A stretch of 64,000 bases of DNA from Polaromonas sp. (lineage in GTDB: Bacteria; Pseudomonadota; Gammaproteobacteria; Burkholderiales; Burkholderiaceae_C), in NCBI GenBank assembly GCA_028292745.1, contig JAQGLT010000124.1, positions 1 through 64,000 on the forward strand, written 5' to 3'. Shown here piece by piece: positions 1 to 64,000 of the stretch (positions within the stretch are counted from its first letter, which is position 1; every line of letters starts with the position of its first letter). Made by a program: the position numbers and the translations under genes. The notes beneath the pieces are model-generated. The model saw only the letters and a list, made by a program, of their open reading frames with translations, was not told the origin of the DNA and did no database searches.

Positions 1-510
1 CGCAGACGGCGCGAAAGCAGGCGAAGGCGGCACAGCAGCGACGGCGGGTTTGGAGGGCGCAACCGGAGCAACCGGCGCGACCGGCGCTTCTGGCTGCGCC
101 GGCTGGGCGGGGGCGGGGGAGGCCGGGCCAGCAGGAAGCTGCGCGGTTTGCGGCGCGCCACCGCGCAGTTCCGCCAGCGCTCCCGACAGCCGCGCATTGC
201 CCGGATCGCGCCTGAGCTGCTCCCTCAGCACCGCCTCGGCCCGCGCCGGCTCGTTGAACCGGCGGTAAGCCTGGGCCAGCTGAAGGGCAACGGCCGGGTT
301 GTCGGGGGCCAGGGCGCGGGCGCGCTCATACTCGGCCAGGGCCTTGGCGCGGTCGCCCCGCGCCATCGCTTCGGCGCCGCGCTGCAAATGCGGGTACAGC
401 AGGAAGTGGCGGTAGCCGGTCGCGCCGCCTGTGTCAGGCGCTTGCTGCGCGCCTGCGGCCAGGGAGGACAGGGCCAGCCCCAGGGCAAGCAGCGTGGGTT
501 TGAGCTTCAT
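1..510 (-). CDS. nfrA: NfrA-like TPR protein, 5' part only (runs off the window)
   Basis: About 170 codons are visible from an ATG at 510; the 3' end lies outside the window. Residues 1 to about 21 form a signal peptide (basic MKLK start, Leu/Ala core, SLAAGA cleavage region). TPR-like helices follow at about 40-115 (for example ARALAPDNPAVALQLAQAY), then a Pro/Ala-rich linker. The start codon overlaps the nfrB stop in an ATGA, so the two genes are translationally coupled. In E. coli NfrA is the outer-membrane TPR partner of NfrB, used as receptor by phage N4 and needed for export of a surface glycan. The identity rests on position next to nfrB and on the TPR start; the porin part cannot be seen. 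Confidence 0.7.
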   Translation of the reverse strand, partial: MKLKPTLLALGLALSSLAAGAQQAPDTGGATGYRHFLLYPHLQRGAEAMARGDRAKALAEYERARALAPDNPAVALQLAQAYRRFNEPARAEAVLREQLRRDPGNARLSGALAELRGGAPQTAQLPAGPASPAPAQPAQPEAPVAPVAPVAPSKPAVAAVPPSPAFAPSA

Positions 511-2903
511 GCGGCACACACCTCTTGTAGGTCGGGATGAGGCGCGGAGGACTGGCCGGCGCGCTGCAGCAAGGTCACGGTCGATCCCTGGTAATGCGCC
601 TGCAGCTGCAGCCCCTCTTCAAGCGCCGCCTCGGTGATCACGTTTTCATCGACCAGGAAACTGCCCAGGCCCAGGCCGCTGTGCTCGTGGCGCACCAGCA
701 TGCCGGCCAGCTCGGGGTCATCGACATGGCCCAGCGACTGCAGCACCTCGCCCAGCAGCACCTGCCGCGCCACATACTCGCGCCAGATCAGATCGGCCTC
801 GGCCTCGGGCAGGCAGCCCAGGGCGACCATTTTGTCCAGAAGAATCCGCCCGGCGACGGTACGCCGGCGCGCATACCAGTGGCGCAGACCCACCACCACC
901 TGTCCCTTGGGAGCGATCACGTAGCGCACCGGGCGCGACAGCTTGTGCCCGATCGTGGCCAGCGACACTGGATCCAGGTTGGCTTCGCTGGCCAGAATCA
1001 GCGCCGCGCCCTCTTCGCGCAGCGGCAAGACCGCGTAATGCACGGCAATACGGGCGGGCAGCTGCGCAATCAGGGAAGGCGCCAGGGCCAGCGCGTTGAC
1101 GGGCTCCCACTGCACCCGGCCCTGTTCGGCCAGCGCCTGCGCAAGCTGCTCGGGCGTGATCAGCCCCTGGTGCACCAGCTGGCTGCCCAGGCGCAACCCC
1201 TCCAGCGGGCTTTCCTGCGCCGCCGCCAGCTGGCTTTGCGTGATGACGCCCTGCGCCAGCAAAATTTGTTGCAAGGATTTAACCGGTGGCCTGGCGGGCG
1301 GCCGGGTGACGGGCTTGGGCGCCGAGGGCGGTGGCGTAAAGGCTTGCGCCTCCGGCTCCTCCGCCTTGACAGACTCGCGGCTGGCGGCTGCCGGCGCGAC
1401 AGGCTGTGGTTGTGGCTGTGGCTGAGCTTCAGATCGAAACCGGGCTTTGGGCGGTGCCTTGACTGGCGCCGCGGCTTCCACCTTGGCAGGCTCTGCCGCG
1501 CCAGCCAAGGCTGGGGCGTTCGGCCGAAGCGCTTTGGCGTTCGCCGCAGCCGGGCTGCGCCTGGAGGCACGCCAGTTGGCGCACAGGTTGATGGCCGCGC
1601 CCCAAAGCAGACGCGGCACCGCCAGCAGGCCCTGGCCGATGCCGTAGTAGCTGCCGACGAAAATGGCCCGCTGCAGCAGCCGGTTGCAGAGCAGGAACAG
1701 ATTGGCCATCAGCAGCCCGCGCAGCAGCGGGTCGCCTTCCAGGAGCGACGGGAATTCGTAGCCTTCGGGCACCAGACGGGTGTAAAGCCAGACGAGAAAC
1801 AACTGCAGCCCCAGCAGCAGCGCAGCGGCATTCGCCAGGCTGGTCATGAAGCCTTTGCGGTCGCGCCACCGGAAATACCCCAGCCGGGCGCTGCGCGTTC
1901 CGCCCTCGGGCGGCCAATGCTGGTCCATCACGCCCCTGATCCAGCGCGCCTTGTGTTGCACCGCCCCGGCAAAAAAATCTGGAAATTGAGGCCCCACCGC
2001 CACCAGGCGCGCAGGCGAGGCACCCGCCGCCTTGGGCGCATCGACGACATGCACGCGGGCCAGCGCCTCGGTCAGGCCATAGGCCTTGAGCCGCCAGGCC
2101 ACGTCGTGGCCAGGGTTCAGGCTTTTCGCGTCAAAAGCGGTTCCTTGGCCTTTTTCCAGCAGCACCTCGACTGCACGCCGGCTCAGGCAGGTGCCCACAC
2201 CCGCACTGGGCACCTGGCCGGCCAGCGCCTCGCGCACCACGACATCCTTGCCATGCATTTCGGCGAACTCGTCCAGGTAGTGGCCGCGCGTCCATTCGTG
2301 CCACCTGCCCGGCAGCGGATGAACAGGCAGCTGAACCAGATCCTTGCGGCCCACCAGGTAATTGAACACCCGCAGCTCGCTCTTGCAAAAGACATCGTGC
2401 AGGTCGTGCAGGATGAAGCCCTCGAACTTCAGGCCGGCCTGCTGCTCGAAACGCAGGGCCGCCTCCAGAAGGCGGTTCAGGCCAGCGGCCTGACCGGCCT
2501 CTGCAGCGCCGAAGGGCACCGGATGGACGTGGGGAAAGCGTGCCTGCAACGCATCGAGTTCTTTTCGCGCCACGCCATCGTCCGGCAAGACCGCGACAAA
2601 GACATGGTAGCTGCCGTAATCCAGCGCCCCCACCGCATGCTCGACCCTTTTGCCGACCACGCCGGGCGACTCGGCGGCCTGCACCAGGATCGCCAGCGGT
2701 TTTTCGTCCATGCCGTACAGCAGGTCGGTTTCCAGGCGCTCATGCCGCTTGCTCGCCATGAACGAACGCCCCGCGCGTCGCGCCCAGTAGGCAAGGTCGA
2801 TGAACAGCGCATCCAGATTGCTCACCAAAAAGACAACGGCCAGCCCCAGGGCAAGGTATTTCAGCCCGAAAAGATAAAGAGAGAAAGCATCAATCAGCCA
2901 CAT
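507..2903 (-). CDS. nfrB: NfrB-like glycosyltransferase with c-di-GMP-binding MshEN domains
   Basis: This inner-membrane family 2-type glycosyltransferase probably polymerises and exports a surface glycan with NfrA. I chose ATG 2903 (MWLIDAFSLYLFGLKY) because AAGAAAGA precedes it and a transmembrane segment follows (about residues 8-30); this gives 798 residues. The transferase domain spans about 60-330, with HDLHDVF in place of a DxD motif. Further membrane segments lie at about 350-480, followed by a Pro/Ala/Gln-rich linker. The C-terminal third carries MshEN-type c-di-GMP motifs: SLQQILLAQGVITQSQL, RLGSQLVHQGLITPEQL and LGSFLVDENVITEAAL. E. coli NfrB is a known c-di-GMP-activated enzyme of this architecture. 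The neighbouring diguanylate cyclase/phosphodiesterase gene is divergent. Confidence 0.85.
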   Translation of the reverse strand: MWLIDAFSLYLFGLKYLALGLAVVFLVSNLDALFIDLAYWARRAGRSFMASKRHERLETDLLYGMDEKPLAILVQAAESPGVVGKRVEHAVGALDYGSYHVFVAVLPDDGVARKELDALQARFPHVHPVPFGAAEAGQAAGLNRLLEAALRFEQQAGLKFEGFILHDLHDVFCKSELRVFNYLVGRKDLVQLPVHPLPGRWHEWTRGHYLDEFAEMHGKDVVVREALAGQVPSAGVGTCLSRRAVEVLLEKGQGTAFDAKSLNPGHDVAWRLKAYGLTEALARVHVVDAPKAAGASPARLVAVGPQFPDFFAGAVQHKARWIRGVMDQHWPPEGGTRSARLGYFRWRDRKGFMTSLANAAALLLGLQLFLVWLYTRLVPEGYEFPSLLEGDPLLRGLLMANLFLLCNRLLQRAIFVGSYYGIGQGLLAVPRLLWGAAINLCANWRASRRSPAAANAKALRPNAPALAGAAEPAKVEAAAPVKAPPKARFRSEAQPQPQPQPVAPAAASRESVKAEEPEAQAFTPPPSAPKPVTRPPARPPVKSLQQILLAQGVITQSQLAAAQESPLEGLRLGSQLVHQGLITPEQLAQALAEQGRVQWEPVNALALAPSLIAQLPARIAVHYAVLPLREEGAALILASEANLDPVSLATIGHKLSRPVRYVIAPKGQVVVGLRHWYARRRTVAGRILLDKMVALGCLPEAEADLIWREYVARQVLLGEVLQSLGHVDDPELAGMLVRHEHSGLGLGSFLVDENVITEAALEEGLQLQAHYQGSTVTLLQRAGQSSAPHPDLQEVCAA

Positions 2904-3403
2904 GGCGCATCTTTCTTCACGGCGCCATGCCTGCGCCGTGCCAGCCTGCCCGGTCCGGCGTGCCGACACCGCCCGGGCTTGCCGCGGCTGCGCACGGGCG
3001 GTGCGACAGCGGGGTGAAAGACGCGGCATGCAAGCGCCCGGGTCTTTGAAATGCAGTCATCGTGATTTCCTCAAGAACAGGTTGATCTTCATGGGCACAG
3101 GCCGTGCTTGCAGCGTACCGAAAATCATCCGAAATCGCAGCCATCTGGATCAAAAAGTCAAACCTAGAATTTAAGCGGCATTTTTCCCGGTACGCTGTAG
3201 GTGTACAGGAGACAAGGCGTCAGGCAATGTCTCAACTAAGGGCAACTGCTTGTAGACTTCGAGGACGCGCAATCTTTCTGACACAGGGATGTTTTGAATG
3301 GCAAAAAATAATTTCTGCTTGCTGTCACCCGGCCTGAAACAGGCCGACTGGCACGCCATCCCGCAAGTCCGCAGGGTTCCGCTGCCGGCCGCGCGCTTGC
3401 CTT
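2904..3403. promoter_or_regulatory. divergent intergenic region between nfrB and the GGDEF-EAL gene
   Basis: About 500 bp separate the starts of nfrB (leftward) and the GGDEF-EAL gene (rightward). The part from about 3050 to 3310 is more AT-rich than the flanking genes and must hold both promoters, but I cannot place convincing -35/-10 pairs. Two short ORFs with good ribosome binding sites lie here, at 2917-3060 (minus) and 3298-3420 (plus). Confidence 0.4.
2917..3060 (-). CDS. possible 47-residue leader ORF upstream of nfrB
   Basis: An ATG at 3060 is preceded at good distance by GAGGAAA and opens a 47-codon frame starting MTAFQRPGRLHAAS. It ends 13 bp before the nfrB start. The peptide is basic and Pro/Ala-rich with no recognised domain. 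The only support is the ribosome binding site and the position; it could be chance in GC-rich DNA or a leader peptide in the nfrB transcript. Confidence 0.2.
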   Translation of the reverse strand: MTAFQRPGRLHAASFTPLSHRPCAAAASPGGVGTPDRAGWHGAGMAP

Positions 3404-3420
3404 GTGATGCGGCCCGATAG
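3298..3420 (+). CDS. possible 40-residue leader ORF overlapping the GGDEF-EAL start
   Basis: ATG 3298 follows AGGGA with an 8-nt spacer and opens a 40-codon frame (MAKNNFCLLSPGLKQADW at the start) ending in TAG at 3418-3420. It overlaps the GTG/ATG start of the GGDEF-EAL gene by about 15 bases in another frame. That gene has no visible Shine-Dalgarno of its own, which fits translational coupling. No domain is recognised. Confidence 0.3.
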   Translation: MAKNNFCLLSPGLKQADWHAIPQVRRVPLPAARLPCDAAR

Positions 3421-5935
3421 CGCCCCTGCTGGCACGGCCCCGCGCCCCGTGTCAGCGCCTGCCGCGCTGCGCCAGGCCGGTCACCGGCTCGCGATGGCCG
3501 AGCGTATCGCGCACATTGGCAGCTGGACGCTTGAGCTGCGCGGCCAGCAGGTGACCCCTTCCACCGAATGCGCCGCCATTCTGGGCGTGCCGGCCGGCGC
3601 ATCCCTCACGCTGGAGGAGTTCATCACCCGGTTCACGCCCGAGTGCCGCGACCGCATCCGGCTGCTGCTGCAGCAGTGCAGCCGGCATGGCATTGCGTTC
3701 GATGAGGAAATGCAGATCGAAACCACACCGTCGTGCCGCAAATGGGTGCGCACCGCCTGCGAGGCGGTGCAGAACAAGCGCGGCCAGGTCAAAAGCCTGG
3801 AAGGCGTGTTGCAGGACATTTCCGCCCGCAGGCAGGCCCAGCAGGAGTCGCTTCGCCTGGCCATGAAGCTCAGCACCACGCTGGCCAGCATCACCGAGGC
3901 GTTTGTCACGCTGGACCGCCAGTGCCGCTTTACCTACCTCAACCCCGAAAGCCAGACGCTGCTGCGGCACAGCGCCCGCGAACTGCTGGGCAAGGAAATT
4001 TGGCAGGTTCTGGCCCATGACACGAACCAGCGTCTGAGGCAGCAGCTCCAGCGGTCCATCGCCATCAACCGCCTGACCGAATTCGAAGACTTTTATCCTG
4101 GCCTGGGCAGATGGCTGGAGGTGCGCGCCTACCCGTTTCCCGAAGGTCTGGCGGTGTACTTTCGCGATGTGAGCTCGCGACGCAAATCGCAAGAGCAGCT
4201 CAAGCTGCTGGAAACCTGCATTTCACGGCTCAATGACATCGTGCTGATCGCCGAGGCGCAGCCCGCCAGCGAACAGGTGCCGTACATCGTCTTTGTGAAC
4301 GAAGCCTTCGAGCAGCACACCGGCTACAGCCGCCACGAAGTGCTGGGGCAGACGGCGCGCAAGCTGATCGGCTCGCAGACGCCGGCAAGCGAACTGCAGC
4401 GCATGGCGGCGGCACTGGGCCGGGAGCGGCAGATTCGCAGCGAACTGATGGTCCACCGCAAGGACGGCAGCAGCTTCTGGCTGGAACTGGAAATCGTGCA
4501 GGTGGCCGCGCCCGAGGCCGAACTCACCCACTGGGTCGCCGTGGGCCGCGACATCACCCAGCGAAAGACAGCGGCCGACGCCATTCACCAGCTGGCCTTC
4601 TACGATCCGCTGACCGCCCTGCCCAATCGCCTGCTGCTGCTGAACCGGCTGGAGCAGGCGATGAGCCAGCGCCCTGGCCAGCGGCGCCAGGGCGCGCTGA
4701 TGTTCATCGACGTGGACAAGCTCAAGGTGCTCAACGACACCCTGGGCCACCACAAGGGCGACCTGCTGCTGCAGCAGGTCGCCGCCCGCCTGACCCGCTG
4801 CGTGCAAGCCACCGACACCGTGGCGCGCCTGGGCGGCGACGAATTCGTGGTGCTGCTGGACAACCTCGGGGACGACCCACAGGAGGCCGGCAGAAAAGTC
4901 TGCGCCATGGCCGAGAAGGTGCTTACCGAGTTGCGCGAGCCGTTCGACCTGGGCGGTCACCAGCACTACACCACCTCCAGCATCGGCGTCACCTCGCTCA
5001 ACGGCGTGCATGACAGCGTGGGCGAAGTGCTCAAGCAGGCCGATCTGGCGATGTACCAGGCCAAAACCAACGGCCGCAACGCCTTGTGCTTTTTCAATCC
5101 CGAGATGCAGGCCGCCGCCAACGCCAATGCCGCTGTCAGTTCAGATCTGCACATCGCCCTGAGAAAGCAGCAGTTCGTCCTTCACTACCAGCCCCAGGTC
5201 GACCGTCAGGGGCGTATCACCAGCGTCGAAGCCTTGCTGCGCTGGCAGCACCCGACCCGGGGGCTGGTCCTGCCGGCCGATTTCATTCCGATGGCCGAGG
5301 AAACCGGGCTGATCCTGCCCATTGGCTACTGGGCGCTGACCACCGCCTGCGAGCAGCTCGCCGCCTGGGCCGGATGCCCCGAGGCTGGCAGCCTGAGCAT
5401 TGCGGTGAATGTGAGCGTGCGCCAGTTCCGCCACCCCGATTTCGTCGATCGGCTGATTGCCGAAATCCGGCGCACCGGGATCCGGCCGCAACTCCTCAAG
5501 CTCGAGCTGACCGAAAGCCTGCTGGCCGATGGCATTGATGTCACCCTGGCCAAGATGGGCATGCTCAAGGCGCTGGGCGTGACGCTGGCGCTCGATGATT
5601 TCGGAATGGGCTACTCGTCGCTCTCGGTGCTCAAGCGCTTGCCGCTGGACCAGCTGAAGATCGACAAGAGCTTCGTGGCCGAGGTGCTGACAGACTCGGC
5701 CGACGCCGCCATTTCCCGCACCATCATCACGCTGGCGCACAACCTGAACCTGCAGGTGGTGGCCGAGGGTGTGGAGACCCAGGCCCAGCAGGATTTTTTG
5801 ATTGCCGAGGGCTGCGACCAGTTCCAGGGCTATCACTTTTCAAAAGCGCTGCCGATCGATGCGTTTCACGCCTACCTCCTGGCGCAGGCTCCTGACCGGA
5901 GGCAGAAGGCAGCTGCCCTCGCCGCCTTGTCCTAG
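3404..5935 (+). CDS. PAS-PAS-PAS-GGDEF-EAL bifunctional c-di-GMP enzyme
   Basis: This cytosolic signalling protein of 843 residues should make and/or break c-di-GMP. Three PAS-type sensor regions occupy about residues 30-145, 155-265 and 270-390. The third resembles PAS domains with a GQTARKLIG helix but lacks the LOV cysteine motif. The GGDEF domain (about 395-565) has an intact RLGGDEFVVLL. The EAL domain (about 580-830) keeps VEALLRW, NVSVRQF, ELTES, DDFGMGYSS, KIDKSF, EGVET and QGYHFSKALP, so both activities look possible. No membrane segments are seen. Start is GTG 3404 or ATG 3407, without a clear ribosome binding site. It is divergent from nfrB, whose product carries c-di-GMP-binding domains, so local control of that glycan is plausible inference. 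Confidence 0.93.
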   Translation: MMRPDSAPAGTAPRPVSAPAALRQAGHRLAMAERIAHIGSWTLELRGQQVTPSTECAAILGVPAGASLTLEEFITRFTPECRDRIRLLLQQCSRHGIAFDEEMQIETTPSCRKWVRTACEAVQNKRGQVKSLEGVLQDISARRQAQQESLRLAMKLSTTLASITEAFVTLDRQCRFTYLNPESQTLLRHSARELLGKEIWQVLAHDTNQRLRQQLQRSIAINRLTEFEDFYPGLGRWLEVRAYPFPEGLAVYFRDVSSRRKSQEQLKLLETCISRLNDIVLIAEAQPASEQVPYIVFVNEAFEQHTGYSRHEVLGQTARKLIGSQTPASELQRMAAALGRERQIRSELMVHRKDGSSFWLELEIVQVAAPEAELTHWVAVGRDITQRKTAADAIHQLAFYDPLTALPNRLLLLNRLEQAMSQRPGQRRQGALMFIDVDKLKVLNDTLGHHKGDLLLQQVAARLTRCVQATDTVARLGGDEFVVLLDNLGDDPQEAGRKVCAMAEKVLTELREPFDLGGHQHYTTSSIGVTSLNGVHDSVGEVLKQADLAMYQAKTNGRNALCFFNPEMQAAANANAAVSSDLHIALRKQQFVLHYQPQVDRQGRITSVEALLRWQHPTRGLVLPADFIPMAEETGLILPIGYWALTTACEQLAAWAGCPEAGSLSIAVNVSVRQFRHPDFVDRLIAEIRRTGIRPQLLKLELTESLLADGIDVTLAKMGMLKALGVTLALDDFGMGYSSLSVLKRLPLDQLKIDKSFVAEVLTDSADAAISRTIITLAHNLNLQVVAEGVETQAQQDFLIAEGCDQFQGYHFSKALPIDAFHAYLLAQAPDRRQKAAALAALS

Positions 5936-6204
5936 GTCCTGGGCGCGCAGGCCAGGCGCCAGCTTGGCAACTGCCGTTCAGCCATGGCCGTGCGGCTGTT
6001 CAGACGGGCTGCCAGAAAAATTCAAGAAACGTCCCGCCGAAGCCTTCAGCCGCGTCAACCGCTCTTGAATCAATAGCATGCGGCGTCTGTCCCCCGGTGT
6101 TTTTCGGTCAGCAGCCACGGCACGGCGGCGCGGCCGGCCAGCCCCGGTCGCACGCTATCATCGATGTCCGCCCCGCCTGAAGCCTCTCATCCGCCCTTTC
6201 CTTT

Positions 6205-7203
6205 ATGAAAAAATCCGCAGGCTTCACGATTCACGACATTGCCAAGCTGGCGGGCGTGTCGGCCATGACCGTCTCGCGTGCGATCAACCATCCTGAAAAA
6301 GTTTCGGTGGCTGCGCTGGCGAGGGTGCGCGAGGTGGTGAGCCGCACCGGTTTTGTGCCCAACGGCATGGCTGGCAGCCTGCGCTCATCGCGCGCCAGGC
6401 TCGTTGCGGCGGCGGTGCCCTCACTGATTGGACCGGTGTTTCAGGAAACCATTCGCGCCCTGAACCAGGCACTGGACGAGCGCGGCTACCAGCTGATGAT
6501 CGGCCAGAGTGGCTACGGCGACTCGCGTGAGGATGCGCTGCTCGACGCCATCATTCGGCGCCGGCCCGACGGCATCGTGCTGACCGGCATCATGCATTCA
6601 CCCGAAGGCCGGCGCCTGCTGCTCGCTTCAGGCATCCCGGTGGTCGAAACCTGGGACCTCACGCCCACGCCCATCGACATGCTGGTCGGCTTTTCGCATG
6701 AACGGATCGGCCAGTCCGTCTGCCACTTCCTGTACAGCCGGGGCTACCGGTACCCGGTGCTGCTCAGCGCCAACGACGAGCGGGCGCACCGCCGCATCGA
6801 CGGCTTCCAGGGGATGGCCCGCACCTTGGATCAGGACGCTGCGCCCACGTACTTGGTGGCGGCGCCTACCACCCTCGGTTCGGGACGGGCCGGTTTGTCT
6901 GCCATCCTTGACAAGCGACCCCAAACCGATGCGGTGTTCTGTAGCTCGGACATGCTGGCTCTGGGGGTGCTGATTGAGGCGCAGGCCCGCGGCCTGACGG
7001 TGCCGGGGCAACTGGCCGTTGTGGGCCTGGGCGACCTGGAGCTGGCAGCCAGCCTGCAGCCTGCGCTCACAACCGTGCGCATCGATGGCACACGCATGGG
7101 CCGCACCGCCGCTCAGTACATAGTTGACCGCGCCGAAGGGCGGAGCGTGAGCGAGCCAATTGTCGATATTGGCTTTGAGATCATCGAGCGCGCCAGTGCT
7201 TGA
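6205..7203 (+). CDS. LacI/GalR-family transcriptional regulator
   Basis: A 332-residue LacI-family repressor. The N-terminal helix-turn-helix reads TIHDIAKLAGVSAMTVSRAI with the hinge helix GMAGSLRSSRARLVAAAVP, followed by a periplasmic-binding-protein-like effector domain (about 65-325). The recognition helix and the nearby 16-bp GntR-like operator sequences place it close to the gluconate-type (GntR) branch. It lies directly upstream of, and in line with, the GH3 glycosidase gene, and two candidate operators sit in the gap between them (7270-7285 and 7442-7457). It therefore probably controls that gene in response to a sugar or sugar acid; the effector is unknown. Confidence 0.93.
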   Translation: MKKSAGFTIHDIAKLAGVSAMTVSRAINHPEKVSVAALARVREVVSRTGFVPNGMAGSLRSSRARLVAAAVPSLIGPVFQETIRALNQALDERGYQLMIGQSGYGDSREDALLDAIIRRRPDGIVLTGIMHSPEGRRLLLASGIPVVETWDLTPTPIDMLVGFSHERIGQSVCHFLYSRGYRYPVLLSANDERAHRRIDGFQGMARTLDQDAAPTYLVAAPTTLGSGRAGLSAILDKRPQTDAVFCSSDMLALGVLIEAQARGLTVPGQLAVVGLGDLELAASLQPALTTVRIDGTRMGRTAAQYIVDRAEGRSVSEPIVDIGFEIIERASA

Positions 7204-7269
7204 GACACCTCCTTCAGCATAGCCATCGCTGCATGGGACAGCACCTCCAGCCTACTGCAAATTGTAAAT

Positions 7270-7285
7270 AAGTTACCGATACCGG
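7270..7285. promoter_or_regulatory. candidate LacI-family operator, partial match
   Basis: The sequence AAGTTACCGATACCGG matches 12 of 16 positions of the near-perfect operator at 7442-7457 read on the other strand (ATGTTACCGATAACAT), including the central GTTACCGATA. It lies 66 bp after the LacI gene and about 300 bp before the GH3 start. Confidence 0.45.
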
Positions 7286-7430
7286 TCACAGCCGCCTGAA
7301 TTTTGAAATCAACAGACAGCTGTTACGTTGTTTTCATATTTGTAATTCACCTTGAATTCAGACTGTTTTTTCGAACCCCCACTAAAAATTCAGGGTATTT
7401 ACTAGGTTTTTTTTATTTTCATACTGATAT

Positions 7431-7468
7431 TCTCACCACAAATGTTATCGGTAACATTTGTGGTGAGA
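7431..7468. promoter_or_regulatory. 38-bp perfect palindrome holding a LacI/GntR-type operator
   Basis: Two 17-bp arms (TCTCACCACAAATGTTA and its exact complement) flank a 4-bp centre TCGG. The core ATGTTATCGGTAACAT (7442-7457) has the dyad typical of operators bound by GntR-like LacI-family repressors. The symmetry is much longer than one operator needs, so a transcript through it would form a very stable hairpin. It lies 110 bp upstream of the GH3 start codon. Confidence 0.7.
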
Positions 7469-7578
7469 AGAAAGTTTCCAATCATGGAGATGCCTTTTTA
7501 CACAGTGACCAAGCCAGGACGGACGGTAAGCAACGCGACTGGAATTTCATTTTTTCAAGCCTTCAACAGGAGACATGC

Positions 7579-9921
7579 ATGAACACGAGATCACCCTATT
7601 TCCCTACCAAAAAGCCCACGGCGCTTGCAGCCAGTGCGCTGATTAGCGCCTTGATGCTCACCGCCTGCGGCGGTGGCGATAGCGGCGGCGGCATTGGTTT
7701 TAGCGGCGCGGGCAATACAGTTGACACCGGCATCGACAACACCATCGCCCAACCAGTGGTGAGCGCGCAAGTCAAGACTATCTTGACAGTCGAAGGCAAG
7801 CAGTTCAAGGACTCGAACGGCAACGGCCAGCTGGACAAGTACGAAGACTGGCGCCGCGCCGTCGACCAGCGGGTTGACGACTTGGTGGGCAAGATGACGC
7901 TTGAGGAAAAAGCCGGGTTGATGCTGATTAACACCCTGAACTCGGATCCGAACGGTGCAGTTCCGCAAACGGCGTTCAACTACATCAACACGCAAAAGAT
8001 GAGCCGCTTCGTCTTCCGCAATGTGGTGAGCGCCACGCCCACAGCGGGACAGGTCACCCCTGAGCAGGCGGCGAGGTTCACGAACGCCGTCCAGGCCATG
8101 AGCGAGGCCACGCGCCTGGGCATCCCGGCGGTGTTCAAGTCCAATGCCCGCAACCACTATGAGAAAGATCCGCGCTTCGGCATCAGCGAGGCCGCGGGTG
8201 CCTTCACCGAGTTCCCGAAGGAAGCCGGCCTGGCCTCGGCTTCGCTGGGCGCGGGTGACATGTCCTTGATGAAAAACTTTGCCACGGTCATGGGCGATGA
8301 GTGGAAATCCATTGGCCTGCGCGGCATGTACGGCTACATGGCCGACCTCTCGACAGAGCCGCGCTGGTACCGGGTGCACGAAACCTTCACCGAAGATGCC
8401 GACCTGAACGCTAACATCATGAAGACGCTGGTGGAAAATCTGCAGGGCTCTACCATCAAGGATGGCACCTCGGTCAATCCGAAGTCTGCGGTCGCGCTGA
8501 CCATGAAGCACTTCCCCGGTGGCGGTCCACAAGAGCAAGGTCTCGATCCGCACTACGCTCACGGCAAGAACCAGGTTTATCCAGGCGGCAATTTCGAATA
8601 TCACCTCAAGCCGTTCATGGCCGCCGTCAATGCCGGCGTGTCGTCCATCATGCCCTACTATGGTGTGCCTATCAACGTGACCTACAAGGGGGTCAAGTAC
8701 GATGAGATCGGCATGGCCTTCTCCAAGCAGATCAACACCGATCTGTTGCGTGGCCAGCTCGGCTTCAAGGGCTATGTGAACTCCGACACCGGCATCATCA
8801 ACGACCGCGCCTGGGGCCTGGAAAAGAAGACCGTTCCGGAACGCGTCGCCGCTGCCGTGAATGGCGGTACCGATACCCTGTCGGGCTTCGACATCAACAA
8901 AACCATCACGGATCTGGTGCAGGCGGGTCTGCTCACTGAAGCCCGTGTTACCGAAGCCGCGAAGCGCTTACTGAAAGAGCAGTTCCAGCTGGGATTGTTC
9001 GAAAATCCGTATGTCGATGCCACCAAGGCGGCCGGCATTGTCGGCAGCGACGCCAACCGCGTCGTGGGCATGGACATTCAACGCAAATCCATCGCGTTGC
9101 TGCAGAACCAAGATCAGGTGGCCGGCGGCAAGACCTTGCCACTGAAGCCAACCGCCAAGGTCTACACCATGGGCATTGCGACCGCCGATGCGAAGAAGTA
9201 TTTCCCCACCGTGATCAACGGGGAAACAAATGCCGCCGGAGTTGCCTTGGCCACGGATGCCATCACCGGAAACGTCGTCGGACGTCCGAGCGCTGCAGGC
9301 AACGACGTTGCCGTGATCCGGGTCGAAGTGTCCAATCCGAGGGCTGTCACGGGCACCTTCAGGAGCGACGATCCCTTGACGGGCGCAAATCCTGCCTTTA
9401 TCAATCCGCTCACGGGCAAGACCTGGGGCGCGCAAGACCGCTGCGTTGCCAAGGCTGATTACTCGGCCGTGGATGCAACCCTACCATGCCTGGACAATGG
9501 GCTGAACTTCGGCGGCTCCTTTCCGTGGGAGAACGGCATGATGTCGTTCACCGAGATGGCCGCTGCGAAGTCGTGGAAAATTTCACCGTCGCTGGCTGAC
9601 ATCAAACAGGTCATGACCGAAATTGGCGATCCGAAAAAGGTGGTTCTCAGCATCTACTTCCGCCAGCCCTACGTTCTTGACGATGCCAGCGGGCTGAAGA
9701 ATGCCGGCGCGATAATGGCCGGCTTCGGCGTGAGCAACACCGCGCTGCTGGACGTGCTGAGCGGCAAGGTGCTGGCCACCGGCGCGCCATTCAAACCGCA
9801 GGGCAAGCTGCCATTCGCCCTGGCCAACAACTCGAAGGCCATTGTCGACAACCAGCCGGACGTTCCGGGCTATCCAGAAAAGGACACCTTGTACAAGTTC
9901 GGCTTTGGTCTGACTTACTGA
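7579..9921 (+). CDS. GH3-family beta-glycosidase, probable lipoprotein
   Basis: A glycoside hydrolase family 3 enzyme of 780 residues, expected to release beta-linked sugars from oligosaccharides outside the inner membrane. ATG 7579 follows ACAGGAGACATGC and opens a lipoprotein signal with lipobox LTAC (Cys30), then a Gly/Ser-rich tether. An EF-hand-like loop DSNGNGQLDKYEDW at about residue 78 suggests calcium binding. GH3 landmarks include MTLEEKAGLM, KHFPGGG (about 311) and VNSDTGIINDRAWG (about 403), whose Asp is the likely nucleophile, in place of the usual SDW. The C-terminal domain ends in KFGFGLTY. The gene is downstream of a LacI regulator and is followed by a terminator. The substrate cannot be read from sequence. 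Confidence 0.9.
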   Translation: MNTRSPYFPTKKPTALAASALISALMLTACGGGDSGGGIGFSGAGNTVDTGIDNTIAQPVVSAQVKTILTVEGKQFKDSNGNGQLDKYEDWRRAVDQRVDDLVGKMTLEEKAGLMLINTLNSDPNGAVPQTAFNYINTQKMSRFVFRNVVSATPTAGQVTPEQAARFTNAVQAMSEATRLGIPAVFKSNARNHYEKDPRFGISEAAGAFTEFPKEAGLASASLGAGDMSLMKNFATVMGDEWKSIGLRGMYGYMADLSTEPRWYRVHETFTEDADLNANIMKTLVENLQGSTIKDGTSVNPKSAVALTMKHFPGGGPQEQGLDPHYAHGKNQVYPGGNFEYHLKPFMAAVNAGVSSIMPYYGVPINVTYKGVKYDEIGMAFSKQINTDLLRGQLGFKGYVNSDTGIINDRAWGLEKKTVPERVAAAVNGGTDTLSGFDINKTITDLVQAGLLTEARVTEAAKRLLKEQFQLGLFENPYVDATKAAGIVGSDANRVVGMDIQRKSIALLQNQDQVAGGKTLPLKPTAKVYTMGIATADAKKYFPTVINGETNAAGVALATDAITGNVVGRPSAAGNDVAVIRVEVSNPRAVTGTFRSDDPLTGANPAFINPLTGKTWGAQDRCVAKADYSAVDATLPCLDNGLNFGGSFPWENGMMSFTEMAAAKSWKISPSLADIKQVMTEIGDPKKVVLSIYFRQPYVLDDASGLKNAGAIMAGFGVSNTALLDVLSGKVLATGAPFKPQGKLPFALANNSKAIVDNQPDVPGYPEKDTLYKFGFGLTY

Positions 9922-9944
9922 GCGGTTCTTTTTGATAAAAGCAT

Positions 9945-9963
9945 GCCCGATGCCACATCGGGC
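9945..9963 (+). terminator. short hairpin after the GH3 gene
   Basis: GCCCGATG and CATCGGGC form a perfect 8-bp stem with a 3-nt loop, 23 bp after the GH3 stop. It lacks a U-tract, so it may protect the mRNA end or act together with the terminator that follows. Confidence 0.4.
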
Positions 9964-9974
9964 GTGTACCGACA

Positions 9975-10006
9975 CAAGAGCCGTCCGCAAGACGGCTCTT
10001 CTTTTT
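9975..10006 (+). terminator. Rho-independent terminator of the GH3 gene
   Basis: AAGAGCCGTC and GACGGCTCTT form a perfect 10-bp stem around CGCAA, followed by CTTTTT. This is a textbook intrinsic terminator 53 bp after the GH3 stop codon. Confidence 0.9.
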
Positions 10007-10090
10007 GGCCTGCTGTCCCAACCCATTCGTTTGACAGAGGAGTTACCCTCGTTCAAACGGCTCGCACGACGATGAAACCCGATTTTCAAT

Positions 10091-10828
10091 ATGACTTATT
10101 CAGCAACCCGTTTAATCACCTCGCTGCTTCTGACCGCGCTGGTCGCCGCGCCCTTGACCGTGCATGCGGGACTGAACGAAGGCCTGGCTGCCTATGACAA
10201 GGCGGACTACGCCACGGCCCTGAAGGAGTTGACGCCGCTGGCTGAAAAAGGAAATGCCCAAGCCCAGTACCGGCTCGGAAAAATTTTCAATCTGGGCGCG
10301 GGCTTGCCGCCCAACAAGATGGAGGCCGCCAAGTGGATCCAGATGGCTGCGCAACAGGGATTGGCCGAGGCCCAGGGGACTATGGGCTACCTGTACCTGG
10401 TAGGCGAGGGCGTGGTCCAGAACAACGAGTTGGCAGTGAAATGGACGCGCAAGGCAGCCGAGCAGGGAGATGCAACGGCGCAGTTCAACCTGAGCACGAT
10501 GCACAGCGAAAAATTCGGCATCAAGAAGAATCCGGCCGAATCGCTCAAATGGCTGCGCAAGGCGGCGGACCAGCGTCACGTCCAGGCCATGAACACCCTA
10601 GGTGCCCTCTATGAGAAAGGCCAGGCGGGGGTTAAACAAAACCCTGTGCTCGCGTACATGCTATTTGATGCTTCCGCCGAGAAAGGCGATTCGGCCGCAG
10701 CCGCCAGACAAAAAGCCCTGGAAAAAAACATGTCTGCCAGCGATATCCGGGCGGGCAAGGACCTGGCCCGCAAGTGGAAGCCAGGGACAAGCTTGACCAA
10801 AGTCCTCGCAAGCGGCGCAAGTTTTTGA
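10091..10828 (+). CDS. exported Sel1-repeat (TPR-like) protein
   Basis: A 245-residue protein with an N-terminal signal peptide (about residues 1-26, ending in LTVHAG), so it is probably periplasmic. Sel1-like repeats run from about residue 45 to 205, for example GNAQAQYRLGKIF, GLAEAQGTMGYLYLVGEG, GDATAQFNLSTM and RHVQAMNTLGALYEKG. Sel1 proteins are scaffolds for protein contacts; no enzymatic residues are expected. It lies between the GH3 gene and the remnant of a second GH3 gene, after a terminator, so it probably has its own promoter. Its role, and any link to the glycosidase, are unknown. Confidence 0.85.
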   Translation: MTYSATRLITSLLLTALVAAPLTVHAGLNEGLAAYDKADYATALKELTPLAEKGNAQAQYRLGKIFNLGAGLPPNKMEAAKWIQMAAQQGLAEAQGTMGYLYLVGEGVVQNNELAVKWTRKAAEQGDATAQFNLSTMHSEKFGIKKNPAESLKWLRKAADQRHVQAMNTLGALYEKGQAGVKQNPVLAYMLFDASAEKGDSAAAARQKALEKNMSASDIRAGKDLARKWKPGTSLTKVLASGASF

Positions 10829-10889
10829 TGCGAGGCATGAGCCGCTTTTATGAAGGGAGGCGACCGCATGGCGCAGCGCATGCCTGGCG

Positions 10890-11240
10890 GTACCGGGTCT
10901 GGTCACTGAAGCCCGATTCACTGAAGCCGCGAAGCGCCTGCTGAAAGAACAATTCCAGCTCCGCCTGTTTGAAAACCCTACCTCGATTCCGGCAAGGCTG
11001 CCGGCATCATCGGCAAGGACGCCAACCGCGCCGTGGACATGGCCATTCAACGCAAGTCCATCGCCCTACGGCAGAACCAGGACCAGGCTACTGGCGGCAA
11101 AACCCTGCCACTGAAGGCAGGCGCCCAGGTCTACTCCATGGACCTGGTCAAAGCCGATGTCGAGAAGTGCGGCGACACTGTGACCGAAGGCGAGGCTAAC
11201 AAGAATGCCAACGGCGCGACGGTGTCCGCCTTCCTGGCAA
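10890..11240 (+). pseudogene. remnant of a second GH3 glycosidase gene
   Basis: Translation of this stretch matches residues of about 450-550 of the intact GH3 protein: LVTEARFTEAAKRLLKEQFQ against LLTEARVTEAAKRLLKEQFQ, then DANRAVDMAIQRKSIALRQN against DANRVVGMDIQRKSIALLQN. A one-base loss near 10978 breaks the frame between ENP and YLDSGKAAG. Both ends of the gene are missing. The divergence suggests an old paralogue rather than a recent tandem copy. The 492 bp from 10829 to 11320 hold nothing else I can support. Confidence 0.85.
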
Positions 11241-11320
11241 GGCGGGTGGGGGGGTGGGGTTGGCTTCAGGGGTTGAAGTCCTGCCCACAGTCGCGTGAAT
11301 GCTGAGCGCTGTCAGACAAC

Positions 11321-14300
11321 TCAAGGTGTTCCAGCCAGCAGCGCCGCGTTCCCGCCCGCCGCTGTGGTGTTCACCGTCACCGTCTGCTCGGCGCAGAAGC
11401 GGTACAGGTAATGCGGCCCGCCGGCTTTGGGCCCGGTGCCCGACAGGCCTTCGCCGCCGAAGGGCTGCACGCCGACCACCGCGCCGATCATGTTGCGGTT
11501 GACGTAGATGTTGCCGACATGCGCGGCATTGGCCAGCGCCTGCGCGCGCGAGTCGATGCGGGTCTGCAGGCCCAGCGTCAGGCCGTAGCCCAGGGCGTTG
11601 ATCTGCGCGATGACCGCCTGCGGCGTCTTCAGCTCGCCGCTGCCCCAGCGGATGATCTGCAGCACCGGGCCGAAAATCTCGTCCTTCACCTCTTCCAGCG
11701 AACCGACCTCGAACGCAGCCGGAAAAATGCCGTTTGCTATTTTTTTCATAGCTGACTCCGCTTGCCCATCCTGCGCCAGAAGCACTTTTGATGATGAATT
11801 GAGCCGCTGCAGGTGCTGCTGGATGCCGCCGAAGGCTTCGGCGTCGATCACCGGCCCGACATCGGTGGCCAGGTCAGCCGGATCGCCCAGCACCAGTTCC
11901 CGGGCCGCGCCCCGGATCATCTCGATCACGCCGTCGGCAATGCCCTCATGCACGCATAGCAGCCGCAGGGCCGAGCAGCGCTGGCCGGCCGAGCGAAAAG
12001 CGCTCTGCACCACCGCATCCACCACCTGCTCGGGCAGCGCGGTGCTGTCCACCAGCATCGCATTGATACCGCCGGTCTCGGCGATCAGCGGGGTGATCGG
12101 GCCGTCTTTTGCCGCCAGCGCCCGGTTGATGAGCCGCGCCACCGGCGTCGAGCCGGTGAACACCACGCCCGCCACGCCGGGCGCTGCCACCAGCGCCGCG
12201 CCCACGGTCTCGCCAGGGCCGTGCAGCAGCTGCAGGGCGCCTTCGGGCACGCCGGCCTGGTGCAGCAATTTCACCGCTTCCCAGGCCACGCCAGGCGTCT
12301 GCTCGGCCGGCTTGGCGATGACGCCGTTGCCGGTTGCCAGCGCGGCCGCGACCTGGCCGGTGAAAATTGCCAGCGGGAAGTTCCACGGGCTGATGCAGAC
12401 CCAGACGCCGCGCGCGGTCAGGCGCAACTCGTTGGTTTCGCCGGTGGGGCCGGGCAGCGCCACCGGCTGCATGATGCGCTCGGCTTCGTTGGCGTAGTAG
12501 CGCAGGAAGTCCACCGCCTCGCGCACTTCCGACACCGCATCACCCCAGGTCTTGAAGGCTTCCTTCACCAGCAACGCGCAGAACCTGGGCATCTGCTGCT
12601 GCAGCGCATCGGCGGCCTGGCGCAGGATGGCGGCACGCTCGGCCACCGGCATTTTGCTCCATTTTTGATAGCTGCTTCCGCAGGCAGATACTGCGCTGGA
12701 GGCCGATTTGGCATCAAACTCAGCAATCTGCGGCACCTGCAGCGTCTGGTAGGCGGCCAGCAGCGGGGCGCGCATGCTTTCGACTGTCAGGTCCAGCCCC
12801 AGGCTGTTGGCGCGGCCTGGGCCGTAGAGCACTGGCGGCAGCGGCAGCGACGATTCGGGCGCCAAACGCAGCGGCGAGGTCAAGAGCGCGTCCATGCCGA
12901 CCGACTCGTCGGCCAGCTGGTGCACGAAGGACGAATTGGCACCGTTCTCCAGCAGCCGGCGCACCAGGTAGGCCAGCAAATCGCGGTGCGCGCCAACCGG
13001 GGCATAGACGCGGCAGCTGATCTGCGGGTTCTTCAGCACCTCGCGGAAGATGCCCTCCCCCATGCCGTGCAGGCGTTGCAGCTCAAAAGCAACTGGAGCC
13101 CCCACGCTCGTCACTGCGTGTACGTCGCTGCCCCCCGAGGGGGCCGTGCTTGCTTGGGGCGGCCTGGCGCGGCGCACGCTGCCATGCGCAGCCATCTGGA
13201 TGATCGCGGCAATCGTGCCGGCGTTGTGGCCGGCGAACTGCGGATAGACCGCGTCCGGCGCGGCCAGCAGCGCCTGGGCGCAGGCCAGGTAGGACACGTC
13301 GGTATGGTGCTTGTGGGTGAACACCGGGTAGTGCGGCAGCCCCATTTCCTGCGCCCGCTTGATCTCCGAATCCCAGTAGGCGCCCTTGACCAGACGGCAC
13401 ATCAGCCGCAGCTTGTAGTTGCGGCCGATGCCGATGACATGTGCGATCAGCTCCAGCGAGCGCGTCTGGTAGGCCTGCATCGCCAGGCCGAAACCCCGCC
13501 AGCCCGGAAACTGCGCGGCCACCTTGGCGGCCAGCGCCTCGAACACATCGAGCGACAGCTCCAGCCGGTCCACCTCCTCGGCATCAATGGTCAGGTTGAT
13601 GTTGGCCCGCGCCGCCAGCTCGCACAAAGCCCAGACGCGCGGCACAAGCTCGGCCATGACGCGTTCGCGCTGGGCGTCCTCGTAGCGCGGATGCAGGGCG
13701 CTGAGCTTGATCGAAATACCGTCATTTTGCTCGCAGGCGCAATCACTGCTTGTACTGGTAGCTATTGATTCAATAGCATCGACATAGCTGGCCAGGTAGC
13801 GCTGGGCATCGCGCTCGGTGCGGGCGCCCTCGCCCAGCATGTCGTAGCTGAAGCGCAGGTTTTTGACTTTGCGGCGTGCCGCGTCGGCTTCCTTCATGCC
13901 TTCGGCAATCGTCTGGCCCAGCACAAACTGCCGGCCCAGCAGCTGCACCGCCCGCAGCGTGGCGGCCACGACGGTACGGGCGCCGAGCTTGCCCATCAGG
14001 CCAGGTTCGCCGAACTGGCCGGATTCGGGCAGGAAGCGCTTGGACAGGCCAATCGCCGAGCTGGAGAGCCGGGCCATCATGCCGTCGCCGGCGCCCTCGA
14101 AGTCGGCCCGGCCAAGCTGGTCGGCGGTCAGGGCTATCGCGGTTTCGGCATCGGGCACCCGCAGCAGCGCCTCGGCCAGCCGCATCAGGGCCAGGCCTTC
14201 GGCGCTGGAGATCGGGTACTCCTTGAGCAGGCTTTCCATCGCCCAGAACGGCGGCGGGCTCTGGCGCACCGCCTGCACCCACGGCTGGGCCATTTGGGCG

Positions 14301-14401
14301 GCGGCAGCCCAGTCGAGCACGCCAGCCAGGCGCCCGGGGTGGCTGGCGACGACATCGGCTTCAGGGCGGTAGGGGAAGGGCAGGCGTGCAGAGGCGGACA
14401 T
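11321..14401 (-). CDS. putA: PutA: proline dehydrogenase / P5C dehydrogenase
   Basis: A bifunctional enzyme that oxidises proline to glutamate through pyrroline-5-carboxylate. ATG 14401 (MSASARLPFPYRPEA) gives 1026 residues. The FAD-dependent proline dehydrogenase half includes RLVKGAYWDSEIKRAQ, FAGHNAGTIAAI and QRLHGMGEG. The aldehyde dehydrogenase half includes ISPWNFPLAIF, AETGGINAM (catalytic Glu) and SAGQRCSALR (catalytic Cys). The N-terminal ribbon-helix-helix DNA-binding domain of E. coli PutA is absent, in keeping with a divergent Lrp-type regulator. Four extra segments appear to be translated dispersed repeats: about SIATSTSSDCACEQNDG, HGSVRRARPPQASTAP and following, AKSASSAVSACGSSYQK, and NSSSKVLLAQDGQAESAM. 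Confidence 0.95.
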   Translation of the reverse strand: MSASARLPFPYRPEADVVASHPGRLAGVLDWAAAAQMAQPWVQAVRQSPPPFWAMESLLKEYPISSAEGLALMRLAEALLRVPDAETAIALTADQLGRADFEGAGDGMMARLSSSAIGLSKRFLPESGQFGEPGLMGKLGARTVVAATLRAVQLLGRQFVLGQTIAEGMKEADAARRKVKNLRFSYDMLGEGARTERDAQRYLASYVDAIESIATSTSSDCACEQNDGISIKLSALHPRYEDAQRERVMAELVPRVWALCELAARANINLTIDAEEVDRLELSLDVFEALAAKVAAQFPGWRGFGLAMQAYQTRSLELIAHVIGIGRNYKLRLMCRLVKGAYWDSEIKRAQEMGLPHYPVFTHKHHTDVSYLACAQALLAAPDAVYPQFAGHNAGTIAAIIQMAAHGSVRRARPPQASTAPSGGSDVHAVTSVGAPVAFELQRLHGMGEGIFREVLKNPQISCRVYAPVGAHRDLLAYLVRRLLENGANSSFVHQLADESVGMDALLTSPLRLAPESSLPLPPVLYGPGRANSLGLDLTVESMRAPLLAAYQTLQVPQIAEFDAKSASSAVSACGSSYQKWSKMPVAERAAILRQAADALQQQMPRFCALLVKEAFKTWGDAVSEVREAVDFLRYYANEAERIMQPVALPGPTGETNELRLTARGVWVCISPWNFPLAIFTGQVAAALATGNGVIAKPAEQTPGVAWEAVKLLHQAGVPEGALQLLHGPGETVGAALVAAPGVAGVVFTGSTPVARLINRALAAKDGPITPLIAETGGINAMLVDSTALPEQVVDAVVQSAFRSAGQRCSALRLLCVHEGIADGVIEMIRGAARELVLGDPADLATDVGPVIDAEAFGGIQQHLQRLNSSSKVLLAQDGQAESAMKKIANGIFPAAFEVGSLEEVKDEIFGPVLQIIRWGSGELKTPQAVIAQINALGYGLTLGLQTRIDSRAQALANAAHVGNIYVNRNMIGAVVGVQPFGGEGLSGTGPKAGGPHYLYRFCAEQTVTVNTTAAGGNAALLAGTP
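11732..11790 (+). repeat. ATAGC-type dispersed repeat inside putA
   Basis: TTTGCTATTTTTTTCATAGC, then TGACTCCGC, a spacer, TGCGCCAGAAG and CACTTTTG. It shares the GCTAT...ATAGCTG head and the CGC/GCG stem with six other copies in this window. It is translated in the minus frame as part of putA without a stop. Confidence 0.75.
12661..12710 (+). repeat. ATAGC-type dispersed repeat inside putA (fullest copy)
   Basis: It reads TTTTTGATAGCTGCTTCCGC, AGGCAGATACT, then GCGCTGGAGGCCGATTTGG. This is the copy nearest to the comamonad repeat I recall, a GATAGCTGCTTGCGC head with a GCGCTGGAGGCC tail. It adds about 17 residues to PutA between its two enzyme halves. Confidence 0.8.
13097..13173 (+). repeat. 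GC-rich dispersed repeat inside putA
   Basis: It starts AGCCCCCACGCTCGTCACTG, continues CGCTGCCCCCCGAGGGGGCC and ends GGGGCGGCCTGGCGCGGC. The same core occurs at 16801, 49068, 55120 and 61764. Read in the putA frame it adds about 27 residues within the proline dehydrogenase barrel, just before QRLHGMGEG. Confidence 0.8.
13724..13777 (-). repeat. ATAGC-type dispersed repeat inside putA (reverse copy)
   Basis: On the plus strand it reads ATTTTGCTCGCAGGCGCAAT, CACTGCTTGTACTGGTAGC, then TATTGATTCAATAGC. The GCTAT/ATAGC stem and the GCGC block identify it as the same family in the opposite orientation. It adds about 18 residues to PutA. Confidence 0.6.
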
Positions 14402-14449
14402 TGGCAATTCCCGGGGCAAGTTGGATTCAGGCCTATATTGCGTGCACAG

Positions 14450-14477
14450 CACTAAAATTTATCACTGATTTTTAGTG
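14450..14477. promoter_or_regulatory. candidate Lrp-type operator between putA and its regulator
   Basis: CACTAAAA and TTTTAGTG form a perfect 8-bp inverted repeat separated by 12 bp of AT-rich DNA. It is centred in the gap between the divergent putA and Lrp-family genes, where a regulator of both would bind. Confidence 0.55.
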
Positions 14478-14501
14478 AATCAATCGAATAATCCACTACC
14501 A

Positions 14502-14981
14502 ATGAACCCAGACGCGCCCCAGCTTGACCGCATCGACCTGAAAATCCTGAATGTTCTGCAGCACGACGGCCGCACCTCCAACCTCAGGCTGGCCGACAGC
14601 GTCGCCCTGTCGCCGACCGCTGTGCTGGCGCGGGTGCAGCGCTTGACGCGGGACGGCTTCATCCTGGGCTACGAGGCGCGCCTGGACCCGTCCAAACTCG
14701 GCGCCGGCATGATGGTGTTTGTCGAAGTGCTGCTGGACCGCACCACGCCCAATGTGTTCGAAGCCTTCAAGGCGGCGGTGCAGGTGTACCCGGAAATCAT
14801 GGAATGCCACATGGTGGCCGGCGGCTTCGACTACCTCCTCAAGACCCGCATGGCCGACATGGCGGCCTACCGCGCCTTTGCCGGCACGGTGCTGTGGCAG
14901 CTGCCCGGCGTGCGGGAAACGCGGACGTACGCCGTGATGGAAGAGGTGAAGAACACCACCCGGCTGGCGCTGGGGGTGTGA
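14502..14981 (+). CDS. putR: Lrp/AsnC-family regulator, probable proline-responsive PutR
   Basis: A 159-residue Lrp-family regulator. The winged helix-turn-helix (LDRIDLKILNVLQHDGRTSN, SPTAVLARVQRL) is followed by a RAM-type effector domain (about 65-150) with the usual ETRTYAVMEEVK end. ATG 14502 (MNPDAPQLDRID) is preferred because homologues start here; a GTG at 14475 would add nine residues and overlap the putative operator. It is divergent from putA, which lacks its own DNA-binding domain, so control of putA by proline is the natural inference, as for PutR/BkdR-type activators. It ends exactly where the convergent YggS-like gene ends. Confidence 0.88.
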   Translation: MNPDAPQLDRIDLKILNVLQHDGRTSNLRLADSVALSPTAVLARVQRLTRDGFILGYEARLDPSKLGAGMMVFVEVLLDRTTPNVFEAFKAAVQVYPEIMECHMVAGGFDYLLKTRMADMAAYRAFAGTVLWQLPGVRETRTYAVMEEVKNTTRLALGV

Positions 14982-15707
14982 TCAGCGGCTGCCGAAAATC
15001 GCCCGCCCGACCCGCACCATCGTGCTGCCGGCATGGATGGCCGCTTCCAGGTCTTCGGTCATGCCCATCGACAGCGTGTCCATCGGCACAGGCAATGCGC
15101 CCGACGCATTTATCTCGTCAAACAGGGCCCTAGCCCTTGCGTGGACTGCGCAAGCAGCTACAAAATCAGGAGCAGGCTCGGGAATGGACATGAGGCCGCG
15201 CAGCACCAGCCGCGGCAGCTGCGCGACCTGCCGGGCGAGCGCCGCAAGGTCTTGCGGCGCCACGCCCGACTTGTTCGCGCCGCCGTCGATGTTGACCTGC
15301 AGGCAGACCTGCAGCGGCGCCAGATCGGGCGGACGCTGCTCGCTCAGCCGCTGGGCGATCTTCAGCCGGTCTACCGACTGCACCCAGTCGAAATGCGCGG
15401 CCACCAGCCGCGTCTTGTTGCTCTGGACCGGACCGATGCAGTGCCACTGCAGCGCCGGCGCCACCAGGCCGCCGCGGGCGGCTTCCTCCTGCAGGCAGCG
15501 CATCGCCTGGATCTTTTCAACCCCCTCGGCGATGTAGTTTTCACCAAACGCATGTTGCCCTGCTGCAACGGCCTGGGCCACCGAACCGGCCCCGAAGGTC
15601 TTGGAAACGGCCAGCAGCCGAACGCTGGCGGGGTTGCGGCCGACCGCGAGGCAGGCTGCGTGAATTCGGTCACGAACAAGAGAAAGTTGGGGTGCAATCA
15701 TGGTCAT
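14982..15707 (-). CDS. yggS: YggS/PROSC-family PLP homeostasis protein
   Basis: A 241-residue PLP-binding protein of the YggS family, which keeps pyridoxal phosphate available and balances amino/keto acids without a known catalytic role. Family marks are LLAVSKTF (PLP lysine), HAFGENYIAEG, WHCIGPVQSNK, QVNIDGGANKSGV, LMSIPEPAP, LSMGMTEDLEAAI and MVRVGRAIFG. Start may be ATG 15707 or ATG 15701. The stretch FVAACAVHARARA after LMSIPEPAP is encoded by a dispersed repeat (15125-15166), replacing a region that normally varies in length. It is divergent from pilT; a yggS-pilT neighbourhood is common in proteobacteria. Confidence 0.93.
   Translation of the reverse strand: MTMIAPQLSLVRDRIHAACLAVGRNPASVRLLAVSKTFGAGSVAQAVAAGQHAFGENYIAEGVEKIQAMRCLQEEAARGGLVAPALQWHCIGPVQSNKTRLVAAHFDWVQSVDRLKIAQRLSEQRPPDLAPLQVCLQVNIDGGANKSGVAPQDLAALARQVAQLPRLVLRGLMSIPEPAPDFVAACAVHARARALFDEINASGALPVPMDTLSMGMTEDLEAAIHAGSTMVRVGRAIFGSR
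15125..15166 (-). repeat. ATAGC-type dispersed repeat inside yggS
   Basis: GGGCCCTAGCCCTTGCGTGG then ACTGCGCAAGCAGCTACAAAAT. The GCGCAAGCAGCTA block is the exact complement of the TAGCTGCTTGCGC head of the family. It is translated within yggS. Confidence 0.7.
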
Positions 15708-15751
15708 AATCCGACTGTAAACTTTGATTCAATTTGCAAGGATTCGTCGCC

Positions 15752-16795
15752 ATGGACATTACGCAGCTGCTTGCCTTTAGCGTCAAGAACAAGGCATCCG
15801 ACCTGCACCTCTCGGCCGGCCTGCCACCGATGATCCGGGTCCATGGCGATGTGCGGCGCATCAACATCGATCCGCTGGACCACAAGGAAGTCCATGCCAT
15901 GGTGTACGACATCATGAACGACACCCAGCGAAAATACTACGAAGAGTTTCTCGAAGTCGACTTTTCCTTTGAAATCGATGGCCTGGCGCGTTTCCGGGTC
16001 AATGCCTTCAACCACAACCGTGGCGCCGGCGCGGTGCTGCGAACCATCCCGTCCAAAATTCTCACGCTGGAGCAACTGGGCGCGCCCAAGATTTTCGGCG
16101 ACCTGGCCTTGAAGCCGCGCGGCATGGTGCTGGTGACCGGCCCCACAGGCTCGGGCAAATCCACCACCCTGGCGGCCATGGTCAACTACCTGAACGAGAC
16201 CGAGTACGGCCACATCCTGACGGTGGAAGACCCGATCGAGTTTGTCCACGAGTCCAAGAAATGCCTGATCAACCAGCGCGAGGTCGGCCCGCACACGCTG
16301 AGCTTTGCCGCCGCGCTGAAGTCGGCGCTGCGCGAAGACCCGGACGCGATCCTGGTCGGCGAAATGCGCGACTTGGAGACCATCCGCCTGGCCATGACGG
16401 CCGCCGAGACCGGCCACCTGGTGTTCGGCACGCTGCACACCTCCAGCGCCGCCAAGACCATCGACCGGATCATCGACGTGTTTCCGGCCGAGGAAAAGGA
16501 AATGATCCGCTCGATGCTGTCCGAGTCGCTGCAGGCCGTGATCTCGCAAACCCTGTGCAAGACCAAGGACGGCCAGGGCCGGGTGGCGGCGCACGAAATC
16601 ATGTTGGGCACCAGCGCCATCCGCAACCTGATCCGCGAGGCCAAGGTCGCGCAGATGTATTCTTCGATCCAGACCGGCAACAGCGTCGGCATGCAGACGC
16701 TGGACCAGAACCTCACGGATCTGGTCAAGCGCAACGTGATTTCCGCCGCTGAAGCACGCGGCAAGGCCAAGATTCCGGACAATTTTCCGGGGTAG
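15752..16795 (+). CDS. pilT: type IV pilus retraction ATPase PilT
   Basis: The hexameric ATPase that powers depolymerisation of type IV pili, hence twitching motility. ATG 15752 (MDITQLLAFSVKNKASDLHL) follows AAGGA and gives 347 residues, the usual length. An N-terminal PAS-like domain precedes the RecA-like core with Walker A GPTGSGKST (about 132-140), the Asp box EDPIEFVH, Walker B ILVGEMRDLETIR, and the His box HLVFGTLHTSSAAKTIDRII. The C-terminal AIRNLIREAK motif, needed for retraction in PilT, is present. pilU follows after 222 bp. Confidence 0.97.
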   Translation: MDITQLLAFSVKNKASDLHLSAGLPPMIRVHGDVRRINIDPLDHKEVHAMVYDIMNDTQRKYYEEFLEVDFSFEIDGLARFRVNAFNHNRGAGAVLRTIPSKILTLEQLGAPKIFGDLALKPRGMVLVTGPTGSGKSTTLAAMVNYLNETEYGHILTVEDPIEFVHESKKCLINQREVGPHTLSFAAALKSALREDPDAILVGEMRDLETIRLAMTAAETGHLVFGTLHTSSAAKTIDRIIDVFPAEEKEMIRSMLSESLQAVISQTLCKTKDGQGRVAAHEIMLGTSAIRNLIREAKVAQMYSSIQTGNSVGMQTLDQNLTDLVKRNVISAAEARGKAKIPDNFPG

Positions 16796-16800
16796 AGCAT

Positions 16801-16955
16801 GGCCCCCACGCTCCCCGCTTCGCGTGGTTCGCTGGCCCCCGAGAGGGCCGGCCCGCCTGCGGCCTGGCAAAGCCAGTTCCGCGGCCGGGGCTGGCTCGGG
16901 CGGGGAAGTAGCGTCCCTTCGCCCTGCGAAAGGAATGCTTTCCTGGGGCGGCCCG
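16801..16955 (+). repeat. GC-rich dispersed repeat between pilT and pilU
   Basis: GGCCCCCACGCTCCCCGCTT, CGCGTGGTTCGCTGG, CCCCCGAGAGGGCCGGCCCG, then TGGCAAAGCCAGTTCCGCGG and TTTCCTGGGGCGGCCCGTT. It is a long copy of the family also found inside putA, the YheT gene, the Lhr-like helicase gene and the atp operon. It has several nested inverted repeats and fills most of the pilT-pilU gap. Confidence 0.85.
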
Positions 16956-17017
16956 TTGGAAAATCGCTTTTAATTCATTGCCAACGACCATTTCCGGTTA
17001 TTTGAAAGGTATTGCAC

Positions 17018-18154
17018 ATGGAACGTGATCAGGCCAGTAAATTCATCAACGACCTGCTGCGCCTGATGGTCAGCCGTGGCGGCAGCGACCTGTTCGTGAC
17101 CGGCGAGTTTCCGCCGGCGATCAAGGTGGACGGAAAGCTGATCAAGGTGTCGTCGCAGCCGCTCAACGGCAACCACACGATGACGCTCGCGCGCGCCCTC
17201 ATGAACGACAAGCAGGCCGCCGAATTCGAGCGCACCAAGGAATGCAACTTCGCGATATCGCCACCCGGGATCGGGCGCTTTCGGGTCAATGCCTTCTTGC
17301 AGCAGGGCAAGGTCGGCATGGTGATGCGGGTCATTCCCGCCGTGCTCCCCACGCTGGACGGCCTGGGCCTGCCCCACGTGCTCAAGGACGTGGTGATGGC
17401 CAAGCGCGGCCTGACCATTTTGGTCGGCGCCACCGGCTCGGGCAAATCGACCACCATGGCCGCCATGCTGGACTGGCGCAACGAGCAGTCGTATGGTCAC
17501 ATACTGACGATCGAGGACCCGGTCGAGTTCGTCCACATGCACAAGAACTGCGTGGTGACGCAGCGCGAAATCGGGCTGGACACCGACAGCTGGGAAGCGG
17601 CGCTGAAGAATTCGATGCGCCAGGCGCCCGACGTCATCCTGATGGGCGAAATCCGCGACCGCGAAAGCATGGACCATGCGCTGGCCTTTTCCGAGACCGG
17701 GCACCTGTGCCTGGCGACACTGCACGCGAACAGCGCCAACCAGGCGATGGACCGCATCATCAACTTCTTTCCCGAAGAGCGGCGCACGCAATTGCTGATG
17801 GACCTGTCGCTCAACCTCAAGGCGGTCGTGTCGCAGCGGCTGGTGCCCCGGCAGGACAGCAAGGGACGTTACGCGGCCGTCGAGATCATGCTCAATTCAC
17901 CCTTGATTTCCGACCTCATCTTCAAGGGCGATGTCACTGAAATCAAGGAGATCATGAAGAAAAGCCGCAACATGGGCATGCAGACGTTCGACCAGGCGCT
18001 GTTCGACGCTTTCGAGGGCAACCACATCACCTACGAAGACGCCTTGCGCAACGCCGATTCGGTCAATGACCTGCGGCTGCAGATCAAGCTGTACTCACAG
18101 CGCGCCAAGTCAACCGACCTGGGTGCGGGCACGGAGCATTTCGCGATTGTGTAA
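17018..18154 (+). CDS. pilU: PilU, PilT-dependent retraction ATPase
   Basis: A PilT paralogue of 378 residues that assists pilus retraction under load. ATG 17018 (MERDQASKFINDLLRLMVSR) follows GAAAGG. Walker A is GATGSGKST, the Asp box EDPVEFVHMHK, Walker B ILMGEIRDRESMDHAL, and the His box HLCLATLHANSANQAMDRII. PilU-type features are the long C-terminal tail after NMGMQTFDQALFDAF and the lack of the PilT AIRNLIREAK motif. It is co-oriented with pilT and separated by a dispersed repeat that could alter co-transcription. Confidence 0.95.
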   Translation: MERDQASKFINDLLRLMVSRGGSDLFVTGEFPPAIKVDGKLIKVSSQPLNGNHTMTLARALMNDKQAAEFERTKECNFAISPPGIGRFRVNAFLQQGKVGMVMRVIPAVLPTLDGLGLPHVLKDVVMAKRGLTILVGATGSGKSTTMAAMLDWRNEQSYGHILTIEDPVEFVHMHKNCVVTQREIGLDTDSWEAALKNSMRQAPDVILMGEIRDRESMDHALAFSETGHLCLATLHANSANQAMDRIINFFPEERRTQLLMDLSLNLKAVVSQRLVPRQDSKGRYAAVEIMLNSPLISDLIFKGDVTEIKEIMKKSRNMGMQTFDQALFDAFEGNHITYEDALRNADSVNDLRLQIKLYSQRAKSTDLGAGTEHFAIV

Positions 18155-18268
18155 CCAGGGCTGAAACGTTTTTCTTTTAAGATTAAAAGTTTCCAGAGCC
18201 TCAACACCTGATCCGCGTTTCTCGCTCCAACCCCTTTCTTACCCATAGGCCACGGCACACCACTACCC

Positions 18269-19171
18269 ATGAGCAGCATCCATCCACGGGCCTACGAGCC
18301 TTCCTCCGCGCGCAGCGTTGCCTTCATCGGCCTGGGCGTCATGGGCTACCCCATGGCTGGCCATCTGGCAATGGCGGGCCACCAGGTCACGGCGTACAAC
18401 CGCAACGCGGCCAAATCCCAGGCCTGGCGCGATGAATTCAAGGGCATGGCCGCCGCGACGCCGTGCGAAGCCGCGGTCCAGGCTGACATTGTTTTTTGCT
18501 GCGTCGGCAATGACGATGACCTGCGCGCGGTCACGCTGGGCGAGGGCGGTGCCTTTGCAGGCATGAAGCCGGGCGCGCTGTTTGTTGACCACACCACCGC
18601 CTCCGCCACCGTAGCCCGCGAGTTGTATGCGGCGGCCCAGCAGCGTGGGCTGCAATTCATCGATGCGCCGGTGTCGGGCGGCCAAGCCGGCGCGCAAAAC
18701 GGCGCATTGACAGTCATGTGCGGTGGCGATGCGGCGGCGTTCGAAGCTGCCCGGCCAGTCGGCATGGCGTTTTCAAAGGCCTTTACCCTGATGGGCGCGG
18801 CAGGGGCCGGCCAGCTCACCAAGATGGTCAACCAGATCTGCATCGCCGGCCTGGTGCAGGGCTTGAGCGAAGCCGTCGCGTTTGGCCAGAAAGCCGGCCT
18901 CGACGTGAACCAGGTGCTCGACGTCATCGGCAAAGGCGCGGCGCAAAGCTGGCAGCTCGACAACCGGGGCAAAACCATGGTGGCCGATCAGTTTGACTTC
19001 GGCTTTGCGGTGGACTGGATGCGCAAGGACCTGGGGCTGGTGCTTGACGAGGCCAAACGCAATGGCGCCCGTCTGCCGGTCACGGCGCTGGTCGACCAGT
19101 TTTATGCCGACGTGCAGGCCATGGGCGGGCAGCGCTGGGACACGTCCAGCCTGATCAAGCGCCTTAAATAA
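18269..19171 (+). CDS. beta-hydroxyacid dehydrogenase (3-hydroxyisobutyrate / tartronate semialdehyde reductase family)
   Basis: A 300-residue NAD(P)-dependent dehydrogenase. The Rossmann motif is FIGLGVMGYPMAGHL (about residues 20-34), the substrate motif DAPVSGGQAGAQNG, and the catalytic helix GAAGAGQLTKMVNQ with its Lys. The C-terminal all-helical domain includes WQLDNRGKTM and DWMRKDLGL. Members reduce or oxidise 3-hydroxyisobutyrate, tartronate semialdehyde or related acids; sequence alone does not separate these. It stands alone downstream of pilU and converges on dolP. Confidence 0.9.
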   Translation: MSSIHPRAYEPSSARSVAFIGLGVMGYPMAGHLAMAGHQVTAYNRNAAKSQAWRDEFKGMAAATPCEAAVQADIVFCCVGNDDDLRAVTLGEGGAFAGMKPGALFVDHTTASATVARELYAAAQQRGLQFIDAPVSGGQAGAQNGALTVMCGGDAAAFEAARPVGMAFSKAFTLMGAAGAGQLTKMVNQICIAGLVQGLSEAVAFGQKAGLDVNQVLDVIGKGAAQSWQLDNRGKTMVADQFDFGFAVDWMRKDLGLVLDEAKRNGARLPVTALVDQFYADVQAMGGQRWDTSSLIKRLK

Positions 19172-19193
19172 GGCAACCCGACAGACGACCGCG

Positions 19194-19868
19194 CTACTGA
19201 GAGGCGGTCGAAGGCCGGGCCGCTGGTTGCGTCCTGGGGTCGGGCACCGTGCCCAGGCGTTCCAACTCCTGCTCGCTGATGAGCTCGAACATCCGCACGA
19301 CTTTCTGCACCCCCGGCACAGACCGCACGGCTTCGGTCGCCCGCTCGGCCTCGCGCTGGGTGACGCGCCCCATCAGGTAGACGGTATTGCGCTCAGTGAC
19401 GACCTTGAAGGCGCTGGACTGCAGGTCGCGGGTGTCCAACAGCCGGGCCTTGATGCGGCCGGTCAGCAGCGCATCCGAAGAACGGTCCAGCATCGAAGGA
19501 CTGTTCAACACCGCCAGTTCATTGACCACCGAATTCACTCCCTCCACCCCAGCGACAAGCTGCTCCACCCGCTGCTTGTCCTGCAGGTTGGGCACCTCGC
19601 CCGTCAAGAGCACCTGACGGTTGTAGCTGGTGACGCTGACGCGCACGCGGGTGCCGAGGTTGGAGCGAATCTGGCTGGCGGCCCGCAACTCGATCCCTTC
19701 ATCGTCAAGCTGGGTGCCCGACGTGCGCCGGTCAACCGCCATCAGTGAGCCGCCGACCACGGCGCCGCCCACGATCAGGGGGCCCACGCAGGCGGTCAGT
19801 GCGCCCGTGAGCAGCAATGCCGCGCCGAGCGAGCCGGCCAGCCTTTTCATCGTCACAAAACGGTTCAT
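19194..19868 (-). CDS. dolP: DolP-like BON-domain outer-membrane lipoprotein
   Basis: A 224-residue lipoprotein with a signal peptide ending in the lipobox LTAC (Cys27). Two BON domains follow (about 60-125, with VRVSVTSYNRQVLLTGEV, and 135-200, with VTERNTVYLMGRVTQREAER). E. coli DolP (YraP) supports outer-membrane integrity and BAM function. The C-terminal 20 residues are Pro/Arg/Ala-rich. The start overlaps the stop of the SIS-domain gene in an ATGA, and the yraN-diaA-dolP order matches E. coli. Confidence 0.9.
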   Translation of the reverse strand: MNRFVTMKRLAGSLGAALLLTGALTACVGPLIVGGAVVGGSLMAVDRRTSGTQLDDEGIELRAASQIRSNLGTRVRVSVTSYNRQVLLTGEVPNLQDKQRVEQLVAGVEGVNSVVNELAVLNSPSMLDRSSDALLTGRIKARLLDTRDLQSSAFKVVTERNTVYLMGRVTQREAERATEAVRSVPGVQKVVRMFELISEQELERLGTVPDPRTQPAARPSTASQ

Positions 19869-20464
19869 ACCGAAACCTCCTGGTCGCCAAGTAACTGGGT
19901 ATCCACGCCGTCGCAGATACAGTGAAGCACCAGAAGATGCACTTCCTGGATGCGAGCGGTCCGCTCATGCGGCACGCAGATATGCACATCGGTTTCGCGC
20001 AGCGCCTGGGCGATCTTGCCGCCGCCGCGGCCCGTGAGCGCCACCACGGTCATTTCGCGCTCATGGGCCGCTTCGATGGCGGCCAGCACATTGGCCGAGT
20101 TGCCGCTGGTGCTCAGGGCCAGCAGCACATCGCCCGCAATGCCCAGGCCACGGACCTGCTTGGAAAAAATCACGCTGAAGTCGTAATCGTTGGCAATCGC
20201 GGTCAGGATGGAGCTGTCGGTTGTCAACGCAATGGCGGCAAGCTCGGGCCGTTCGCGTTCGTAGCGGCCGATAAATTCGGCGGCGAAGTGCTGTGCGTCG
20301 GCCGCGGATCCGCCGTTGCCGCAGGCCAGTACTTTGTTGCCGCTGGTCACGCTTGCCAAAATAGCATGCACCGCTGCGGCGATGGGTTTGGTCAGAAGCT
20401 GCGCCGACTGGTATTTGAGGTCGGCGCTGTCGATGAATTGCTGTTCGATTCGTTGTTCAAGCAT
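19865..20464 (-). CDS. diaA: SIS-domain protein, DiaA / phosphoheptose isomerase family
   Basis: A 199-residue single SIS-domain protein starting at ATG 20464 (MLEQRIEQQFIDSADLKYQ). It keeps the phosphosugar-binding loops CGNGGSAADAQHFAAEFIGR and LALSTSGNSANVL, and the tail TARIQEVHLLVLHCICDGVD. GmhA and DiaA are paralogues. I favour DiaA, a DnaA-binding initiation factor, because the gene lies between yraN and dolP as in E. coli, but phosphoheptose isomerase activity cannot be excluded. Confidence 0.88.
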   Translation of the reverse strand: MLEQRIEQQFIDSADLKYQSAQLLTKPIAAAVHAILASVTSGNKVLACGNGGSAADAQHFAAEFIGRYERERPELAAIALTTDSSILTAIANDYDFSVIFSKQVRGLGIAGDVLLALSTSGNSANVLAAIEAAHEREMTVVALTGRGGGKIAQALRETDVHICVPHERTARIQEVHLLVLHCICDGVDTQLLGDQEVSV

Positions 20465-20567
20465 GGGTTGATGATAGCGGGTCAGCCTGCGCCGACAGGG
20501 CTGCCCTGGGCGCTTGTTAACGGCTCGGAAAGTCTGGTTACAAAATTCATGGCGCTGCGGCACTGCT

Positions 20568-21023
20568 TCAAGAGGCATCGAATGCGGCCAGAAGCCATTC
20601 GATTTTCACCGCCCCGCCTGCAGTCGGCGCGCCGTGCACGAGCACCGCGTCGAAGCGGCAAGGCGGCGGGCTGGCAAACCGCATCAGATAATGACGCGCC
20701 GCGAAGATGATGCGCCGCTGCTTGGCCACGCTGATGCTGGCCCCCGCGCCGCCATGCGAGGCACTGGTGCGCTGGCGGACTTCGACAAACACCAACGTGC
20801 CATCGGACGCGCGCATGACCAGGTCGACTTCGCCGCCGCCCCGCCCCGGCGTCCGATAATTGGACTCGATCCACCGCAGGCCCGCGCCAACGAGATAAGC
20901 CCGCGCGGCGGACTCGGCCGCATCACCGCGCGACTTGGTGGTAACCTGCTTCGACAACGCGGCAGCACCGCCTGCAGCGCCTTGCGGCGGCGCCTCGACC
21001 GCCTGTTTTCTGGAAAACCACAT
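20568..21023 (-). CDS. yraN: YraN family (UPF0102) nuclease-like protein
   Basis: A 151-residue protein of the YraN family, related to Holliday junction resolvases and restriction-type nucleases. The core has SRGDAAESAARAYL, ESNYRTPGRGGGEVDLVM and LVFVEVRQR, with the E-x-D...E-x-K-like pattern of the fold (Arg replaces Lys in VEVRQR). ATG 21023 (MWFSRKQAVE) is chosen; the first 30 residues are a variable Ala/Gly extension. The start abuts or overlaps the divergent rsmI start, leaving little room for promoters. It is followed by diaA and dolP, probably one operon. Confidence 0.88.
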   Translation of the reverse strand: MWFSRKQAVEAPPQGAAGGAAALSKQVTTKSRGDAAESAARAYLVGAGLRWIESNYRTPGRGGGEVDLVMRASDGTLVFVEVRQRTSASHGGAGASISVAKQRRIIFAARHYLMRFASPPPCRFDAVLVHGAPTAGGAVKIEWLLAAFDAS

Positions 21024-21934
21024 TGAACGCTTCCTTCGAATTGGCACTGGACACCGCGCGCGCCGCGGCGGGCATGCAGCATTATCCTGAAGCGATGCTT
21101 TACGTCGTGGCCACGCCCATCGGCAACCTGGCCGACATCAGCCTGCGCGCCCTGCACGTGCTGGGGCTGGTCCATGCCATTGCGTGCGAAGACAAGCGCC
21201 ACACGCAGCCGCTGCTGCGCCAATATGGCATCGACAAGCCCCTGCTGGCGGTGCACCAGCACAATGAATCAGAAGCCGCCGTGGGGGTGATCGAGCGCCT
21301 GCAGCGGGGCGAACGCGTGGCCTATGTCAGCGATGCGGGAACGCCTGCGGTCAGCGACCCGGGCGCGCGCCTGGTGGCCGCCGTGCGGGCTGCCGGCTTC
21401 AAAGTCATGCCCCTGCCCGGCGCCAGCAGCGTGACCACGGTGCTCAGCGCCGCCGGCGTGATGCGCGCCGAAGGCAGCGAAGGCAGCGCCAGCAGCTTTG
21501 TCTTTGCCGGCTTCCTGCCCACCAAGGCCGGCGAGCGCGACCAGGCCATCTTGCTGCTCCAGGCCGACCCGCGCGCCATCGTGATTCTTGAGGCCCCGCA
21601 CCGCATCGAGGCGCTGGCCCGCGCCATGGCCGTGCTCAAGGAGCGCCTGGTCACCGTGGGGCGCGAGCTGACCAAGCAGTTCGAGGAAATCGCCACCCTG
21701 CCCGCACAGGATTTCGCCGCCTGGCTGGCGGCCGGCCCGCAGCGCACACGGGGCGAATTTGCCCTGGTGCTGCATGCCTCCAGCGCGCATGAAGGCGTTG
21801 ACGACAGCCTTCGGGTGCTGGGGCTGCTGCTGGCTGAGCTGCCGCTGAAAACCGCCGTCAGGCTGGCCGCCGACATCACCGGCGCGCCGCGCAACGAACT
21901 CTATGACCAGGCCCTGCGGCTGAAAAAAGAATGA
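21023..21934 (+). CDS. rsmI: RsmI, 16S rRNA C1402 2'-O-ribose methyltransferase
   Basis: A tetrapyrrole-methylase-fold enzyme that methylates the ribose of C1402 in 16S rRNA with SAM. Motifs are LYVVATPIGNLADISLRAL, CEDKRHTQPLL, YVSDAGTPAVSDPGARLV, PLPGASSVTTVLSAAG, FAGFLPTK and ILEAPHRIEA. I use TTG 21023, which gives 303 residues; ATG 21074 (MQHYPEAMLYVV) or ATG 21095 are possible and would separate it from the divergent yraN start. The downstream transporter gene overlaps by four bases (ATGA). Confidence 0.92.
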   Translation: MNASFELALDTARAAAGMQHYPEAMLYVVATPIGNLADISLRALHVLGLVHAIACEDKRHTQPLLRQYGIDKPLLAVHQHNESEAAVGVIERLQRGERVAYVSDAGTPAVSDPGARLVAAVRAAGFKVMPLPGASSVTTVLSAAGVMRAEGSEGSASSFVFAGFLPTKAGERDQAILLLQADPRAIVILEAPHRIEALARAMAVLKERLVTVGRELTKQFEEIATLPAQDFAAWLAAGPQRTRGEFALVLHASSAHEGVDDSLRVLGLLLAELPLKTAVRLAADITGAPRNELYDQALRLKKE

Positions 21935-23157
21935 ATCCGGACGCCGACAAACTCTGGCCCCGCCCGCGCTGGATGCTGGCGATGTTGCTGGCCATCTTGG
22001 GCATGCTGGGGCCGTTTTCCATCGACACCTACATTCCGGCCTTCGCCGGCATGACCCAGTCGCTGGGCGCGACGCCGGTGCAGATGCAGCAGACGCTGTC
22101 GGCCTACCTGTTCGGCTTTGCCTTCATGAACCTGTTTCACGGCGCGCTGGCTGACAGCTTTGGCCGCCGCCCGGTGGTGCTGTGGGGCATTGCCATGTTC
22201 ACCCTGGCCTCGGCCGGCTGCGCGCTGTCGCAAAGCGTCGGCGAACTGGTGTTCTTCAGGGCCATGCAGGGCTTGTCCACCGGCGCCGGCATCGTGGTGT
22301 CGCGCGCCGTCATACGTGACATGTTTCCGCCCGCGCAGGCGCAACAGGTGATGAGCCAGGTGACCATCTATTTCGGCGTGGCGCCGGCGGTGGCGCCCAT
22401 GGTGGGCGGCTGGCTGTTCGCACACCTGGGCTGGCACAGCATTTTCTGGTTTCTGACCGGCGTGGGCGTCGTGCTCTGGACGATTAATTACAAGTTCCTG
22501 CCCGAAACCCTGCAGCGTGAGGCGCGCCAGCCCTTTGAAGTGCGCCACCTGATGCAGGGCTACTGGCAGCTGGGCTCGAGCCCGCGCTTTTTGCTGCTCG
22601 CGCTGGCCAGCGGCGTGCCGTTCAACGGCATGTTCCTCTACGTGCTGTCAGCCCCCGAGTTCCTGGGCCAGCACCTGGGCCTGCAGCCGACCCAGTTTTT
22701 CTGGTTTTTCATGCTCACCATCGCCGGTATCATGTCCGGCTCCTGGCTCAGCGGCCGGCTGGCCGGAAAAATCCCGCCCAAGCGCCAGATTCGCCACGGC
22801 TTTGTGATCATGCTGGTGACTTCCATCTTCAACCTGCTGGCCAATCTGTTTTTCACGGCTCATGTCGCCTGGGCGCTGTTTCCTATTGCCCTCTTTGCCT
22901 TTGGCTGGGCGCTGATGGTGCCGGTTGTCACCCTGCTGGTGCTTGACCTGTATCCCGAGCGGCGCGGCATGGCGTCCTCACTGCAGGCGTTTATCGGCTC
23001 GACCGCCAACGGCGTGGTTGCCGGCGTCATTGCGCCCCTGATCATGCATTCGACTTCGGCACTGGCCGCCGCCTCATTGGCCATGCTGCTGGTCGGCCTG
23101 GTGGCCTGGGTCTATCTGCACCACCGCTGGCCCGAAATCGGCCGTGCGGTGGAGTAA
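21931..23157 (+). CDS. Bcr/CflA-family MFS drug exporter
   Basis: A 408-residue transporter with about 12 membrane helices, of the DHA1 Bcr/CflA type that exports bicyclomycin, chloramphenicol and similar compounds by proton antiport. Marks are GPFSIDTYIPAF in helix 1, the motif A-like loop ADSFGRRPVVLWG, and the antiporter motif C region GVAPAVAPMVGGWL. The start codon overlaps the rsmI stop in an ATGA, so it is co-translated with rsmI, and it converges on a lipoprotein gene. Confidence 0.93.
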   Translation: MNPDADKLWPRPRWMLAMLLAILGMLGPFSIDTYIPAFAGMTQSLGATPVQMQQTLSAYLFGFAFMNLFHGALADSFGRRPVVLWGIAMFTLASAGCALSQSVGELVFFRAMQGLSTGAGIVVSRAVIRDMFPPAQAQQVMSQVTIYFGVAPAVAPMVGGWLFAHLGWHSIFWFLTGVGVVLWTINYKFLPETLQREARQPFEVRHLMQGYWQLGSSPRFLLLALASGVPFNGMFLYVLSAPEFLGQHLGLQPTQFFWFFMLTIAGIMSGSWLSGRLAGKIPPKRQIRHGFVIMLVTSIFNLLANLFFTAHVAWALFPIALFAFGWALMVPVVTLLVLDLYPERRGMASSLQAFIGSTANGVVAGVIAPLIMHSTSALAAASLAMLLVGLVAWVYLHHRWPEIGRAVE

Positions 23158-23175
23158 ATGAAGGGCATGCGCGGT

Positions 23176-23664
23176 TCAGTCGTCGTCGCGAAAGCGGGCA
23201 GGAATCTCCATCCCCTGGCCAGTGCGCTGGACCCGGTTGCCGGCATCTAGGTAAACCCAGAAAAACTTGTTTTGCTCGGCGTCCCGCCAGCGATAGGTCA
23301 TGATGTCGCCCGGCCAGGAAGCCACGCGGTCCACCAGAGCGGGCGGGCCAAATTCGCGCTCCACGTCCTCGCGCGTCCATCTGCCCGGCTCGATTTTTGA
23401 AAGCTCCTCAAGCGCCATCATCTGCCGCGCACTGACGACCCTGCCCGCGGCATCCAGGTCCACCATCACGACGCTCTGGCCGGCCGGCTGCCTGGAATAC
23501 TGCAGCCGCGTTCCGGACGGGGTGGCAACGACGCGAGTGGGCGTGCCATAGCTGGCGAGCACCTGGTCGCGCGACATGCCCGGCTGCACGGCCGGCCCGA
23601 AAGCACAACCGGCCATGAGCAGCGTTGCGGCGGCCAGGCTGACGGCAGTTCGAACAATTCTCAT
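23176..23664 (-). CDS. small SmpA/BamE-like lipoprotein
   Basis: A 162-residue lipoprotein starting at ATG 23664 with a perfect GGAGG ribosome binding site. The signal peptide ends in LMAGC (Cys19). The mature part holds two short repeats of the SmpA/OmlA type: QPGMSRDQVLASYGTPTRV and EPGRWTREDVEREFGPPA, each the helix-turn plus GxP motif found in BamE-like proteins. It is common in Comamonadaceae; by analogy it sits in the outer membrane, but a BAM role is only inference because bamE itself is usually elsewhere. Confidence 0.8.
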   Translation of the reverse strand: MRIVRTAVSLAAATLLMAGCAFGPAVQPGMSRDQVLASYGTPTRVVATPSGTRLQYSRQPAGQSVVMVDLDAAGRVVSARQMMALEELSKIEPGRWTREDVEREFGPPALVDRVASWPGDIMTYRWRDAEQNKFFWVYLDAGNRVQRTGQGMEIPARFRDDD

Positions 23665-23811
23665 GGCGCCCTCCTGAGTCAGAATTAGAAATACGGATGG
23701 AGAAAGGCTGATTCGACAGTACGGCTTAAGAAACGTTCCAAGAAAAACGCGCGTGCCCGGCATTGCCTGCACTTCTCGTCACTCACGCAGTGATACCCGT
23801 AGGGCAAAAAA

Positions 23812-24189
23812 TCAGTCGCGAATCAGGCCAGGCTGAATTTCCCGCACCCGGTGGTCGACATAGTAGCCGCCGAATTCGGTGTACCTCAGCAGGGTCCGGC
23901 AACAGGTGCCGCAGACATAGGCATCGCAGCGGTTGTAAGGAAAGGAAGCCACGGCCACAGGCGCATTCGCAGAACCGTAGCGCGTGCCATCCGGATGAAA
24001 TTCCTCAAGCGTCGGCTCGTCGATCAGGGGGTCGCGCAGCGTTCCGACCTGCCGCATCCGGTCGTTTGGCCAGCGGTCCTCGGTAAAGCTCTCCCAGCTG
24101 GAGCAGGCGCCCAGTGAACAGACGCACGCCTGCGGATCAGCGCCGCATGCGCGCTTGAGCAACTCTGCATTCAAAAGGTGGGTGGTCAT
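23812..24189 (-). CDS. conserved Cys-rich hypothetical protein
   Basis: A 125-residue soluble protein starting at ATG 24189 (MTTHLLNAELLKRACGADPQ). I do not recognise the family. It has eight or more cysteines in two clusters, CGADPQACVCSLGAC (about 15-29) and CDAYVCGTCCR (about 88-98), and a conserved-looking DHRVREIQP tail. The paired Cys motifs suggest metal or iron-sulfur binding or disulfides; there is no signal peptide, which favours metal. It lies 50 bp downstream of the Bug receptor gene in the same orientation. Confidence 0.7.
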   Translation of the reverse strand: MTTHLLNAELLKRACGADPQACVCSLGACSSWESFTEDRWPNDRMRQVGTLRDPLIDEPTLEEFHPDGTRYGSANAPVAVASFPYNRCDAYVCGTCCRTLLRYTEFGGYYVDHRVREIQPGLIRD

Positions 24190-24239
24190 TGAGTATCCGC
24201 ACCCGACCCGGAGGTCGGGCAACGATTGAAAAGCCGCAC

Positions 24240-25211
24240 TCAGTCCACCGTGGCGCCGGACGCCTTCACCACAGCGGTCCACTTCTGGGTATCGGCGGCA
24301 ATGAAATTCTTGAATTCAGCCGATGTCATGTTCATCGGCTCCGCGCCCAGCGCAAACAGGCGCGCCTTCACATCGGTGCTGGCCAGAATGGTCCGAATCT
24401 CCTTGTTCATCCGCTCGGCAATTTCTGCCGGCACGCCGGCCGGACCCAGAACGCCGTACCACGGCTGCGCATCAAAACCCTTCAGGCCCAGTTCGGACAC
24501 GGTGGGAATATCCGGAAACGCCGCCGAGCGCTTGGCACTGGTCACTGCCAGCACCTTCAGATTGCCGGCTTTGACCTGCGGCATGATGGGAACAGGATTT
24601 TCAAAGGTCATCGGCACCTGCCCTCCAACCAGGTCATTCATGGCAGGTCCCGACCCCTTGTACGGGATGTGCTGGATCTTGACACCGGCCTGCACATTGA
24701 ACATTTCCCCAATGATGTGCTGGGGCGTGCCCGAGCCAGCCGATGCAAAGGCCAGGTTGCCGGCCTTTGCCTTGGCAATGATGTCCTTGACGCTGGTCAG
24801 GCCTGATTTGGGGTTGACCGCGATCACGAAGGCGGCGCTGGCCACGGGCACCACCGCCGTGAAATCCGTGGTCGGCTGGTACGGCAGCTTGGGATAGAGC
24901 GAAGGCGCGATCACCAGCGGCCCGCTGGCGGCGAGCAGGAAGGTGTAGCCATCGGGCTTGGCCTTGGAGACATAGTCGGTGCCAATGTTGCCGCCCGCCC
25001 CGCCCTTGTTTTCCACGATCACCGATTGCCCAAGCACGGCTTGCAATTTGGTGGCCAGCAGGCGGGCCAGCACATCGGTGGTGCCGCCCGGCGCATAGGG
25101 AGACACCAAAGTGATCGGCTTCGATGGCCACGCTGCCTGCGCAGCAGCAAACAAAGGCGATACCGACAGGACCACAAGCGCTGGAAGGGTGCGAAGGAAA
25201 TGTCTTTTCAT
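24240..25211 (-). CDS. Bug/TctC-family tripartite tricarboxylate receptor
   Basis: A 323-residue periplasmic solute receptor of the Bug family, very numerous in Burkholderiales. ATG 25211 opens a signal peptide (MKRHFLRTLPALVVLSVSP... cleaved near AAAQA). Family motifs are WPSKPITLVSPYAPGGTTD, VIVENKGGAGGNIG, YTFLLAASGPLVIAPSLY, HIPYKGSGPAMNDLVGGQV and WYGVLGPAGVP. No TctA/TctB membrane genes lie nearby, so it is an orphan receptor; its ligand, usually a carboxylate, cannot be told. The start codon of the Cys-rich gene follows 50 bp after its stop. Confidence 0.93.
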   Translation of the reverse strand: MKRHFLRTLPALVVLSVSPLFAAAQAAWPSKPITLVSPYAPGGTTDVLARLLATKLQAVLGQSVIVENKGGAGGNIGTDYVSKAKPDGYTFLLAASGPLVIAPSLYPKLPYQPTTDFTAVVPVASAAFVIAVNPKSGLTSVKDIIAKAKAGNLAFASAGSGTPQHIIGEMFNVQAGVKIQHIPYKGSGPAMNDLVGGQVPMTFENPVPIMPQVKAGNLKVLAVTSAKRSAAFPDIPTVSELGLKGFDAQPWYGVLGPAGVPAEIAERMNKEIRTILASTDVKARLFALGAEPMNMTSAEFKNFIAADTQKWTAVVKASGATVD

Positions 25212-25734
25212 GATGGAATCCTCATAGCCTGGAAATAAGGCAGCAAGCATAGCGCCGCCCCATAAAACAGCATGCGGCGGGGGAATTCACCTTTCAGGTT
25301 AGGTGTCTACGCATTGTCTATCCACTCAGCACAAGGCCGCTGGCAAAAACATGCGGAGTAGCAGGCGCTGTGGCCGGTGGCGAGCGGTCTTTTCCAGGCA
25401 ATATTTAGCATAAAGTGCCTCCAGCGCTTTGCCTACAAGCATAGTTAGCTATTTATTTAATAGCTAAATCAATTTAGCCCAGCAGTTCGGGGGAAATTGC
25501 GATTTACAAAAGACAACGATTGCAAGCCCTTGCGTTGCAGCGCAGAAAGCGCTTAGCCGGCAAACGCGGTTTCATGCGCGGTCTTAAACTTGATTGATTT
25601 ATGGGGGTTGAAAACCGGGGCATGGTTGCGCGGCTGCCTGGTGCAAGCGCAACCGGAGCCTCCTTGGTACAGGAAACAAGCTTCAGGCAGTGGCCTTGAG
25701 CTATAAAAAATGACTCTTTTTCAGGCGCCGAACC
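25212..25734. other. 523-bp intergenic region with one dispersed repeat
   Basis: The promoters of the Bug gene (leftward) and the SGNH hydrolase gene (rightward) should lie here. A full ATAGC-type repeat occupies 25412-25469. I see no credible coding frame or structural RNA in the rest. Confidence 0.5.
25412..25469 (-). repeat. ATAGC-type dispersed repeat, intergenic copy
   Basis: AAAGTGCCTCCAGCGCTTTG, CCTACAAGCATAG, then TTAGCTATTTATTTAATAGC. It has both the GCCTCCAGCGC tail and the GCTAT/ATAGC stem, so it is close to a complete unit in reverse orientation. Confidence 0.8.
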
Positions 25735-26460
25735 ATGCCAACTGTTCACCCTATTTCCCGACGCGACATGCTGGCAATTCCGGCATTGGCGCTCACGCCG
25801 CCCTTGCTGGCCCGAAACGAAAAAATGCGCAACCCCGCTGCTTTTGTGCTCTACACCTTCGGCGACTCGATTCTGGACTGTGGCCGCTACAACGACCGGG
25901 GCATTCATCCAGGACAGCTTCTGGTGCGCAATGACGATGGCTTGTTCCCGGAGTTCCGTGGGAAGGATTTGCAGTCCCGGGGCCCGGCACGACTGGTTCA
26001 CTGCGCAGTGGACGGCGCCACCGTTGCCAGCCTGGCCTCCCAGGCCAGGGATGTCCACCCTGTTAAAAACGCCGTTGCCCTTCTTACCGTAGGGGGAAAC
26101 GACCTGCTTCAGGGACTGGCAGCCGACAAAGGACCGGGGGTGCGTGCATTTTCGGAAGCGCTTGACAGATTCCTTGCGGGCCTTGCGCTGCGGCCGGTGC
26201 TGATCGGCAACGTGTATGACCCTACATTCGGCGAGGACAGCCGAAATTTCCTGGGTGTGGCGCCAGGCATTGCCCGGGCCAACCACCGGCGCGTGAATGA
26301 AGTAATTGCCAGGCTGGCCGCCCGGTATGGCGAGCTTGTCGACTTGCACGGCCATTTTCTGCAGGGACAGCCGTCGTGGTTTACCCGCACCATCGAACCC
26401 AGCCTGACCGGTGCATCGGAAGTGCGGCGGGCTTTTTTGCCCGCGCTTGGTTTGGCATAG
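25735..26460 (+). CDS. SGNH/GDSL hydrolase
   Basis: A 241-residue esterase or lipase-like hydrolase. Block I is FGDSILDCGRYND (catalytic Ser), block II lies near HCAVDGATVASLA (Gly), block III is TVGGNDLL (Asn) and block V is VDLHGHFLQ (Asp-Leu-His, catalytic pair). The N-terminus ISRRDMLAIPALALTPP looks like a short twin-arginine export signal, so the enzyme may be periplasmic; this is inference. The substrate, usually an ester on a sugar or lipid, is unknown. The gene appears monocistronic, with 199 bp before the next gene. Confidence 0.88.
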   Translation: MPTVHPISRRDMLAIPALALTPPLLARNEKMRNPAAFVLYTFGDSILDCGRYNDRGIHPGQLLVRNDDGLFPEFRGKDLQSRGPARLVHCAVDGATVASLASQARDVHPVKNAVALLTVGGNDLLQGLAADKGPGVRAFSEALDRFLAGLALRPVLIGNVYDPTFGEDSRNFLGVAPGIARANHRRVNEVIARLAARYGELVDLHGHFLQGQPSWFTRTIEPSLTGASEVRRAFLPALGLA

Positions 26461-26659
26461 GCGTTGTGCCTGCCAGCGGATTTCACATTAGCGATAATTT
26501 GCTTTACTGTCCTGCTTTTAACGGCAACACGGCAACACCAGCAATTGCTGAAGCAGGCATACCGCCATGCCGTGTTTTGTATTTACTGCTTATAGTGGTC
26601 GTACTCTTTATTTACCGCCACTCCTTCCAACCCCTCGTCCCGTATCCTGAACGCCCGCC

Positions 26660-27073
26660 ATGAGACTGAAAGCCTACATCATCGAGGACAACGCCGCGAC
26701 CCGTACCAATCTTATTGATACGCTTGAAGAACTGGCGTGCATCGACGCCATTGGAATCGCAGAAACAGAAAGCGAAGCGAAAACATGGCTACTGGAAAAC
26801 CCAAACAAATGGGATATCGCCATCATTGACCTGTTCCTGAAACAAGGAAGCGGCTTGGGCGTCCTGAGCGCCTGTAGTTCACGTACCGCGAGCCAGAAAA
26901 TAGTGGTTCTGACCAATTACGCCACGCCAGAAATCCGGCGCCGCTGCAAGGAGTTGGGAGTTGACGAGGTGTTCGACAAGTCGCATGAAATCGAAGCCTT
27001 GGTCACTTACTGCAAGGACCGTTTCGGTGGTTTTGATCCCCGTACGGCTGGCTGGAAAAGACTCGGTACCTAG
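26660..27073 (+). CDS. receiver-only response regulator
   Basis: A 137-residue single receiver domain without an output domain. The acidic pair is IIEDN (Glu9-Asp10), the phosphoacceptor lies in IAIIDLFLKQGSG, the switch Thr in VVLTNYA, and the Lys in VFDKSHE. A short C-terminal extension (FGGFDPRTAGWKRL) follows. It lies 231 bp upstream of the giant hybrid kinase on the same strand, so it may take phosphate from that kinase or act by protein contact, as CheY-like regulators do. Confidence 0.92.
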   Translation: MRLKAYIIEDNAATRTNLIDTLEELACIDAIGIAETESEAKTWLLENPNKWDIAIIDLFLKQGSGLGVLSACSSRTASQKIVVLTNYATPEIRRRCKELGVDEVFDKSHEIEALVTYCKDRFGGFDPRTAGWKRLGT

Positions 27074-27118
27074 GCAGTTCCCCTTAGTATCAGCAGGATT
27101 GAATGCCTTTCAGGCGTT

Positions 27119-27130
27119 GGAAACGTTTCC
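27119..27130. promoter_or_regulatory. perfect 12-bp palindrome upstream of the hybrid kinase
   Basis: GGAAACGTTTCC is a perfect dyad 174 bp before the kinase start, in the only gap between it and the receiver gene. It could be a regulator site; no binding protein can be assigned. Confidence 0.3.
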
Positions 27131-27304
27131 CTTTCAAAGAGCATTTCAGCGCTCAAGCGCACTGCCGCTCAGGATAAAGAAAAGGGCACGAACGATTTGC
27201 CGACTGCCTCTACAATCCGACGCAAAATCCACAGCTGCTTACGATCAAGCGAGCGTGCTGGCTGTTGTACTTTTCGCCGGAAAATCTCACCCACGGAGAC
27301 CGTC

Positions 27305-30300
27305 ATGGACCAGGCCGTTCAGCCCAGGCTGAAAAAGAAAACCCCAAAGCTTTCCGCCACTGCATCCGGCATCACGGCAAAGCCCAAGCGCGGCCCTGCT
27401 TCAAAGCAGCTCGATTCGGTTTCATCGTTGACGGACGAGTTGGCGGAAATCCGTTCGCGCCGCATTTTGGCGGCCATGATTTCTTTCCAGGACGGTGATT
27501 TCACGGTCCGGCTTCCCACGGATTGGCCGGGCACGGACGGCCGGGTGGCCGAGGCCTTCAACCGCACGATCGGCAGTGCTGAACGCATCACCCGCGAGGC
27601 ATTTCGCCTCAGCATGACCGTTGGCAAGGAAGGTCGGCTTGCGCAGCGCATGTCAGTCCCAGGTTCTATCGGTGGCTGGGCGGAACAGGTCGATTCGCTG
27701 AACACCCTGGTTGACGATCTGGTGCGGCCAACCACCGACATCGCACGCACCATTGGTGCGGTCGCAAAAGGTGATCTGGGCCAGTCAATGGACTTGCAAG
27801 TGGACGGACGGGCACTCAAGGGGGAGTTTTTGCGTTCTGCAAAACTCGTCAATACCATGATTGAGCAGCTGTCGGTGTTTACTTCTGAAGTGACACGGGT
27901 GGCGCGCGAGGTCGGAACCGAAGGCAAGCTCGGCGGGCAAGCCAAGGTAAAGGGCGTCTCGGGCGTCTGGAAGGACCTGACCGACTCCGTGAATCAAATG
28001 GCTGGCAATCTGACCGCGCAGGTACGCAATATTGCCGACGTGACTATCGCCGTGGCCAACGGCGACCTGTCGAAAAAAATCACGGTGGACGTCCGGGGGG
28101 AGATTTTGCAACTTAAGGAAGCCACCAACACCATGGTGGACCAGTTGCGATCCTTTGCCTCGGAAGTGACGCGGGTGGCGCGGGAAGTGGGCACCGATGG
28201 GCGGCTGGGCGGGCAGGCCGTGGTACCGGGCGTGGCCGGCACCTGGAAAGACCTGACCGATTCCGTCAACTCAATGGCCAACAACCTCACCTCCCAAGTG
28301 CGCAACATCGCAACGGTGACCACCGCCGTGGCGCGGGGAGACCTGAGCCGCAAGATCACGGTGGACGTGAAGGGAGAGATCCTGGAGCTGAAGGAAACCA
28401 TCAACACGATGGTTGACCAGTTGAACGGCTTTTCGTCCGAGGTCACCCGGGTGGCCCGGGAAGTGGGCACCGAAGGCAAGCTGGGTGGGCAGGCGCAGGT
28501 GCCGGGCATTGCAGGCACCTGGAAAGACTTGACCGATTCGGTCAACTCGATGGCGTCCAACCTCACCGGCCAGGTGCGCAACATTGCCGGCGTTGCCACC
28601 GCGATCGCCAAGGGCGACCTGTCCTCCAAAATCACGGTCGAGGTGAAGGGGGAAATCCTGGCGCTGAAGGAAACCATCAACACGATGGTTGACCAGCTGA
28701 ACGGCTTTGCGTCCGAGGTCACGCGGGTGGCGCGGGAGGTCGGCACCGAAGGCAAGCTGGGTGGTCAGGCACAGGTGCCCGGCGTGGCCGGCACTTGGAA
28801 AGACCTGACGGACAACGTCAATTTCATGGCGTCCAACCTGACCGGGCAGGTCCGCAACATTGCCGAAGTGACGACCGCCGTTGCCAATGGCGACTTGTCC
28901 AAGACCATCACCGTGGACGTGAAGGGGGAAATTTTGGAGCTGAAAAACACCATCAATACGATGGTCGATCAGCTCAATGGCTTTGCCTCGGAGGTGACCC
29001 GTGTGGCGCGGGAGGTGGGCACCGAAGGCAAGCTCGGCGGACAAGCTGCTGTGCCCGGCGTTGCGGGAACCTGGAAAGATTTGACGGACAGCGTCAATTT
29101 CATGGCCTCCAACCTGACCGGGCAGGTACGCAACATCGCCGAAGTGACCACTGCTGTGGCCCGAGGCGATCTTTCTAAAAAGATCACAGCCGATGTCCGG
29201 GGCGAAATCCTGGAATTGAAGAACACCATCAATACCATGGTGGACCAGCTCAACGGATTTGCCGGCGAGGTCAGCCGGGTGGCGCGCGAGGTGGGCACTG
29301 AAGGCGCCTTGGGCGGCCAGGCACAGGTGCTGGGCGTGGCCGGCACCTGGAAAGACCTGACTGACAACGTCAACTCGATGGCCTCTAACCTGACCGCGCA
29401 GGTCCGTAACATCGCCGACGTGGCCACGGCCGTGGCCAATGGCGACCTGTCAAAAAAGATCACGGTGGATGTGAAGGGTGAAATCCTGGAATTGAAGAAC
29501 ACCATCAATACCATGGTGGACCAGCTCAACGGGTTTGCTGGCGAGGTGACGCGGGTGGCGCGCGAGGTGGGCACCGATGGCAAGTTGGGCGGCCAGGCAC
29601 AGGTGCGCGGCGTGGCCGGCACCTGGAAAGACTTGACCGACAACGTCAATTCCATGGCTAACAACCTGACAGGACAGGTGCGCAACATCGCCGACGTGAC
29701 CACGGCAGTGGCCCGGGGCGACCTGTCGCGCAAGATCACGGTGGAAGTCAAGGGTGAGATTCTTGAGCTGAAAAACACCATCAACACGATGGTCGATCAG
29801 CTCAATGGCTTTGCCTCGGAGGTGACGCGGGTGGCGCGCGAGGTGGGCACCGAAGGAAAGCTCGGCGGCCAGGCACAGGTGCCCGGTGTGGCCGGCACCT
29901 GGAAGGACTTGACCGACAACGTGAATTTCATGGCTTCCAACCTGACGGGACAGGTTCGCAATATTGCCGATGTGGCGACGGCGATTGCCAAGGGCGACCT
30001 GTCCTCAAAAATCACGGTTGAGGTCAAGGGCGAAATCCTGCAGCTCAAGCAGACCATGAACACCATGGTCGATCAATTGAATGCCTTTGCCGGGGAGGTC
30101 AGCCGCGTGGCGCGCGAGGTTGGCACCGACGGCAAGCTTGGGGGACAAGCTGCGGTGGAAGGTGTGGCGGGCACCTGGAAGGACTTGACCGACAACGTGA
30201 ACTCGATGGCCGCCAACCTAACGGGCCAGGTGCGCAACATCGCCGAGGTGACCATCGCTGTGGCCAACGGCGACCTGTCCAAGAAGATCACGGTGGATGT

Positions 30301-33300
30301 GCGGGGCGAAATTCTGGAATTAAAGGAAACCATCAACACCATGGTGGACCAGCTGCGCTCGTTCGCGGCCGAGGTGAGCCGGGTGGCGCGCGAGGTGGGG
30401 ACCGACGGCAAGCTCGGCGGACAGGCGCAGGTGCCTGGCGTGGCCGGGACCTGGAAGGACTTGACCGACAACGTCAATTCCATGGCAAACAACCTGACGG
30501 GCCAGGTGCGCAACATCGCCGACGTGGCCACCGCCATCGCGCGTGGCGACCTCGGCCGCAAGATCACCGTGGACGTGAAGGGCGAAATCCTTCAGCTCAA
30601 GGAGACCATGAATACCATGGTGGACCAGCTGTCGGCATTTGCCTCGGAAGTGACGCGGGTAGCGCGCGAGGTCGGCACCGAAGGCAAGCTCGGTGGCCAG
30701 GCAGCGGTTCCCGGTGTGGCCGGCACATGGAAGGATCTGACCGACAACGTCAACTCGATGGCCTCCAACCTGACCGGCCAGGTGCGCAACATCGCCGAGG
30801 TGACCATCGCCGTGGCCAATGGCGACCTGTCCAAAAAGATCACAGTGGACGTGCGTGGAGAAATCCTGCAGCTCAAGGAGACCATTAACACCATGGTCGA
30901 GCAGCTGCGTTCGTTCGCGTCCGAAGTCACGCGTGTCGCCCGCGAGGTCGGCACCGAGGGCCGGCTGGGCGTGCAGGCCGTCGTGCCTGGCGTGGCTGGC
31001 ACCTGGAAAGACTTGACCGACTCGGTCAACACCATGGGCGCCAACCTGACATCGCAAGTCCGCAACATTGCCGAGGTGACGACGGCCGTCGCGCGTGGCG
31101 ACTTGAACCGCAAGATCACGGTGGACGTCAAGGGTGAAATCCTGGAACTGAAGGACACCATCAATACCATGGTGGACCAGCTCAATTCCTTTGCCGGCGA
31201 AGTGACGCGGGTGGCCCGCGAGGTGGGCACCGAAGGCAAGCTTGGCGGTCAGGCGCAGGTCAGCGGCGTGGGCGGCACCTGGAAGGACCTGACCGACAAC
31301 GTGAACTTCATGGCCTCCAACCTGACCGAGCAGGTGCGCGGCATTGTGAAGGTTGTCACAGCCGTGGCCGGTGGCAACCTGACGCAGCGCCTGACGGTTC
31401 AGGCGAAGGGCGAGGTCGCCGCGCTGGCCGACACTATCAACGGCATGACGGACACCTTGGCAACCTTTGCCGATCAGGTGACGAACGTCGCGCGGGAAGT
31501 GGGTGTTGACGGGCGGCTGGGCGGGCAGGCCAACGTGCCAGGCGCGTCGGGCACCTGGAAGGATCTGACCGGCAACGTCAATTTGCTGGCGGCCAACCTC
31601 ACGACGCAGGTCCGGGCGATTGCCGAGGTGGCTACCGCGGTGACCAAGGGAGACTTGACCCGCTCGATTCAAGTCGATGCGAAAGGCGAGGTGTCCGAGC
31701 TCAAGGACAACATCAATACGATGATCTCGAACCTGCGCGAAACCACTGAAAGCAACCGCGAACAGGACTGGCTCAAATCCAATCTGGCACGCTTTACCGG
31801 CATGCTACAGGGCCAGCGGGAATTGAGCACTGTCGGGAAAACGCTGCTGTCGGAACTCGCGCCATTGGTCAGTGCGCATCAAGGAACGATCTATCACTTC
31901 AACAGTGCCGAAGAAGACAACAACGAGCTGAGTTTGCTGTCAAGCTACGCCCAGACCGGAAGCGTTCGCTTGGCCCCTACCGTGGGCCTTGGCGAGGGTT
32001 TGGTCGGCCAGTGCGCCGTGGAAAAAAAACGTATTTTGCTGACCAACGCACCGCCCGACTTTGTCACCATCGAGTCCAGCCTTGGAAAGGCCCGCCATGT
32101 CAGCGTGGTGGTGCTGCCAGTGTTGTTCGAAAATGAGACCAAGGCCGTGATCGAACTGGCTTCCCTGCATCCGTTTTCGGTTGTCAACCTCAACTTCCTC
32201 GATCAACTTGCCCTTGGCATTGGCGCCGTGTTCAACACCATCGAGGCCACGATGCGCACCGAGGGACTTCTTACGCAGTCGCAGCAACTTACCGTGGAAC
32301 TGCAGTCCCGGCAAAGCGAATTGCAACAGACGAACGAGGAGCTGGGCACCAAGGCACGCTTGCTTGCCGAACAAAACGCCGAGGTCGAGCGCAAGAATAC
32401 CGAAGTTGAACAGGCACGCGGGGCCTTGGAAGAAAAAGCGTCCGAACTCGCCCTCACATCGAAGTACAAGTCAGAATTTTTGGCGAACATGTCACACGAG
32501 CTGCGCACGCCGCTCAATTCAATTCTTATCCTGAGCCAGCAACTTGCAGAAAATGCGCCAGGCAACCTGTCCCCGAAACAGGTCGAGTTTTCGCGCAACA
32601 TCAACTCCTCCGGCTCGGACCTGCTGCACCTGATCAACGACATTCTGGACCTTTCGAAGATCGAGTCGGGCACGGTCACGGTGGAGGTCGAGGACATTAC
32701 TTTCAGCGGGCTACGCGAGAATATCGATCGCAATTTCCGCCACGTCGCTGAAGCCAAGGACCTGCCTTTTCACATTCGCTTCGCTACTGACCTGCCGCGT
32801 TCGATGGACAGCGATCCCAAACGGCTGCAGCAGATTCTCAAGAATCTTCTTTCCAACGCCGTCAAATTTACCTCGCGAGGCCAAGTCGAGGTTCGGGTCG
32901 GGCTGGCCACCAAAGGCTGGAGCCCGGAGCACCCGGTGCTTCGCCAGGCCCAGCAGGTAATTGCTTTCGCGGTTGAAGACACCGGCATTGGCGTTGCCCC
33001 TGAAAAGCAGCGCCTGATTTTCGAGGCGTTCCAGCAGGCCGACGCGGGCACGTCCCGCAAATACGGTGGCACAGGACTGGGCCTGGCCATCAGCCGGGAA
33101 CTTGCTTCGCTGCTGGGCGGCGAGATAAGGCTGACCAGTGTGCATGGCAAGGGCAGCGTCTTCACGTTGTACCTTCCGTTGCACTACATCGGCCCGCAAG
33201 GGGTTGCCCTGACACGAAGCACTGAGGTCGCCACTGTCGAGTCTGCACGTTCTGTCATCGCGTTGCCTGTTTCGCGTGAAGAGCACATCGCGGATGACCG

Positions 33301-34492
33301 AGACAGCATTTCCGCCGGCGACTTGATCCTTCTTGTGATCGAAGACGATCCGCACTATGCGCGCATCCTGCTCGGCTTGGCGCGGGACAAAGGATTCAAA
33401 GGCATCGTGGCAACCAAGGGGGCGCACGGGCTTGTTTTAGCTCGCCAGTACCGTCCGGCCGCAATTTCACTCGACATCTTTCTGCCGGACATGCTGGGCT
33501 GGACGGTGCTGAACCAGTTAAAGCTTGACCCTGACACCCGTCACATTCCGGTGCAGATCGTTACGCTGGAGGAGGAGCGTCATCACGGACTGGCCCATGG
33601 TGCCTTTGCCTATTTGATCAAAGAACCTACCACCGTCGGGCTGGAAGCAGCCTTCGACCGGATGAAGGCTTTTACCGCGCCCCGTACCAAGCGACTGTTG
33701 ATCGTGGAAGATAACGACATTGAGCGTGCTGCCATTGTGGAACTGCTGGGCTTTGAGGACATTGAGATGGTGGCAGTGAGCAACGGCCAAGAAGCACTGG
33801 CAGCGATGCGCGAGCAAGGCTTTGATTGCGTTGTGCTTGATCTCCGGCTGCCAGACATGACAGGCTTTGAACTGCTAGAAAAAGTACAGGCAGAGCCCGC
33901 TCTGGCGACTGTGCCGGTGGTGGTTTTCACAGGCAAGGATCTGAGCCGGGACGAGCAAGCAAAACTCCATTCGATGGCCAAAAGCATCGTGCTGAAAGAT
34001 GTCCAGTCGCCCGAGCGGTTGCTCGACGAGACAGCCCTATTCCTGCACCGGGTTGTCACAGCGCTGCCGGTGCAAAAACAAGCCATGCTCCAACGGCTGC
34101 ACAATTCGGCCGAGGTCTTGCGCGGACGCAAGGTGCTGGTGGTCGACGATGACGCACGCAATATTTTCGCGTTGACGTCCGTGCTTGAGAACCATGAAGT
34201 CGATGTGATCAGCGCCACCAATGGCCGGCACGCCATTGACATCATCGAGAGCACTCCTGAACTGTCCATGGTCTTGATGGATATCATGATGCCCGAGATG
34301 GATGGCTATGAAACAATGCGCGAAATTCGCCAAAGGCCGCAGTTCCGCACGCTGCCTATTCTGGCGCTGACCGCAAAGGCCATGAAAGGCGACCGGGAAA
34401 AATGCCTGGACGCTGGCGCCAGCGACTATATTGCCAAACCCGTGAATACCGATCAGTTGCTGTCGCTGATGCGGGTCTGGCTGTTCCGATAA
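27305..34492 (+). CDS. giant poly-HAMP hybrid histidine kinase (GAF-HisKA-HATPase-REC-REC-REC)
   Basis: A 2395-residue soluble hybrid kinase. ATG 27305 ([17 protein letters not shown]) follows CGGAGA. Residues 48-190 form divergent HAMP-like units. Residues 192-1479 are 14 tandem 92-residue repeats (core [49 protein letters not shown]), each a HAMP pair. A GAF domain (about 1520-1660) and a coiled coil follow. HisKA has [15 protein letters not shown] (His1731). The ATPase has [20 protein letters not shown] and GGTGLGLAI. Three receivers begin at about 2006, 2130 and 2276, all with acceptor Asp. No membrane segment is seen. The design resembles fungal group III (Nik1) osmosensing kinases and their bacterial relatives; the signal here is unknown. 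Confidence 0.95.
27878..31741 (+). repeat. 14 tandem 276-bp coding repeats
   Basis: Fourteen units start every 276 bp exactly (first Phe codon at 27878, last unit at 31466). Each encodes 92 residues beginning F[12 protein letters not shown]. Units 2-12 are nearly identical in protein and highly similar in DNA; units 1, 13 and 14 are more divergent. Spacing is perfect, with no indels. Confidence 0.97.
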
Positions 34493-34602
34493 TTTATGCG
34501 TCCTACGCCAGCGAAAGGCTCCCAGCAGATGCATACCCCTACACCCCTTGTTTTGGTTGACGGCCACGCCCTGCAGTCGACAGTTTGCGGGCGTCCCCGG
34601 TC

Positions 34603-36381
34603 ATGACTCCGCAAACTGGACGTTTTTCGGTCGGGCATTCACCCGAATCCGGTATTTACGTTGGCGATGCACCTGTTATGGCAAGCAAGGGCACCGCGGC
34701 AGACCTGCGTGTCAATATTTTGATCGTCGACGATGAACCGAAAAACCTGGCGGTTCTCGAAGCCGTGCTGGATGATCCAGGCTATCGGCTAGTGCGCGCC
34801 ACCTCTGGCGACGAGGCGCTGCTCGCGCTGATGGCTGACGAATTCGCCGTCCTGGTCCTGGATGTGCGCATGCCTGACATGACTGGCTTTGAGCTTGCTC
34901 AAATGGTCAAGGAGCGCAAGAAAACCGCACGTGTCCCCATTATTTTTTTGACTGCGTACTACAACGAGGACCAGCACATTCTCGAAGGCTATGTCAGCGG
35001 CGCAGTCGATTATTTACACAAGCCGGTCAACACGGCGGTGCTTCGTTCTAAAGTGGCGATTTTTGCAGAACTGCACCGCAAGAGCCGCGCGCTTGAGCTG
35101 GCGAATCTCGCACTGGTTAGTGAGGTGAATGAGCGGCGCCATGCTGAATTGCGCTTGAGCGAGCTCAATGAAACGCTGGATCGACGCGTGACAGAGCGCA
35201 CGCAGGCGCTTCATGCCAGCGAAACCCAGTTACGCGAAGCGGACCGCCGCAAGGACGAGTTCCTGGCGACGCTCGCCCATGAGCTGAGAAACCCCTTGGC
35301 GCCACTGCGCAACGCTGCGCAGGTACTTCGGATGAAGGGGCTGGCGATGACAAAGCTGCACTGGGCATCTGAGATGATTGATCGTCAGGTCCAGGCGATG
35401 AGCCACCTAATCGATGACCTGATGGATGTCAGCCGGATCAATCAGGGCAAGATGGAATTGCGCCTGGAACAAGTGGAACTGATGCCAGTTCTGCAAAATG
35501 CCATCGAATCGAGCCGCCCTTTGATCGATGAGTGCAAGCACAAGCTTGTGCTGTCGCTGCCTGACGAGAAGCTGATGGTGCGGGCCGATGCGACCCGTCT
35601 CACCCAGGTATTCATGAACCTGCTCAACAATGCCGCCAAGTACATGGACAATGGCGGGCTTATCGAACTGCATGCTCTTCAGGCCAATGATGAGGTCGTG
35701 GTCATCGTGAAAGACGCCGGTATTGGCATAGCAGCCGAGCGGCTGCAAAGTGTGTTCGAGATGTTTTCACAGGTCGAGACGGCATTGTCGCGTTCGCGTG
35801 GCGGCCTGGGAATTGGCCTGACGCTGAGCCAACGGCTAATCGAAATGCATGGCGGCAGTGTTGAGGCGCGCAGCGAAGGACTGGGACATGGGAGCGAATT
35901 TTTTGTCCGGTTGCCACTTCTGGCCTCGCAGCACAACGAACCCACGCTCGATTCATTTCCAAACCTGGACACTGCAGAGGCAGCGCCTGATTCGGGGCTT
36001 CGTATTTTGGTCGCCGATGACAACCTGGACAGTGCAGGGACCCTCACGCTGCTGCTTGAAATAATGGGCCACACGGTTCGACAGGTGCATGACGGCGAAG
36101 CAGCAGTACAAGAGGCCGCAGATTTCGATCCGCAGTTGATATTGCTCGATATCGGCATGCCTAAGCTCAACGGGTATGAAGCTTGTCGTCAGATTCGTGC
36201 CCAGTCCGGCGGATCGGCCAGAACCCTTGTCGCCATCACAGGCTGGGGCCAGCCCGATGACCGGTTGGCTTCGCAAGAGGCCGGTTTCGATCGGCACCTG
36301 GTCAAACCCGTCGATTTAGCTGTACTGCAAAATCTCATCACGGTTTTAACAGAAGATCATCGGGAACGACCGACCAATTGA
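34603..36381 (+). CDS. hybrid histidine kinase REC-HisKA-HATPase-REC
   Basis: A soluble kinase of 592 residues from ATG 34603; ATG 34678 (MASKGTAADLR) is a plausible shorter start and neither has a good ribosome binding site. The N-terminal receiver holds ILIVDDEPKN and VLDVRMPDMTG. A coiled coil (about 170-215) leads to HisKA with LATLAHELRNPLAP (His about 226), then the ATPase with NLLNNAAKYM, DAGIGI and GGLGIGLTLS. The C-terminal receiver has ILVADDNLDS and LLDIGMPKLNG. It starts 110 bp after the poly-HAMP kinase and could form a phosphorelay with it and the upstream receiver protein. The signal and target are not visible. Confidence 0.92.
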   Translation: MTPQTGRFSVGHSPESGIYVGDAPVMASKGTAADLRVNILIVDDEPKNLAVLEAVLDDPGYRLVRATSGDEALLALMADEFAVLVLDVRMPDMTGFELAQMVKERKKTARVPIIFLTAYYNEDQHILEGYVSGAVDYLHKPVNTAVLRSKVAIFAELHRKSRALELANLALVSEVNERRHAELRLSELNETLDRRVTERTQALHASETQLREADRRKDEFLATLAHELRNPLAPLRNAAQVLRMKGLAMTKLHWASEMIDRQVQAMSHLIDDLMDVSRINQGKMELRLEQVELMPVLQNAIESSRPLIDECKHKLVLSLPDEKLMVRADATRLTQVFMNLLNNAAKYMDNGGLIELHALQANDEVVVIVKDAGIGIAAERLQSVFEMFSQVETALSRSRGGLGIGLTLSQRLIEMHGGSVEARSEGLGHGSEFFVRLPLLASQHNEPTLDSFPNLDTAEAAPDSGLRILVADDNLDSAGTLTLLLEIMGHTVRQVHDGEAAVQEAADFDPQLILLDIGMPKLNGYEACRQIRAQSGGSARTLVAITGWGQPDDRLASQEAGFDRHLVKPVDLAVLQNLITVLTEDHRERPTN

Positions 36382-36588
36382 TGATGCGAACCGTGCAAAG
36401 TCAGGCGGGGTTAGATAGCAAGCCTGGATTTACATCGTAAACCAGTAGACTTTTTCATGCTCCCCTATTGCTGTTTCAATAAGCAGAACCAAAAGAAAAT
36501 AACTGCTTGCAATTCATGAATTTTGCTGCAGTTGGCAACTGCATGTTGATCCGAGGCTGAACACGGCAACTTGGTCGAAATCAATACG

Positions 36589-36611
36589 TGGTGCGGCTGG
36601 CGGGGATCGAA
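36589..36611 (-). repeat. attachment-site copy (distal end of the island)
   Basis: Twenty-three bases identical to the CCA-to-T-loop end of the tRNA-Arg gene at 46189-46211; identity stops sharply after GATCGAA. It marks the end of the island opposite the intact tRNA. Confidence 0.88.
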
Positions 36612-37028
36612 TTCGTGAAGCAGCGCATCATATGCGACACCCAGAGCAGGGTTTTTCCAGATAGATCCATGCAAATACAAGTTACCGGCAGTAGTCAAGC
36701 GTTGGACATTTAGGCGTGCAGCCTGACTGGCCCAGAGTAAATTGGAATGGGTTGTACGCACCACTTACCAGAGCAGTACCAGCAGGCTGCAGGCTATCCG
36801 CACTTCCAGCTTAGCTGTCAGTTGAATGTTGTTTCAGTAAGGTGATGGTGTACATCATGGATAGGGGTATAGAACTACAAAGTTACACCGCCAAGAAACA
36901 CAACCGACCTTGCCCTGATATTAGGGCTAAGTTGAGTAGAAACAGCCTTAACTAAATTTAGGAAAAAAATATCATTACTTAGAGCCTGATGTCCTGCTCA
37001 GCTCAGCCTTACACAAAGTGCTGATGAT
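36612..37028. other. non-coding left end of the island
   Basis: About 417 bp without a credible gene. It contains one copy of the roughly 100-bp island repeat (36793-36892). The DNA between the attachment site and that repeat shows no recognisable gene. The base composition turns AT-rich towards 36900-37028. Confidence 0.5.
36793..36892 (+). repeat. island repeat, left copy (about 100 bp)
   Basis: GCTATCCGCACTTCCAGCTT to AAAGTTACACCGCC aligns along its length with 44307-44407 at roughly four bases in five. Both copies contain ATGGTGTACATCATG and GGGGTATA, and both lie inside the island. Confidence 0.8.
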
Positions 37029-38234
37029 TTACGAATCGATCAGACCACGGATGCGGTTCTTGTAGTCGGCTATAGCGCTCGCGCTTTTTGCGATTGCGGC
37101 CGCGTTGTTAATCACCGGAGTTCCCGTTGGATCTTCGTTGTATTCAACTAAGGGATTTGAGAAATTCAAAATTCGTATTCCCTGGTAAGACATCAAAGTA
37201 CCGCGAACGATGCCTTCCTTTGAGTGCTTCCATTGATATCCCCAATGCACTCCTTTATTGTCGACATTTAGCCCAAGACAGTCAGCATTTTCTATATTGT
37301 GCGGACAACCGAAGTTGTGACCTATCTCGTGACTAAGAGAGTGCCGATTTTTCGCTTGTTCCCAGCTTACAACACTGAATGCCGAATTTGGATTGCCTGT
37401 GGGTTTACGCAGGCAATTGGCAATACTGCGGCCCGGGAGCTTTCGGAAAAGAGTGACTAAGTCAGCGCTATTCTTAAGTCTTATCTCTTGCGTCCAATTA
37501 CTATTTCGCAATTGATCAAGCGCTGTCGCGTAAGCATCTGACATCCCATCAAAGTCGTGATGTATAGCAGCTACTAAATTAACAGCTACCTTTACGCCAG
37601 TGCCCTCAAGACTTGCTTCCAAAGCAGCATTTAAATTTGCAACTAAACCATTGATTGTTCCATCAACTTCAAGAACATTGCTCTGATTCAAGACGTTTGA
37701 GTTATATACCGCGAGCAGATTTACGGTATAGTTTCCGCCAATTGGTATATCACTGTCCTTATCAGCAAAGTTCTCGATCAAGCTATCCTCGTTGGCTTCG
37801 AAATCTTCTTGACAGTCCATCGGCGCCGCCAAGTTCAATTCCTTAACAACTGAGAGGTATTCATTGTAAGGAAATAACGTGAACTCGCTCACGCCGGTAA
37901 ATACCATCAAGGTAGTGACGCTTGCGCCATCACGTTGAGTTAAAGTCATAACGACTCTGCTGTCTTTGTTACTATTAACTTTACCCACGAACGAAATCGT
38001 TTCTTTATCTCTACGTTTTATTTCTACAGAACACTCGAGCTTTACGTCATCAAAAAAATTTGCCAAAAATCGAATAGGCTCAATCCTACCTTTTACCGAA
38101 TGTCGATTTGCTTCAAATAGTAGAGCCGGATTCAAATACACAAGCCTCTGCCTCGGTACAAACTCATCTGACTCTAACTCGTCAGCAATATCTTGAGAAA
38201 CTTCTTCATCGAGTAATAAATTTTTAAGCGCCAT
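37029..38234 (-). CDS. metzincin-type zinc metalloprotease
   Basis: A 401-residue protein with an intact metzincin zinc site HEIGHNFGCPH (HExxHxxGxxH, about residue 305) and a downstream Met-turn GTLMSYQG. The fold is near the reprolysin/peptidyl-Asp metalloendopeptidase group; the subfamily is uncertain. About 160 residues of N-terminal domain precede the catalytic part. The N-terminus (MALKNLLLDEEVSQDIADEL) is acidic and is not a signal peptide, which is unusual because most metzincins are secreted. ATG 38234 follows a strong AGGAG. AT-rich codon use separates it from the host genome. It is the last gene of the island cargo, 219 bp after the 301-residue gene. Confidence 0.8.
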   Translation of the reverse strand: MALKNLLLDEEVSQDIADELESDEFVPRQRLVYLNPALLFEANRHSVKGRIEPIRFLANFFDDVKLECSVEIKRRDKETISFVGKVNSNKDSRVVMTLTQRDGASVTTLMVFTGVSEFTLFPYNEYLSVVKELNLAAPMDCQEDFEANEDSLIENFADKDSDIPIGGNYTVNLLAVYNSNVLNQSNVLEVDGTINGLVANLNAALEASLEGTGVKVAVNLVAAIHHDFDGMSDAYATALDQLRNSNWTQEIRLKNSADLVTLFRKLPGRSIANCLRKPTGNPNSAFSVVSWEQAKNRHSLSHEIGHNFGCPHNIENADCLGLNVDNKGVHWGYQWKHSKEGIVRGTLMSYQGIRILNFSNPLVEYNEDPTGTPVINNAAAIAKSASAIADYKNRIRGLIDS

Positions 38235-38332
38235 ATTATTCTCCTACAGTAGGATGCACTAAGGACTATATTTTGATTAACACAATTATCAACTACTCAT
38301 TCTTATATTAATCCGTTCAATTTTTTATCAAA

Positions 38333-38361
38333 CTTCTAATTATTAGAATTGATGCGGTCAA
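38333..38361 (-). promoter_or_regulatory. candidate promoter with palindrome before the metalloprotease gene
   Basis: On the minus strand TTGACC (38361-38356), a 17-bp spacer and TAGAAG (38338-38333) form a possible promoter. A perfect 15-bp dyad, TTCTAATTATTAGAA (38334-38348), covers the spacer and the -10 region, where a repressor could act. It is about 100 bp upstream of the start codon. Confidence 0.35.
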
Positions 38362-38453
38362 ACCAAGTTCCTTGGCTACTATAATATAAAAAATATTTTT
38401 TGTATTCGACTTCAATCATACAATCTCGAAATGGAGAACCAGGCTACATTACA

Positions 38454-39359
38454 TTAATCAATAGTCATATTTGAAAGCACGTATTCTGCCGCTTTACCTG
38501 CCATTACGCCAGCAACAACTGGTGCAACTCCACAAGCTAGAAACGCTACTCCGCCAGTGCTAACTCCAAACACCAAACATGCGGCTGCAATTGCTCCAGT
38601 AGCAGTAGCTTCAGACATTTTTATGAGAGCTGTATTACGCTCTTTGTCTGTTTTAGCTATGTCAAGCTCATAGTATCTATACGGAATCTCAATCGCTACC
38701 GCGATGGTACTAGTTACCGAAATAGCTTTAGCAAGAGGCAACGTCACAGCTGCTAATTTTCCAAACTTATTTGCAAGTTTATTAGTCGAAACGGCTTTTG
38801 ATATTACTTCTTCAGCTCTACCCTCTTTTAATAATGCATCGGTCTTCTGAATAATTACTTTTTCATAGTTGGCTGTACTGCCATAGCGAGGAATATCAAA
38901 GAGTACTTTTGCTGAAAATCCTGAAACAGGATGACGTGCGCGTATTGCTTTACGCATTGACATTCGTGCATCCCTGATACTTTTCGCAATTTGTTCATCA
39001 ATTTTTCCACCTGCGGCAAGCCAATTTTCTCTAATTATAGAAATAGAGTCAGTATATGAACGCCGCGCTGCTTCTAAATCACGTACAGCTTCAAATGCGA
39101 TTGGAACCACTCTCTTCTGAGTGACTAGTGCTCGATCAATAATTATATTATCTAGAACAAACTCTATATCTTGTTTCGACCCTGCCGGGATCCAACACGC
39201 TTCACCTTCGTCACTATCCATCGGCAGAATGAAAGCCTCATTTACTCCTTGTTTATTAAAAACTGACGGATAATACAAGGCACGTTCGGTGTTGCCTGCA
39301 AAGTTAGTAATTGCACCAGTTCTAGCACCAAAGGTAGCATTTTTATCAGCGCCTGACAT
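38454..39359 (-). CDS. island protein of unknown function with hydrophobic C-terminus
   Basis: A 301-residue protein that I do not recognise. Residues 1-205 are soluble and mixed, with a basic stretch (SIRDARMSMRKAIRARHP). From about 205 there are hydrophobic segments: KLAAVTLPLAKAISVTSTIA, then a Gly/Ala-rich hairpin, ATGAIAAACLVFGVSTGGV and FLACGVAPVVAGVMAGK. Glycine-rich hydrophobic hairpins of this kind occur in pore-forming toxin domains and in membrane-inserting effectors, but also in holin-like proteins; this is inference. It starts six bases after the stop of the 991-residue gene and so is part of the same transcript. Confidence 0.75.
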   Translation of the reverse strand: MSGADKNATFGARTGAITNFAGNTERALYYPSVFNKQGVNEAFILPMDSDEGEACWIPAGSKQDIEFVLDNIIIDRALVTQKRVVPIAFEAVRDLEAARRSYTDSISIIRENWLAAGGKIDEQIAKSIRDARMSMRKAIRARHPVSGFSAKVLFDIPRYGSTANYEKVIIQKTDALLKEGRAEEVISKAVSTNKLANKFGKLAAVTLPLAKAISVTSTIAVAIEIPYRYYELDIAKTDKERNTALIKMSEATATGAIAAACLVFGVSTGGVAFLACGVAPVVAGVMAGKAAEYVLSNMTID

Positions 39360-39365
39360 ATTTTG

Positions 39366-42341
39366 TTATGCACTAGGTTTTTTATATGATAATGTAAGTC
39401 TAAGCCCTTCATGCCTAACACTCACATTTGTTTGATACCATTCATGAGATTTATTTCCCAAATCCCATGGATCTTCAGCATAAATACGAGGTAGCTTAAA
39501 CTCTAAAATTCCTAATGTAGGCGATGAATTTTGGAGGTAATGAATTTCATTTTTTATTATTACAGACCAACCTTCGGATGAAAGTAAATCAAAAGAAAGC
39601 CTTAACTTCAAATATACATGATTATCAGGCTCGTATAACACTGTGCGGTCTGTCACGTATAATTTCGACTTGTCAATTATTTGATCGAGCATAATCAAAT
39701 TTTTCGCAGAACGAGAATTTATATGATCAGCCTTTGCAATAACAAGCCGTTGATCTGCTTGCTTACCCTTCTCTTCCAACGCACGCATTCTTTCCGAATA
39801 CTCTTCAGTGGCGGGTCTTAGGCCCACCTGCGCATCAGCATGAAGACCCCCTGAATCGAATGAAAAGGTTGTTTCCGTAAATGCCTTATTTATAAATCCT
39901 TCAAATTTACAATTCTCGGTTTGAAAGGTAGATGCAAGAATTTTAAGTAGGATTGCCTCGTCGAATTCTAACAAACCTTCCTTGAATGCTTTCTCTACAA
40001 TTGCAGGAGGGAGATACACTGGTAATGCTTGAGCAGGCTCATTGAGAAGCGCTTTCACTGCCAAATTTATACTAGAAGAATCTAACCCTTCAATATTGTT
40101 AAACAAATTTTGTTGTATATCACTTAGCTGTCTGGTAGCATTTTCATTAGTTGACGAATCGTTGTATTCTTTTTCTAAGTTAACTGCTAGTGCCTTACAT
40201 AGAGCTATTTTAAATTCGACTGATTTATCGCTTATGTCTATCGGCATTATTCCCGGCTGCATCAAATAATCCCACATCTTGTCCAACCTAGTCCGTGAGA
40301 AAGTTCTGCCCTCTTTAATGCCTGTACCCATTACAATTTCTTGTCCAGCCTCTATATAAAAATCGAAATCACGCAAATATAAATTGGAACGATAGTTATT
40401 CATCAATCTATAAAATGTGATATTTAATGTTCTTCCTTCATTGATATTTTTGAGCTTATAAGATGTGCTTGTGTTAGTTGATGTTTCGCTTTCTTCAGTA
40501 ACCGATATTGAATTTTCGTCTTTTGAGCGTCTGTTCAGTTCTTGTGAAGCTCGTTGAACAGATCGATTTAATTGACGGCTCATATCTTTAGTAGTTGTTG
40601 AGGCCGAAAAGTTTGCACTTCCTGAAAAACCTGCATACGATCCACCTACACTCCCACCGCTTGATGACGTTGATTCTTTTTCTCTTCTAACTTCTTTTTC
40701 AAATACTGTTTCAAAATCGGACTTATCTACTCGCGTTATTTCTGAAAGTGAGCTTGTAGTTACACTGCGAGTAGTTTTATAGCGTTGAGAAACAGCCACA
40801 GTTACAGTTCGTTCCTCCCCTGGTGCTAGTGGAATAGTTGCTGCGAGTTCTCCTAGGGCCACCCCCTCCCATGCAAACATGTAAGTTAGTTGTTCGTCTA
40901 TGCTAATCGATGGAAAAATTGATGGAGATATTTCAGACAGCGGTCGAACTAAAAGAACATACCCTACAGCAATTCGCTCACCAACTATAGTATTTTCATA
41001 GAAAGGTATACCAATTACGCAATTTAGTCGAAATTCTTCGTCATTTTTACATTGGCGCATTACCTCTTCAATAGAAGATCCATCTGCGGTAACTAAGCCC
41101 TGTGTGGTTTCACGAAACAAATAAACACTATAGTTGTCTTTTCTATATGCTTCTGCCGCTTCAGTCCAGGGATCATAATCAATCTGCGCCCGTTCATAGT
41201 AGGTAAAAGATTTACGATTTTCTATAGGAACTTGATAGGAGACTGTTCTTTTGCGAAACCATGATCTTTGAGTTTCAGTAACGGTCTGATAAGTGATCCA
41301 GGAGACTGTACGTTGACCTTCTTTGAATAATTTTCCTGCAGGAAGTGGTTCATCTTTTTCTGTTCCATCAGCGTTTACATATTTAACATTAGTCGGCTCT
41401 AAAAATAATTTATAACCTATGTCTGATGCTGCGTCTGCTAGTTGTTGACGTATTGATTCAACTCGTGGTAAATAGCTATTTAGTTCTCTATACTGGAAAG
41501 TGAGAGTAGGTAGCGTTGAGATTGATGCCGTTGGAATAGTGTCAGATAATAATTTACTAGCTCGTTCAGCCAAAGTTAAAGCGAGCTTTCGATCATTTTC
41601 TAATGATTTGTATTGCTGATCAATTAAAGCAGCATCGGCACGAACCACATCAACTGCAGAAAACCCCCTACGCGCTATACCTTTAATTTTGTTAGTCACT
41701 TCCTCGCGAGTTGGGTTTACGCTTGCCTCTCCTGGATCTTCTGCAAAAAATACGTGAACAAGTTCAGCAATATTATCCCAAACGGTTTTCCAATTAATGA
41801 AATCAAAATCGTTTTTTGCCGCTGGGCGCGGTGCGTTTAAATCATCTTGAATTAGAGGTTGATACCAACGGAACATACCGTTTGCTAACGGTACTTTAAT
41901 TACGCACCCTGTTATTAGTTTTACTTCCTCTTTTGCATATGGCGCAAGCCGGTAAACTGATGGTGGTGCGTCAAAAATATAAAACTTATTATCGACTTTT
42001 TCACCAGCCGTTGTGGTATATACAGAACTCGGCAAGTGTATATAAGCAGGCCAGAGTTCCGATACTTCCTTAACATGCAAGTCTATGAGTTCTTGGGATA
42101 TAGGGTTCTCTGGCGTGATGCCCCACATGTTTTCAAAATAAACCCTAAACGCTCTTCTGCGTCGAATTTCTATTTCTTTATCTGTAATTCCGATCGATGC
42201 TAGAAGCTCAGGCCAAAACGTTGGACTATGAGTAATTTGTCGTTTTCTCCCAAAAGAATAAGCATTTGGAGCAAACTGTAGTTTATGAGGACCTTGAATT
42301 GTTAATGCCTCATCTAATGGTATATGTTTATTTTCTTGCAT
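39366..42341 (-). CDS. 991-residue island protein of unknown function
   Basis: I do not recognise the family. No signal peptide or membrane segment is evident. Features: basic N-terminus (FGRKRQITHSPTFWPELLAS), an acidic-helical region to about 300, paired TVSWITYQTVTETQ and SWFRKRTVSYQVP strands, a segment LAPGEERTVTVAVSQRYKTT (about 500), a long Ser/Thr/Gly-rich stretch around residues 525-620 (STSSSGGSVGGSYAGFSGSA), then LKNINEGRTLNITFYRLMNN and a C-terminal helical and beta region. A Ser/Gly-rich strand bounded by charged segments is reminiscent of beta-pore-forming or fibre-like proteins, but this is only an impression. AT-rich codons. It lies between the small membrane protein and the 301-residue gene. 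Confidence 0.8.
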   Translation of the reverse strand: MQENKHIPLDEALTIQGPHKLQFAPNAYSFGRKRQITHSPTFWPELLASIGITDKEIEIRRRRAFRVYFENMWGITPENPISQELIDLHVKEVSELWPAYIHLPSSVYTTTAGEKVDNKFYIFDAPPSVYRLAPYAKEEVKLITGCVIKVPLANGMFRWYQPLIQDDLNAPRPAAKNDFDFINWKTVWDNIAELVHVFFAEDPGEASVNPTREEVTNKIKGIARRGFSAVDVVRADAALIDQQYKSLENDRKLALTLAERASKLLSDTIPTASISTLPTLTFQYRELNSYLPRVESIRQQLADAASDIGYKLFLEPTNVKYVNADGTEKDEPLPAGKLFKEGQRTVSWITYQTVTETQRSWFRKRTVSYQVPIENRKSFTYYERAQIDYDPWTEAAEAYRKDNYSVYLFRETTQGLVTADGSSIEEVMRQCKNDEEFRLNCVIGIPFYENTIVGERIAVGYVLLVRPLSEISPSIFPSISIDEQLTYMFAWEGVALGELAATIPLAPGEERTVTVAVSQRYKTTRSVTTSSLSEITRVDKSDFETVFEKEVRREKESTSSSGGSVGGSYAGFSGSANFSASTTTKDMSRQLNRSVQRASQELNRRSKDENSISVTEESETSTNTSTSYKLKNINEGRTLNITFYRLMNNYRSNLYLRDFDFYIEAGQEIVMGTGIKEGRTFSRTRLDKMWDYLMQPGIMPIDISDKSVEFKIALCKALAVNLEKEYNDSSTNENATRQLSDIQQNLFNNIEGLDSSSINLAVKALLNEPAQALPVYLPPAIVEKAFKEGLLEFDEAILLKILASTFQTENCKFEGFINKAFTETTFSFDSGGLHADAQVGLRPATEEYSERMRALEEKGKQADQRLVIAKADHINSRSAKNLIMLDQIIDKSKLYVTDRTVLYEPDNHVYLKLRLSFDLLSSEGWSVIIKNEIHYLQNSSPTLGILEFKLPRIYAEDPWDLGNKSHEWYQTNVSVRHEGLRLTLSYKKPSA

Positions 42342-42432
42342 ATTTGCTTTTGGTTTCTTTAATTTACTAATAAAATAGGCTTTTCATTAGCACAAATGAA
42401 ATGAGCTTATTGAAACTTTTAAACTTATTAAA

Positions 42433-42774
42433 TTATCGTCCGACTGGTGATGGCGCTAACAACCCCGCCAATGCACCGATGGCCGCAGATCCAAGAGCGG
42501 TCAAAATATCAGGCACAGCAAATGTTCCACTAGTCGAAAATTTCAATATGATTACACCTATGACCACTATAAGCACAGTAAGGCTTAATGCTCCAACTAC
42601 AATTCTATAAATTATTTTGTCGCTTTCTAAAGCACGTGGAGGCATTGCGCTTAATGTTTGTGCTTGGAGACGTTTAAGTGTTGCGACAGGATCGGCTTTT
42701 AACTCATCTATTATTTCAGGACTAGCCAAAGCCGTCTTTACCATTAAATCAACAGAACGCAATTTTTCAGTCAT
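42433..42774 (-). CDS. small two-helix membrane protein, first gene of the island cargo
   Basis: A 113-residue protein from ATG 42774, which has a good GGAG ribosome binding site. Residues 1-45 are a soluble amphipathic segment (VDLMVKTALASPEIIDELKA, then DPVATLKRL), followed by a membrane helix (about 57-80, VVGALSLTVLIVVIGVIILK) and a second weakly hydrophobic segment (about 90-108, ALGSAAIGALAGLLAPSP). The N-terminal A-x-x-SPEIIDELKADPVATL pattern recalls leader regions of the NHLP/Nif11 type, but no modifying enzyme is nearby. Unknown function; 91 bp upstream of the 991-residue gene. Confidence 0.7.
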   Translation of the reverse strand: MTEKLRSVDLMVKTALASPEIIDELKADPVATLKRLQAQTLSAMPPRALESDKIIYRIVVGALSLTVLIVVIGVIILKFSTSGTFAVPDILTALGSAAIGALAGLLAPSPVGR

Positions 42775-43324
42775 ATTTAAGCTCCTATGAATTTTTATTA
42801 ATTACTTCCACTATTTTGTTATTTATTGTTAATAAAAATCATTGTGTGCTTAGTGTATTTTTTTGCAATACTTCAAATAAGGTATTATTATCGAAGAGCT
42901 TAAAATAAGCTGAGAGTGACGTAATTAGCTGCTTACATTGATAAAAATCACATTTGCCGATTAACGGATGAGTAAGTTCGGATATGTATTAAATGTAAAT
43001 AAGTACGTAAAGTTTTTATTTTCTTGCTATGCCTGATTCGTTTATTTATTTAACAACATTATTGTGAGTTTTCAGAGCAACAAATCACTGGGTCTTCTAT
43101 GCTCACAGCATTTAAAAATGCGCACACTAATTACTTTGTTAACGCTTAGCTTTCACGGTAGCGCTTGATGTGCGGTGTATTTGAAGGGATGGGGTATAGA
43201 ACTGGAAAGTTACACCGCCACCTTGCCCTTCACCTTCTTGAAACACGCTAGATTTGGCTGGGTGACATGAAGCGCTACATTGCATATCATCCTGAGCGGT
43301 AGTCCCAAACGCTGGACTATCAAC
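42775..43324. promoter_or_regulatory. AT-rich region between the cargo and the integrase
   Basis: About 550 bp without a credible gene. It should hold the promoter of the leftward cargo operon. At 43187-43219 it contains the short form of the island repeat. The composition changes from AT-rich to GC-rich near 43140-43200, marking the edge of the cargo. Confidence 0.5.
43187..43219 (+). repeat. island repeat, short middle copy
   Basis: GGATGGGGTATAGAACTGGA then AAGTTACACCGCC matches the last 33 bases of the copy at 36793-36892 almost perfectly and those at 44307-44407 more loosely. It lies just upstream of the integrase pseudogene. Confidence 0.75.
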
Positions 43325-44330
43325 ATGCCTCACTGCACCCCACCCAAAATTCGCAAGACCCCGTTTGCGACAGTTATCGATTTCACCAATGCCAGTCTGA
43401 AGGAAGCTTGTCAGCAGGTCCAATCTCATGGGCTTAAACAAGTCCGGTTTTATTCCAAAGGCGTTAAAGGTCTTCACGCCGAGGTGTACCCCACCCGCGC
43501 GACCTTTTATGCCACCTATAGCGTGCCCCGTCGGCTGGGCATTCAGGCCAGACGCGGCGGGCGCATTGCTGTAGGCGTTTTCGGACTGCATACCATTGCC
43601 CAGGCGCGTGCGGAATTCATGGAAGTACGCCGCAAGGCCTTTGCAGGCATTGACCCTAAGGCTGCCGTGCCACGCGAGCTGACCTATGCCGAGTTTCATG
43701 TCGAGCACTACCGGGTGCAATGCATCAGCCGGCAAAAGAAAATCCTTCAAACTGACCTCGGACGCTATGGAAAATGGATCGAACTCGAGTTGGGCCGGTA
43801 TTTGCTGCCGCAGATGAATGCCACTGGCATCAACAGCTGGTGGTCAAAATGCAGGACGCTGGCTTGGCAGCTGCCACCATCCGCAACGTCATTGGCCAGT
43901 TATCGAGCAGCTTGAACCTGGCGGTTGAACTGGGATTGATTGACAAGAACCCGGCAAGTACGTCAAACTGCCACGTGTCTTCAACCAACGCACCCAGACC
44001 TTTACCGTCAGTCAGATCACTGCCTTTGTGACGGCCGCGAGCAAGCGTCCGGAAACCGTTGCATCCAGGCTGTTGACGTTGCTCGCTTTCACTGGCACCT
44101 GACTGGGAGAAGCCACGAACGCCAAATGGCAGGACATTGACCTGGAAAAGGGCCAGTAGCGGCTGCCGACTCAGAAGTCTGGCAAGCCGGGCGTGATCTT
44201 TCTGTCAGATATGGCGAAATCCGTCATACGCGAAGTACTGCCCTTCAAGCGCAACGATTTCGTATTCCCGGGCAACAAGGGCAATGACCGGCTGTCTCGG
44301 CCGCACGCTATTCGTACTTCCACCTTAGCC
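43325..44330 (+). pseudogene. tyrosine-recombinase integrase of the island, inactivated
   Basis: The reading frame starts at ATG 43325 (MPHCTPPKIRKTPFATVIDF) with an arm-binding domain, then an SAM-like core-binding domain (GLAAATIRNVIGQLSSSLNL, GLIDKNPA). A frameshift lies near 43830 and a second near 43960. In the catalytic domain, LLTLLAFTGT is followed by TGA (44100-44102) at the position of the catalytic Arg in TGTR-LGEA, a simple CGA to TGA change. A second in-frame stop TAG lies at 44157-44159. The coding match ends at about 44310, before the H-x-x-R...Tyr motifs, where the island repeat begins. Such an integrase cannot act. Confidence 0.9.
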
Positions 44331-44407
44331 GTCAGTCTGGATGCTGTTCCAGCAAGGTAATGGTGTACATCATGAATGGGGGTATAAATAAGCAAAATTA
44401 CACCGCT
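44307..44407 (+). repeat. island repeat, right copy (about 101 bp)
   Basis: GCTATTCGTACTTCCACCTT to CAAAATTACACCGCT aligns with 36793-36892. It overlaps the point where the integrase coding match stops, so it may be a recombination scar or a binding site of the integrase. Confidence 0.8.
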
Positions 44408-44454
44408 ATCCCAGCCGGACAGTGAAGTGCCTGTAGAAAAAAATACTGGTGATG

Positions 44455-44672
44455 TCACGGCGTGTAGGCATCGCCATACGCGCCTTTTAGCGCATTTCAA
44501 GCCAGTTGCCTGTCATTTTCATATGGTCAATGGCCGGCACAATGGCGCTTTACTGCTTGATCATAGCCTTCATGGTCCCTGTCATGCCCTGACGCCGGCC
44601 TAAGCGCAGAATCTGCACCCCCCTGGACCTTCGCGCCCCGATAACCCTTGTAGCCGCTGTGAACACTACGTT
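44455..44672 (-). pseudogene. IS5-type transposase remnant (C-terminal part)
   Basis: On the minus strand, separate frames spell SGYKGYRGAKV, then RRQGMTGTMKAMIKQ, stop, SAIVPAIDHMKMTGNWLE, and in another frame LKGAYGDAYTP. In order they match the C-terminal end of IS5-family (IS1182/ISL-like) transposases, where a GYKG loop is followed by a basic stretch, RRSAIEPVIGHLK and LKGALGDA. Two frame changes and an internal stop show that it is dead. No inverted-repeat ends are visible. Confidence 0.7.
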
Positions 44673-44679
44673 TTTGCGT

Positions 44680-44925
44680 CTTTCGCTTCAACAACAGACA
44701 GCGCAGTTCAAAAAAATTCTTGAAACTGCCGCGCACGGAACGCTGAAGATAAATACGCCTGATTTGCTTAAGATTGAGTTCTCCCTCCCGCCCATGGAGA
44801 CGCAGCGTGCTATCGTCGCCGAGATCGACGCCGAACAAGTACTGGTCGCATCCAACAGCGAACTGATCCGCCGCATGCAGGCCAAGGTTAAGGCCGCGAT
44901 TGACCGGGTGTGGGGCGCGGCATGA
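44680..44925 (+). pseudogene. hsdS: 3' fragment of a type I restriction gene (HsdS-like)
   Basis: Only the last 80 codons or so remain: HGTLKINTPDLLKIEFSLPP, METQRAIVAEIDAEQ, SNSELIRRMQAKVKAAIDRV, WGAA. This is the conserved end of HsdS specificity proteins or HsdM-S fusions (target-recognition edge plus central coiled coil). The 5' part is lost at the transposase remnant. The stop overlaps the start of the Abi gene (ATGA), as in intact type I operons that carry an abi gene between hsdS and hsdR. Confidence 0.75.
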
Positions 44926-45914
44926 GTTACGTGAAGCCCTGGACCAGCCATGCCGCGCAATTGGAGCAACTTGAGGCGCGTGGTTTGCAGGTTTCCGACC
45001 GTGGCCGGGCGCTGGAATACCTCAGGCGCATCGGCTATTACCGGCTGAGCGGCTACTGGTTTGCGTTTCGCGAACGCTCCGGAGTGTGTTGCCTGCTGGA
45101 AGCGTTTGCCTCCGCCAAAGCCAAGCCTAGAGAACAGACGCTGGTGTTGGAAACCTTCAAGCTCACGGCAACTTTTCAAAACGCGGTGGACCTGTATGTG
45201 TTTGACAAGCAATTGCGCCTTTTGGTGCTGGATGCGCTGGAACGGATCGAGGTGGCGCTGCGCGTCGATATTTCGCACACGCTGGGCCAGCTTGATCCGT
45301 TTGCCTATTTGAAGGCAAGTTGGTTCCACGATGAGTTCAGCCAGACGCTGGATAAGCAAAGCGGCCTGACCCGGCACCATGAATGGCTCAGCAAGCACGC
45401 GCAGCTGATTGGACGGTCGAAGGAGGAATTCGTTACCCACAACAAAACCAAGTACGGCTTGCCGCTTGCGATCTGGGTGGCCTGTGAAGTCTGGGACTTT
45501 GGCACGATGTCCACCTTGTACGGTGGGATGCGCGAGCTAGAGCAAGATGCAATTGCCGCCAAGTACGGCCTGCGTAACGGCCGGGTATTTGCCACCTGGC
45601 TGCGAAGCCTTAACTATCTGCGCAATGTGTGCGCCCACCACAGCCGTTTATGGAATCGTAACATTGTGGATCAGCCCAAGCTGCCAACTGCGGCTGAGAT
45701 GCCTTGGGTTGTTCCGTTTGAGCAAAATGCCCATGCGCGGGCACGCTGCTATTTGTTGCTGTGCATGGTGCGGCATTTGTTGCAAGTCATCAACCCAACT
45801 TCCTCTTTGCCCCAGCGTATGCGAACTCACCTGAAAACCTTTCCAGACTTGAATCACCTGGGACTAAATCTGGTGGGTATGGGGGTCGGTGCGAATTGGG
45901 ATACGCAGTGGTGA
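44922..45914 (+). CDS. Abi_2 (AbiD/AbiF-like) HEPN abortive-infection protein
   Basis: A 330-residue protein of the Abi_2 family, associated with abortive phage infection. ATG 44922 (MSYVKPWTSHAAQLEQLEAR) overlaps the hsdS fragment stop. Family marks: RALEYLRRIGYYRLSGYW at the start, FDKQLRLLVLDALERIEVAL, and the HEPN RNase-like motif RNVCAHHSRLWNR (R-x4-H). The HEPN residues are intact, so RNA cleavage is possible. It was probably an accessory gene of a type I restriction-modification operon whose other genes are gone. It is the last gene before the tRNA end of the island. Confidence 0.9.
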   Translation: MSYVKPWTSHAAQLEQLEARGLQVSDRGRALEYLRRIGYYRLSGYWFAFRERSGVCCLLEAFASAKAKPREQTLVLETFKLTATFQNAVDLYVFDKQLRLLVLDALERIEVALRVDISHTLGQLDPFAYLKASWFHDEFSQTLDKQSGLTRHHEWLSKHAQLIGRSKEEFVTHNKTKYGLPLAIWVACEVWDFGTMSTLYGGMRELEQDAIAAKYGLRNGRVFATWLRSLNYLRNVCAHHSRLWNRNIVDQPKLPTAAEMPWVVPFEQNAHARARCYLLLCMVRHLLQVINPTSSLPQRMRTHLKTFPDLNHLGLNLVGMGVGANWDTQW

Positions 45915-46122
45915 GGCACCACTTTACCTTTGCATCAGGCAAGAAAAAACCCCTAAGCAACTTTGCCGCCGAAGCAACTCCATTGAAAGGGGCCGTGTTA
46001 GGTGAAATTATAGTCATTTGTGTTGACGTTGTCAAAGGGTTGGCAGTAAGGCGAGAGCCAGCCACTTTCTAGACCAAGTAGGAACAAACCAGACCACCAC
46101 GCCACCAGAAATCGACCAGACA

Positions 46123-46149
46123 CAAAAACGCCAACCGGGGCGGTTGGCG
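46123..46149 (-). terminator. Rho-independent terminator of the tRNA-Arg gene
   Basis: CGCCAACCG and CGGTTGGCG form a perfect 9-bp stem with a 3-nt loop; read on the minus strand it is followed by TTTTTG. It lies 40 bp downstream of the tRNA 3' end, within the island arm. Confidence 0.8.
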
Positions 46150-46188
46150 TAAAGGCAAAGAAACACAAGGGTTTCCGGGTGTCCTGAA

Positions 46189-46264
46189 TGGTGCGGCTGG
46201 CGGGGATCGAACCCACGACCCTTGGCTTCGGAGGCCAATACTCTATCCACTGAGCTACAGCCGC
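46189..46264 (-). tRNA. tRNA-Arg (anticodon CCG)
   Basis: On the minus strand the 76-nt gene starts GCGGCTGTAGCTCAGTGGAT and ends GGGTTCGATCCCCGCCAGCC GCACCA. The 7-bp acceptor stem is GCGGCTG/CAGCCGC, the anticodon stem TTGGC/GCCAA and the loop CTCCGAA with anticodon CCG; the T-loop is TTCGATC and CCA is encoded. Its last 23 bases serve as attachment site of the adjacent island and are duplicated at 36589-36611. It is the only tRNA in the window. Confidence 0.95.
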
Positions 46265-46460
46265 AACGCTGAAATAACATGCACTGAAGTCGAAAAATAA
46301 ACTTTAGGCATTTAACAGTACGAGTGACTAGCACGGTACAGAATCATGGATTCTATCAGTCTGTCCAGGCCCCTGAGCGTTATCAGGGCCACCGCTATAA
46401 TGTGCCGATGCTGAAGCAGCCCGCGACAGACCCCCAGATTTTCTGTTTTTTGAGGACGCC

Positions 46461-47336
46461 ATGAGCGCAAACGACCACACTATGGCCCATGAAGAAGCCC
46501 ATACGGGCCCGATCAAAACCCCACAGCAACTGCTGGCAGCCGTTTTTTTCTCTTTCGTTGTTCCGGTTTTTGCAATTATCGGTTTGGTGTACTACGTTGC
46601 CTCGGCCGACAAACCAATGGCCGGTGCGGATACCGCTGAGAATGCAGTGACTCAACGCATTCAAAAAGTCGGCATGGTCGAAATTCGCGATGCCAACCGT
46701 CCGCTGAAATCGGGTGAAGAGGTTTACAAAGCGCAATGCGTTGCCTGCCACGGAACAGGTGCAGCTGGCGCACCAAAGTTCAGCGACGTTGCTGCTTGGG
46801 CGCCTCGTATCGCCACAGGCTATGACACGTTGCTCAATTCCGCCCTGAAGGGCAAAGGTGCCATGGCACCGCAAGGTGGCGGTGATTTTCAGGATGTTGA
46901 GATTGGCCGTGCCGTGGTTTACCTGGCAGCGTCTGCGGGAGGCAAGTTTGCTGAACCTGCTGTGCCAGCAGCAACCAATGCTGGCACAACGGCCACAGTT
47001 GCGGCAGCGCCAGCAGCCCCTGTGGTTGTAGCCGCTGCGGCCCCGGTAGTGGCAACCCCTGCCCCTGCCCCTGCAAATATTGCCGCAGCAGCAGACTCAG
47101 GCGCCGGCGAAGCCTTGTACAAACAAGCCTGTTTTGCCTGCCATGGCGCAGGCGTGGCGGGTGCGCCGAAGCTTGGCGACAAGCCGGCTTGGGCCCCGCG
47201 TATCCAGACAGGACTTGATGCATTGACCACCAGCGTCATCAAAGGCAAGGGCGCGATGCCACCCAAGGGCGGTTCTGCAGCGTCTGATGCAGACATTCGT
47301 TCTGCGGTTGTCTACATGGTAAACACTTCAAAATAA
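46461..47336 (+). CDS. membrane-anchored dihaem cytochrome c (c5-type)
   Basis: A 291-residue cytochrome with one N-terminal membrane anchor (about residues 27-47, FFSFVVPVFAIIGLVYYVAS) and two class I haem domains, each with CxxCH: CVACHGTGAAGAPKFSD (about 93) and CFACHGAGVAGAPKLGD (about 225), with distal Met in GKGAMAPQGG and GKGAMPPKGG. An Ala/Pro-rich linker joins them. The two domains are close copies. ATG 46461 follows TGAGGACGCC. It probably carries electrons to a terminal oxidase in the periplasm. It is monocistronic with a downstream hairpin. Confidence 0.93.
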   Translation: MSANDHTMAHEEAHTGPIKTPQQLLAAVFFSFVVPVFAIIGLVYYVASADKPMAGADTAENAVTQRIQKVGMVEIRDANRPLKSGEEVYKAQCVACHGTGAAGAPKFSDVAAWAPRIATGYDTLLNSALKGKGAMAPQGGGDFQDVEIGRAVVYLAASAGGKFAEPAVPAATNAGTTATVAAAPAAPVVVAAAAPVVATPAPAPANIAAAADSGAGEALYKQACFACHGAGVAGAPKLGDKPAWAPRIQTGLDALTTSVIKGKGAMPPKGGSAASDADIRSAVVYMVNTSK

Positions 47337-47418
47337 GGCTTATCGCAGCTACGGCAAAATTCGAGGATCAAGCTGTTGCCAGCCACTTGAGGTCCGGCAT
47401 TCAAGCCAAGCTAAAAGG

Positions 47419-47445
47419 GACGTTTCGATCACGTCGCTTTTTTTT
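47419..47445 (+). terminator. probable terminator after the cytochrome gene
   Basis: GACGT and ACGTC form a 5-bp stem with a 7-nt loop, followed by GC and eight T residues. The stem is short but the T-tract is strong, and it lies about 85 bp after the cytochrome stop. Confidence 0.5.
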
Positions 47446-47579
47446 CAGCTTCCCGAAGAATGCGATGCATCAGCTTGTTTTCCCTACAGTCCCGAGCTTG
47501 TATGTGCCAAAGCAATAGCCGGCTTGTCATCAAAACCTGATAAATAGTCTGCCAAGGTAACCACTCCCCTCCTACTGTG

Positions 47580-48149
47580 CTATTTATTTTCTAGCATTTG
47601 TGGACTGCGTCTATAACCATAACGCAAGGGCAGCGCATCCGACTGCGCAGTCTGGGGAATCCATAGGCCCTGCTCGACCGCATCGGCAGCATGCGTCATG
47701 TCCTGGGTATGAATGAGGCCGAAACCCAGATCGGTTTCAAGATAAAGGCGGCCTTTTTCGTCCAGAATGCAGCGCTGCACGCGGGCTGGCCAGCCGGTGT
47801 GCGCCAGGACCTTGAAATCAGGTGCGGCATTCACCCGCCAGATAAAGGGTGTGGCTTCCAGCTCCACGTAGACGCGTTGCGGGCCGTTCTGAAAAAACCA
47901 GCAGCCGTTGACGTCGCTCTCGTAGTTGCGTTGAATGAAATCGATCAGCTTCTCGTGCTGGAGCAGCGATCCCTTGCTGGCCGTCTGGCTTGCGCCACCC
48001 GGGTTTTCGGCCATCGGCGCAAAAGGGCCTGCCGCCTGAGCCTTGTCGTCACGCATGTACCAGTTGCCGCGCGCATCCAGTCCAAGCCAGCCGTAGCAGT
48101 CAGGAACATTCGGCCACCGGGCAATCGCTTGTCGAACAATGTCATCCAT
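47580..48149 (-). CDS. conserved hypothetical protein (betaproteobacterial)
   Basis: A 189-residue soluble protein from ATG 48149 (MDDIVRQAIARWPNVPDCYG). I recognise the type, a DUF common in Burkholderiales that opens with a CYGWLGLDARGNWYMRD motif, but not a function. Other conserved-looking parts are LIDFIQRNYESDVNGCWFFQ, GPQRVYVELEATPFIWRV and LIHTQDM. The tryptophan and tyrosine content suggests a compact beta fold. It follows the YheT-type hydrolase gene after 65 bp on the same strand and may be co-transcribed. Confidence 0.78.
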   Translation of the reverse strand: MDDIVRQAIARWPNVPDCYGWLGLDARGNWYMRDDKAQAAGPFAPMAENPGGASQTASKGSLLQHEKLIDFIQRNYESDVNGCWFFQNGPQRVYVELEATPFIWRVNAAPDFKVLAHTGWPARVQRCILDEKGRLYLETDLGFGLIHTQDMTHAADAVEQGLWIPQTAQSDALPLRYGYRRSPQMLENK

Positions 48150-48214
48150 GCCTGCATTTTGCGCTGCTTTGATGCGGTTGAAGGCTCAGCCGCACTTTCA
48201 GGCCAGCAGCGCTC

Positions 48215-49309
48215 TCAAAGCTGAGCCGCCAAAAATGCAACAACGGCTTCAGGCATGGCCCGTACATGGGCTGGAAACCCGCCAGACGGAAAGCCGACAT
48301 GGCCACCTTGCGCAGGCTGCCATAAGGTGACATGACGGCTGACATCGGCCAGTGTCGGCAGGCTGCCGAGTGGAATAAAGGGGTCGTTCAACGCATTCAA
48401 CGCCAACGCTGGCACGGCAATCCGGCCGAGGTGGGGTTTGGCCGAGGCCCGTGCCCAGTAATCGTCCACGCTTTTGAATCCGTGCAGCGGCCCGGTAAAA
48501 ATATCGTCAAATGTGTAAAGATCGCGTGCGCCCAGCAGCGCCTGGCGGTCAAACAAGCCGGGGTGCTGGTCCAGCTTTTGCAAGGCCTTGGACTGCATGG
48601 TCTTTAAAAACATGCGGGTGTAGACCTGCCGGTTGAAACCCTTGCCAATTGCACGGCCGCTCGCTGCCAGGTCGAGCGGGGAGCAGACCGAGGCAACGGC
48701 CGCCACGACCTCGCCGGCCTGCGCGCCGACTTCGCCGGCCCAGCGCATCAAGGCATTGCCGCCCAAGGAAACCCCGACGGCTACGACCGGCCCGTTGTGC
48801 TGGCTGGCAAAGCGCCTGAGCAACCAGTCGATTTCATCAAAATCACCCGAATGGTAGGCGCGCGGCGCCAGGTTGATTTCACCGGAGCACCCCCGAAAAT
48901 GCGGCACGGCACAAGCCCAGCCCCAGCGGCCGGCCACGTCGGCGAAGGCCTGGGCATAGTGGCTGGCCGATGAGCCTTCAAGGCCATGAAAAACCACCAG
49001 CAGCGGCTGTGTTGATGCCGTTTCGGGGCGCACCGGAGCACGTACATCAGGACTGTTCAAGCCAGGGCCGCAGAACCGGCTTCGCCGGGCTGCAGGCGCA
49101 GCGGCCACCTTGGAGGGCAACGAACCACGCGCAACGGGGAGTGTGGGGGCGTGATCTAGCCAGTCCACATCGAGAAAGTCGCCATCAGGCGCATCCCAGC
49201 GCTCGCGGCGAAACACCGGTGCCGGCCCCAGGAAGCGGCGGGCATGCAGCGCAGCCCAGATGGTCTGCATGTTGCCCCCGGGCAGCCACCAGGGCGCGCC
49301 ATACTTCAT
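48215..49309 (-). CDS. YheT-family alpha/beta hydrolase
   Basis: A 364-residue alpha/beta hydrolase of the YheT/ABHD1 family. N-terminal signature WWLPGGNMQTIWAAL, oxyanion region VVFHGLEGSSASHYA, nucleophile elbow GVSLGGNAL, acid ALNDPFIP and His GGHVGFP are all intact. A segment of about 27 residues (roughly ARGSLPSKVAAAPAARRSRF and a little more) between the DVDWLDH strand and the LLVVFHGLEG strand is the translation of a GC-rich dispersed repeat. The substrate is unknown. It lies in a three-gene leftward operon, 11 bp after the NTF2-like gene. Confidence 0.92.
   Translation of the reverse strand: MKYGAPWWLPGGNMQTIWAALHARRFLGPAPVFRRERWDAPDGDFLDVDWLDHAPTLPVARGSLPSKVAAAPAARRSRFCGPGLNSPDVRAPVRPETASTQPLLVVFHGLEGSSASHYAQAFADVAGRWGWACAVPHFRGCSGEINLAPRAYHSGDFDEIDWLLRRFASQHNGPVVAVGVSLGGNALMRWAGEVGAQAGEVVAAVASVCSPLDLAASGRAIGKGFNRQVYTRMFLKTMQSKALQKLDQHPGLFDRQALLGARDLYTFDDIFTGPLHGFKSVDDYWARASAKPHLGRIAVPALALNALNDPFIPLGSLPTLADVSRHVTLWQPAQGGHVGFPSGGFPAHVRAMPEAVVAFLAAQL
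49068..49152 (-). repeat. GC-rich dispersed repeat inside the YheT-type gene
   Basis: ACCGGCTTCGCCGGGCTGCA, GGCGCAGCGGCCACC, GGGCAACGAACCACGCGCAA, then GGGGAGTGTGGGGGC. It matches the reverse complement of the repeat starting at 16801, and is translated in frame. Confidence 0.75.
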
Positions 49310-49320
49310 CGCTACAGACG

Positions 49321-49767
49321 TCAGTGAAGGACAACCGGCGCTTCGGACACCTCCTGCAATTCGCGCAGGGTGCCGGGGCTGGCATGGTGCGCCACCATGC
49401 GCCAGCCTTGCGCGGTCAGGTAGTACACATTGGTGGCAACGATATACGCCTGGCGCAGGCCTTCTTCGGTCAGCACTTCAATGCCTTCGAGCACGCTGTG
49501 CACGCTGGCGGTCAGCGACTGCAGCTTGCGCACCTTGAGCGGCTTGGCGCGGATGGTGCCGTTGGCGAACATGGTATCGAACGCCGCGCGGATGGCGGCA
49601 GGGCCGACCAGGCGCGCGCCACCGGGGTGCACGCACACAATCTCGTCCTCGTCGCTCCAGCAGCCCATGAGTTTTTCAAGATCGCCGTTTTGCAGCGCGT
49701 CGTAAAACGCCGCTTCGGTTTCGTCGGGATTGCCAGTGCTTGCAAGGTGGGGTTTGAGTTGCCGCAT
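49321..49767 (-). CDS. NTF2-like (SnoaL/DUF4440-type) protein
   Basis: A 148-residue single-domain protein of the NTF2-like superfamily, starting at ATG 49767 (MRQLKPHLASTGNPDETEAA). The fold is visible as AFYDALQNGDLEKLMGCWSD, the ligand-pocket strand EIVCVHPGGARLVGPAAI and the end strands VYYLTAQGWRMVAHHASPG. Members are small enzymes or ligand-binding proteins; no catalytic set is evident. It leads the NTF2-YheT-unknown operon and is divergent from lemA, with which it shares a 123-bp promoter region. Confidence 0.85.
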   Translation of the reverse strand: MRQLKPHLASTGNPDETEAAFYDALQNGDLEKLMGCWSDEDEIVCVHPGGARLVGPAAIRAAFDTMFANGTIRAKPLKVRKLQSLTASVHSVLEGIEVLTEEGLRQAYIVATNVYYLTAQGWRMVAHHASPGTLRELQEVSEAPVVLH

Positions 49768-49890
49768 GATGCGAATCGGTCCAATCGGTAGAGCAAAATA
49801 AATTGTGCGCCCTGGCAGGTCGTATATCAAGCCAAGTTTGCGGCGCATCTGACTATGGTAGTGTTACGGCTTGAATTTTGGAGGCTTTAC

Positions 49891-50490
49891 ATGACATCGC
49901 GCTTATTGAATTTATCTTTCGCCGCCCTGTTGGGCCTGTTGCTGTCGGGCTGCGGCTACAACCAGTTCCAGACGCTGGACGAGCAGACCAAGTCGGCCTG
50001 GTCCGAAGTCCTGAACCAGTACCAGCGCCGTGCCGATCTGGTGCCCAACATCGTGGCCACGGTCAAGGGCGAAGCGGCTTTCGAGCAGGAGACGCTGACC
50101 AAGGTGATCGAGGCGCGCGCCAAAGCCACGTCGATCCAGGTCACGCCTGAAACCCTGAACGACCCGGCTGCGTTCAGCAAATTCCAGGCGGCCCAGGGCG
50201 AACTGGGGAGCGCCCTGAGCCGCCTGATGGTGGTCAGCGAGCGCTACCCCGACCTCAAGGCAAACCAGGGTTTCCGCGATTTGCGGGTGCAGCTTGAAGG
50301 CACTGAAAACCGCATCACCGTGGCGCGCAACCGCTACATCCAGACGGTGCAGGAATACAACGTGCTGGCGCGCAGCTTCCCGAACAACCTGACGGCCATG
50401 GTGTTCGGCTACAAGGTCAAGCCCAGCTTCGCCGTGGCGAACGAGGCGCAGATTTCGACACCGCCGGTCGTCGATTTCAACAAGAAATAA
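49891..50490 (+). CDS. lemA: LemA-family lipoprotein
   Basis: A 199-residue LemA protein. ATG 49891 follows TTGGAGG. The signal peptide ends in the lipobox LSGCG (Cys21). The long helical body has the family motifs YNQFQTLDEQTKSAWSEVLN, YQRRADLVPNIVATVKG, KFQAAQGELGSALSRLMVVS, YPDLKANQGFRDLRVQLEGT and ENRITVARNRYIQTVQEYN. LemA proteins usually accompany TPM-domain proteins, as here. Their function is unclear; envelope-related roles have been proposed. Confidence 0.95.
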   Translation: MTSRLLNLSFAALLGLLLSGCGYNQFQTLDEQTKSAWSEVLNQYQRRADLVPNIVATVKGEAAFEQETLTKVIEARAKATSIQVTPETLNDPAAFSKFQAAQGELGSALSRLMVVSERYPDLKANQGFRDLRVQLEGTENRITVARNRYIQTVQEYNVLARSFPNNLTAMVFGYKVKPSFAVANEAQISTPPVVDFNKK

Positions 50491-50510
50491 ATGAACACCC
50501 TCGCGCATTC

Positions 50511-51488
50511 ATGACCGGTCTTTACGCCTTGCACGGGTTGTTTTTTAAAGTGACGCGCCAGCTTGCCGGGCGACTGCCCGCCTTGCTGCTGGCCCTCTGG
50601 CTGCCCGTCGCCAGCCTGGCGGCCTGGGCGCAGGGCGTGCAGGCGGTGCCGCCCCTGACAGCCCATGTCATGGACAGCACCGGCACGCTCAGCGCCGCGC
50701 AGCGCGAGGCGCTGGAGGCCAAGCTCACGGCGTTTGAGCAGTCACGCGGCGCGCAGGTGGTCGTGCTGATGGTGCCGACCACCCAGCCCGAGGACATTGC
50801 CGCCTACGCCCAGCGCATCGGCGACAGCTGGAAGATCGGCCGCAAGAGCGTGGGCGACGGCCTGCTGCTGGTGGTCGCCAAAAACGACCGGACGGTGCGC
50901 ATTGAAACCACCAAGGCGCTGGAAGGCGCCATTCCTGACCTGGCGGCCAGCCAGATCATCGAGACCGCGATCACGCCGCGCTTTAAGCAGGGCGATTTTG
51001 CCGGCGGGCTGAACGCCGGCGCCGACCAGATCATGGCGCGCATCAGCGGGGAAAAACTGCCGCTTCCCGAACAGCGCGGCTCCGGTCGTGGCAGCAGCGG
51101 CAGCGGCTTTGACTGGACCAGCCTGGCTGTGTTCCTGTTTTTTGCAGTACCCATCGGGGGCCGCGTGCTGTCGAGCGTACTGGGCCGCAAACTGGGCTCG
51201 GTGGCCACGGGCGGGGCAGTGGGCGCGCTGGCCTGGCTGTTCACCAGCAGTCTGGTCATTGGCGGCATTGCTGCCTTGGCCGGCATGCTGTTCGCCCTGA
51301 TTTCTGGAATTGGCAGCCTGGGCGGCCTGGGCCGCAGCAGCCGCACTTCCGGTTGGGGCGGGGGCTTTGGCGGGGGGGGCTTTGGTGGCGGTGGCTTCGG
51401 CGGCGGTGGCGGCTTGGGTGGCGGCGGGGGATTCAGCAGCGGTGGCGGCGGAAATTTCGGCGGCGGCGGCGCCTCGGGTAACTGGTAG
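50511..51488 (+). CDS. TPM-domain (YgcG-like) envelope protein
   Basis: A 325-residue protein with an N-terminal signal or anchor (about 20-42), a TPM domain (about 50-185: HVMDSTGTLSAAQREALEAK, RGAQVVVLMVPTTQPEDIAA, SVGDGLLLVVAKNDRTVRIE), two membrane segments (about 205-265), and a Gly-rich tail from about 285 (GGGFGGGGFGGGG) ending GGASGNW. The glycine tail is typical of this family. It follows lemA after 20 bp and precedes a second TPM gene by 7 bp, so the three form one operon. Phosphatase activity has been reported for plant TPM proteins only; here it is untested. Confidence 0.93.
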   Translation: MTGLYALHGLFFKVTRQLAGRLPALLLALWLPVASLAAWAQGVQAVPPLTAHVMDSTGTLSAAQREALEAKLTAFEQSRGAQVVVLMVPTTQPEDIAAYAQRIGDSWKIGRKSVGDGLLLVVAKNDRTVRIETTKALEGAIPDLAASQIIETAITPRFKQGDFAGGLNAGADQIMARISGEKLPLPEQRGSGRGSSGSGFDWTSLAVFLFFAVPIGGRVLSSVLGRKLGSVATGGAVGALAWLFTSSLVIGGIAALAGMLFALISGIGSLGGLGRSSRTSGWGGGFGGGGFGGGGFGGGGGLGGGGGFSSGGGGNFGGGGASGNW

Positions 51489-51495
51489 GCAGTTG

Positions 51496-52029
51496 ATGAT
51501 AAAAAAGCTCAGTCTTCTCCTCAAACACCTGTGGCTGGACGTCTCCGACACTGAACGCGCCATTCCGCCCGACATGCTCCAGCGGCTGGCCGAACGGGTG
51601 GCCGCCAGCGAGCAGCGGCACAGCGGGCAAATCCGCATCTGCGTCGAGGCTTCGCTGCCGGCGAGCTACCTGTGGCGGCTGAGCCCTGAAAACACCCTCA
51701 GCGCCCTGATACGGCAACGGGCCGTCATGCTGTTTGCCAAGCTGCGGGTATGGGACACCGAACACAACAATGGTGTGCTGATTTACGTGCTGCTGGCCGA
51801 ACACGGCATTGAAATCGTCGCGGACCGGGGCTTGACGCGCCATGTCGATACGGCGCAATGGCAGGCGATGGTGGCGCGCATGGCCAGCGCCTTCCATGCA
51901 AGGCGCTATGAAGACGGGCTGACGCAGGCGCTTGAAGAAACCTCGGCGGTGCTGATGGCGCATTTTGCAAGGGCCGATGGGTTGCCCGGCCATCCCAATG
52001 AACTGCCCGACGCGCCGCTCCTGCAGTAG
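51496..52029 (+). CDS. second TPM-domain protein
   Basis: A 177-residue soluble TPM-domain protein starting at ATG 51496 (MIKKLSLLLKHLWLDVSDTE). Conserved parts are RLAERVAASEQRHSGQIRIC, RAVMLFAKLRVWDTEHNNGV, LIYVLLAEHGIEIVADRG and ARRYEDGLTQALEETSAVL. It lacks a signal peptide and glycine tail, unlike the preceding gene. Together with lemA it forms the standard lemA-TPM-TPM operon; the small TPM protein may act on the cytosolic side. Confidence 0.9.
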   Translation: MIKKLSLLLKHLWLDVSDTERAIPPDMLQRLAERVAASEQRHSGQIRICVEASLPASYLWRLSPENTLSALIRQRAVMLFAKLRVWDTEHNNGVLIYVLLAEHGIEIVADRGLTRHVDTAQWQAMVARMASAFHARRYEDGLTQALEETSAVLMAHFARADGLPGHPNELPDAPLLQ

Positions 52030-52054
52030 CCGCGCCGCTTGTTGGCCTGAACTG

Positions 52055-52109
52055 ATTTTGCTATTATTTTAATAGCTATCAGCGCATATACAGCATGCGC
52101 AAAAGGCAC
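52055..52109 (+). repeat. ATAGC-type dispersed repeat, intergenic copy
   Basis: GATTTTGCTATTATTTTAAT AGCTATCAGCGCATATACAG, then CATGCGCAAAAGGC. It has the GCTAT/ATAGC stem and the CGC/GCG block, and fills the gap between the convergent TPM and pdeM genes. Confidence 0.75.
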
Positions 52110-52140
52110 TTTTCATTCATAACCACATGACAATGAGCGC

Positions 52141-52827
52141 TCAGCGTCGGGCGGGCACACGCCACACGGCGTGGCCGCCCACCGCGTACAGCGTGCGTCC
52201 CGGCTGCGGCTGGACCCGCCAGCCGCCGGTGAACTCGCCGAACGCCGGCAGCACCGCACAGCGTTCATCAAAGCTGAAACAGGCCAGGCGCAAATGGTCA
52301 TGCCCCTTGCCGCGCAGCGTGAGCGCCGGATGCAGGTGACCCGACAGCACGTAGCGCGTGGCATCGGACTGCGGATGGTGGCAGGCGGCGAACGGGCCCA
52401 TCGGCCAGGGCTCATCGACCACCTGGATGTTGAGCGAAAGCGGCGGGTCGCCGGCGCGGCTGTCATGGTTGCCGCGCACCAGCACGCAGTGCAGCGCCGC
52501 ATGGCGCTCGCGCCAGCTGGCCAGCTCGGCCAGGAGCGACGCGGTCTTGGCTTGCGCCGCATGCAGGAAATCCCCCAGAAAAACCAGTTGCGCCGGCCGG
52601 TAGTGCGCCAGCAGAGCGCTCAGGCGTGCCAGATTCTCCTGCGTCGTGCCGGCCGGCACCGGCTGGCCCAAGGCACGGTAGGTCGCTGCCTTGCCCAGAT
52701 GCACGTCGGCCACCCAGAGCACCCGTTCGGCCGGCCACCAGAGCGCATGCTCGGGCAGCAGCCACAGTGTTTCGCCAGCGCATTGCATCGCCAGGGGCTG
52801 GCCAAGGGAAGTGCCGGACTGCATCAA
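52141..52827 (-). CDS. pdeM: PdeM, ligase-associated DNA repair metallophosphoesterase
   Basis: A 228-residue calcineurin-like phosphoesterase of the ligase-associated DNA damage response type, expected to be a metal-dependent endonuclease. Metal-site motifs are [34 protein letters not shown] and [14 protein letters not shown]. It is the last gene of a four-gene operon; its start overlaps the helicase stop by four bases. Function follows from the conserved neighbourhood of exonuclease, ATP-dependent ligase and Lhr-like helicase. Confidence 0.93.
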
Positions 52828-55800
52828 AAACCGTGCCGGCGCCGCCCTGTGGAAAGCCGGGGCGGCCGGGCCTTTCCAGACGTGCGGCCTGCCGACGGAC
52901 TGAACAGGGTGTCTTGCGAAAACGCGAGCGACAGGCGCACGTTCTCCAGGGCGGTTTGTGCGTCTGCATCTGCATCGGGCGTTGCCGGCGCCGGCGCATC
53001 GCCGGCAACCGGCGCATCCGCCGCCTTGTCCAGCTGGGCCACCATGCGGGCAATGCGGTCGGCCACGCTTTCATTGGACAGCTGCTCCCTGAAGCGCTCG
53101 ACCATCAGCGGAAACGAAAAAGGCGTGGGCCGCGCCAGCACCTGCAGCTGCAGCCGCTGGCCGTTCATGCGCGCCAGCGAATTTTGCAGCCGGCCGATCT
53201 CCAGCTCTTGCGACAGCAGCTCCTGCTCGGCCTGCAGCAGCAGCCGATTGGCAGGGTCATATTTTTTGAAGACCTCGTAAAACAGGGACGATGAGGCCTG
53301 AAGCTGCTTGTTGCTGCGCTTTTCACCGGGGTAGCCCTGAAAGATGAGGCCCGAGACCCGGGCGATTTCCCGAAAGCGCCGCTGCGCCAGTTCACTGGCA
53401 TTCAGGCTGGCCAGTACTTCATGCAGCAGCGCGGTGCGCTCGTCCCGATCGGCCAGCGCCGCCTGCGCCGGCACATCGTGGCCCGGCTTGAGCACGTCGG
53501 GCAGCAGCGCCGGCCAGTCCACGTCGGTGGCGCTGAGCAGCTCGAAGCCGTAGTCGTTCACGGCAATGGAAAAAGTTCGCGGTGCATGCTGCGCCACCCG
53601 CCAGGCCAGCAGGTTGGCCAGGCCCAGGTGCACCGGGCGGCCGGCGAACGGGTAGAGGAAGAGGTGCGAGCCCTCGCGCGTGGTCAGCACCTCGGCCAGC
53701 AGCGTGTCGGGCGTTGGCAGCGCCGACCAGCGCTGCTGGATTTCGAGCAGCGGGCGCATGCACACCAGCTCGGGCGACTCATAGCGCCCGGCCTGCGCCA
53801 GGGCCAGCTGCTGCACCACCGCATCGGCCAGCGTGGTCGACAGCGGCAGGCGGCTGCCGCTCCAGCGCGGCACGGCCGAGCGTTTGCCGGTGGCGCGGCG
53901 CACCCAGGCCGTCATCTCGTGGATGCGCACCAGTTCCAGCAGCCGCCCGCCGAACAAAAAACAGTCGCCGGGCTTCAGGCGCGCGGCGAAGCTTTCTTCC
54001 ACCGTGCCGACTTTGGCGCCGCCGACATACTGCACCGCCATGCTGGCGTCGCTCACGATGGTGCCGATGTTCATGCGGTGGCGCCGCGCCAGCCGCGCAT
54101 CGGGCACGCGCCACGCGCCCGCCGCATCCGGCACAGCGCGCCGGTAGTCCGGGTACACCGCCAGCGACGGCCCGCCCTGCGCAACGAAGGACAGGCACCA
54201 GTCCCAGCTGTCCTGCGACAGCCCGGCATAGGCCGCCGTGCCGCGCACCTCGTCCAGCAGGTCGTCGGGCACAAAGCCGCCGCCCAGCGCAACCGTCACC
54301 AGGTGCTGCACCAGCACGTCGAGCGGCTGCTCGGGCGATGTGCGCGATTCGATGAGGCCTGCGGCAATGGCCGCGCGGGCAGCGGCGCCCTCGCCGATTT
54401 CAATGCTCAGGGTCGGCACCAGCGTGATGCGGGACGGCCGGCCCGGCGCATGGCCCGAACGGCCGGCGCGCTGCAGCAGCCGCGCCACGCCCTTGGGCGA
54501 GCCGATCTGCAGCACCCGCTCGACCGGCACGAAATCAACGCCCAGGTCCAGGCTCGACGTGCAGACCACGGCCTTGAGGTGGCCGCCTTTGAGGCTCAGC
54601 TCCACCCATTCGCGCACCGCCTTGTCCAGCGAGCCGTGGTGCAGCGCAATCACGCCGGCCCAGTCCGGCCGCGCCTCCAGCAGGGCCTGGTACCAGATTT
54701 CGGCCTGCGACCGGGTGTTGGCGAACACCAGCGTGGTGCCGCTTTTTTCAATCTCTTCGATCACCTGCGGCAGCAGGGTCAGCCCCAGGTGGCCGCCCCA
54801 GGGAAAACGCCCGGCCCGCTCGGGCAGCAGGGAATCGATGATCAGTTTTTTAGGCACCTGGCCTTGGACCAACACACCTTCGCCGTGGCCGAGCAGGGTG
54901 TGCATGGCCTCGCTCAGGTTGCCCAGTGTGGCCGACATGCCCCAAATGACCAAGGAAGAAGCGCAATTCCTTGACGCATCCCGGGTTGGCGGGGCAAGCG
55001 GAGCGGGTGCGGGGCGGCCCCCATCCCTGCCTTCCCCCAGGGGAGGAAGGGGAAATTCGGGTGCACCAGGAAAAGGCGCAGCGAGAAGCGTGTCGGCACC
55101 GTCCTCGTGCAAGTTCCCGTCGCGGAACTGGCTTCGCCAGGCCCCAGGCGGGGCGGCCCCCTCGGGGCTGAAGGCTGCGGCTCCAAGCCCGCCTGCGCGG
55201 ACTTGGACAGCCTGAAGATGCGCCGCCTCTGGCGGCGTGGCGCCCTGCAAGGGCAGCGAACCACGCGAAACGGGGAGCATGGGGGCCATCCTCCAGTGCC
55301 TGAGCCTGGCCAGCGCGAGCTGCACCTGCACGCCGCGCTTGTTGCCCAGAAGCTCGTGCCACTCATCGACGACGACCAGCTTCACGCTGCCCAGCACCTC
55401 GCGGGCGTCGGCCCGTGCCAGCAGCAGCGACAGGCTTTCGGGCGTGGTGACCAGCACCGTCGGCAACCGCTGGTTCTGGGCACTGCGCTCGGCGGCCTGC
55501 GTGTCGCCGCTGCGCGCGCCTGCGCTCCAGCGCACGCAACGCGGGCCTGCTCCGCCCTCCCCGAGGGCGTTGAGCATCTCCAGCGGCTGCTGCAGGGCGC
55601 GCAAGGTGTCGGCCGCCAGGGCGCGCATCGGCGTGATCCACAGCACCGTCAGCGGCGCTGGTTTTGGCTCAGCAACTTTTGCTATGTTTTTTATAGCTGA
55701 ATGCGCTTTCTGCGCCTGCGCCAACGCCCTAAATGCCATCAAGGCACCGAGCCAGACGGCATACGTTTTCCCGGCCCCGGTGGTGGCGTGCAACAGGCCT

Positions 55801-55943
55801 GACTGGCCGGCGGCAATCGCCTTCCAGACTTCGCGCTGGAACTTGAACGGCTTCCAGCCGCGCTCGATAAACCAGGCGTCGAGCGCCTTTTTCGTCAACG
55901 ATTTGGCGGAAACGGTTGCCATACGGGTTCGGGTTCGGCTCAT
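52824..55943 (-). CDS. Lhr-like ligase-associated DEXH-box helicase
   Basis: A 1039-residue superfamily 2 helicase of the ligase-associated Lhr type, which unwinds DNA in repair with its partner ligase. Motifs: Walker [10 protein letters not shown] (about 53-61), [11 protein letters not shown], motif [13 protein letters not shown] (about 188), motif [12 protein letters not shown] (about 333), [23 protein letters not shown] and [12 protein letters not shown]. Winged-helix and Lhr-core regions follow. It is longer than family members (roughly 800-850) because dispersed repeats are translated within it: a short one at [15 protein letters not shown] and a large block between motifs II and III (about residues 215-325). 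Both ends overlap neighbours by four bases. Confidence 0.95.
54965..55110 (-). repeat. third-type repeat block inside the helicase gene
   Basis: Includes CATCCCTGCCTTCCCCCAGG then GGAGGAAGGGGAAATTCGGG. Translated it gives [13 protein letters not shown], the look of GC-rich intergenic repeats read through. It adjoins the GC-rich element at 55120 and together they make up the extra block between helicase motifs II and III. Confidence 0.55.
55120..55290 (-). repeat. GC-rich dispersed repeat inside the helicase gene
   Basis: CTGGCTTCGCCAGGCCCCAG, GCGGGGCGGCCCCCTCGGGG, then GGCAGCGAACCACGCGAAAC and GGGGAGCATGGGGGCCATC. It is a long reverse copy of the family seen at 16801 and 61764 and is translated in frame between motifs II and III. 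Confidence 0.85.
55675..55738 (+). repeat. ATAGC-type dispersed repeat inside the helicase gene
   Basis: ACTTTTGCTATGTTTTTTAT, AGCTGAATGCGCTTTCTGCG, CCTGCGCCAACGCCCTAAA. It contributes the residues [15 protein letters not shown] between helicase motifs I and Ia. Confidence 0.75.
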
Positions 55944-57610
55944 CCGGGCAGCAACGCCGCCAGCGTTTGCAGCGTGTCGGCCTCTGGCACCGGTTTGTCC
56001 TCACGCCAGCGCAGCATGCGCGGAAAGCGCACCGCAATCCCGCTCTTGTGCCGTGAACTGCGGGCAATGCCTTCAAAGCCCAGCTCGAACACCAGCGTGG
56101 GCTTGACGCTTCGCACCGGGCCGAAGCTCTCCAGCGTGGTCTTGCGGATGACGGCATCGACGCGCGCCATCTCGGCATCGGTCAGGCCCGAGTAGGCCTT
56201 GGCGAACGGCACCAGCTTGCGGTCGGCCTGCTCCGGCGGGCCGTCCCACACGGCGAAGGTGTAGTCGCTGTACAGGCTGGCACGCCGGCCATGGCCGCGC
56301 TGGGCGTAGATCAGCACCGCATCGATGCTGAGCGGGTCGATCTTCCACTTCCACCAAGTGCCGACATCCTTGGTGCGGCCCACGCCGTAGGGCGCCTGGC
56401 GCTGCTTGAGCATCATGCCCTCGACGCCCAGGGTCCGGGCCGCCTCGCGCTGGCGCGCCAGGTCCGGCCAGCTGCCGCCGGTCAGCACCGGGCTGGACCG
56501 CAATGCGGGATGCCGGAGGTCAGCGACCAGTGTGTCGAGCAGGGCCCGGCGCTGCGACTGCGCCAGCGCCCGCAGGTCGCTTTGCTGCCATTCCAGCAGG
56601 TCGTAGGCCAGCAGCACCACCGGAATGTCGCGCAGCAGCTTGGGCCCCAGGGTCTTGCGGCCGATGCGTTTTTGCAGCTCGGCAAAGGGCTGCACCCCGC
56701 CCTCGCCCGCCAGCGAGCCCTGATCGCTGCCGCGCCAGACCACGATCTCGCCGTCAAGCACCGTGCCGTCAGGCAGTGTCTCGCCCATTTGCGCCAGTTC
56801 GGGAAAGCGTTCGGTCACCAGCTCTTCGCCACGCGACCACAGCCACACCTGGCCGGCACGCTTGACCAGCTGGGCGCGAATCCCGTCCCATTTCCATTCA
56901 ACGATCCAGTCGGCCGGCGGGCCGAGCAGCGCATCGAACTGCGCCAGCGGCTGGTTGAACGCATGCGCCAGAAAAAACGGATACGGCTGGCCGCTGGTTT
57001 GCTGGTTCAGCTCGCTGCTGGCTTCGGGCGCCACCAGCGCGACATAGTCGGCGGCGGTCGGCTGGCCGCTGATGTGGGTGTAGCCCATCAGCCGCTGCGC
57101 CACCCGCTTGGGGTCGATGCCGGCGACAGCCGCCAGCGCCTGGGTGACCTGCAGCCGCGACACGCCGACGCGAAAGCCGCCGGTGATGAGCTTGAAGTAG
57201 ACCAGGCGCTCATCCAGCGCCAGCAGGCTCCACTGCAGGCGCAGAACATCCGGCAGGGCTTCGGGCGCCAGCTTGCGCAGCGGCAGCAGGTGCTGCTCGA
57301 TCCAGACCGCCAGGCCAAGTTCATGGGCGCCGGTCGGCGGCAGCAACAGCGAAATGGTTTCCGCCAGATCGCCCACCGAATCCTGGCTTTCCTCGAACAG
57401 CCACTCGGGCAAGCCGGCGGCCTCCTGGGCAAGCAGGCGCAGCAGCTTGGCGGGCACCAGCTGGCGCGGTTTGCCGCCGGCCAGAAAATACACCGCCCAG
57501 GCCGCATCGGCCGGCAAGGCGCTTTGCAGGTAGCGCTGCAGCGCGGCCTGCTTGGCCAGGCTGGAGGTGGTCGCGTCGAGTTCGCGGTAAAGGGCGGCAA
57601 AGGCTTTCAT
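55940..57610 (-). CDS. ATP-dependent DNA ligase (LigB-like, repair associated)
   Basis: A 556-residue ATP-dependent DNA ligase that seals nicks in repair; distinct from the essential NAD-dependent LigA. Motif I is [12 protein letters not shown] with the adenylated Lys (about 245), motif [14 protein letters not shown], motif [17 protein letters not shown], motif [14 protein letters not shown]. The N-terminal 215 residues form the helical DNA-binding domain ([27 protein letters not shown]), and the OB-fold ends in [17 protein letters not shown]. Start overlaps the exonuclease stop and its stop overlaps the helicase start, each in an ATGA. Confidence 0.96.
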
Positions 57611-58674
57611 GCAGCGGCATCGCTTGCGGCGAAGGGCGCATCCCGCGCAGTGCCCGCGTCAGGCGGCCTGGCGGCCGTGTCGGCCCGATCCGCCACATCG
57701 TCATCGCCGTATTCCGTCTTGAAGCCCTGCGCATCCAGCCCGCGCTCGCGCAGCCAGCGCACCATCACGGCAACGCTGCCATGCGTGACGAACACGCGCT
57801 CTGCGCCGGTGCCGTCGATGGCGCGCTGCAGGCCGGGCCAGTCGGCATGGTCGGACATCACAAAGCCCCGGTCGACACCACGGCGGCGGCGCGCTCCCCG
57901 CAGCAGCATCCAGCCGCTGGCAAAGGCATCGGAATAATTGCCAAAGCGGCGCATCCAGGGCGTGCCCTGCGCAGAAGGCGGCGCCAGCACCAGCGCCTGG
58001 CCGATGGCGGTGCTGTCGACTTCTGCCACCGTTCGGGTCGCAGGAAGGCGCACGCCCGCTGCCCGGTACACCCGGTTCAGCGGCTCCACCGCGCCATGGG
58101 CAATGATGGGCCCGATACTGTCATCGACGCCGTGAAGAATGCGCTGGGCCTTGCCAAAAGCATAGCAAAACAGCACCGATGCCCGCCCTGCCGCGGCATT
58201 GCCGCGCCACCACTGGTTGATGTCGGCAAACAGGTCGGGCTGTGACGGCCAGCGGTAAATCGGCAAGCCGAACGTCGATTCGGTGATGAAGGTGTGGCAG
58301 CGTACTGCCTCAAACGGCTCGCAGGTGCCATCGTCTTCGAGTTTGTAGTCCCCCGAAGCGACCCAGACTTCGCCGCCGTATTCGACGCGCACCTGGGCCG
58401 AGCCCAGCACATGGCCGGCAGGGTGCAGCGAGAGGCGAACGCCCTGGTGCATCACCGATTCGCCGTAAGGCAGGGTCTGCAGCGTGATGTCGCCCAGCCG
58501 GCTTCGCAGAATGCCTTCGCTCTTTGCGTGCGCCAGGTAGCGTGCATGACCGGCACGGGAATGGTCCGAATGGCCATGGGTGATCACGGCGCTTTCCACC
58601 GGCCGCCAGGGATCGATGTAAAAGTCGCCCGGCGGGCAGTACAGGCCTTCCGGCCTTGCCACGATCAGATTCAT
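57607..58674 (-). CDS. ligase-associated MBL-fold exonuclease
   Basis: A 355-residue metallo-beta-lactamase/beta-CASP-type nuclease, first gene of the repair operon. ATG 58674 (MNLIVARPEGLYCPPGDFYI) is preferred over an upstream ATG because homologues start there. Metal motifs are ITHGHSDHSRAGH, LHPAGHVLGSAQV, VASGDYKLEDDGT, FITESTFG and a C-terminal MSDHADW...VFVTHGS. The TIGR-type family acts with the ATP-dependent ligase in end processing. The last 35 residues are an Asp/Ala-rich tail. The promoter should lie in the gap between this gene and atpC, which is not shared because atpC ends in a terminator. Confidence 0.93.
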   Translation of the reverse strand: MNLIVARPEGLYCPPGDFYIDPWRPVESAVITHGHSDHSRAGHARYLAHAKSEGILRSRLGDITLQTLPYGESVMHQGVRLSLHPAGHVLGSAQVRVEYGGEVWVASGDYKLEDDGTCEPFEAVRCHTFITESTFGLPIYRWPSQPDLFADINQWWRGNAAAGRASVLFCYAFGKAQRILHGVDDSIGPIIAHGAVEPLNRVYRAAGVRLPATRTVAEVDSTAIGQALVLAPPSAQGTPWMRRFGNYSDAFASGWMLLRGARRRRGVDRGFVMSDHADWPGLQRAIDGTGAERVFVTHGSVAVMVRWLRERGLDAQGFKTEYGDDDVADRADTAARPPDAGTARDAPFAASDAAA

Positions 58675-58832
58675 AAGGCGCCGTCTGGTTGGAATAGAAG
58701 TGCCCAGCCTTTGCAAATGCGAAAACCGGAGTTTTTCATCCTAGCGCGGCCGCAGGCAGTCCGCTGACCGCTGGCATGTGCTTTGGCTGTCAGCAAGGGC
58801 TTACAACAGCCGCCTCAGCAGTTCAACCCCCA

Positions 58833-58863
58833 TAAAAAAAGCCCCTGGCTTGCGGCAGGGGCT
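58833..58863 (-). terminator. Rho-independent terminator of the atp operon
   Basis: AGCCCCTG and CAGGGGCT form a perfect 8-bp stem around an 8-nt loop; on the minus strand it ends in TTTTTTT. It lies 62 bp after the atpC stop and between the convergent transcript end and the exonuclease promoter. Confidence 0.92.
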
Positions 58864-58924
58864 AGGGACAGACGCTTGTTGCCAAGTCTCTGCAATGGCA
58901 GACAGGTGCCTGCCCTTATCGGTC

Positions 58925-59341
58925 TTATCTTTTTTGCCGGTACTTGCGCAGTGCTGCAATCTGGGCAGCCATCACCGCCAATTCCGACTGGGCCATGGCG
59001 ATGTCAATATCGGTCTTTGCATTTTTCAAGGCTTCCTCGGCCAACGCCTTGGCTGCGGTGGCCTTGGCTTCGTCCAGGTCCTTGCCGCGAATGGCGGTGT
59101 CGCTCAAGACCGTGACACAGTTGGGCTGCACTTCGAGCAGACCCCCGGCCACGAACACAAACTCTTCCGTGCCATCCGCTTTTTCAATGCGCACCGTGCC
59201 CGGCCGGATACGGGTGATCAGCGGTGTGTGGCGCGGGAAAATTCCCAGCTCGCCTGCCTCGCCTGGCAAAGCCACAAACCGGGCTTCGCCGGAAAAAATG
59301 GATTCTTCTGCGCTGACGACATCGACGTGGATGGTATTCAT
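58925..59341 (-). CDS. atpC: ATP synthase epsilon subunit
   Basis: A 138-residue F1 epsilon subunit, which couples the rotor and inhibits ATP hydrolysis. The N-terminal beta-sandwich has [39 protein letters not shown] and [20 protein letters not shown]; the C-terminal two-helix domain follows ([29 protein letters not shown]). It is the last gene of the operon, 79 bp after atpD. Confidence 0.97.
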
Positions 59342-59420
59342 TCGTTCTCCAATTGAAAAGATCGTTGGAAAGCTGGCGCTTGGGACAAGCCATGGGTGGC
59401 CTGTTCAAACGCCGGCTTTC

Positions 59421-60890
<1,470 letters not shown>

Positions 60891-61757
60891 TTAAACCGCT
60901 GCGGCACCGGCAACGATTTCCGAAAGTTCTTTCGTGATCGCCGCCTGACGCGTCTTGTTGTAAACCAGCTTCAACTCGCCAATCACGCTGCCAGCATTGT
61001 CAGTGGCCGACTTCATCGCGACCATGCGGGCCGATTGCTCGGATGCCATGTTTTCTGCCACGGCCTGGAACACCAGCGCCTCGACATAACGAACCAGCAA
61101 CTCGTCAATCACGGTCTGCGCGTCCGGCTCATAAAGGTAGTCCCAGCTGTGCTCGGTTTTGTCGGCTTGCATGCGCTCAGCGCTCAGCGGCAGCAATTGC
61201 TCGACCACGGCCTCCTGCTTCATCGTATTGATAAAACGGGTGTAGCAGAGGTAAACCGCATTGATCCTGCCTTCGCTGTAGGCATCGAGCAGCACCTTGA
61301 CGGGGCCAATCAGCTTGTCCAGGTGTGGTTTGTCGCCCAGTTGCGTCGCATGCGCCGAAACCTTGACGCCAACACGGTTGAGAAAACCCAAGCCCTTGTT
61401 GCCGATGGCCACAGCCTGCGCATCTTCGCCCGCCGCCTGCATATCCTTGAGCTTTGTCGTCAGAAGGCGCAGCACGTTGGTGTTCAATCCCCCACACAGG
61501 CCCTTGTCGGTGGTCACCACAATAAATCCGGTCGCCTTGGCATCGTTGGAGGCCATGAATGGATGGGTGTACTCAGGATTGGCCGCGCCCAGGTGGGCGG
61601 CAACGTTACGGATTTTGTCACTGTAAGGACGGGCGGCACGCATCCGCTCCTGCGCCTTGCGCATTTTGGAAGCGGCCACCATTTCCATGGCTTTGGTGAT
61701 CTTGCGGGTGTTTTCCACCGACTTGATCTTGCCGCGTATTTCCTTGCCTGCTGCCAT
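60891..61757 (-). CDS. atpG: ATP synthase gamma subunit
   Basis: The 288-residue rotor shaft of F1. The N-terminal helix [39 protein letters not shown] and the [14 protein letters not shown] loop are typical; the C-terminal helix has [20 protein letters not shown] and [21 protein letters not shown] dispersed repeat ends a few bases upstream of the start codon, so the ribosome binding region (GGGGGTTATATAG) is partly built from the repeat. atpD follows after 39 bp. Confidence 0.97.
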
Positions 61758-61763
61758 CTATAT

Positions 61764-61862
61764 AACCCCCACGCTGTTCACTTCGTGTAATGCGCTGCCC
61801 CCTGAGGGGGCCGCTACGCCTGCGGCCCGGCAAGGCCGGTTCCGCGGCCCCTGCTTGAAGGG
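61764..61862 (+). repeat. GC-rich dispersed repeat between atpA and atpG
   Basis: AACCCCCACGCTGTTCACTT, CGTGTAATGCGCTGCCCCCT, GAGGGGGCCGCTACGCCTGC, GGCCCGGCAAGGCCGGTTCC, GCGGCCCCTGCTTGAAGGG. It is the same family as the pilT-pilU copy, in a gap of 152 bp within an essential operon. Confidence 0.88.
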
Positions 61863-61909
61863 CCTGATCCTCAGAGTTGTTGCTGCGCTCATCAGTCGAT
61901 TTCGGTTAA

Positions 61910-63463
61910 TTACGCGAACGATTTCTTGAACGCAGTCACTGCCGCCGTCAATTCAGCCTCGGCATCCTTGTCCATGGCTTTACTGGCTTCAAGCTTGTCC
62001 ATTAAAGGCGCATGCTTGTCCTTGAGCCAGGCGTGAAGGCCGCTTTCGAAGGCAAGTACCCGCTTGACATCGACATCGTCCATGAAGCCCTTGTTCACTG
62101 CAAACAAGGTGGCACCCATGGTGGAAATGGACAAAGGCGAATACTGCGACTGCTTGAGCAACTCGGTCACGCGGGCACCGCGGTCCAGCTGTTTGCGGGT
62201 GGCCTCGTCCAGATCCGAAGCAAACTGCGCGAACGCAGCCAGCTCACGGTACTGGGCCAAGTCAGTACGGATACCGCCGGACAGGTTCTTGATCAGCTTG
62301 GTCTGGGCAGCGCCACCGACGCGCGACACCGAGATACCGGCGTTGATGGCGGGGCGGATGCCGGCGTTGAACAGGCTGGTTTCCAAGAAAATCTGGCCGT
62401 CGGTGATCGAGATCACGTTGGTCGGCACGAAGGCGGACACGTCGCCGGCTTGCGTTTCAATGATCGGCAGGGCGGTCAATGAACCGGTCTTGCCTTTCAC
62501 GGCGCCTTTGGTGAAGTCTTCGACATACTTCTCGTTGACGCGGGCAGCGCGTTCCAGCAGGCGGCTGTGCAGATAGAACACGTCGCCGGGGTAGGCTTCG
62601 CGGCCTGGCGGACGACGCAGCAGCAGCGACACCTGGCGGTAGGCCACAGCCTGCTTGGACAGGTCGTCATACACGATCAGCGCATCTTCACCGCGGTCGC
62701 GGAAGTATTCGCCCATGGTGCAGCCCGAGTAAGCGCTGACGTATTGCATGGCGGCAGATTCGGAAGCCGAGGCAGCCACGACAATGGTGTATTCCATGGC
62801 GCCGGCCTGCTCCAGCGAGCGCACCACGTTCTTGATCGAGGAGGCCTTCTGGCCAATCGCGACATAGACGCAGGAAACGCCCTTGCCTTTTTGGTTGATG
62901 ATGGCGTCGATGGCCACGGCCGACTTGCCGGTCTGGCGGTCGCCAATGATCAGTTCGCGCTGGCCACGGCCGATAGGGACCATCGAGTCGATGGACTTCA
63001 GACCGGTCTGCAGCGGCTGGTCGACTGATTTACGGGCGATCACACCGGGCGCCACCTTTTCGATCACGTCGCTCAGCTTGGCGTTGATCGGGCCTTTGCC
63101 GTCGATGGGCTGACCCAGCGCATTGACCACGCGGCCCAGCAGTTCGGGGCCAATCGGGACCTCCAGGATACGTCCGGTGCATTTGACGGTATCGCCTTCG
63201 GCAATATGTTCGTACTCGCCCAGAATCACCGAGCCGACCGAGTCGCGCTCAAGGTTCAGCGCCAGGCCGAAGGTGGGCGTGCCGTCAGGCGTGGCTGGGA
63301 ATTCAAGCATCTCGCCCTGCATCACATCGGACAGGCCGTGGATGCGGACAATCCCGTCGGCCACCGACACCACGGTGCCCTGGTTACGGATGTCGCTGCT
63401 TGCGGCGAGGCCCTCGATACGGCTCTTGATCAGTTCAGAAATTTCTGCGGGATTGAGTTGCAT
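61910..63463 (-). CDS. atpA: ATP synthase alpha subunit
   Basis: The 517-residue non-catalytic nucleotide-binding F1 alpha subunit. Landmarks: [39 protein letters not shown] (P-loop), [55 protein letters not shown] and [17 protein letters not shown]-type C-terminal helices. Length is normal. It is preceded by atpH after 59 bp and followed by a repeat-filled 152-bp gap before atpG. Confidence 0.97.
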
Positions 63464-63522
63464 GACTCTTTCCTTCTTTCTATGTTATTGGCTAAAAACC
63501 GGGACAACGCCTGTGCGCCAGT

Positions 63523-64000
63523 TCAGGAAATCAGCGCCACTTTCATTTGCTCTAAACGGGCTTTGACCGAAGTGTCTAGCACCTCGTCACCCACGACCGC
63601 ACGAATCCCGCCAATCAGCGAAGGATCAAGCTCCACCTTGACGCTGAGCTTGCGCCCGAAACGAGTCTGCAAAGCAGCTGCAACTTCTGCCAAGGCCTGC
63701 TCGTCCATCGGAAAAGCACTGTAGACGATGGCATCGGTCATGCCGCCGGCAGCATTCTTGAGTGAACGGAACTGGCTGGCAATCTCGGGCAGCGCAGCCA
63801 GGCGTCTGTTCTCGATGATGAGGCGCAGGAAGTTGTTGGCAGCTTGAGGCAAGGGCTCATTTGCATTGCCGGCCACACCGGCGATCACATCGAACACCTG
63901 ATCCACGTCCACCTTTGGACTGTCGGCAAACTGGCGCAACTGGGCATTTTCAGCCACCGCTGCCAGCCTGTCCAGCCACAGACCAGTTGCGGTCAGATCG
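63523..64000 (-). CDS. atpH: ATP synthase delta subunit, 5' end outside the window
   Basis: About 159 codons of the F1 delta (OSCP) stator subunit are visible; the frame continues to the right edge without a start codon, with [20 protein letters not shown] at the boundary. Typical parts are [40 protein letters not shown] and [20 protein letters not shown]. Only some 20-25 N-terminal residues are missing by comparison with the family length of about 178. Confidence 0.95.

Follow-up and report, generated by a model that had tools for sequence, protein, structure and literature searches.

A possible split antibacterial toxin, with a carrier of an unrecognized family, on a tRNA-Arg island of Polaromonas sp.

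Genes on a genomic island of Polaromonas sp., inserted at a tRNA-Arg gene, may encode a split antibacterial toxin of the polymorphic type with a carrier of an unrecognized family, a reading in which toxicity is deduced and to which we give slightly less than an even chance. The presumed carrier, a protein of 991 residues, contains a core that is conserved in bacteria and an archaeon. Its gene is followed almost immediately by a second gene, which changes from one full-length relative to the next, and in some relatives domains that cut peptidoglycan are fused to the core. As some relatives carry cell-wall-cutting enzymes instead, the system could represent an undescribed kind of microbial weapon, and there is a real chance that the carrier itself is something new.

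The window, i.e. the whole stretch of 64,000 nucleotides that was analyzed, contains four consecutive genes on the minus strand. In the direction of transcription, they encode a 113-residue membrane protein (42433–42774), the 991-residue protein (39366–42341), a 301-residue protein (38454–39359) and a 401-residue protease (37029–38234). All four open reading frames are intact and start with ATG, with 91, 6 and 219 bp between consecutive genes. As a block, they have a GC content of 39.5%; the part of the window that lies beyond the island has 62.4%. The sequence-only reading had described one low-GC block of four leftward genes with mostly unrecognized products, and both points hold: no gap exceeds 219 bp, and the best match of the 113-, 301- and 991-residue proteins in Pfam, NCBIfam, PHROGs or PADLOC has an E-value of 0.042. 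Its small membrane protein and its hydrophobic hairpin are also borne out by hydropathy. The 113-residue product, whose gene adjoins the 991-residue gene on the upstream side, has two hydrophobic segments (residues 58–76 and about 85–108), consistent with two transmembrane helices, and matches no family in the family libraries, the sole comparison for this protein. The 301-residue product has two segments (residues 205–223 and 256–274), forming a C-terminal, Ala/Gly-rich hairpin.

To find relatives of the 991-residue protein, a genome collection was scanned with patterns from a two-sequence alignment, which yielded two confirmed relatives among 355 pattern matches. Both are full-length, one from a Rhodobacteraceae MAG (L011, 39%) and one from a Saprospiraceae MAG (L012, 37%). 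A plasmid of Aureibacter encodes a third full-length relative, which gave E 7e-48 when compared directly. With more distant relatives, the shared region amounts to about 200 residues that surround the motifs L-A-P-G-E and N-x-N-...-L-N/T; profile search places this core at 40314–40904 on the minus strand of the window, where the second motif ends in L-N. Searching an 18-protein set with a profile of the four full-length proteins (group A) recovered all 14 others, none with an E-value above 8.1e-7; among 918 decoys, made by shuffling or reversing sequences, the best E-value was 0.044. In the same decoy test, a reversed sequence scored E 3e-4 and 9e-4 with the profiles of groups D and E, respectively. 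Some links between the outer groups are non-significant (0.46 from group B to L026; 2.1 from group E to L022) and, thus, rest on group A. With three further members, found at E 1.3e-47 or better using an 18-row profile, the core totals 21 proteins from 20 loci. One of these loci (L009, 80–7757) encodes two core proteins in tandem with overlapping ends. The sources include Pseudomonadota (the Rhodobacteraceae MAG, Polaromonas, Caballeronia, Psychrobacter and Ruegeria), Bacteroidota (Aureibacter and the Saprospiraceae MAG), Cyanobacteriota (Aulosira and Nostoc), Streptomyces and the archaeon Haladaptatus.

The core does not correspond to any convincing Pfam domain in the 19 of 21 proteins scanned (all except that of Aureibacter and L009a), the nearest being a CEP15-like match in L024 (E 0.041), and NCBIfam returned nothing in the core for the seven proteins scanned. 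PADLOC, and PHROGs for the core, were applied to the window's own protein, which has no Pfam, NCBIfam or PHROGs domain; 0.042 is its best E-value overall, PADLOC included. No description of the core or of the two-gene arrangement was found in the open literature searched. The family is nameless in the resources used and, thus, may have been described under another name.

In all four full-length members, including the window's own copy, a co-directional gene begins 6, 5, 1 or 13 bp downstream and encodes a protein of 301, 354, 332 or 302 residues, respectively. BLAST detects no relation between the window's 301-residue protein and the other three partners (E 3.5, 1.8 and 0.052), indicating that the second gene changes. 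In 12 shuffle comparisons among the second genes, uncorrected for their number, the partners of L012 and Aureibacter may resemble each other (3/1000 over their full length); the 301- and 332-residue proteins gave 7/1000 over the first 70 residues and 201/1000 over the full length; and the remaining comparisons gave 76/1000 or more. A C-terminal, Ala/Gly-rich hydrophobic stretch is present in the partners of the window and Aureibacter and, less strongly, in that of L012, where one segment exceeds the threshold. Possibly owing to its composition, the hydrophobic region of the L012 partner also hits the phage family "tail fiber protein/lysozyme" (E 4.4e-5). The L011 partner has no hydrophobic segment and resembles DUF6402 (E 7.6e-5, under the curated cut-off). 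DUF6402 was rejected as the mark of a known toxin, being found in one of 150 genomes with uninformative neighbors; we found no mention of it in the open literature, and the DUF6402-like protein of L011 has no relative in plasmids. The 301-residue protein itself has no relatives in 60 other genomes of the genus or in plasmids (E≤0.1), and no match to solved structures (E≤5). Its gene starts 6 bp past the preceding stop codon without an evident ribosome site, as would suit coupled translation, an argument weakened by the 991-residue start, which also has no evident ribosome site. Across all core proteins, nine of 21 have a co-directional next gene (at least 90 residues) within 100 bp. The other 12 include L009b, which is followed by the overlapping core gene L009a, as well as L009a and L017, for which the available sequence ends 79 and 731 bp away, respectively.

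Four of these 12 members have an effector-like C-terminus. In the Caballeronia protein (L025), the tail has no match in Pfam or NCBIfam but resembles a lytic transglycosylase of known structure (PDB 9udh, E 8.2e-41), and it also matches a baseplate-hub family of phages (E 6.4e-39). The tail of the Nostoc protein (L023) is endolysin-like (PHROGs E 9.4e-5; Pfam GH19 at E 0.15 is below the cut-off). A motif, HEVTH-x(10)-H, is fused to the core in L032, whose tail has no family or PDB match. The fourth is a plasmid-borne protein of Haladaptatus (L021, 5434–9507) that ends in DUF2272 (E 1.1e-15; 58.4 bits versus a cut-off of 27). To our knowledge, archaea of this group have no peptidoglycan. The protein is possibly a weapon with which an archaeon attacks the walls of bacteria. 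Archaea are known to produce peptidoglycan hydrolases with bactericidal activity (PMC12352652); the main text of that paper mentions neither DUF2272 nor Haladaptatus. Elsewhere in the family, L007, L008 and L022 seem by eye to contain papain-like or nuclease-like motifs (Pfam and PHROGs being blank), and no effector was recognized in five (both proteins of L009, L017, L018 and L033).

In the split toxin proposed here, whose toxicity, target and delivery we infer along with membrane insertion, immunity and the role of the protease, the 991-residue protein would serve as the constant carrier and the 301-residue protein as the changing effector, the two being made together. The C-terminal hairpin of the latter would most likely insert into the inner membrane of the target cell and depolarize it. 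The 113-residue protein would protect the producer; it is read as a putative immunity protein because multipass membrane proteins are described as conferring immunity to CdzC/D and Tse4, which are glycine-zipper toxins (PMC10434224). The metzincin could be a second effector or could process the carrier. Exit from the producer and crossing of the target envelope would occur through cell lysis or by another route. Several points count against this reading: the hairpin could be an ordinary membrane anchor, more than half of the core proteins (12/21) have no tight next gene and five have no recognized effector, and a position upstream is unusual for an immunity gene. The sequence-only reading had proposed an effector or toxin module comprising all four genes. 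A toxin is still the best-supported reading, its support being the fused peptidoglycan-cutting domains or differing second genes of the relatives, but a unit of four genes is not supported. The set was not found elsewhere in the collections searched, and only the 991-residue gene and its immediate, non-homologous next gene recur.

Several known systems offer partial parallels. Polymorphic toxins combine a constant part with changing effectors, such as peptidases, a pore former and other enzymes; the toxin gene is usually followed by an immunity gene, and the immunity proteins are mostly cytoplasmic, two families described there having two transmembrane helices (Zhang et al. 2012, PMC3482391). 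Similarly, the core is joined to lytic transglycosylase, DUF2272 or endolysin-like tails or to a changing second gene, whose product in the window is a putative toxin, and a small neighboring gene could confer immunity, with two transmembrane segments as in those two families. Unlike in polymorphic toxins, the core lies outside all models searched, the effector is in a separate downstream gene in nine of the 21 cases, no trafficking domain is recognized, and the candidate immunity gene is upstream rather than downstream. The 301-residue protein shares with the glycine-zipper pore formers TelE and Tse4 a C-terminal hydrophobic segment rich in small residues, a likeness judged by hydropathy, and the two-segment 113-residue protein is comparable to the multipass immunity proteins of CdzC/D and Tse4. 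The immunity protein of TelE is of another kind, with 151 residues, and is not described there as multipass (PMC10434224). In addition, no LXG/T7SS or T6SS link was seen here, in contrast to these pore formers. The TANFOR toxins of Bacteroidetes are likewise large and pair a constant domain with toxic termini (PMC7073777). A search of NCBIfam, which presumably holds a model for them, gave no TANFOR match for the window's 991-residue protein at E≤1.

The genes are located within a tRNA-integrated genomic island, as evident from a repeated tRNA end, low GC content, an integrase fragment and the presence of the repeat pair in congeners. The island is bordered by a perfect 23-bp direct repeat with a spacing of 9600 bp: attL (36589–36611, plus strand), a copy of the 3′ end of tRNA-Arg, and attR (46189–46211), which is part of the target gene tRNA-Arg(CCG) (46189–46264, minus strand, identified by ARAGORN). 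Thus, the tRNA island named in the sequence-only reading stands. Its overall GC content is 44.2% (62.4% in the window outside it). We compared the surroundings of tRNA-Arg in four congeners, two of which were chosen because they already showed a second match to the repeat. Each of these two has a pair of the repeats, spaced by 7.2 and 2.45 kb, respectively, that flanks a different insert (L046, 1935–9203; L047, 1758–4230), indicating that this site took inserts more than once. The other two have a single copy within the 4.6–5.1 kb examined. The left flank of the island is not syntenic in the congeners compared, and an exact empty site was not found among them. A 47-nt repeat occurs three times on the plus strand at the edges of the island's modules: R1 at the left edge of the cargo block (36847–36893; 81% identity to R2 and R3), R2 at its right edge (43174–43220) and R3 after the integrase fragment (44362–44408). 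The ends of these repeats are partly inverted (GGTGTA...TACACC), and they may be exchange points of the cargo.

The right part of the island contains the N-terminal part of a tyrosine integrase (43280–43915, plus strand; Arm-DNA-bind_3, Pfam E 6.9e-9), which is apparently broken downstream, as its reading frame extends no further, a fragment of a type I S-subunit (HsdS), and an AbiD-type gene (PADLOC E 5.6e-59), whose start is overlapped by the S-subunit fragment (44659–45914). Islands in tRNA genes are usual homes of defense genes, and these neighbors favor an intracellular anti-phage role of the abortive-infection kind, in which the 991-residue protein would detect infection and, with the protease serving to activate the system, turn the hairpin protein against the membrane of its own cell. 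The defense module suggested earlier would fit with the AbiD-type gene and the HsdS fragment sharing the island. However, none of the four genes has a PADLOC match to known anti-phage systems at E≤1, whereas the AbiD-type gene does. Moreover, some relatives, one of them archaeal, carry peptidoglycan-cutting domains, which would have little obvious use inside the cell unless exported. We consider an anti-phage role unlikely.

The core is found in about 1% or less of the sampled species, in several cases on plasmids and in one on an island. The 991-residue protein matched two of 398 genomes in a phylum sample and four of 399 in a family sample (own genome included); a four-row profile matched two of 296 and two of 240 genomes around those of L012 and L011, respectively (center genome included); and the core profile matched four of 299 (own or center genome included). 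Among 72,556 plasmid records, the 991-residue protein had one match. For other core proteins, nine (L008) and 29 (L018) plasmid records were matched, many of them partially, and one core protein matched none; the records examined were one of the nine and seven of the 29 (including one of 16 from S. clavuligerus), with a Nonomuraea record of 47% identity outside this selection. The 991-residue protein had no match among 50,697 phage records, and searches of viral contigs confirmed no relative, whether the query was this protein, its two-row alignment, a core alignment built from other members, or the protease. A phage origin was, thus, rejected. The sporadic distribution bears on a structural role, in which the core protein would form a structure of the cell surface, the spore or the envelope, and the enzymes attached to it would remodel the wall of the producer itself. 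Such a role would fit the OmpA, Tectonin and HHH domains of some members or a neighbor gene: OmpA is just below the cut-off in L026 and above it in the upstream neighbor of L025, Tectonin is at the cut-off in L024, and HHH occurs as well. However, rarity, carriage on plasmids and an island, differing second genes and DUF2272 in an archaeal member argue against it, and we regard it as improbable.

Structural comparisons yielded no fold for the presumed carrier. The best matches to solved structures have E-values of 0.19 for the 991-residue alignment (tropomyosin) and 0.56 for the 18-sequence core. An AlphaFold model of the 991-residue protein, based on three sequences (with a start for L011 that is probably placed too far upstream), has a mean pLDDT of 41.8, with block values of 44–77 over about residues 241–360 and 61–83 over residues 891–990 (69 for the last block). 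Foldseek found no match to this low-confidence model at E≤0.001; matches to anthrax PA and a cytolysin (E 0.6–1) were discarded accordingly. In the model, the Ser/Gly-rich segment lies between helices, which would suit a secreted or lysis-released toxin against eukaryotes, such as grazing protists or insects, with the 991-residue protein as a translocation carrier like that of binary toxins and the hairpin protein or the protease as the active part. The combination of a protease with a membrane-active protein resembles host-directed sets. However, the clearest effector domains among the relatives attack peptidoglycan, a bacterial target, and no known translocation pore was matched at a meaningful E-value. 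This explanation is likewise improbable.

Within the antibacterial toxin, the protease would be a second effector or a processing enzyme. It is assigned to the metzincin (M12B-like) peptidases from its zinc motif, HEIGHNFGCPH (HExxHxxGxxH), and from scores above the Pfam cut-offs for Reprolysin_5 (E 3.8e-7; 31 versus 27 bits) and Reprolysin_3 (26.2 versus 22.4 bits), in agreement with the first assignment. It has no hydrophobic segment, no signal peptide evident by eye and no match to solved structures at E≤0.1. Its catalytic segment aligns to the model of Mep72-type metzincins (36 bits), but over residues 170–374 only and far under the model cut-off of 645. No convincing metzincin was seen beside other core genes in the open reading frames of the stretches examined. 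A 255-residue match in L024 faces a gene annotated on the complementary strand and is unlikely to be a real gene, and a HELGH protein 4 kb upstream of the L012 core gene looks unrelated. This absence, together with a four-gene set found nowhere else searched, would be expected if the genes were unrelated cargo inserted together with no joint function, a very unlikely explanation given that the 6-bp spacing of the 991-residue gene and the next gene repeats the order of all four full-length members.

How an antibacterial carrier of about 110 kDa without an evident export signal would deliver its partner is a question raised by these results. No trafficking domain or export signal was seen on the window's protein by domain libraries or N-terminal hydropathy, its N-terminus being non-hydrophobic (0.02; the start chosen for L018 is hydrophobic, 1.67). 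The VgrG-type spike (Phage_base_V, PF04717) was not found in the Polaromonas genome (88% complete) or in three other core-bearing genomes (G785, G786 and G912), and is present in the other five of the nine tested. Cargo of a T6SS or eCIS was rejected on the basis of these four genomes. A bolder proposal, which we regard as doubtful, is that the core defines an undescribed family of toxin carriers of bacteria and archaea that, without a known secretion machine, would deliver separate effectors (membrane inserters, peptidoglycan cutters and proteases) across the envelopes of other cells, as a self-delivering two-part weapon with interchangeable warheads. If the split-toxin reading is right, large unannotated proteins spread over several phyla of bacteria and one or more halophilic archaea would become recognizable as weapon carriers, and new antibacterial effectors, peptidoglycan cutters among them, would be on offer in their C-termini or in the genes that follow.

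A few further features were observed. A 197-residue protein with several hydrophobic segments is encoded shortly upstream of the Saprospiraceae core gene (L012, 5246–5839) and recalls the 113-residue protein of the window. The two congener inserts at tRNA-Arg (L046 and L047) each hold a protein of 586–587 residues with a similar beginning, as judged by eye. Near the island, the window encodes a 2431-residue hybrid histidine kinase (27197–34492) with a very long series of near-identical repeats, many of which appear HAMP-like by eye.
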